Positions 1-25,669 of a stretch of DNA of 25,669 nt are shown in pieces. Made by a program: the position numbers and the translations under genes. The notes beneath the pieces were generated by a model. The model had not been told where the DNA came from. It did not search any database and worked only from the letters and a program-made list of their open reading frames with translations. Position 1 is the stretch's first letter; every line of letters begins with the position of its first letter. Origin of the DNA: Candidatus Poribacteria bacterium (GTDB lineage: Bacteria; Abyssobacteria; SURF-5); contig JACRIR010000097.1 of NCBI GenBank assembly GCA_016215705.1, forward strand, positions 1-25,669, written 5' to 3'.

Positions 1-1
1 A

Positions 2-163
2 GTGACGCCCGGCATAACCGGCCTGTGGCAGATATACGGCAAAGAGAGCAACTGGTTCCACGATTGGATTCGGTACGACCTCAAGTACGTGGATGAGCGC
101 TCGCTCCGGCTCGACACCAAAATCATCCTCGTGACCGTCCTTAAGATGTTGAAGATGCTGTGA
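2..163 (+). CDS. Bacterial sugar transferase, C-terminal fragment
   Basis: The last 53 residues of a gene that begins before the window. The fragment opens with the TPGITGLWQIYGK segment and continues with a WIRYDLKYVDERSLRLDTKIIL block. Both are hallmarks of the C-terminus of the WcaJ/RfbP/PglC-type sugar transferase family. These membrane-associated enzymes transfer a sugar-1-phosphate to undecaprenyl phosphate to start exopolysaccharide or O-antigen repeat units. The hydrophobic tail with a lysine-leucine ending (LKMLKML) is usual for the family. The substrate sugar cannot be told from this piece. A 9-bp hairpin follows 26 bases after the stop. This suggests that an envelope polysaccharide locus lies to the left of the window. 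Confidence 0.85.
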   Translation: MTPGITGLWQIYGKESNWFHDWIRYDLKYVDERSLRLDTKIILVTVLKMLKML

Positions 164-189
164 CAGATTGAGAATCGGTTCCTCAATTC

Positions 190-212
190 CGTAGGGGCGC
201 ACGGCCCCTACG
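190..212 (+). terminator. Hairpin after the sugar transferase gene
   Basis: Perfect 9-bp stem (CGTAGGGGC, 190-198, and GCCCCTACG, 204-212) with a 5-base loop. It could end transcription of the upstream gene. No T-run follows, so it may equally be a dispersed GTAGGGGC-type intergenic repeat. The rest of 213-398 holds only a possible promoter. Confidence 0.4.
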
Positions 213-277
213 AACTTATATCCTGCCCAGCCTTGAAGTATGATTTCTTTCACGCACGGATATCCTGCCTCTTTGTC

Positions 278-306
278 TTGACATCTTTCCTTGCCCGTGG
301 TAGTTT
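278..306 (+). promoter_or_regulatory. Possible sigma-70 promoter for the lipoprotein gene
   Basis: A perfect -35 box TTGACA (278-283) is followed after 17 bases by a weak -10 box TAGTTT (301-306). It lies about 90 bases before the TTG start of the next gene. The poor -10 box makes this tentative. Confidence 0.3.
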
Positions 307-398
307 TCTCTGTAGTGGATTCCCCTTAAGAATCATCTGCCCTGTGGATTCCGTTCCGGCGACCATGAGTCGCCAGCGCTTAGAAAGGGTGATTACCT

Positions 399-1526
399 TT
401 GCGCAGAACCGTCGTGACTCTCATAGCTCTGATGCTCCTCTTGTTTTCTGTCTCGTGCTCCACAACAAACGAGCGAATGGCGGTTTCCGAGGCGGACACC
501 GCCGGCCTGGAGACAGGCGAGTGCAATCTCCCTTCGAGTCTGGAGATAACAGCAATCGATATAGGACAAGGGGATGCGACGCTTGTTGCGAGTCCTGAGA
601 GCCTGTTGCTCGTCGATTGTGGAGAGACCTCGTGGAATTCCCACAAGGGCGCGGACAAAGTCGACAGCGTGATCAAGACGAAATACGGTGAGAACTGCAA
701 CGTCATCGACTACGTCATAATCACGCACATGCACCTCGATCATGTCGGTTATGTCGGCAACGGCGGCATTTGGGACCTCGTCAATAATAAAGGGTACGTA
801 ATAAGAGAAAAGACGCTGCTTCGGAATTATGAAGATAACGTGGGGACTGCGGATGGAACGTATGAAAAATGGCGCGCCCACCTCGAGTCACCCGAAGGCA
901 GTTCCCGTCTGGAACCCGTTACCGCGTCGCTTGGGTCTTCGCAGGTGGACATGGGTTACGTTGGCCAGGAGAAGATCGATGTGAGAATTGTCGCCGTGGA
1001 CGGCAGGACCGCTTCTCGGCCAGGTGGAGCGCGTCCGGAAATACTTGGCGATCACAGGAGGGACAAATATCCTCCCTCGGAGAACGACTACAGTCTCGGT
1101 TTTGTCATCTCACTGGGGAATTTTCAAATGTTCTTTGGAGGTGACATGGACGGCGAAGACCAAAGAGGTCCTTCTTTCAAGTACCACGATGTGGAGAGCT
1201 TTGTGGCCCATGAGGTGGGTGACGTCGAAATTCTTCGTGTGAACCACCACGGCTCCAGCCACAGCACGAACCATCGCTTCGTGCAGTTCCTGCGGCCCGA
1301 AGTCTCAATCATCTCTGCCGGGGACAGCAACACTTATGGCCATCCGAGCCAGAAAGTCTTGAATCGCCTGAAGGAAGCAAGGAGCGAGGTTTACCTGACC
1401 GAGCGCGGTGATCCGAGTCGGGACATTGGCAGCGCTACTGTGGCCGGAGATGTCGAGATCGTGGTCAGCCCTGACGGCTCGAGTTTCACCGTCGAAGACA
1501 AACAATACTTCAGCATGCCGCCTTGA
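399..1526 (+). CDS. ComEC-like metallo-beta-lactamase fold lipoprotein
   Basis: A 375-residue predicted lipoprotein hydrolase. It starts at TTG with an AAAGGG ribosome site about 9 bases upstream. Residues 8-19 are hydrophobic and end in the lipobox SVSC, with the acylated cysteine at 20, so the protein should sit on the outer face of a membrane. The IDIGQGDATLV segment (53-63), the metal-binding THMHLDH (H110, H112, D114, H115), FFGGD, and RVNHHGSSHS later on match the soluble metallo-beta-lactamase domain of the competence protein ComEC/Rec2. The membrane channel part of ComEC is absent. Relatives of this stand-alone type are thought to be extracytoplasmic phosphodiesterases or nucleases, but the substrate here is unknown. 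It stands alone between a sugar transferase and a convergent regulator, so the context gives no clear job. Fold call strong, function weak. Confidence 0.85.
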   Translation: MRRTVVTLIALMLLLFSVSCSTTNERMAVSEADTAGLETGECNLPSSLEITAIDIGQGDATLVASPESLLLVDCGETSWNSHKGADKVDSVIKTKYGENCNVIDYVIITHMHLDHVGYVGNGGIWDLVNNKGYVIREKTLLRNYEDNVGTADGTYEKWRAHLESPEGSSRLEPVTASLGSSQVDMGYVGQEKIDVRIVAVDGRTASRPGGARPEILGDHRRDKYPPSENDYSLGFVISLGNFQMFFGGDMDGEDQRGPSFKYHDVESFVAHEVGDVEILRVNHHGSSHSTNHRFVQFLRPEVSIISAGDSNTYGHPSQKVLNRLKEARSEVYLTERGDPSRDIGSATVAGDVEIVVSPDGSSFTVEDKQYFSMPP

Positions 1527-1555
1527 GGTTGTTCCTCCTCCCCAAACCGCAGTGG

Positions 1556-2962
1556 TCATGTCTTGAAGGATTCGTTCGTGACATGGTATTTCTTCATGAG
1601 GGCGTGGAAATTGGGTCTCTTCATGCCGACCCTTTGGGCTGCGCGGGCAACGTTGCCGTCACATGCTCTGAGCGCCTTTATGAGAAATGCCTTCTGGATT
1701 TGGCTGAAGCTCTCTTCAAAGAGATGCTTCTTGAGAGCTCTGAGGTCTTCCAGCGTTTCCGGTATCGCATCACCTTTCAACCTGTGTTTCATTTGCAGGT
1801 GATCCAGAAGGTAAAGCAGATCGAGGGTATTCGAGTCAGACATGATGACGAGTCGTTCGATGACATTCTTGAGTTCCCTCACGTTGCCCGGCCAGTCATA
1901 ATTGATCAGCGTTTCGAGCGCGTCATTCGTGAAGCCTTCGATCCGTTTGCCCGTCTTGCGGCAGAAGTACCGCAGGAAATGGTACGCAAGCCTGGGAATA
2001 TCATCCTTTCTCTCTCGAAGTGGCGGCAAGTAAACGGGAAAGACACTGAGGCGATAGAAGAGGTCCTCCCTGAAGCTCCCCTCGTCGACCATGGATTTCA
2101 AGTCCTTGTTGGTGGCTGCGATAATTCGAGCGCTTGTCTTCTTAAAGTAACTTGCGCCAACGGGTTTGTAATCATGTGTCTCCAACACCCTCAATAGCTT
2201 TGCCTGAATATCCATCGATAGATTAGCCACATCGTCCAGAAAGAGGGTCCCGCCATCGGCCACTTCAAAGATTCCTTGTTTATCCTGTATTGCGCCCGTG
2301 AACGCGCCTTTTATGTGTCCGAACAACTCGCTTTCGAGAAGACTTGGAGAGAGCGTGCTGCAATCCACTGCCACGAACTGGCGCGCAGCCCTGTTGCTGT
2401 GAGCCTGAATAGACCTTGCGAACAGCTCCTTCCCGGTCCCGCTTTCTCCATAGATGAGCACCGTACTGTCGGTTGGGGCCACCTTCTCGATTTGCTCGAA
2501 TATTCGCGCGATGTGCAGATTCTCGCCCACGATGTTGTCGAGGCCGAACCGGCCGAGAAGTTCCCTGCGCAACGAGAGGTTCTCTTCCACAAGACGCTTC
2601 TTCTCGACCGCCTGTCCGACTGCCAGCACGAGCTCGTCGTCGCCAAAAGGCTTCGCGAGGTAGTCGAATGCCCCGAGTTTCAAGGCCTCGACCGCATTCT
2701 GAACGCTGGAATAACCCGTCATTACAGTCACATATACGTCCGGTCGCTCCCTTCGCGCAGTCCTCAACACTTCCATTCCATCGATATCGGGAAGTTTCAT
2801 GTCCAGCATAGCCACATCGTATGATCCCGTCAATATGGCATCCATGCCGGCCTTACCGTTCATGACGGTATCCACCAAATAGCCTTTCTCGGAAAGCGCT
2901 ATTTTGCAGCCACTGCAAATGGCGGGCTCATCGTCGATAATCAGGATTCTTGCTGGTTCCAT
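1556..2962 (-). CDS. NtrC-family sigma-54-dependent response regulator
   Basis: A 468-residue transcription activator that would be phosphorylated by a partner kinase and drive RNA polymerase carrying sigma-54. The receiver domain spans residues 1-120, with acidic pocket D10/D11, phosphoacceptor D54 and K104. The AAA+ domain follows, with Walker A GESGTGKE (172-179), the sigma-54-contacting GAFTGA loop (219-224), Walker B LFLDDV (240-245) and RLSVFPVYLPPLRER. A Fis-type helix-turn-helix lies at the C-terminus (DGNVARAAQRVGMKRPNFHALMKK). All motifs needed for activity are intact. The ribosome site AAGGCG lies 7 bases before the ATG. It follows the histidine kinase gene on the same strand with a 139-base gap holding palindromes, so the two are very likely a pair. 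The most plausible target is the sigma-54-like promoter of the divergent formate dehydrogenase operon; that link is inference. Confidence 0.95.
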   Translation of the reverse strand: MEPARILIIDDEPAICSGCKIALSEKGYLVDTVMNGKAGMDAILTGSYDVAMLDMKLPDIDGMEVLRTARRERPDVYVTVMTGYSSVQNAVEALKLGAFDYLAKPFGDDELVLAVGQAVEKKRLVEENLSLRRELLGRFGLDNIVGENLHIARIFEQIEKVAPTDSTVLIYGESGTGKELFARSIQAHSNRAARQFVAVDCSTLSPSLLESELFGHIKGAFTGAIQDKQGIFEVADGGTLFLDDVANLSMDIQAKLLRVLETHDYKPVGASYFKKTSARIIAATNKDLKSMVDEGSFREDLFYRLSVFPVYLPPLRERKDDIPRLAYHFLRYFCRKTGKRIEGFTNDALETLINYDWPGNVRELKNVIERLVIMSDSNTLDLLYLLDHLQMKHRLKGDAIPETLEDLRALKKHLFEESFSQIQKAFLIKALRACDGNVARAAQRVGMKRPNFHALMKKYHVTNESFKT

Positions 2963-2980
2963 TTTCTGCGCCTTGCATAA

Positions 2981-2999
2981 GGGACAGAGAGACTGTCCC
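2981..2999 (-). promoter_or_regulatory. Small hairpin in the leader of the NtrC-type regulator
   Basis: Perfect 7-bp stem (GGGACAG and CTGTCCC) with a 5-base loop, just upstream of the ribosome site of the response regulator. Farther upstream, TCTGCGCAAC occurs twice (3023-3032 and 3047-3056), 24 bases apart. This could be a leader structure or a partial terminator between kinase and regulator. Role not established. Confidence 0.35.
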
Positions 3000-3058
3000 G
3001 CGATTTTACGGGGGCGAATTTATCTGCGCAACATTCTCGTCCTTTTTCTGCGCAACGT

Positions 3059-3076
3059 GTGCGAATAAATTCGCAC
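3059..3076. repeat. 18-base palindromic element GTGCGAAT-N2-ATTCGCAC, copy 1
   Basis: Perfect 8-base arms around AA, placed between the kinase and regulator genes. Four further copies lie in the kinase/operon intergenic region (4539, 4586, 4633, 4924). It may be a binding site or a dispersed REP-like repeat. Confidence 0.7.
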
Positions 3077-3101
3077 ATACAAAAAGCTATCTTGATAACA
3101 T

Positions 3102-4328
3102 CTATGTTGACTGAACAGCCTGAAGAACTGGCAGCTCGATTGTGAATCGGCTTCCCCTTCCCGGCCGGCTTGAGACATAGATTTGGCCCTGATGCTTGCG
3201 CACGATCCCGTAGCTCACGGCCAACCCCAGTCCCGTGCCGCTTTTCTTGGTGGAAAAGAAAGGCTCGAAGATTTCCGAGATGTGCTCGGGAGGGATGCCA
3301 GGCCCGCTATCGGCGATCTCTATTTCCACCCACTCTTTCTCCGGTTCGATAATGGAATGAACCATGATCACTCCGCGATCCTCGATGGCCTCAACGGCAT
3401 TCAGGAGTATATTGACAAGCACCTGCTCTATCTGGTTCGGGTCCAGCAGGATATCCGGCATATGGCCGCACAAGTCTTTCTCCAAAGTGATATGGTGAAG
3501 CCGGAACTCGTTCTCGAGGATACTCAGCGCTTTCTCAACAATATCGTTGATGTTAGCCAGCGTCTTGTTTGGCTCTCCGCCGCGCGAAAAATCGAGCAAC
3601 TCCTGGATGATTTTCCCGCACCGCGTAGTCTCGTGGACAATGATCTCCAAACCTTCCTTCAGAAGGCTCTTTTCCGGAACCTTTTTCAGCAGATTCGTGC
3701 TGTAGAGAAGGATGCCGGCTAATGGATTGTTGATCTCATGCGCAATCCCGGCGGCCATCCGGCCCACCGCCGACAGCTTTTGCGCCTGCAGCGTAAGCTG
3801 GTCATACTGGGATTTTCGCGCTTCAAGAGTTCGCACCCTTTCAATCGCGCACCCTCCACAGGCGCCGCACGTAGTGAGGAAGTCCATTTCACTTTGTGAG
3901 AAATCTCTGACCTGCGTGAAGAAAACTCGGAGAACACCCCCCAATTCGTTCTCGAATGTAAGCGGCACAACCACCACCATTCTGATGCCGGCGTCCCATG
4001 CTTCTTCGGCATATTGAATTCGCGAGTCCTCAAGAATATCATCTATGATGAGGACGCTGCGCAGCGACCGCAAATCCGCAATGCCCCCTTCGTGAGAAAG
4101 GGAAACTTTGGTGAGGTACCGCTCTCTCTGGCCATACGCGGTTGAGAACTCGAGTTTTCCCGTTTTGAGATTGAGAACGCGGATGACAGCGCCTTCAGCC
4201 CCAAGTCTGTCGGTGGCCTCTTTCGCCAGAAAGTTCAGAATGTCGGCGGTGCACGTGGTGGAGTGGAGTGATAGACGTATATCCCGAAATGCGCAATAGC
4301 AGGTACCCAGGCCTATTGTAGGCTCCAT
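3102..4328 (-). CDS. Soluble GAF-domain sensor histidine kinase
   Basis: A 408-residue cytoplasmic kinase with no membrane segments. Residues ~22-165 form a GAF-like sensor domain. The HisKA dimerisation helix carries the phosphoacceptor H197 in AGIAHEINNPLAG. The HATPase domain has the N box (N306, N310), the G1 box DSGPGIP (340-346), the F box FEPFFSTK and the G2 box GTGLGLA (364-370). An unusual feature is a CGACGGC stretch at the end of the GAF domain, giving C154, C157 and C160 in CxxCxxC spacing, plus C10, C12 and C26 at the N-terminus. Such cysteines could bind a metal or sense redox state, but a ligand cannot be shown from sequence. The gene sits directly upstream of the NtrC-type regulator and divergent from the formate dehydrogenase operon, which suggests that it senses a cue tied to formate or NADH metabolism. 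Confidence 0.93.
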   Translation of the reverse strand: MEPTIGLGTCYCAFRDIRLSLHSTTCTADILNFLAKEATDRLGAEGAVIRVLNLKTGKLEFSTAYGQRERYLTKVSLSHEGGIADLRSLRSVLIIDDILEDSRIQYAEEAWDAGIRMVVVVPLTFENELGGVLRVFFTQVRDFSQSEMDFLTTCGACGGCAIERVRTLEARKSQYDQLTLQAQKLSAVGRMAAGIAHEINNPLAGILLYSTNLLKKVPEKSLLKEGLEIIVHETTRCGKIIQELLDFSRGGEPNKTLANINDIVEKALSILENEFRLHHITLEKDLCGHMPDILLDPNQIEQVLVNILLNAVEAIEDRGVIMVHSIIEPEKEWVEIEIADSGPGIPPEHISEIFEPFFSTKKSGTGLGLAVSYGIVRKHQGQIYVSSRPGRGSRFTIELPVLQAVQST

Positions 4329-4340
4329 TCAACATCCCCC

Positions 4341-4368
4341 CGTATCTATAATTATACAACAAAACTCT
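4341..4368 (-). promoter_or_regulatory. Possible promoter of the kinase-regulator operon
   Basis: On the minus strand a perfect -10 box TATAAT (4341-4346) is preceded after 16 bases by a weak -35 box TTGCCC (4363-4368). Transcription would start a few bases before the kinase ATG at 4328, giving a very short leader. This keeps confidence low. Confidence 0.35.
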
Positions 4369-4538
4369 TGCCGGGCAAACGGACCCTATCACTTCAGGGT
4401 TAGGGCGCTGTCGGAGTGAGCAAGAAATGAACCAGAACAGCCCGGCGCTTTCACGCCGGACCCGGTGCAAGAGCGGAAACCTTTGCATTCTTCTTCATAA
4501 GAAAGCCGAAGCAATGAATTTGTCCTGCAATTACATAA

Positions 4539-4650
4539 GTGCGAATTTACTCGCAGGCGCGGGGCAAGAATCGGCCAGAATTCCTGTGCGAATGAATTCG
4601 CGCAAGGTTTGCGGCCATTTTTCGTATCCCCTGTGCGAATGAATTCGCAC
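4539..4650. repeat. Three palindromic 18-mers at a 47-base period
   Basis: Copies start at 4539 (degenerate), 4586 and 4633, exactly 47 bases apart. They have the form GTGCGAAT-N2-ATTCGCAC; the last is perfect in its arms. The 29-base stretches between them differ from each other. Copies also occur singly at 3059 and 4924, so this is not a CRISPR array. They may be dispersed REP-like repeats or repeated binding sites. Confidence 0.65.
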
Positions 4651-4695
4651 CTACAGATCTGCGGGAGAGTCTCGGAATACCGGTTTCAGTCGGAA

Positions 4696-4738
4696 AGTGT
4701 ATGAAAAGCTGCATCCACTGTATACTCAGTCATACACT
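4696..4738. promoter_or_regulatory. Inverted repeat AGTGTATGA / TCATACACT
   Basis: Perfect 9-base arms (4696-4704 and 4730-4738) around 25 bases. The core half-site GTATGA/TCATAC recurs in the tighter palindrome at 4791-4806, which suggests one dimeric regulator binding both. The NtrC-type protein encoded nearby is a candidate. Confidence 0.45.
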
Positions 4739-4790
4739 GAACACCACCGCTGCAATCAATGAAGGAACATTTACCTGCCAACGATAGAAC

Positions 4791-4806
4791 GTATGATGCA
4801 TCATAC
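4791..4806. promoter_or_regulatory. Perfect 16-base palindrome, candidate enhancer site
   Basis: GTATGATGCATCATAC reads the same on both strands. It lies about 240 bases upstream of the start predicted for the sigma-54-like promoter at 5020-5035. This is within reach for an NtrC-type activator, though farther than is usual. Shared half-sites with 4696-4738 strengthen the call. Confidence 0.5.
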
Positions 4807-4923
4807 AGGATTCAGATCGTTTAGAGCGGCAGTCGCCGCGTACGATAACCTCATTAGAATCCATCCAGTAACGGAGTCCTTGGAATAAATTCGATGCTGC
4901 AATGATTCGCAAACCCAATAACG

Positions 4924-4941
4924 GTGCGAATTTATTCGCAC
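4924..4941. repeat. 18-base palindromic element, copy 5
   Basis: GTGCGAATTTATTCGCAC has perfect 8-base arms around TT. It is the last copy of the family and sits about 80 bases before the sigma-54-like promoter. Confidence 0.65.
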
Positions 4942-5019
4942 AGGGCGGTCTGCCCATATTGGAATGTTTACAAATCGTAGGAATGACTTGCTGAGCCAGG
5001 AAAAGCCGGCGGACACAGG

Positions 5020-5035
5020 CGGCATCGTTCTTGCC
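5020..5035 (+). promoter_or_regulatory. Sigma-54-like (-24/-12) promoter of the formate dehydrogenase operon
   Basis: CGGCATCGTTCTTGCC has the invariant GG (5021-5022) and GC (5033-5034) with exactly 10 bases between, and matches the GGCA and TTGC cores of the -24/-12 consensus. A start near 5046 would leave a ~55-base leader before the GTG at 5102. Palindromes suitable for an activator lie upstream, and a sigma-54 activator is encoded next door. Single-site matches of this kind can arise by chance. Confidence 0.5.
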
Positions 5036-5101
5036 TATGCGACCATCAGGGCACAGCAAGCTTTTTTTGAGGCCGGATGCCTGCAAAAGGAGGCGGTAAT
5101 C

Positions 5102-5785
5102 GTGATTGCTCCACAAGAGACCATCAAGAAAGAACCCCCCATGCACCCGCATGTCCTCCTGGTTGAGGACGAGGTCAACGTAGCGAAAGGGCTCCAAATG
5201 GTTCTTTCCGAGGAGGGCTACGAAGTCGCCCTGGCCGTAACGGGTCAGACCGCCCTTGAAACGTTCAGGGGCAATGGTTTCAATCTCGTCGTCGCCGATC
5301 TGAGGCTGCCCGATATAGACGGGATGGAATTACTTGAAACGATCAGCGGAGAACGCCCGGAGACCAGGATGCTTGTCATTACGGGATACCCGACCGTAGC
5401 GTCGGCCGTCAAGGCCGTTAAGATTGGGGTCTTCGATTATCTTCGCAAGCCATTCACAGAGGATGAATTCAAGACTGCCGTCAAAGGAGCGCTCCAATCG
5501 AGACAGGGCGCATCAATGGAAGAACTTCTTGTCGAGACCGAACGCGGCAGACTTGTCCAAAAACAGGAGGTAATCCAGGTCCTGGATAGAACGACGCGGG
5601 ACGCTGATTTTTGGACAGCGCTCATGGAAAAGGGGTCTGAGGCCCTCAAGGATTATCAGTTGACCAAGCGAGCCAAGGCCGCTATCGTTTCCGGAGACCT
5701 TGATTGGATTCGAAAGAACGTAGGCGAACTCTCTGAGGAGAAGCTCCGCTTCATCCATAAACGTCTCGAGCGGGAAGCATGGTAA
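5102..5785 (+). CDS. Response regulator with a LigA-like C-terminal module, no DNA-binding domain
   Basis: A 227-residue protein. I chose GTG 5102 because AAAAGGAGG lies 8 bases upstream. An in-frame ATG at 4964 precedes the predicted promoter, and another ATG at 5141 lacks a clear ribosome site. The receiver domain covers about residues 14-135, with the VEDE acidic pocket, phosphoacceptor D66 (ADLRLPDIDG), T94 and K116. Instead of a helix-turn-helix, residues ~160-227 form a small helical module (FWTALMEKGSEALKDYQLT... VSGDL... VGEL) resembling the LigA subunit fold of LigAB-type dioxygenases. The same module ends the formate dehydrogenase catalytic subunit three genes downstream. The gene is the first of the operon, 190 bases before the NuoE-type gene. 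I infer that it acts by protein contact, perhaps on the enzyme complex or the kinase pathway. Confidence 0.85.
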   Translation: MIAPQETIKKEPPMHPHVLLVEDEVNVAKGLQMVLSEEGYEVALAVTGQTALETFRGNGFNLVVADLRLPDIDGMELLETISGERPETRMLVITGYPTVASAVKAVKIGVFDYLRKPFTEDEFKTAVKGALQSRQGASMEELLVETERGRLVQKQEVIQVLDRTTRDADFWTALMEKGSEALKDYQLTKRAKAAIVSGDLDWIRKNVGELSEEKLRFIHKRLEREAW

Positions 5786-5975
5786 TCCGGACCGACGTCA
5801 CTCAAGAAAGGCGAAGGGAACAAGGCGAAAGGGAAACAAAACTGAAGAAACAGAAAGATTGCTTTGTTCCGTTCGCAATAACAAGTGGTTTGAACTGCGG
5901 TTATTTCGCAATTAACCCGGCCCCGGCAGGGTCGGGCGCTCCCAAGAAACCGAATGCCCAAGGAGAACAACACTA

Positions 5976-6506
5976 ATGGGTCAAGTTACACTGCAACCAG
6001 ATTACACAGATGTGGCCTCCGAAGAAAACCATTTACTCGACAAACTTCGGAACGAATTCGAGGGTCGTCCGGATGATCTGATCCCGATGCTCCAGTATGT
6101 CCAGAAAACTCTTGGCTATCTTCCCGAGGGCATACTTCTGGAAATAAGCAGGTTGACGAGCCTGCCGGCCGCGAGAGTCTTCGGGGTTGTTACATTCTAC
6201 GCGCAGTTCCGGCTCAAGCCTATAGGCAAATATACGGTCAAGCTGTGCCGGGGCACAGCCTGCCATGTAAACGCATCGGCCCAGATTCTGGAAGATGTCT
6301 GCAGCTATCTGAATGTGGAGCCGGGGGAAACCACCAAGGACGGCCTTTTCACTCTCGAGATTGTCGCGTGCTTCGGTTCCTGCGCGCTGGCCCCTGTGGT
6401 TGTGATAGACGAGTCGGTTTACGGACTGATGAACTCATCGAAGACGCGGAAGCTTCTCGACGGCCTTCGAAAAGAGCAAAGAGAGGAAACGTCGCAACAT
6501 CCTTGA
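5976..6506 (+). CDS. nuoE: NuoE/HoxE-type [2Fe-2S] subunit of the NAD-linked formate dehydrogenase
   Basis: A 176-residue thioredoxin-like ferredoxin subunit (24-kDa subunit family; FdsG or HydC in related complexes). The helical N-terminal domain (LIPMLQYVQKTLGYLPEG, VTFYAQF) is followed by the thioredoxin-like domain with four [2Fe-2S] cysteines C91, C96, C132 and C136 (CRGTAC, CFGSC). It would pass electrons to or from the flavin subunit encoded next. The ATG has AGGAG about 10 bases upstream. The gap to the NuoF-type gene is 41 bases. The order NuoE-NuoF-FdhA is that of soluble NAD-dependent formate dehydrogenases such as fdsGBA. No membrane or quinone subunit follows, so the complex is not respiratory complex I. 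Confidence 0.93.
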   Translation: MGQVTLQPDYTDVASEENHLLDKLRNEFEGRPDDLIPMLQYVQKTLGYLPEGILLEISRLTSLPAARVFGVVTFYAQFRLKPIGKYTVKLCRGTACHVNASAQILEDVCSYLNVEPGETTKDGLFTLEIVACFGSCALAPVVVIDESVYGLMNSSKTRKLLDGLRKEQREETSQHP

Positions 6507-6547
6507 AAAGGGATGCCGAACCGTCAAAGGAAAAGAGGAACAGGGCG

Positions 6548-8455
6548 ATGGATTTCGCATCAATCAAAGCTGGAGCCGATAGAAAGTGGGCCGAGTTGAT
6601 GAACCTTTCCGAGCCGCTCATCCACATCGGGATGGGCACGTGTGGCAGGGCCGCCGGCGCTGAAGACGTGTTCGCTGCGGTGAAGCACGCTCTCAAGAAT
6701 ACGAATCTCCCGGCCCGGATTCTGCGGGTGGGATGCATCGGAATGTGCTATTTGGAGCCCATGATAGCCGTTCGCAAACCCGGAAGACCTTTCATCTACT
6801 ACGGCAATCTTACGCCGGACAAGACTGAGGACCTTCTTGTCAGCTACCTCTTGAATAACGATCCGAAACCTCAGTCGGCAATATGCACGCTGGGCGAAGG
6901 CTCCACGAACGGAAATGGTTCAATCGACGGGATTCCCCGTTTTTCGGACCTTCCCATGATCAAGCCGCAGGTACGCATCGCCCTCCGCAATTGCGGCCTG
7001 ATCGATCCGGAGGACATCGACCACTATATCGCGCGCGGGGGATACAGTGGGTTGCGGAAAGCGTTGGAACTGCCTCCCGATGATATCATTCGTGAAATCA
7101 AGGAGTCGGGTTTGCGGGGTCGGGGTGGGGCCGGTTTCCCGACAGGCGCGAAATGGGAGTTCGCGAGAAAGGCCGCCGGCAGAGTCAAGTACATAATCTG
7201 CAACGCCGACGAAGGCGATCCCGGCGCATTTATGGATCGCTCGCTGCTTGAGGGGGACCCACACGCGGTTCTCGAAGGAATGGTCATCGGGGCGTATGCA
7301 ATTGGCGCTCACGAGGGTTATATCTATGCGCGCGCCGAATATCCCCTTGCCATCCAGCGACTTCGGATCGCCCTCGAGCAAATGAGGGCGTATGGTCTAT
7401 TGGGCGATAACATCTTGGGCAGCGCGTTTCACTTCAACATCCACATCAAAGAGGGTGCGGGCGCATTCGTATGCGGGGAAGAAACGGCTCTGATGGCTTC
7501 AATCGAAGGCGCGAGAGGGATGCCTCGCTCGCGACCGCCGTTCCCGGCCCAGGTCGGTCTCCGAGGGAAGCCGACGAACATCAACAACGTGGAGACATTC
7601 GGAAATGTTTCGGCCATACTCGAGCGTGGAGCAAAATGGTATTCGAGCTTCGGGACCGAGAAAAGCCGGGGTACAAAGACGTTTTCTCTCGCGGGCAAGG
7701 TGAAACGGACGGGTCTTATCGAGGTGCCGATGGGAATCAAGCTGAGAGAAATCATCAATGACATCGGCGGAGGCATTCCGGGAGGCAGGCAGTTCAAGGG
7801 GGTGCAGACGGGAGGACCCTCCGGCGGATGTATCCCGGCCTCTCTTCTCGACCTGCCGGTCGACTACGAGTCATTGGCCAAGGCCGGCTCGATCATGGGG
7901 TCGGGCGGAATGGTAGTGATGGACGAAGGCACGTGCATGGTCGATATGGCCCGCTATTTCCTGACGTTCACGCAGTCCGAATCGTGCGGGAAATGCATTC
8001 CATGCAGGCTCGGAACAAGGCAAATGCTCGATGTAGTAGAGGATATCTGTAAGGGGAACGGGAAACCGGAGGACTTGAAACTGCTCGCGGACGTGAGTGA
8101 GACCGTACAAAAGGCCTCGCTCTGCGGGTTGGGCCAAACGGCGCCTAATCCCGTTCAGACCACGCTGCGTTACTTCGGCGATGAATATGAATCCCATATA
8201 CTCGAGAAACGATGCGCGGCGGGTGTGTGCAAAGCGCTATTCCATTACGAAATCGATTCGGGCAGATGCACAGGCTGCATGGTCTGCGCCCGCAAGTGTC
8301 CGGTTGGCGCGATCACGGGAGAAAAGAAACAGTTGCATATTATCGACCAAAAGAAATGCACGAAGTGCCGGACATGTTATGACGCCTGCAAATTCGGCGC
8401 TGTGGGAATCTGCACGGAGGGAATGAAAATTGAAAACGGTGACGCTCACAATTGA
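6548..8455 (+). CDS. nuoF: NuoF-type NADH/FMN subunit with extra ferredoxin clusters
   Basis: A 635-residue flavoprotein (51-kDa subunit family; HydB/HymB-like architecture). The start is ATG 6548 with GAGG about 10 bases upstream; a longer in-frame opening is only the nuoE shadow. Domains in order: a thioredoxin-like ferredoxin domain (~23-105) with C32, C63 and C67 but no fourth cysteine at the usual place; the FMN site GRGGAGFPTG (191-200) and NADH region NADEGDPGAFMDR; an SLBB segment; the [4Fe-4S] site C480, C483, C486, C526; and a C-terminal 2[4Fe-4S] ferredoxin (C574, C577, C580, C584 and C604, C607, C610, C614). It exchanges electrons with NAD(H). The added ferredoxin domain is typical of electron-bifurcating hydrogenases and formate dehydrogenases, so ferredoxin may be a second partner; this is not proven. 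The gene overlaps fdhA by 26 bases. Confidence 0.94.
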   Translation: MDFASIKAGADRKWAELMNLSEPLIHIGMGTCGRAAGAEDVFAAVKHALKNTNLPARILRVGCIGMCYLEPMIAVRKPGRPFIYYGNLTPDKTEDLLVSYLLNNDPKPQSAICTLGEGSTNGNGSIDGIPRFSDLPMIKPQVRIALRNCGLIDPEDIDHYIARGGYSGLRKALELPPDDIIREIKESGLRGRGGAGFPTGAKWEFARKAAGRVKYIICNADEGDPGAFMDRSLLEGDPHAVLEGMVIGAYAIGAHEGYIYARAEYPLAIQRLRIALEQMRAYGLLGDNILGSAFHFNIHIKEGAGAFVCGEETALMASIEGARGMPRSRPPFPAQVGLRGKPTNINNVETFGNVSAILERGAKWYSSFGTEKSRGTKTFSLAGKVKRTGLIEVPMGIKLREIINDIGGGIPGGRQFKGVQTGGPSGGCIPASLLDLPVDYESLAKAGSIMGSGGMVVMDEGTCMVDMARYFLTFTQSESCGKCIPCRLGTRQMLDVVEDICKGNGKPEDLKLLADVSETVQKASLCGLGQTAPNPVQTTLRYFGDEYESHILEKRCAAGVCKALFHYEIDSGRCTGCMVCARKCPVGAITGEKKQLHIIDQKKCTKCRTCYDACKFGAVGICTEGMKIENGDAHN

Positions 8456-11360
8456 TGGCCGAAAAGTCACCCTTGCAAAAGGCTCGACGGTATTGGATGC
8501 AATCCGGGCGGCAGGTGTGTATGTCCCCACACTTTGCAACGATGATGACCTCAAGCCTTACGGCGCATGCCGTCTCTGCATCGTGCAGATAGAGGGAATG
8601 AGGGGCCTGCCAACGTCATGCACCACGCCCGCGAATGACGGCATGGTTGTCCATACCGAGACGGAAGAGATTCGGAGGATTCGACGGATTATCATAGAGT
8701 TGGCCATCGCAAATCATCCGTCCGATTGTCTTGTGTGCGACAAGAGTCAGATGTGCGAGCTTCTCAACGTTGCCAGATACGTCGGAGTTTCCGCGGATTC
8801 GGCGCAAAGAATGCGTCGAGGGACTCTTGATTTGCCCGTCGATTCATCGAACCCTGCGTTTGACTTCGATCCGAACAAATGCATCCTGTGCGGAAAATGC
8901 GTCAGGATTTGCGATGAGATTACCGGCACGTGCGCAATTGATTTCGCATACAGAGGGACGAAAACGCTGGTGAGCACGTTCGGGGCCGGACCACTGGCTC
9001 TGTCTGCGTGCAGGAAGTGTGGCGAGTGTGTGGAACGATGTCCCACCGGGGCGCTGATGCCCAAACACGTCATGCTGCCGCAGCGCGAGGTGGAGACCAT
9101 CTGCCCATACTGCGGCGTGGGATGCTCCATCTTCCTGGGGGTTCGCAACGGAAGCATTGTGCGCGCGAGGGCCTCGAACAAGAACGGCATAAATCAAGAA
9201 GGGCTTTGCGTGAAGGGACGCTACGGCCTGGATTTTGTGGGGCATCCGGATCGTCTGACTCACCCCCTGATTCGGAAGGAAGGCGTCCCTCGGGGCGTTG
9301 GCAAAGGCGATCCGGCGAAGGCTTTCCGCGAAGCAAGCTGGGACGAAGCGCTGGACTACGTCGCGCAAAAACTTGGCGGGATTCGTGAGCGCAATGGCGC
9401 CGACGCAATCGGGATCGTCAGTTCGGCAAAATGCACCAACGAAGAGAACTACGTCCTGCAAAAGTTTGCAAGGGCTGCGATCGGAACCAATAATGTCGAC
9501 CACTGCGCGCGTTTGTGTCATGCCTCGACGGTGAGCGCAGCGCTGGCGGCATTCGGTTCCGGCGCGATGAGCAACTCCATCAGCGACATCGATCACGCCG
9601 ACGTCTTGTTTGTCATAGGCTCGAATACCACGGAGTGCCATCCCATTATCGGTCGCAGAATCAAGAGGGCGGTGAAGTTCCACGGCGCCAAACTGATCGT
9701 GGGCGACCCACGCTCGATAGAACTGTGCGATATGGCGGCGGTTCACCTGAACCACTTCCCGGGAACCGACGTGGCTTTGCTGAATGCGATGATGCGCGAG
9801 ATCATTCGGCAGAATCTGCACGACAAGAAGTTCATTGCCGAAAGGTGCGAGGACTTCGAGCCATTTCGGAAATCGCTCGAGCGCTACACGCTCGAATCGG
9901 TGTCCCAGGTTACGGGAGTGGACGAAGAAAAGATTCGGCATGCGGCTGAACTGTTCGGCAAGGCCAAACGAGGAATTGTGCTGTACGGCATGGGGATCAC
10001 GCAGCACACTACTGGAACGGACAACGTCAAAGCAGTGGCGAACTTGCTCATGCTGACAGGGAACCTTGGTCGCCGGGGAACAGGCTTTGCGCCGCTTCGG
10101 GGACAGAACAATGTGCAAGGATCATGCGATATGGGGGCGCTGCCCAACGTTTTTCCGGGATATCAGGCGACTGAGAATTTGCAGGCGCGGGCCAAGTTTG
10201 AGCAGGCTTGGGGACGGAAGCTGAGCGCCCGGCCCGGCCTCACGCTTACCGAGATGTTCCAGGCGGCCCACGACGGTCGGCTCAAGGCAATGTACGTCAT
10301 GGGGGAGAATCCGATGTTGAGCGAGCCCGACGCGGAGCACGCCAAAGAAGCCCTGGCAATGCTCGAGTTCCTTGCAGTGCAGGACGTATTCTTGACGCAG
10401 ACCGCCCAAATGGCTGACGTGGTTTTGCCTGCCGCAAGCTTTGCGGAAAAGGACGGGACTTTCACGAATACGGAGCGCCGGGTTCAACTTGTTCGCAAGG
10501 CAATTGATCCGCCGGGCGAAGCACGGACAGATTGGGAGATTACGGCCTCAATCTCAGCTCGCTTGGGGTACCCGATGAACTATAATTCGAGCAGCGAGAT
10601 CATGGAAGAGATCGCGAAGCTCACCCCGATTTATGGTGGGATTCATCACGACCGTCTCGAAAAAGGCGGGCTTCAATGGCCGTGCAAGAGTCGAAAGGAG
10701 CGAGGCGCCTCGATTCTGCACAAAGACCAATTTACACGAGGCCGCGGCAAGTTCCATGTCGTGCATGACATACCTCCGGCGGAGCTCCCGAGTCGCTCGT
10801 ATCCGTTTGTGCTGACCACGGGCCGCATCCTTGAGCATTGGCACACCGGCAGCATGAGCCACCGGTCTCGCGTCCTCGAAGCGCTTGCATCAGAGAGCAG
10901 CGTCGAGATTAATCCGGCGGATGCTTCCGAGCTTGGGATCGAGCAAGGCGACCTCGTGTCGATAAGTTCCCGCAGAGGCAAAGTCGAGACAAAAGCCAGG
11001 AAAACTCGGCGAGTCAATCCCGGCCAGGCTTTCATGGCCTTCCATTGGTGGGATGCTCCGGCGAATCTCTTGACGAATCCGGCCCTGGACCCTGTCGCCA
11101 AGATTCCCGAATTCAAGGTGTCGTCGGTCAGAGCCATTCTCGCGGTGCTCGAACGCGCCGCGGAGGACAACGCTTTCTTGACTGCGCTGGCTGAGAATCC
11201 GGCGGGTGCGCTGAACGCTTATGACCTGACACCCGAGCATCGGGCCGCGCTTGCTTCAGGCGACGTCGAGGCCCTCGAGAAATGGGTCGGCCCACTCGAA
11301 GACCGCCTCAAGACATGGCTCAAACTGCGACTTAAACGCGAGAAAATATCTGAGGGATGA
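8430..11360 (+). CDS. fdhA: Formate dehydrogenase catalytic (alpha) subunit, cysteine type, with LigA-like tail
   Basis: A 976-residue Mo/W-bis-MGD enzyme that interconverts formate and CO2. It starts at TTG with GGAGGG 8 bases upstream. The NuoG-like front end carries a [2Fe-2S] site (C36, C47, C50, C64), a His-Cys [4Fe-4S] site (H96, C100, C103, C109) and two [4Fe-4S] sites (C151, C154, C157, C161; C194, C197, C200, C204). The catalytic part has a [4Fe-4S] site (C225, C228, C232, C260) and the active-site motif RLCHAST with C363 and H364. The codon at 363 is TGT, so this is a cysteine and not a selenocysteine enzyme. A dinucleotide-binding domain follows. Residues ~909-976 are an extra LigA-like helical module that is nearly a twin of the tail of the operon's response regulator. 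No signal peptide is present, so the complex should be cytoplasmic. Confidence 0.95.
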   Translation: MKTVTLTIDGRKVTLAKGSTVLDAIRAAGVYVPTLCNDDDLKPYGACRLCIVQIEGMRGLPTSCTTPANDGMVVHTETEEIRRIRRIIIELAIANHPSDCLVCDKSQMCELLNVARYVGVSADSAQRMRRGTLDLPVDSSNPAFDFDPNKCILCGKCVRICDEITGTCAIDFAYRGTKTLVSTFGAGPLALSACRKCGECVERCPTGALMPKHVMLPQREVETICPYCGVGCSIFLGVRNGSIVRARASNKNGINQEGLCVKGRYGLDFVGHPDRLTHPLIRKEGVPRGVGKGDPAKAFREASWDEALDYVAQKLGGIRERNGADAIGIVSSAKCTNEENYVLQKFARAAIGTNNVDHCARLCHASTVSAALAAFGSGAMSNSISDIDHADVLFVIGSNTTECHPIIGRRIKRAVKFHGAKLIVGDPRSIELCDMAAVHLNHFPGTDVALLNAMMREIIRQNLHDKKFIAERCEDFEPFRKSLERYTLESVSQVTGVDEEKIRHAAELFGKAKRGIVLYGMGITQHTTGTDNVKAVANLLMLTGNLGRRGTGFAPLRGQNNVQGSCDMGALPNVFPGYQATENLQARAKFEQAWGRKLSARPGLTLTEMFQAAHDGRLKAMYVMGENPMLSEPDAEHAKEALAMLEFLAVQDVFLTQTAQMADVVLPAASFAEKDGTFTNTERRVQLVRKAIDPPGEARTDWEITASISARLGYPMNYNSSSEIMEEIAKLTPIYGGIHHDRLEKGGLQWPCKSRKERGASILHKDQFTRGRGKFHVVHDIPPAELPSRSYPFVLTTGRILEHWHTGSMSHRSRVLEALASESSVEINPADASELGIEQGDLVSISSRRGKVETKARKTRRVNPGQAFMAFHWWDAPANLLTNPALDPVAKIPEFKVSSVRAILAVLERAAEDNAFLTALAENPAGALNAYDLTPEHRAALASGDVEALEKWVGPLEDRLKTWLKLRLKREKISEG

Positions 11361-11412
11361 AGGGACGTTGGAATCTATAGCGCGGCATGGCCGCAATCAA
11401 CCAACACATATC

Positions 11413-11432
11413 GGGCGCGATGAATCGTGCCC
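11413..11432. repeat. Short stem-loop GGGCGCGA / TCGTGCCC
   Basis: Eight-base arms with one mismatch, 4-base loop, in the convergent gap after fdhA. It resembles dispersed GGGC...GCCC intergenic repeats and may assist the stronger hairpin just downstream. Confidence 0.35.
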
Positions 11433-11447
11433 CTACTAGACGCCTCA

Positions 11448-11488
11448 GAAAATGGGGGACACGATGCGACATCGTGTCCCCCATTTTC
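11448..11488. terminator. Strong hairpin between convergent genes
   Basis: A perfect 19-base inverted repeat (arms 11448-11466 and 11470-11488) with a 3-base CGA loop. The arms begin GAAAATGGGGG, so each strand ends its stem with a CCCCCATTTTC segment. It lies between the ends of fdhA (plus) and the acylase gene (minus). A two-way terminator fits the position well. A dispersed repeat origin is possible. Confidence 0.65.
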
Positions 11489-11498
11489 TCCTTCTCGC

Positions 11499-13778
11499 TT
11501 ATCTCGGGGCGCCTTCGAGCATTTCTCGCGACTCGATGTGTTCGGCCAATTCCTCGGGGGCGTACCACGTCGGCTTCAGTTTGCGCTTGCTGAAGAGTTT
11601 CTCGGCCTGGTCGCGGTAGTGAGGGGAATCGGGGCGGTCGCTCTGGCCGATGGGCACGGCGGTCCAACTCCTGATCGGTTTGCTGAGGACGACTATCTGT
11701 GTCGAGGTCTGGCCGGCGTCGCCCCAGCGCGTGTGGTCTGCCCTTTGCGGACCGTAGTCAACATTGCGCAGGGTTTCGAGCCCCAAAGATTGTTGTCCTC
11801 CGCCGTCCACGGGCCAGGAGACATCATCGCGCCCGACGCGGAACACGTCGCCGTATTTCGCATCGAGTGATCCGATATCGGTCTTGAGCTTCTTCATGGC
11901 AGACGCGAACGAGGCCAGAAGCGCCTGATACTGTTCGTCGCTCAGTTTCAGGTCGAGCGCGGGCTTGCCTGCGGCGCTGAGCAAGTTATCAATCCGCGCA
12001 GCGACTTCGGCCGCCCCCGGCTTGGCTCCATGGTCTTCGAGAAGCTGTTTGCGCCAGTAGCAGTATTTCAGCGCAGCCGATGAGTCTTGCCGCAGTTCAC
12101 CGTTCCACTCGAGCACGTCTTTTATGCCGGTCCTGTAAAGAGCGTCCGAGCGGCGCGCCGTTCCGAACTTTGCGTCGGCCTCTTTGAGAACCGCCAGCCA
12201 GCGGTCGACGCCTGCGGGATGCACGTCGAGGATGTAAGAAATCGCTTCCTCCGCAGTGACGGAGGAGTCGGCCTTGAGCAGTTCGAGCGCACGAGCGCCG
12301 CGCTGACCAATCCAACCGTTGAGCGGCCCATAAATCATGTCGCCGTAGATGTAGGAGAGCGTCTTGTCCGGCGTTAATGGGCTGTCCATCATCATGACGT
12401 CGGGCGGGATATTGCAGTTCTGCATATAGCCTTGCGGCGGATTCAGGATTTGGAGATGGTCGGAGGCGGGATGGAACCCCTGCCATTCCGTGGCCGACGT
12501 GGCGCCGTTGACTGGTCGGGACCAGTCGAATCCGGCGGGCCTGCGGGGCACACGACCCACGCGCTGATAATAAATGTTCCCCGATGTGTCGGCAACCATG
12601 AGGTTCTGCGGATAGAACTGGAGCGTTTCGGCCGCGGCCACAGCGCCACGGTAGTCTTTTGCGAAATTAAGCTCATACCATGCGTCACTTGCCTGCACCG
12701 CATCGGCATAAGCGATTTTGGCCGCGTACGCTTTTCCACCTTTCGTCGCTATTACAGGGCCGTAGTGCGAGTCGTAAACAGTGACTTTTTGAGGCCCTGC
12801 GCCCTTTACCTCGATTGTCAGCTCGCGCCGGGTCATCTGCCACCAGGTGCCGTCATGAAGGTATTTCGACGGGTCATCCGCGTTCAATGTGAGTTCATAG
12901 ACGTCGGCCGTATCAGGTCCGCCCGTAGTCATGGCCCACGCGATGTAGTCGGTGTGGCCGTTCCCGATTGTCGGAAAACCGGGGAGTGTCACGCCGCTGC
13001 CTCGCAAGTCACCCGCGTGAATTCGGAATTCCCAGAATCGGCTTACGCCCCACCACGATAGGTGCGGGTCGATGGCGAGGATGGCCACGCCCTCGGCGCT
13101 GCGAGAGGGCGCTACGGCGAACTGGTTGGAGCCATGCTTGATCTTCGGGAACCCGGGCTCGATGCCTCCTCGAGCGAGGTCGGCAAAAGCTTGCTCGACC
13201 GACCAGTTGTATAGGAAGAGGCGCGCGAAAGCGACAATCATATACTCGTCGACTTTGCGTTCACCCCACCATTCGGGCACGTCCTTTGGATGCGCCGCAT
13301 AGTAGTCGTTGACACCGCGCACATAGGCACGCTGCATTCTTCTGACCTCGGGGCGAATGCGGTCAACATAACGCATCGACACGTCATAATTATTCCATAG
13401 GCGCGCGGCCAGGTCCGACATCATGCCTTCAGGACCTTCTACCTTCGCTATCTCGCCAATCCCTCTGAGTAAGTTTTTGAGAAGTTCTTCGGGGCGGTCC
13501 TCAGCTTGCGCCCATCCCATCGCGTAAGCGCCCGCCTCGGGCGTCGGGGCATAAATGTGCGGAACGCCCCACGTGTCGCGGTATATGACGGTTCTGCCAA
13601 CGTCTTCGCCAGCGCCGGGAATAGTCACGGCTTTGACGGCTGACGCGAGGCAGAGACACAGAGCGAAAGCGAGGAAGAGGCAAGAGAGCCGACGAACTGC
13701 GGATTCGCCGAACGCCACATCCCGGGCGAAGTGAAGTGTCTCCACGAGTCGACTCAGCATGGATTTCTTGGGTAGCAT
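11499..13778 (-). CDS. Penicillin acylase family (Ntn-hydrolase) secreted amidase
   Basis: A 759-residue member of the penicillin/aculeacin/acyl-homoserine-lactone acylase family. I chose ATG 13778 because AAGGAAGG lies a few bases upstream; a longer frame to 13865 would begin inside the likely promoter. Residues ~31-50 (LSCLFLAFALCLCLASAVKA) are a signal sequence preceded by a long N-region. The front part has IYRDTWGVPHIYAPT and AYAMGWAQAEDR, typical of the alpha chain. HGSNQF gives S217 as the expected self-cleavage site and catalytic N-terminal serine of the beta chain, followed by AILAIDPHLSW. The family hydrolyses amide bonds between an acyl chain and an amine, usually in the periplasm. 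The substrate cannot be predicted: lactams, lipopeptides and acyl-homoserine lactones are all seen. The gene stands alone with its own promoter. Confidence 0.93.
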   Translation of the reverse strand: MLPKKSMLSRLVETLHFARDVAFGESAVRRLSCLFLAFALCLCLASAVKAVTIPGAGEDVGRTVIYRDTWGVPHIYAPTPEAGAYAMGWAQAEDRPEELLKNLLRGIGEIAKVEGPEGMMSDLAARLWNNYDVSMRYVDRIRPEVRRMQRAYVRGVNDYYAAHPKDVPEWWGERKVDEYMIVAFARLFLYNWSVEQAFADLARGGIEPGFPKIKHGSNQFAVAPSRSAEGVAILAIDPHLSWWGVSRFWEFRIHAGDLRGSGVTLPGFPTIGNGHTDYIAWAMTTGGPDTADVYELTLNADDPSKYLHDGTWWQMTRRELTIEVKGAGPQKVTVYDSHYGPVIATKGGKAYAAKIAYADAVQASDAWYELNFAKDYRGAVAAAETLQFYPQNLMVADTSGNIYYQRVGRVPRRPAGFDWSRPVNGATSATEWQGFHPASDHLQILNPPQGYMQNCNIPPDVMMMDSPLTPDKTLSYIYGDMIYGPLNGWIGQRGARALELLKADSSVTAEEAISYILDVHPAGVDRWLAVLKEADAKFGTARRSDALYRTGIKDVLEWNGELRQDSSAALKYCYWRKQLLEDHGAKPGAAEVAARIDNLLSAAGKPALDLKLSDEQYQALLASFASAMKKLKTDIGSLDAKYGDVFRVGRDDVSWPVDGGGQQSLGLETLRNVDYGPQRADHTRWGDAGQTSTQIVVLSKPIRSWTAVPIGQSDRPDSPHYRDQAEKLFSKRKLKPTWYAPEELAEHIESREMLEGAPR

Positions 13779-13853
13779 AGCGCCTTCCTTTTTCGGTTGA
13801 AAAGGTTGGATACGATTGACTTGGCTTGTCGGAAATGAATTTCCGCCGCCGAA

Positions 13854-13883
13854 AGTATACACCAATCAACCTCGTGTTGCCAA
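13854..13883 (-). promoter_or_regulatory. Sigma-70-like promoter of the acylase gene
   Basis: On the minus strand TTGGCA (13878-13883) and TATACT (13854-13859) are 18 bases apart, each one mismatch from consensus. Transcription would begin near 13847, leaving a ~70-base leader before ATG 13778. This supports the shorter start for the acylase. Confidence 0.5.
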
Positions 13884-14060
13884 ACTCCCGAGAAACAAGG
13901 CGGAAAGGGGAAGAACAGGCGAAAGAAAAAGAGAACAAGAATCCGTGCTGCGCCGTGTCAATCTGTAGATAAGAACGTCAGGCTGCAACCGTATGCCCCC
14001 AGCCGTCCGTCAGCGGGATTGCGCCCGATATTGGAGACTCGAAACTCGAGACTTCCAGGG

Positions 14061-14089
14061 TTGCATTGACAAACGAAATCGCATATGAT
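14061..14089 (+). promoter_or_regulatory. Possible promoter for the DUF3795 gene
   Basis: A good -10 box TATGAT (14084-14089) lies 17 bases after a poor -35 box TTGCAT (14061-14066). It is about 57 bases before the start codon. Weak but well placed. Confidence 0.3.
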
Positions 14090-14146
14090 TGTGGAGACGT
14101 TGACGCACTGCATCATGGAGAGGCATGGCCGAACAAGGAGAATGAT

Positions 14147-14605
14147 ATGGATAACGGGAAAAAGCTGGCGGCGCCGTGCGGCCTGTATTGCGGCGTCTGT
14201 GGGTTCTATCGCGCCTACAAGACAAACAACCAGAAACTGAAGGAGAAGCTGGGCAACTTCTATGGCGTCGAGCCGAAGGATATCATTTGCGAGGGATGCC
14301 TTTCGGACGTTGTCATGGGATTCTGCCGCGCTTGCGCAGTCAGAACGTGCGCGCTCGAAAAAGGCGTCGAAGGTTGCTTCGAGTGCTCCGAGTTCCCGTG
14401 CGCTCACATCGAGAACTATCCGTTCGATGTGGCGAAGAAGTACATCATGAGCGGAACAAAGAGACGGCGCGAGCTCGGAACGGAGAAATGGATCACATGG
14501 GAAACGGCACATTATACTTGCAAGGAATGCGGCGCCCTCGCGTTCCGCGAAGCAAAGAGATGCCCCGGGTGCAGGGGGGAACTGAAGCTGGAACCAGTTG
14601 ACTGA
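14147..14605 (+). CDS. DUF3795 cysteine-rich protein with C-terminal zinc ribbon
   Basis: A 152-residue soluble protein. ATG 14147 has AAGGAG 6 bases upstream; the longer in-frame opening has no such site. It begins with the DUF3795 signature CGLYCGVC (C11, C15, C18). Further cysteine pairs follow at C48/C51, C60/C63/C68 and C77/C80/C85. The tail carries a zinc-ribbon pattern C125-x2-C128 and C139-x2-C142. Fifteen cysteines in 152 residues point to metal or Fe-S binding. The family is common in anaerobes, and no biochemical function is known to me. The N-terminal pattern recalls small Fe-S proteins, but no assignment can be made. A 63-base gap leads to the small membrane protein, possibly the same transcript. 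Confidence 0.85.
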   Translation: MDNGKKLAAPCGLYCGVCGFYRAYKTNNQKLKEKLGNFYGVEPKDIICEGCLSDVVMGFCRACAVRTCALEKGVEGCFECSEFPCAHIENYPFDVAKKYIMSGTKRRRELGTEKWITWETAHYTCKECGALAFREAKRCPGCRGELKLEPVD

Positions 14606-14668
14606 AACGGGAACACAAACGAGACGAGTCCACAAAGCGCGGGACGAATGACGTGAAAGGAGGATTTC

Positions 14669-14815
14669 GTGCTGATCCTAATTCTGAAAGCCTTATTCGC
14701 CGTTGCAACCGGGATGGTCGGCGGGTACGTGCACCGGAGCTTGGGAGTTGCATGGGGTGTTCTGCTCATGGGCGGCTATTTTCTTGGTTTCTGGCTTTGG
14801 AAGTATATGCAATAG
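14669..14815 (+). CDS. Small two-helix membrane protein, 48 residues
   Basis: A short gene starting at GTG with a near-perfect AAAGGAGG ribosome site 5 bases upstream. The product starts MLILILKALFAVATGMVGGY, then has VHRSLG and the segment VAWGVLLMGGYFLGFWLWKYMQ. This gives two hydrophobic helices (about 2-19 and 26-44) with a short basic loop. No family is recognised. It is followed by a metallo-beta-lactamase gene on the same strand 53 bases later, so the two may be co-transcribed. The strong ribosome site and clean hydrophobic pattern make a real gene likely, even though it is short. Function unknown. Confidence 0.6.
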   Translation: MLILILKALFAVATGMVGGYVHRSLGVAWGVLLMGGYFLGFWLWKYMQ

Positions 14816-14868
14816 CCGATGCCCCATGGGCAGCATTCGGACGACGCAGGACGGAGTGGGAGTTTGAT

Positions 14869-15726
14869 ATGAACTCAGATAGCAAGCTGATTTTGGTTTG
14901 GCACGGCGCGGCACATTACCACATCTATTACAGGAATCTGGCCGTCATCATTGACCCGCTCTACACGCGCTTGCCGGGCGACAAGCCGCATCTCGAGGCG
15001 ACGAAATACGACGTGGAGCGGCTCGACTATCTGCTGCTTACTCACGGGCACCTGGACCACTCGGCGGATTTCGCTTTTCTCGCAGCAAAACACAACCCCG
15101 AGACATACGCGCCGGAAGAATGCCTGCGCGACATCCGGAGAATCGACACCGGGTCGGCCCTCGAATTCGACAAATCGAAATGCCATGCGCTTGAGGATAT
15201 CAAAGGAAAGGCTTTCCGGATCGCAGATCTCGAGGTGACGCCCTATCAAATAGGCACAGAGGAAATCGATTTCTGGTTCATTAGAGAGATGTTTATCCGC
15301 CCGTGGCTTCACGGAAGGCCGCAGGCGATTCCAGCCGGACTCAAGTGGCTCGCAACCCATCTTTACTGCAACGGCTTCGCTTTTCTGTTCAAGTTCCCGC
15401 CCGCCGGAAAGACTATGCTCTACTTCGGCAACCTCACGGAACAAGTTGATGAGTTGAGCGGAGTCAGCCGCGCGAACATACTGGCGATTCCATACTGCCC
15501 GGCAAACAACAAATGGATCGAGCAGTCGCAGTTTCTCATAAACAGGTTCAAGCCGGAAGTGACGCTGGTCCACCACTTCGACAATTTCATGAATCCCTAC
15601 ACCCTGTCGAAGTATATGGACCTGGATAAGTACCGAGCGGCGGTCCTGGAGAAATGCCCCGGCGCGAAGTTCTACTTCTCGAGGTTTCATAGGGAAGTGG
15701 AGTTGTCGGAGATTCTGAAATGCTGA
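14869..15726 (+). CDS. Metallo-beta-lactamase fold hydrolase, UlaG-like
   Basis: A 285-residue cytoplasmic protein. ATG 14869 has GGGAG 6 bases upstream. The longer in-frame opening overlaps the small membrane protein and is not favoured. The domain begins with LVWHGAAHYHIYYRNLAVIIDPLY, a pattern seen where the fold opens with a substrate-excluding strand and an aspartate. The metal site is THGHLDH (H59, H61, D63, H64), and later HH pairs appear in VTLVHHFDNF. It has no signal peptide, unlike the lipoprotein at 399-1526. The specific substrate is unknown; members act on lactones, phosphodiesters or thioesters. It overlaps the following acetyltransferase gene by 7 bases, so the two are translated together. 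Confidence 0.87.
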   Translation: MNSDSKLILVWHGAAHYHIYYRNLAVIIDPLYTRLPGDKPHLEATKYDVERLDYLLLTHGHLDHSADFAFLAAKHNPETYAPEECLRDIRRIDTGSALEFDKSKCHALEDIKGKAFRIADLEVTPYQIGTEEIDFWFIREMFIRPWLHGRPQAIPAGLKWLATHLYCNGFAFLFKFPPAGKTMLYFGNLTEQVDELSGVSRANILAIPYCPANNKWIEQSQFLINRFKPEVTLVHHFDNFMNPYTLSKYMDLDKYRAAVLEKCPGAKFYFSRFHREVELSEILKC

Positions 15727-16211
15727 CTGTAAGAAGGGCAACGGGGCGAGACTTGGCTTCAATCACGGACATTTACAACGAAGCCATTGTAAAGACGGTC
15801 GCGACATTTGATACCGAGCCGAAGACTGTGGTCGAACAAGAAGCGTGGTTCGCGAATCATGGGTCTAAATACCCCATTGTCGTTGCCGAATCAGAGGGCG
15901 GCATTGTCGGCTGGGCGTCTCTCAGCAGATGGTCGGACCGCTGCGCCTACTCCGGCACTGCCGAAATCTCACTCTACGTGAGGGAGAACTGCCAGCGTAA
16001 AGGCATCGGGAAAAGACTCATCGAGGCAATACTCGAAGAAGGCCGGAAAGCAGGCCTCCACACCGTGGTCGCGCGGATTGTCGCAGGCAACGACATAAGC
16101 GTTCGGCTCCATGAGTCGACGGGGTTCCATCACATCGGAGTCATGAGAGAAGTCGGCCGAAAATTCGGCAAGGTTCTCGATGTGTATCTGATGCAGAAAA
16201 TCTATGATTAG
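15720..16211 (+). CDS. GNAT N-acetyltransferase, phosphinothricin acetyltransferase-like
   Basis: A 163-residue acetyl-CoA-dependent transferase. MLTVRRATGRDLASITDIYNEAI at the start and the pyrophosphate-binding loop QRKGIG (92-97) followed by KRLIEAIL identify the GNAT fold. ASLSRW, EISLYV and HESTGFHHIGVMREVGRKFG match the Pat/Bar/YncA group, which acetylates the amino group of small amines or amino-acid analogues such as methionine sulfone or phosphinothricin. The true substrate is unknown. GGAG lies about 8 bases before the ATG, and the start overlaps the end of the preceding hydrolase gene. A hairpin follows 32 bases after the stop. Confidence 0.9.
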   Translation: MLTVRRATGRDLASITDIYNEAIVKTVATFDTEPKTVVEQEAWFANHGSKYPIVVAESEGGIVGWASLSRWSDRCAYSGTAEISLYVRENCQRKGIGKRLIEAILEEGRKAGLHTVVARIVAGNDISVRLHESTGFHHIGVMREVGRKFGKVLDVYLMQKIYD

Positions 16212-16243
16212 TCGGGACTCCGCGGATTCGCACAAACGCAAAA

Positions 16244-16268
16244 AGGGCGACGCCTCTCGCGCCGCCCT
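16244..16268 (+). terminator. Hairpin after the acetyltransferase gene
   Basis: Ten-base arms with one mismatch (AGGGCGACGC and GCGCCGCCCT) and a 5-base loop, GC-rich, preceded by an A-run. The T-run is weak. Likely the end of the DUF3795-to-GNAT transcript. Confidence 0.5.
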
Positions 16269-16434
16269 CTCACGCGCAAGCAGGATGCGCTGTGCATCTG
16301 CCAGATGCGGGATAATTTATGCAGCCTTGCGTATGGCCGCCCGTATTACTTCTTCATATAATTCTGGCCATGAACGCGAGAAAAGGCAATAAGGCGGCCC
16401 ATATAGGCGTCTTCAGTTTCCGGTTTCCCTTCTC

Positions 16435-16490
16435 TCAAATCCCCCTTTGTCCCCCGTTGGTAAAGGGGGAAAGAGGAGGATTTCCCTTTC
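16435..16490. repeat. AAATCCCCC...GGGGGAAA intergenic repeat, copy A
   Basis: The unit starts TCTCAAATCCCCCTTTGTC and folds back on a TAAAGGGGGAAAG half. Related copies lie at 17403-17490, 17634-17675 and 17703-17740. This is a dispersed non-coding repeat. With the copy at 17403 it brackets the SDR gene in direct orientation. Confidence 0.7.
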
Positions 16491-16522
16491 GTCTTTTTCC
16501 TTTCACCTTTCGCCTATTGCAA

Positions 16523-17320
16523 TTACCCCTTACACGTGAGTCCGCCGTCCACCGGCAACTCGACGCCCGTGACGTATTTCGCCTCGTCCGACGCAAGGAA
16601 CAGCGCCGCATAGGCTACATCCCACGCCTCTCCCATGCGATTCATCGGTACCGCAGCGTCGCGCATGCGAATAAGGTCTGCCTTCTCGATTCCGAGACGC
16701 TCTGAGATGCCCTCGATTGCCATCGGCGTCTTGATGAGGCCGGGCATAATGGCGTTCGCCCGGATGCCTTGATGCGCATATTGCATCGCAACCGAGCGTG
16801 TGAACGTGTTCACGCCACCCTTCGAGACGCTGTACGCCAGCATCGGATAAGGCGGGAACCTCACGGCGCCAAGAGAAGATATGTTCACGATTGCGCCACT
16901 GCCCTGTTTCTCCATATAAGGCAGAACATACTTGCACGTGAGGAACATGCTTTTCAGGTTCGTATCGATGGTTTTTCCCCATTCCTCCTCGCTCAACTCG
17001 ACCGGTCCGCCTGCCGAGCCGATGCCGACATTGTTATGGAGAATATCGACTCGACCGTACACCTCAACGCATTTGTCGGCCATCCGCTTACAATCGTCGG
17101 CGCGCGTGACATCGGCCTGAAACGCGAAAGACTTGCCACCCTCGGCGTCTATCATGCCCTTTGTTTCCTGGGCCGACTTGAGCGAGCGGTCAACCAGCAT
17201 CACCGACGCGCCTTCCCTCGCAAAGAGGATTGCGGTCGCCCTGCCGTTGCCCATGGTCTCGCCCGGCGTCGAACCCGCGCCAACCACCATCGCAACCTTG
17301 TTCGCCAAACGTCCGGCCAT
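16523..17320 (-). CDS. Short-chain dehydrogenase/reductase (SDR)
   Basis: A 265-residue NAD(P)-dependent oxidoreductase of the classical SDR type. AAAGGAG lies 7 bases before the ATG. The cofactor-binding region is GAGSTPGETMGNGRA (14-28), longer than the usual TGxxxGxG loop. D70 lies in QADVT, and NNVG is at 96-99. The catalytic residues are a serine at 148/149 (NISSLG), Y163 and K167 in YSVSK, followed by IRANAIMPGLIKTPM. The family reduces or oxidises hydroxyl and keto groups of many substrates, and the substrate here is not known. The C-terminal VTGVELPVDGGLTCKG is typical. The gene is alone and is bracketed by two copies of a pyrimidine-rich repeat about 1 kb apart, which might reflect an insertion by recombination. 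Confidence 0.92.
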   Translation of the reverse strand: MAGRLANKVAMVVGAGSTPGETMGNGRATAILFAREGASVMLVDRSLKSAQETKGMIDAEGGKSFAFQADVTRADDCKRMADKCVEVYGRVDILHNNVGIGSAGGPVELSEEEWGKTIDTNLKSMFLTCKYVLPYMEKQGSGAIVNISSLGAVRFPPYPMLAYSVSKGGVNTFTRSVAMQYAHQGIRANAIMPGLIKTPMAIEGISERLGIEKADLIRMRDAAVPMNRMGEAWDVAYAALFLASDEAKYVTGVELPVDGGLTCKG

Positions 17321-17402
17321 TATCTTTCTCCTTTATCTCTCCAGTCCGACACAGTTTTGCGATCCTTGCGCCCCTGCGGTCTTGTTCTTCCCTTTTCACG
17401 CT

Positions 17403-17490
17403 TTCTCAAATCCCCCTTCGTCCCCTTTTGCCAAAGGGGGAAAAGAGGGACTGTTCCCTTTGCTAAAGGGGGAAAGAGAGGAATTTCGCC
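17403..17490. repeat. AAATCCCCC...GGGGGAAA intergenic repeat, copy B
   Basis: Starts TTCTCAAATCCCCCTTCGTC and carries two GGGGGAAA halves (CCAAAGGGGG and CTAAAGGGGG). It has the same orientation as copy A at 16435, on the other side of the SDR gene. Confidence 0.7.
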
Positions 17491-17495
17491 CTTCG

Positions 17496-17606
17496 ACTAG
17501 TAGCGACACAAACTAATTGCGAACCATAATGTCGGATTGGCCTCAGATTCTCAAACGCTCATGCGCCATTTATAACGTTTTGTTGTTTCTGTGTCAGCAC
17601 ACTAGT
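17496..17606. repeat. ACTAGT-bounded inverted-repeat element E0
   Basis: 111 bases from one ACTAGT (17496-17501) to the next (17601-17606). The ends are loosely inverted: AGCGACACAAAC inside the left end matches GTTTCTGTGTCAGC inside the right end. No coding capacity. The weakest of four adjoining elements. Confidence 0.4.
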
Positions 17607-17784
17607 AGAGCGCCTCCTAAATAATGTTGCAATGCTCCCCCTTTGAAAAAGGGGGACAAAGGGGGATTTAGGAAGTCGCAGAAATCCTTGGAAAACAAGA
17701 GTCTTAAATCCCCCCTTCCCCCCTTTGCAAAGGGGGAAACGTCGCCGAGTTAAGTGCATGTTATTTAGGAAACGCTCTACTAGT
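17601..17784. mobile_element. MITE-like inverted-repeat element E1
   Basis: 184 bases bounded by ACTAGT. The left end ACTAGTAGAGCGCCTCCTAA is matched in reverse by the right end, which reads TTAGGAAACGCTCTACTAGT; they differ at two positions. The interior holds two opposed copies of the AAATCCCCC repeat (about 17634-17675 and 17703-17740). It has no gene, which fits a non-autonomous transposable element moved by an enzyme encoded elsewhere. Confidence 0.5.
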
Positions 17785-17914
17785 AGAGCGCTTCCTAAGT
17801 AACGTTGCAATAGCCATAAAGAACGAGATTCTTCGCTTCGCTCAGAATGACGGTTATTGTTAGGCTCATGCTCAAAATGCTTATGCTATGTTATTTCGGA
17901 AACGTCATACTAGT
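17779..17914. mobile_element. MITE-like inverted-repeat element E2
   Basis: 136 bases sharing its left ACTAGT with E1 and its right one with E3. The left end ACTAGTAGAGCGCTTCCTAA is inverted, imperfectly, at the right end (TTTCGGAAACGTCATACTAGT region). The interior contains TTCTTCGCTTCGCTCAGAAT, a common bacterial dispersed repeat. No gene. Confidence 0.45.
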
Positions 17915-18020
17915 GTGCTGAGTCATAAAAACGTAATCAGTTCCATGGGCCAAAATCTCAGCAAAATCGGACAAAACCGCATGTAACTTCATAAACGAAT
18001 TAATGACTCAGGACACTAGT
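17909..18020. mobile_element. MITE-like inverted-repeat element E3, reaching into the VWA gene
   Basis: 112 bases. The left end ACTAGTGTGCTGAGTCAT is inverted at the right end ATGACTCAGGACACTAGT with one mismatch. The last ACTAGT (18015-18020) overlaps the stop codon of the VWA gene on the minus strand. No gene inside. Confidence 0.5.
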
Positions 18021-19785
18021 TAATCAGCCTTCTTCGGCGTGCGAGATAATCCACGAGCAAGTATTCGCCGAGTCGCTGGGGCGTGGAGAAAAACGCACGC
18101 CCCTTGTTTACCCTAGTCATTTGCTCGACGAAGTCCACGAGTTGAGGCCGCTCATCCAACATGAAGGTATTGATTACAATCCCTTTGCGGGTCAGTCGCG
18201 TCACCTCTTTCATGGTTTCCAGAAATATCTCCGGTGTCGGCGGATAGTCCACGTAGAGGTCGCCATCCCTGCAAAAAGCGGTCGGCTCGCCGTCAGTAAT
18301 GATGATTATCTGGCGGTTTCTCCCGCGCTCGCGCGAGATGATCTCGTCCGCCAGCCTCAGGCCGTCCTGCATATTCGTGAACGGGTTGCCGAGGGAAAGA
18401 TTCACGTGCGGTAGTTCCTCGGTCGTTAACTGGCGCGCGTACGTCGCGAAACCCACAATATGAAGCGTATCGCGGGGAAAACGAGTGCGAACAAGACTGT
18501 CTAGCGCGAGGATAACTTTCTTCGCCGCTTGCAGCTTCCTGTTCTGCGCCATAGTGTAGCTGAGGTCGAGCAGGAGGACATTCGAGCATTCGGTCGAGCG
18601 CCGCTCGTCATAAACTTCGAAGTCGCCGGGGGCGAGACTGATTGGCAACCGGCTTGCGTCGCGCGAGAGCGCATTCATCAGTGTCCTGCTCAGGTGGATG
18701 TTGAAGGAATCGCCGAAATTGTACGCCCTGGTCTGGCTTGTGTCCGGTTGTCCCGTCCCCTTCACTGCAACCTCGTGGCCGCCAAGACTTCCTTTGCCAA
18801 GATTCGAGAAAATGTCGGAAAGCGCTTTCTGGCCGATTTGTCTCATGGCGCGCGGGCTCAATCTCAGAGTCTCGCCGTCGCTCTCGAGGTAGCCGGTTTG
18901 CACAAGTTGCTTGCACAGCTCTTCAATCGTCTTAAGATGCGTCACAGCCTCCGAGCCTAATATCTCCGACAGAAGTGATTCTTCGGCAGCGGATAGCATC
19001 CCCTTCTTCAGCTTCGCCTCGAGCCGTTCCATGTTAAGAATTCGGTTGACGAGCCCAAGCGCATCTTTGAGATCGACCGCTTGGTTTCCCGAAAAGCCGC
19101 TTTGCATATGCGCCCTCTCGACTGCGGCAATACCTCGAGCCTGTTCTGACAGCGACGCCAACTCCTCCCCCATCGACGGGTCTATGGGCTGGTAATCCTT
19201 CAGGTTATCGAGCGCGTGGCTGGGGCTGGGAGAAACCTGCTGGAGCTTAGCCAGTCTGCGGGCTTCTTCATCCCGCAACGCCCGGGTTTTTGCCTCGAGG
19301 TCGTATTTCTGCAAGAAAAGCTGCTCGAATTTCTTTTCGAGGCGCGCCTGGGCCTGCGCCGTATCACGCCTCTTGCCGGAGCGAATCTCATCCATCTTGC
19401 ACATGACTTCGTCCACCCCACGCAGGAACGACTCTATCTTCCGATTAAGCTCCTGTTGCTTCAGCGCCAGTTTTTGCTCGAGCGCCTCGAGCTCGCGGGA
19501 CACTACGGACTGAATCTGCCTGGATAGTTGGTCGATGAGAGGTTCCAACGTGTAGCGCTCAAGCTCCTGGTGTCGCCGATGTTTCAATTGAGAGGCCAGA
19601 TGTTCGAGACCACGGAGGGAATCGCCGTACTTCTGCTTTACTCCCTGCTTGCACAGTTTAAGCAGAGCCTGATCGAGCGAACTCTGTTCGAGGATATGTT
19701 CGGCCAACTGATCCATGATTTCGGCCGAGTCGGGAAGCGGCAGCTCTTCGCGCCGGGCGGTTGCGGAGTATTTGTAAGCGCGCAT
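18016..19785 (-). CDS. VWA-domain protein paired with a MoxR-type ATPase
   Basis: A 589-residue cytoplasmic protein starting at ATG 19785, 4 bases after the ATPase stop, so the two genes are translationally linked. Residues ~1-200 are rich in glutamate, arginine and leucine and look coiled-coil. A middle helical region follows (SLLSEILGSEAVTHLKTIEELCKQL). The C-terminal von Willebrand A domain (~400-570) has metal-site residues D407 (DLSYT, with threonine in place of the usual last serine), T470 and D498 (TDGEP). MoxR/VWA pairs act as chaperone-like or metal-insertion machines, as in ChlI/ChlD, but the target here is unknown. The TAG stop lies within the ACTAGT end of an inverted-repeat element, so the original C-terminus may have been different. 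Confidence 0.87.
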   Translation of the reverse strand: MRAYKYSATARREELPLPDSAEIMDQLAEHILEQSSLDQALLKLCKQGVKQKYGDSLRGLEHLASQLKHRRHQELERYTLEPLIDQLSRQIQSVVSRELEALEQKLALKQQELNRKIESFLRGVDEVMCKMDEIRSGKRRDTAQAQARLEKKFEQLFLQKYDLEAKTRALRDEEARRLAKLQQVSPSPSHALDNLKDYQPIDPSMGEELASLSEQARGIAAVERAHMQSGFSGNQAVDLKDALGLVNRILNMERLEAKLKKGMLSAAEESLLSEILGSEAVTHLKTIEELCKQLVQTGYLESDGETLRLSPRAMRQIGQKALSDIFSNLGKGSLGGHEVAVKGTGQPDTSQTRAYNFGDSFNIHLSRTLMNALSRDASRLPISLAPGDFEVYDERRSTECSNVLLLDLSYTMAQNRKLQAAKKVILALDSLVRTRFPRDTLHIVGFATYARQLTTEELPHVNLSLGNPFTNMQDGLRLADEIISRERGRNRQIIIITDGEPTAFCRDGDLYVDYPPTPEIFLETMKEVTRLTRKGIVINTFMLDERPQLVDFVEQMTRVNKGRAFFSTPQRLGEYLLVDYLARRRRLIN

Positions 19786-19789
19786 AGTC

Positions 19790-21205
19790 CTATCCCTTAT
19801 ACCGCACCTGTGCGCCGAGTTGTTCTTTGTGGACCCGATTGTGCAGATATAAGCCCTCGAGGATAAATTCGACGATTGATGCCAGCACCGCCGGGCCACA
19901 CTGCGGACGGAAGGACTCCGCCCTGGCCAACAGGTCGCTTATCCCGGAGAACTGGCGCAGGTACTCCTCGGAAGGAAGCGAGTCGGATACTATTGCTGTC
20001 GCGCCTTCGTGGAACGCGGCGACAACTCCCGCCAGCGAACCGACGTCGAAATACTTGTCGAAGGTCTGTCTTACCGCCTCGTTGATGAGGTGGCGGATCA
20101 ACTTGTCTTCGCGCCCGTCCTCCGAGAATGATTCAAGCTCGAGCTTGCCCGCCGTGGAGGAGATTATCGCGGGAAGATCGCTGATTCGCGGGGAAACTTC
20201 TTTTTCCCCCAGCCGGATTGCGCGTTTCTCCGCGTTGCTCAACATGCACTCGGTGTTGCTGATGGACATCCGCACGCTCACGCCGGAATGCTGACTTACC
20301 TCTGCGCTTTGCCGCGCGAGAAACGTTATCTGAGTTACGATCTCCTGCATGAAAGGCGGCATCACGACTGCATAGCCGTCATCCTCGAAGCGACGACGCT
20401 CCTGCTCCACGATCTTTGATTCAATCGCCGGAGCAACGGGATAATGGGTGCGAATTTGCGAAGAATACCGGTCTTTGAGAGGTGTTATGATGCGTCCGCG
20501 GTTGGTATAGTCTTCGGGGTTTGCGCTTGCAACAATCAGCACGTCGAGAACGAGCCTGATCGAGAAACCCTTAATCTGGATGTCGCGCTCCTGCATGATA
20601 TTGAACAGGCCGACCTGCACTTTCTCGGCAAGGTCGGGAAGCTCGTTGATCGACAATATGCCTCGATTCACGCGAGGGATCATCCCGAAATGAATTACGT
20701 GCTCGTCCGACAAGTACTTGCCCTCGGCGACCTTTATCGGGTCAACTTCTCCTATAAGGTCGGCGATCGTTACATCGGGAGTGGCCAGTTTTTCGGCGTA
20801 TCTGCGCTCGGATGTTATCCACTCGATCTCGAGCGAGTCGCCCTGCTCCAATGTCTTTTCACGACATGACTTACAAATAGGAGCAAACGGGTTATCGTTT
20901 ATCTCGCAGCCCTTTATGATGGGAATCTCTCTGTCGAGTAAGCGCGTCAGATTGCGGATCAACCGCGATTTGGCCTGGCCCCTTTCGCCAAGGAAAATCA
21001 TGTCGTGTCCTGCCAGGACCGCATTCTCAAGCTGAGGTATAACGGTGCTTTCGTAACCGACTATGTCCTGAAACAGCGGCTCGCCCGTCTTCAGCTTCGC
21101 CATGAGGTTCTTCCGCATTTCCTCCCTGACGGGGAGAACCCGATACCGCGATTTTCTTAACTCCTTCAGTGTTTCGGGTTTCCAGATTTCTTTTGCTGCT
21201 TTCAT
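19790..21205 (-). CDS. MoxR/ChlI-type AAA+ ATPase
   Basis: A 471-residue ATPase. I start at ATG 21205: an upstream in-frame TTG (21286) would lie above the -10 box of a consensus promoter. No strong ribosome site precedes 21205, so the exact start is uncertain. Walker A is GERGQAKS (73-80), a glutamine-containing form found in this branch. The region LSINELPDLAEKVQVGLFNIMQER holds Walker B and the pre-sensor part, VLIVASANPEDYTNRGRI is sensor 1, and PLKDRYSSQIRTHYP follows. An insert carries C100, C111 and C114 (CEINDNPFAPICKSC), suggesting a bound metal. With the VWA partner it resembles the magnesium chelatase I/D pair. No chlorophyll, cobalamin or methanol dehydrogenase gene is near, so the client is unknown. 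Confidence 0.87.
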   Translation of the reverse strand: MKAAKEIWKPETLKELRKSRYRVLPVREEMRKNLMAKLKTGEPLFQDIVGYESTVIPQLENAVLAGHDMIFLGERGQAKSRLIRNLTRLLDREIPIIKGCEINDNPFAPICKSCREKTLEQGDSLEIEWITSERRYAEKLATPDVTIADLIGEVDPIKVAEGKYLSDEHVIHFGMIPRVNRGILSINELPDLAEKVQVGLFNIMQERDIQIKGFSIRLVLDVLIVASANPEDYTNRGRIITPLKDRYSSQIRTHYPVAPAIESKIVEQERRRFEDDGYAVVMPPFMQEIVTQITFLARQSAEVSQHSGVSVRMSISNTECMLSNAEKRAIRLGEKEVSPRISDLPAIISSTAGKLELESFSEDGREDKLIRHLINEAVRQTFDKYFDVGSLAGVVAAFHEGATAIVSDSLPSEEYLRQFSGISDLLARAESFRPQCGPAVLASIVEFILEGLYLHNRVHKEQLGAQVRYKG

Positions 21206-21266
21206 GAAGATTACTTTTTCAGCCTTTGGCCGAACCTCCCTTTCAAAACGAATAAATCCTTCATCA

Positions 21267-21296
21267 ATTATAGTTTCGGGTGACAAAGAATGTCAA
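21267..21296 (-). promoter_or_regulatory. Consensus sigma-70 promoter of the MoxR-VWA operon
   Basis: On the minus strand a perfect TTGACA (21291-21296) and a perfect TATAAT (21267-21272) are 18 bases apart. Transcription would start near 21260, about 55 bases before ATG 21205. This is among the strongest promoter-like sequences in the window and suggests steady expression. Confidence 0.7.
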
Positions 21297-21348
21297 TTTG
21301 CTTTTTGTTGGTCCCGCTTCATGATCCCATTTTCCCTGGTTTTGGGCC

Positions 21349-21377
21349 TTGACGGGATGATATTTCGGTGGTATAAT
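21349..21377 (+). promoter_or_regulatory. Near-consensus promoter of the TetR/glycyl radical enzyme genes
   Basis: TTGACG (21349-21354) and a perfect TATAAT (21372-21377) lie 17 bases apart. Transcription would start near 21384, about 45 bases before the TetR start. The operator-like palindrome at 21395-21409 lies just after the start point, where a repressor would block it. Confidence 0.7.
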
Positions 21378-21394
21378 GACGCCGTGACGATATT

Positions 21395-21409
21395 CTGACA
21401 TAGTGTCAG
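21395..21409. promoter_or_regulatory. Likely TetR operator, CTGACA-TAG-TGTCAG
   Basis: A perfect inverted repeat with 6-base arms and a 3-base centre. It lies between the predicted transcription start and the TetR ribosome site. Position and symmetry fit self-repression by the TetR protein encoded next. I found no second exact copy before the glycyl radical enzyme gene. Confidence 0.6.
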
Positions 21410-21428
21410 TCCTTATGCAAGGAGATAT

Positions 21429-22082
21429 ATGTCCACACGACATAGGGTAGCGCAGGAGCGACAGGCGCGGATGGAGCTTATCCTCGACAGCGCCGAGAAG
21501 CTTTTTGTTGCAAAGGGGTACAGCGAAACGTCGATTAACGATATTGCCGAGGACGCCGACTTTAGCCGAACATCTCTCTATCAATACTTCAACAGCAAGG
21601 AGGAGATGTATATCGGAATCCTCGAGCGGTACACCGACCTGCTTATCGAAGGTGTGACCAGGGCAACGGCTGCAGCTTCGGCAACGCCTGACAAGATCAA
21701 GGCATTCCTCGAAGCGATGCGGCAGATGAAGGACGAGAATCCGAGCTTCTTCGAGCTGTATTTCATCCAACGGCATCAAGTAGAGCCGCGGCTCTCGCCA
21801 CAACTCAGGACGATCCTCAATGCAAAGCGCAGAACTCTTGAGAATGTGTTCCGCGATTTTTACCGGCGAGGCGCCGAAAGAGGAGAAGTCCGCGAGATAA
21901 GGGCAAAGGATGCGTCGAACCTCTTTTTTGCTCAAGTCACGGGTATGATGCTGTTGCATCAATACTATGAAGAGGAATTTGATGTGACGCTCGATGAGCA
22001 TCTCGATAAGTCGCTGCAAATGTATCTTGAATTTGTCGAGAAGAAGAGCGGGAACACGAATCGCCACAGGAATGATGAATGA
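21429..22082 (+). CDS. TetR/AcrR-family transcriptional regulator
   Basis: A 217-residue DNA-binding protein, usually a repressor released by a small ligand. AAGGAG lies about 4 bases before the ATG. The N-terminal helix-turn-helix is clear: ILDSAEKLFVAKGYSETSINDIAEDADFSRTSLYQYFNSKEEMY (about 18-61). The rest is a helical ligand and dimer domain with no known signature. It lies 163 bases upstream of the glycyl radical enzyme on the same strand and probably controls both. A perfect palindrome sits at its own promoter. The ligand is unknown; the substrate of the glycyl radical enzyme is the natural guess. Confidence 0.92.
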   Translation: MSTRHRVAQERQARMELILDSAEKLFVAKGYSETSINDIAEDADFSRTSLYQYFNSKEEMYIGILERYTDLLIEGVTRATAAASATPDKIKAFLEAMRQMKDENPSFFELYFIQRHQVEPRLSPQLRTILNAKRRTLENVFRDFYRRGAERGEVREIRAKDASNLFFAQVTGMMLLHQYYEEEFDVTLDEHLDKSLQMYLEFVEKKSGNTNRHRNDE

Positions 22083-22245
22083 TGAAAGAGAAGGACGGGA
22101 CAGTTTCAGAAAGGGGTTTCAATCAGTGAGAGTCTGCGAAATCTGCGGATATGGGTTTTCAATCTACCATTATCTGCATGCACTCGCGATTCCCGTATTC
22201 AATCCAGAATCCAAAATCCAAAATAAATAGATGGAGGGACTTATC

Positions 22246-24720
22246 ATGGCGCAGACCGCCACATGTATCCCGGTCTTATCTCCTCAAGAGGATCGGATCG
22301 AGAAGGGGCTTCCACTTGGACTGGTAAGCGAGGAGGCTCAGCGGAGTCGGGCCAGAATCCACAGGATGCTGAAAGGCTTTCGTGAGAAACCTATCCGCAT
22401 CAACATCGAGAGGGCGCGCTTGCTGACGGAATCGTTCAAGGAGACGGAAGGCCAGCCGGTCATCTTGAGATGGGGCAAGGCGATGGCTCATATCCTCCGA
22501 AACATTTCGGTCCATATCGACGAGGATGAATTGATCGTGGGAAGCGCCGGTCCGCCCGGGCGTTACGCCATTCTGTTCCCGGAACTCGAGGAGCAGTTTT
22601 TCAGTGAGAACGTAAGGCCGACGGAGCCCGGTGAGAAACTCCTCCTGACCGAAGAGGACGCAAAGATTATCAATGAAGAACTCCGCCCCTATTGGATGGG
22701 CAAACAATATCACACGGCTTACATGAACGGCCTGCCGGATGACACACGCAGCCTGATCGAGATGCTCTGCATAGTCACTCCCACGGCGACCGCACGCACG
22801 TGTCTCGCGTGGAATCATGACTATGAAAAGGTTCTGAAGCGCGGGATCAGGGGAATCAAGGAAGAAGCCAAGGCAAAGCTGGCTGCGCTCGATCCGATGA
22901 ACCCCAAGGATCGAGTTGAAAAAGAGCCGTTCCTCAAAGCCGCGCTCATGGTCTGCGACGCCATCGTCGAGTTCGCCCACCGACACGCCCGGCTTGCCGA
23001 AAGCATGGCCGCCGAAGAGCCTGATGAGGAGAGAAAGAAAGAGCTTCTGACGATTGCCGCGGTTTGCAGGCGCGTTCCCGAGAATCCTGCTGAGACGTTT
23101 CATGAAGCGGTTCAGTCCCAGTGGCTTGTTCAAACTGTTTCGCGGCTCGAACAACGCATCGGCGGGACAGTCGGCAACGGAAGAATCGATCAATACTTGT
23201 ATCCATATTACAAGAAGGACGTCGAGGAAGGCCGACTCACGAAGGATGCGGCGCTCGAGCTTCTCGAATGCCTGTGGATAGGCATGGGGAGGAATGTCGA
23301 GATTTACACGATGCCGGGCAACTTCTCATACACCGACGGTTACGCCCACTGGGAGGCCACGACGATCGGCGGCGTGGACGCCTATGGAAAAGACGTAACC
23401 AACGAGTTGTCGTACTTGATGCTCGAATCGAAGAGGGAGTTTCCTCTCAACTATCCCGACCTCGCAGCCCGGATACATTCGGGCACACCCGAGCCGTTCC
23501 TGCACTCGATTGCCCAAACGATCAAGGAGGGCACAGGCTTCCCCAAACTCTTCTTTGATGAGGAGATTATTCCGCTGTTTCTCGCCAAGGGCGGAACGGT
23601 CGAGGAGGCCAACGACTATTGCATTTGCGGATGCACCGAAGCAAAGATGCTGAATCGCGATGCGATCACGACGGGATGCGCCTGGACGAACATGGGCGCA
23701 GTCCTGGAGATGTCATTGAACGACGGCAAACTGAAGCTTTTCGGTGACCGCCAGATTGGAGTCAAGACCGGCGATCCGAGAAGCTTCCGCTCGTATGATG
23801 ACATGTGGAACGCATTCTGCCGGCAGGGCGAGTTCGTGATGAAGCACACTTTCACTCAGCAATATGTGGCGGACACGCTCAAATCGAAATTCATTGCGGC
23901 GCCGATGTCGTCGATGCTGCACGATCTCTGCATGAAGGAATGCAAAGACATGCATTCCGGCCCCATCGAGGGCGCATTGTATCTGGGATTCATCGACACA
24001 CTTGGTTTCGCAACTGCGATAGATTCGCTCGCCGCGATCAAGAAGCTTGTCTTCGATGATGAGAAACTGTCAATGGACGAGTTGCTCGGCGCTCTCGATT
24101 GCAATTTCGAGGGCAAGGAAGCGATACGACAGATGTGCCTGAAAGCTCCGAAATATGGCAACAATGACATATATGCCGATAGCATCGGACGGGACATCGA
24201 GGAGTTCTTTGTCAGGCTGACCCGCAAATACAAGTCGGCCTTCGGCGGAGAACTGGATATTCGATACGTGACGATCACATCGCACATTCCGTTCGGGGCA
24301 GTGCTTGGCGCAACGCCTGACGGAAGAAAGGCCGGAGAGCCCGTTGCCGAGGGCGTGAGCCCGTCGCAAGGCGCTGACACGCACGGACCGACGGCGAGCC
24401 TCGCTTCTATTGCGAGAACCAAGGCGACAGGTTACAAGGAGCGCGCGGCGAGGTTGCTCAATATGAAACTGACTCCGTCCGCGATCCAGGGCCCGAGCGG
24501 CACGAAGAAACTCATGTCGCTGATAAGAACCGCGTGCGACCTGAAGATGTGGCACCTCCAGTTCAATATCATCAACAGAGACACCCTTATCGCAGCCCAA
24601 AAGAATCCGGAAAGATACAGGGACCTGCTTGTGCGAGTGGCGGGCTTCAGCGCGTACTTCGTTGACCTCTCACCGCAATTGCAGGATGAGATTATCAAAA
24701 GGACGGAGCACTCCTTCTGA
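22246..24720 (+). CDS. Glycyl radical enzyme, isethionate-lyase-like family member
   Basis: An 824-residue enzyme of the pyruvate-formate-lyase superfamily. I chose ATG 22246 because GGAGGG lies 7 bases upstream; an ATG at 22231 would overlap that site. The C-terminal RVAGFSAYF carries the radical glycine (G800). GCTE gives the thiyl cysteine C463 and partner E465, the CxE form found in dehydratases and C-S, C-N or decarboxylating lyases, not in true PFL (which has Cys-Cys). Numbered from the upstream ATG the residues become R189, W374, C468, E470, R678 and G805. As I recall, these are the active-site positions reported for isethionate sulfite-lyase. Residues 193 (Ala) and 682 (Ile) differ from the Gln and Phe I recall there. 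A sulfonate or related lyase is therefore possible, but the substrate is not settled. An activase gene follows. Confidence 0.9.
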   Translation: MAQTATCIPVLSPQEDRIEKGLPLGLVSEEAQRSRARIHRMLKGFREKPIRINIERARLLTESFKETEGQPVILRWGKAMAHILRNISVHIDEDELIVGSAGPPGRYAILFPELEEQFFSENVRPTEPGEKLLLTEEDAKIINEELRPYWMGKQYHTAYMNGLPDDTRSLIEMLCIVTPTATARTCLAWNHDYEKVLKRGIRGIKEEAKAKLAALDPMNPKDRVEKEPFLKAALMVCDAIVEFAHRHARLAESMAAEEPDEERKKELLTIAAVCRRVPENPAETFHEAVQSQWLVQTVSRLEQRIGGTVGNGRIDQYLYPYYKKDVEEGRLTKDAALELLECLWIGMGRNVEIYTMPGNFSYTDGYAHWEATTIGGVDAYGKDVTNELSYLMLESKREFPLNYPDLAARIHSGTPEPFLHSIAQTIKEGTGFPKLFFDEEIIPLFLAKGGTVEEANDYCICGCTEAKMLNRDAITTGCAWTNMGAVLEMSLNDGKLKLFGDRQIGVKTGDPRSFRSYDDMWNAFCRQGEFVMKHTFTQQYVADTLKSKFIAAPMSSMLHDLCMKECKDMHSGPIEGALYLGFIDTLGFATAIDSLAAIKKLVFDDEKLSMDELLGALDCNFEGKEAIRQMCLKAPKYGNNDIYADSIGRDIEEFFVRLTRKYKSAFGGELDIRYVTITSHIPFGAVLGATPDGRKAGEPVAEGVSPSQGADTHGPTASLASIARTKATGYKERAARLLNMKLTPSAIQGPSGTKKLMSLIRTACDLKMWHLQFNIINRDTLIAAQKNPERYRDLLVRVAGFSAYFVDLSPQLQDEIIKRTEHSF

Positions 24721-24736
24721 GAAAGAAAAACGGATC

Positions 24737-24829
24737 GAATCCGCAGATTGCGCAGATTTTCACAGATTAAGAGAAGCATTTTCTTAATGAATCGATAGAA
24801 AGCGAAAATCTGCGTGAATCTGCGGATTC
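24737..24829. repeat. Long inverted repeat between glycyl radical enzyme and activase genes
   Basis: Left arm 24737-24761 (GAATCCGCAGATT, then CGCAGATTTTC) and right arm 24804-24829 pair over about 24 bases, with one small bulge and a 42-base loop. The AATCTGCG core is a familiar dispersed intergenic repeat. A related stretch (GTCTGCGAAATCTGCGGAT) lies upstream of the enzyme at about 22131. In the transcript it would form a strong stem that could lower activase expression relative to the enzyme. Confidence 0.6.
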
Positions 24830-24844
24830 CTATGTTTGAGGTCT

Positions 24845-25669
24845 ATGAACAATCGAGATTTGAATCGCGGTTTGATTTTCAACATACAGAAATTCTCTCT
24901 CCATGACGGGTCCGGCATAAGGACACTCGTCTTCCTCAAGGGGTGTCCTCTGTCCTGCAAATGGTGCTCCAACCCGGAGGGGCAGTCTTACACCCAACAA
25001 CTTGCGTTCATTGTGAACAAATGCATCGGGACGGCGGAGTGCGCCTTGTGCATCCGGGCTTGTGATCCGAAGGCGATTGCGGGAACCAATGACGGCAAAG
25101 TTGAAATCAATCGGGAAGTGTGCAACAACTGCGGGAAATGTGTCGACGCCTGTCCTTCGAAGGCGCTCGAGCTTTTCGGCAAGCATATGACCGTCGAGGA
25201 AGTCATAAAGGCCGTCGAAGAAGACAGCAGCTTTTACGTACGCTCCGGCGGCGGCTTGACCCTGAGCGGCGGAGAGCCACTCTCGCAGCCCAGATTCGTC
25301 TTGGAACTGCTCAAGCGGGCTCAAGGCCGAGGCATCGACACCGCGATCGAAACGTCGGGGCTCTGCGCATGGGAAGACCTCGAAGCCGCTTGTCATCACG
25401 TCAATCAACTTTTCTACGATATCAAGTCGCTGGACGCCGCCAAACACAAGTCCTATGCCGGCGTGGATAACAAACCCATACTCGAAAACTTCCTGAGATT
25501 GCGCGTTGCTTTCCCAAACCTTCCAATGACCGTTCGCACTCCCGTCATTCCCGGATTCAACGACTCAACAGAAGATATCAAGGAAATAGTCCTCTTTCTC
25601 AAAAGCGTAAATGGGCCCATCAATTACGAACTCCTCGCGTATCACCGTTTCGGCGAGCAGAAATACCGC
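24845..25669 (+). CDS. Glycyl radical enzyme activating enzyme (radical SAM), 3' truncated by window end
   Basis: 275 residues without a stop; the gene continues beyond the window. It installs the glycyl radical in the preceding enzyme using S-adenosylmethionine and a [4Fe-4S] cluster. The radical-SAM motif is C34-x3-C38-x2-C41 in KGCPLSCKWCSNPEG. An inserted ferredoxin-like domain has C60, C66, C69, C73 and C93, C96, C99, C103, which is typical of activases of dehydratase and lyase-type glycyl radical enzymes but absent from PFL activase. The SAM-binding SGGEP is at 141-145, and VRTPVIPGFND lies farther on. The ATG has GAGG about 5 bases upstream. It follows the enzyme gene by 124 bases that include a large hairpin. 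Pairing with the glycyl radical enzyme is certain by context. Confidence 0.92.
   Translation, partial: MNNRDLNRGLIFNIQKFSLHDGSGIRTLVFLKGCPLSCKWCSNPEGQSYTQQLAFIVNKCIGTAECALCIRACDPKAIAGTNDGKVEINREVCNNCGKCVDACPSKALELFGKHMTVEEVIKAVEEDSSFYVRSGGGLTLSGGEPLSQPRFVLELLKRAQGRGIDTAIETSGLCAWEDLEAACHHVNQLFYDIKSLDAAKHKSYAGVDNKPILENFLRLRVAFPNLPMTVRTPVIPGFNDSTEDIKEIVLFLKSVNGPINYELLAYHRFGEQKYR

Follow-up and report, generated by a model that had tools for sequence, protein, structure and literature searches.

A helical domain shared by a response regulator and a formate dehydrogenase suggests two-component control of formate metabolism by protein contact

Introduction

What does a response regulator do when it is encoded in one operon with a formate dehydrogenase, lacks a recognisable DNA-binding domain, and ends in the same small domain as the catalytic subunit of that enzyme? 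This question is raised by a 25,669-nucleotide stretch of a Candidatus Poribacteria bacterium genome (contig JACRIR010000097.1; hereafter the window), in which the regulator and FdhA share a C-terminal domain of about 75 aa (hereafter the tail). Anaerobes, often in syntrophy, use formate transfer as a central metabolic currency, and response regulators whose output is protein binding rather than DNA binding are a known principle, with examples such as RssB, PhyR and CheY. The regulators analysed here share that general principle but differ in having an NHLP-clan output domain and a linkage to redox enzymes. In the open literature that we searched, we found no description of an output domain of the NHLP clan that is linked to formate dehydrogenase and also present in the enzyme, nor of receivers fused to a formate channel; both are weak evidence of novelty, as subscription papers lay mostly outside the search. 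Our survey points to a family of signalling proteins, little noticed so far, that may act on enzymes of formate metabolism by direct touch.

Results

A response regulator and FdhA of one operon carry homologous tails

In the window, plus-strand genes for the receiver-tail regulator, NuoE, NuoF and FdhA diverge from minus-strand genes for a histidine kinase and an NtrC-type activator (1556-4328; Table 1). A TIGR01591 catalytic subunit together with NuoE and NuoF subunits identifies the complex as an NAD-dependent formate dehydrogenase, alike to other enzymes of the NuoE-NuoF-FdhA type in subunit set, domains and a TIGR01591 score above cut-off, but unlike them in the C-terminal tail of its FdhA, which a relative (locus L018) does not have. 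The kinase is likely the partner of the receiver-tail regulator and the NtrC-type protein the probable transcriptional arm of the locus, and the adjacency of both genes to the operon is conserved. The operon with both tails was found in all three genomes of the window's small phylum and in 7 deltaproteobacterial metagenome-assembled genomes, which supports the earlier proposal that regulator and enzyme share one operon.

The regulator gene is preceded by the ribosome-binding site AAAGGAGG, and both this site and the start position are kept among relatives, most of which have ATG at the position equivalent to the window's GTG. Its receiver matches PF00072 and has the acidic pair, phosphoacceptor Asp, Thr and Lys, while a profile search of the C-terminal part returned no helix-turn-helix or other DNA-binding family, as the first-pass annotation had anticipated. 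Sigma-54 promoter matches across the window were no commoner than chance, and a simple promoter and terminator scan likewise stayed at chance level.

Aligned with BLASTP, the two tails are identical at 27 and similar at 40 of 69 positions without gaps (E = 2e-14), close to the roughly 25 identities in about 64 positions counted by hand in the first-pass annotation, which had also placed both genes correctly. Profile-profile comparison agrees (probability 98.2, E = 3e-14, 70 columns), and the FdhA tail used as a query against the entire 5.47-Mb window genome found two copies only, in FdhA and in the regulator (E = 6.5e-9). The homology is real and well past chance, and the two proteins do carry the same C-terminal module. 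The tails are nevertheless not interchangeable copies, since most regulators end precisely in Trp (34 of the 43 listed tail proteins of all kinds do so; 5780-5782 in the window) whereas FdhA tails have no terminal Trp.

Table 1 Features of the window and of the surveyed loci
Feature	Position	Strand	Remarks
NtrC-type sigma-54 activator	1556..2962	-	Pfam Response_reg, Sigma54_activat, HTH_8
GAF histidine kinase	3102..4328	-	Pfam GAF_2, HisKA, HATPase_c
Receiver-tail response regulator	5102..5785	+	227 aa, GTG start; Pfam Response_reg 1.8e-26, residues 18-128
Receiver domain of regulator	5153..5485	+	
Regulator tail	5549..5782	+	Os1348-type NHLP-clan helical domain
NuoE-like 2Fe-2S thioredoxin-fold subunit	5976..6506	+	Pfam 2Fe-2S_thioredx 1.3e-44
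NuoF-like FMN/NADH subunit	6548..8455	+	Ferredoxin domain at C-terminus; Pfam Complex1_51K 4e-47; start read from sequence
FdhA	8430..11360	+	976 aa; NuoG-type N-terminus, molybdopterin formate dehydrogenase, tail; TIGR01591 854.8 bits vs. cut-off 666
FdhA tail	11109..11357	+	Os1348-type NHLP-clan domain
VWA-domain and AAA-domain genes	18016-21286		
Pyruvate formate-lyase-like glycyl radical enzyme	22231-24720		
Second FdhA of window genome	G000:C259:10566-12557		
Untailed FdhA beside receiver-tail gene	L018, L083-L086, L088, L093, L094, L096, L100, L104, L133-L135		
Receiver-NuoE fusions	L018:3407-4408, L109:337-1449		Receiver N-terminal
Receiver-FocA fusions	L089:10164-11435, L092:8072-9367, L097:2664-4073, L099:8628-9899		
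Tailed GcvH-like proteins	L098:9959-10900, L106:9910-10800		
Tail-coding stretch with in-frame TAG	L095:1411-1644	-	

The tail is assigned to the NHLP/Os1348 clan and is a probable structural relative of LigA

The FdhA tail scores 48.0 bits against NF038399 (Os1348 family, NHLP clan), above the curated cut-off of 40. At 21.6 bits (E = 1.7e-4) the regulator tail falls under that cut-off and is yet profile-homologous to the FdhA tail, and we therefore file it as a divergent relative of the family rather than a member. Of 28 diverse tails compared with this model, 27 are matched at an E-value of 0.1 or below.

The AlphaFold2 prediction for the FdhA tail, made with 17 sequences from the window and the loci, folds entirely into helices, six in number (pLDDT 80). 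In a model of the whole regulator, the receiver is followed by a linker of low confidence and then by a tail made of helices. The best structural matches of the FdhA-tail model are LigA (PDB 1bou; VIA Z 7.1) and the C-terminal domain of DesB (PDB 3wku; Z 7.6), with a range of Z 7.0-7.6 and Foldseek E above 1, followed by the LigA-like domain of the borosin precursor SonA (Z 6.0); the similarity in predicted fold covers most of the domain in all of them. These matches are modest and support placement in the NHLP clan without proving it.

Membership of LigA itself was rejected: the FdhA tail reaches 12.6 bits against Pfam PF07746, whose cut-off is 25.3, and no dioxygenase is present here. The LigA fold named in the first-pass annotation may hold as a structural resemblance but fails as a family assignment, and we place the tail in the NHLP/Os1348 clan, a probable relative of LigA in structure. 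Os1348 (PDB 6lk7) is a solved member of this clan, and its helical domain family is that of both tails. As a free protein of 85 aa, it has been linked to antibiotic activity, and it forms a six-helix homodimer in the crystal (PMC7726476). Unlike free Os1348, the domain serves here as the output domain of a receiver and as an add-on to an enzyme; the tails also have an extra C-terminal helix past the 63-position model, to which regulators add the conserved terminal Trp.

Tailed FdhA is always accompanied by a receiver-tail gene, but not the reverse

Receiver-tail proteins are far wider in distribution than tailed FdhA. In 395 genomes of the Desulfobacterota, the phylum of L018, the tail profile matched in 35, mostly in receiver proteins of 200-270 aa without a tailed FdhA, and two broader samples of other phyla gave receiver-tail proteins in three genomes (two families; L133-L135) as well as distant free NHLP-like proteins of 74-90 aa.

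We identified tailed FdhA in 13 loci, with a receiver-tail gene upstream in 12 of the 12 whose upstream DNA is intact; the remaining locus (L078) ends at a contig edge and was left out of this count. In 14 further loci, a receiver-tail gene has an untailed FdhA no more than 10 kb away; L018, for instance, retains the regulator beside an FdhA that ends at 916 aa. Of 36 loci scored, 24 have FdhA no more than 10 kb from the receiver-tail gene (26 of 38 when the window and L017 are counted), on the same strand except in two loci, although only two FdhA above cut-off are present in the whole 5.47-Mb window genome; the linkage extends to the three genomes beyond the Desulfobacterota sample. Whether the tails occur apart as often as together, a question left by the first-pass annotation, therefore depends on the tail considered: that of FdhA never occurs without the regulator in the 12 intact loci, while that of the regulator often stands beside untailed FdhA or without FdhA, a strict linkage in one direction.

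The receivers of this family appear competent for signalling, with the phosphoacceptor Asp conserved in 35 of 35 scorable receivers from an alignment of 36 tail-bearing proteins, and the switch Thr and the Lys each present in 35 of the 36.

Two side observations concern single genes. The second FdhA of the window genome contains an in-frame TGA, which likely encodes selenocysteine, and gave no match in the search with the tail. In L095, a tail-coding stretch with an in-frame TAG lies immediately upstream of NuoE, and is perhaps a decayed or split receiver-tail gene.

FdhA tails group with receiver tails of other loci

All tailed FdhAs fall into a single clade (97/96), next to which the untailed L018 FdhA branches. 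In a tree of the tails, those of FdhA again form one clade (99/86), which joins the receiver tails of L093, a double-receiver protein, and L096 (100/98) and is not sister to the regulator tail of its own operon; with few columns and long branches, the deeper order of this tree is unsure. This grouping led us to reject the idea that the regulator tail was recently duplicated into FdhA. The simplest reading of the trees is that FdhA would have captured, once, an output domain of the regulator type encoded beside formate dehydrogenases, although a gain before the split followed by loss in L018 would also fit.

Neighbouring genes and receiver fusions point to formate machinery

In many loci, genes for a kinase and an NtrC protein adjoin the receiver-tail gene, often along with one for an additional single-domain receiver. 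Further neighbours include FdhA genes with an interrupting in-frame stop codon (probably for selenocysteine) together with HdrA-like and FlpD/MvhD genes, and also NuoE/NuoF, NiFe hydrogenase with MTHFR, ATP synthase genes and a DsrC-like gene, so that the regulator's target may not always be formate dehydrogenase. The ATP synthase genes (F-type; alpha, gamma, beta) lie a few kb from receiver-tail genes in L089, L101 and L110.

The tail itself occurs in several arrangements: one receiver carries two tails in tandem (L090), another tail follows a pair of receivers (L093), and L103 encodes the tail on its own. It is also borne by GcvH-like proteins, of the lipoyl-carrier family, whose genes adjoin HdrA-like genes and, in L106, also FdhA.

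Receivers were additionally found fused to components of formate metabolism. NuoE carries an N-terminal receiver in two loci, in one of which (L018) the fusion shares an operon with untailed FdhA; a search of further Desulfobacterota genomes at E 1e-60 recovered the original genome only, the L109 fusion being too divergent for this threshold. A second type of fusion joins a receiver to a FocA-type formate/nitrite channel and lies beside a receiver-tail gene in four loci, in cassettes ordered kinase, receiver, (receiver-tail), receiver-channel. Full-length receiver-FocA proteins were present in 10 of the 395 genomes, most adjoining a kinase gene, and 6 of these 10 genomes had no receiver-tail gene detectable by the searches made. 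No formate/nitrite channel was found in the window's own genome, and a plasmid search with the regulator returned distant receiver matches only. By Rosetta-stone reasoning, these fusions would place receivers and tails in touch with formate machinery, and direct control is the reading favoured by the fact that receivers were fused independently to NuoE and to channels of the FocA type.

Discussion

We consider it somewhat short of an even bet (probability roughly 0.45) that formate machinery is under two-component control through protein contact, with the tail as a docking or dimerisation module. The histidine kinase would have two outputs, acting through the NtrC-type protein on transcription and through the receiver-tail protein, by contact, on the formate dehydrogenase complex. 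Phosphorylation of the receiver would expose or pair the tail, which would then dock on the complex; as a small domain of the Os1348/NHLP clan built only of helices, the tail would serve protein interaction through dimerisation. In the window's clade, FdhA would have taken up a tail from a related regulator, probably as a built-in pairing partner, and such a tail-tail heterodimer would be the most parsimonious arrangement here; other lineages may arrive at the same outcome through a receiver fused to NuoE or to the FocA formate channel.

The homology and conservation of the tails, the linkage to FdhA, the fusions, the conserved phosphoacceptor and a single origin of the FdhA tail are observed; the kinase pairing, physical docking, tail-tail pairing and any effect on activity are our inference. 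The explanation also draws on the grouping of FdhA tails with receiver tails, on the crystal homodimer of Os1348 and on the six helices shared by the FdhA-tail model. Direct control of the complex, first put forward from homologous tails in one operon and a regulator with no DNA-binding domain, has gained from the intact phosphorylation site, the regulator upstream of tailed FdhA in all 12 intact loci, and the fusions. Against control by contact count the ATP synthase, DsrC-like and NiFe hydrogenase genes beside some receiver-tail genes, the retention of the regulator in L018 beside an untailed FdhA, the modest structural matches, and the fact that operon linkage would be equally expected of a regulator that merely tunes transcription.

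Such an indirect role is the strongest competitor, although we regard it as rather unlikely: the tail would merely homodimerise, the regulator would affect transcription by serving the kinase that it has in common with NtrC as a phosphate sink or a relay partner, and the FdhA tail would be an unrelated re-use for enzyme oligomerisation. The Os1348 homodimer, the many receiver-tail loci with untailed FdhA, and the signalling genes that so often adjoin receiver-tail genes all suit this explanation, which leaves unaccounted for the receiver-tail gene upstream of every tailed FdhA, the receiver fusions to NuoE and FocA, and the strong bias of the family to formate genes. The first-pass annotation had offered, as an example of direct control, phosphorylation-dependent competition of the free module for the tail's docking site; in such mimicry the regulator tail would oust the FdhA tail from a site (e.g., on NuoF) and thereby toggle electron transfer. 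Homologous tails within one operon and their unfailing co-occurrence when FdhA is tailed speak for competition, but we now judge it improbable, since proteins found beside untailed FdhA or no FdhA cannot have competition for that site as their general function, and since the two tails are separate old subfamilies that differ at their C-termini. More improbable still is that regulator and FdhA use their tails to bind a common third protein with a role in maturation, modification or chaperoning. NHLP/LigA-like domains do serve as handles for modifying enzymes in RiPP precursors, the clan relatives Os1348 and SonA are proteins of the RiPP-precursor type, and GcvH-like carriers bear tails as well, but the annotated loci revealed neither a modifying enzyme nor any other constant partner gene near the tail genes.

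If control by contact is correct, redox enzymes and a substrate channel would join the short list of two-component targets controlled in this way, and the NHLP/LigA-like domain would gain a signalling role beyond peptide natural products; the receiver fusions render the idea directly testable. A bolder proposal, which we put forward as speculative and somewhat doubtful, is that a two-component system controls a metabolic flux by contact: receivers, once phosphorylated, would pair their NHLP-clan domains to dock on formate dehydrogenase, and would also be built into NuoE and FocA formate channels as gates, such that anaerobes would set formate exchange within seconds, beyond what transcription alone allows.

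Other genes in the window

Downstream of the operon, the window also carries VWA-domain and AAA-domain genes, as well as a pyruvate formate-lyase-like protein that may be a source of formate or another type of glycyl radical enzyme.
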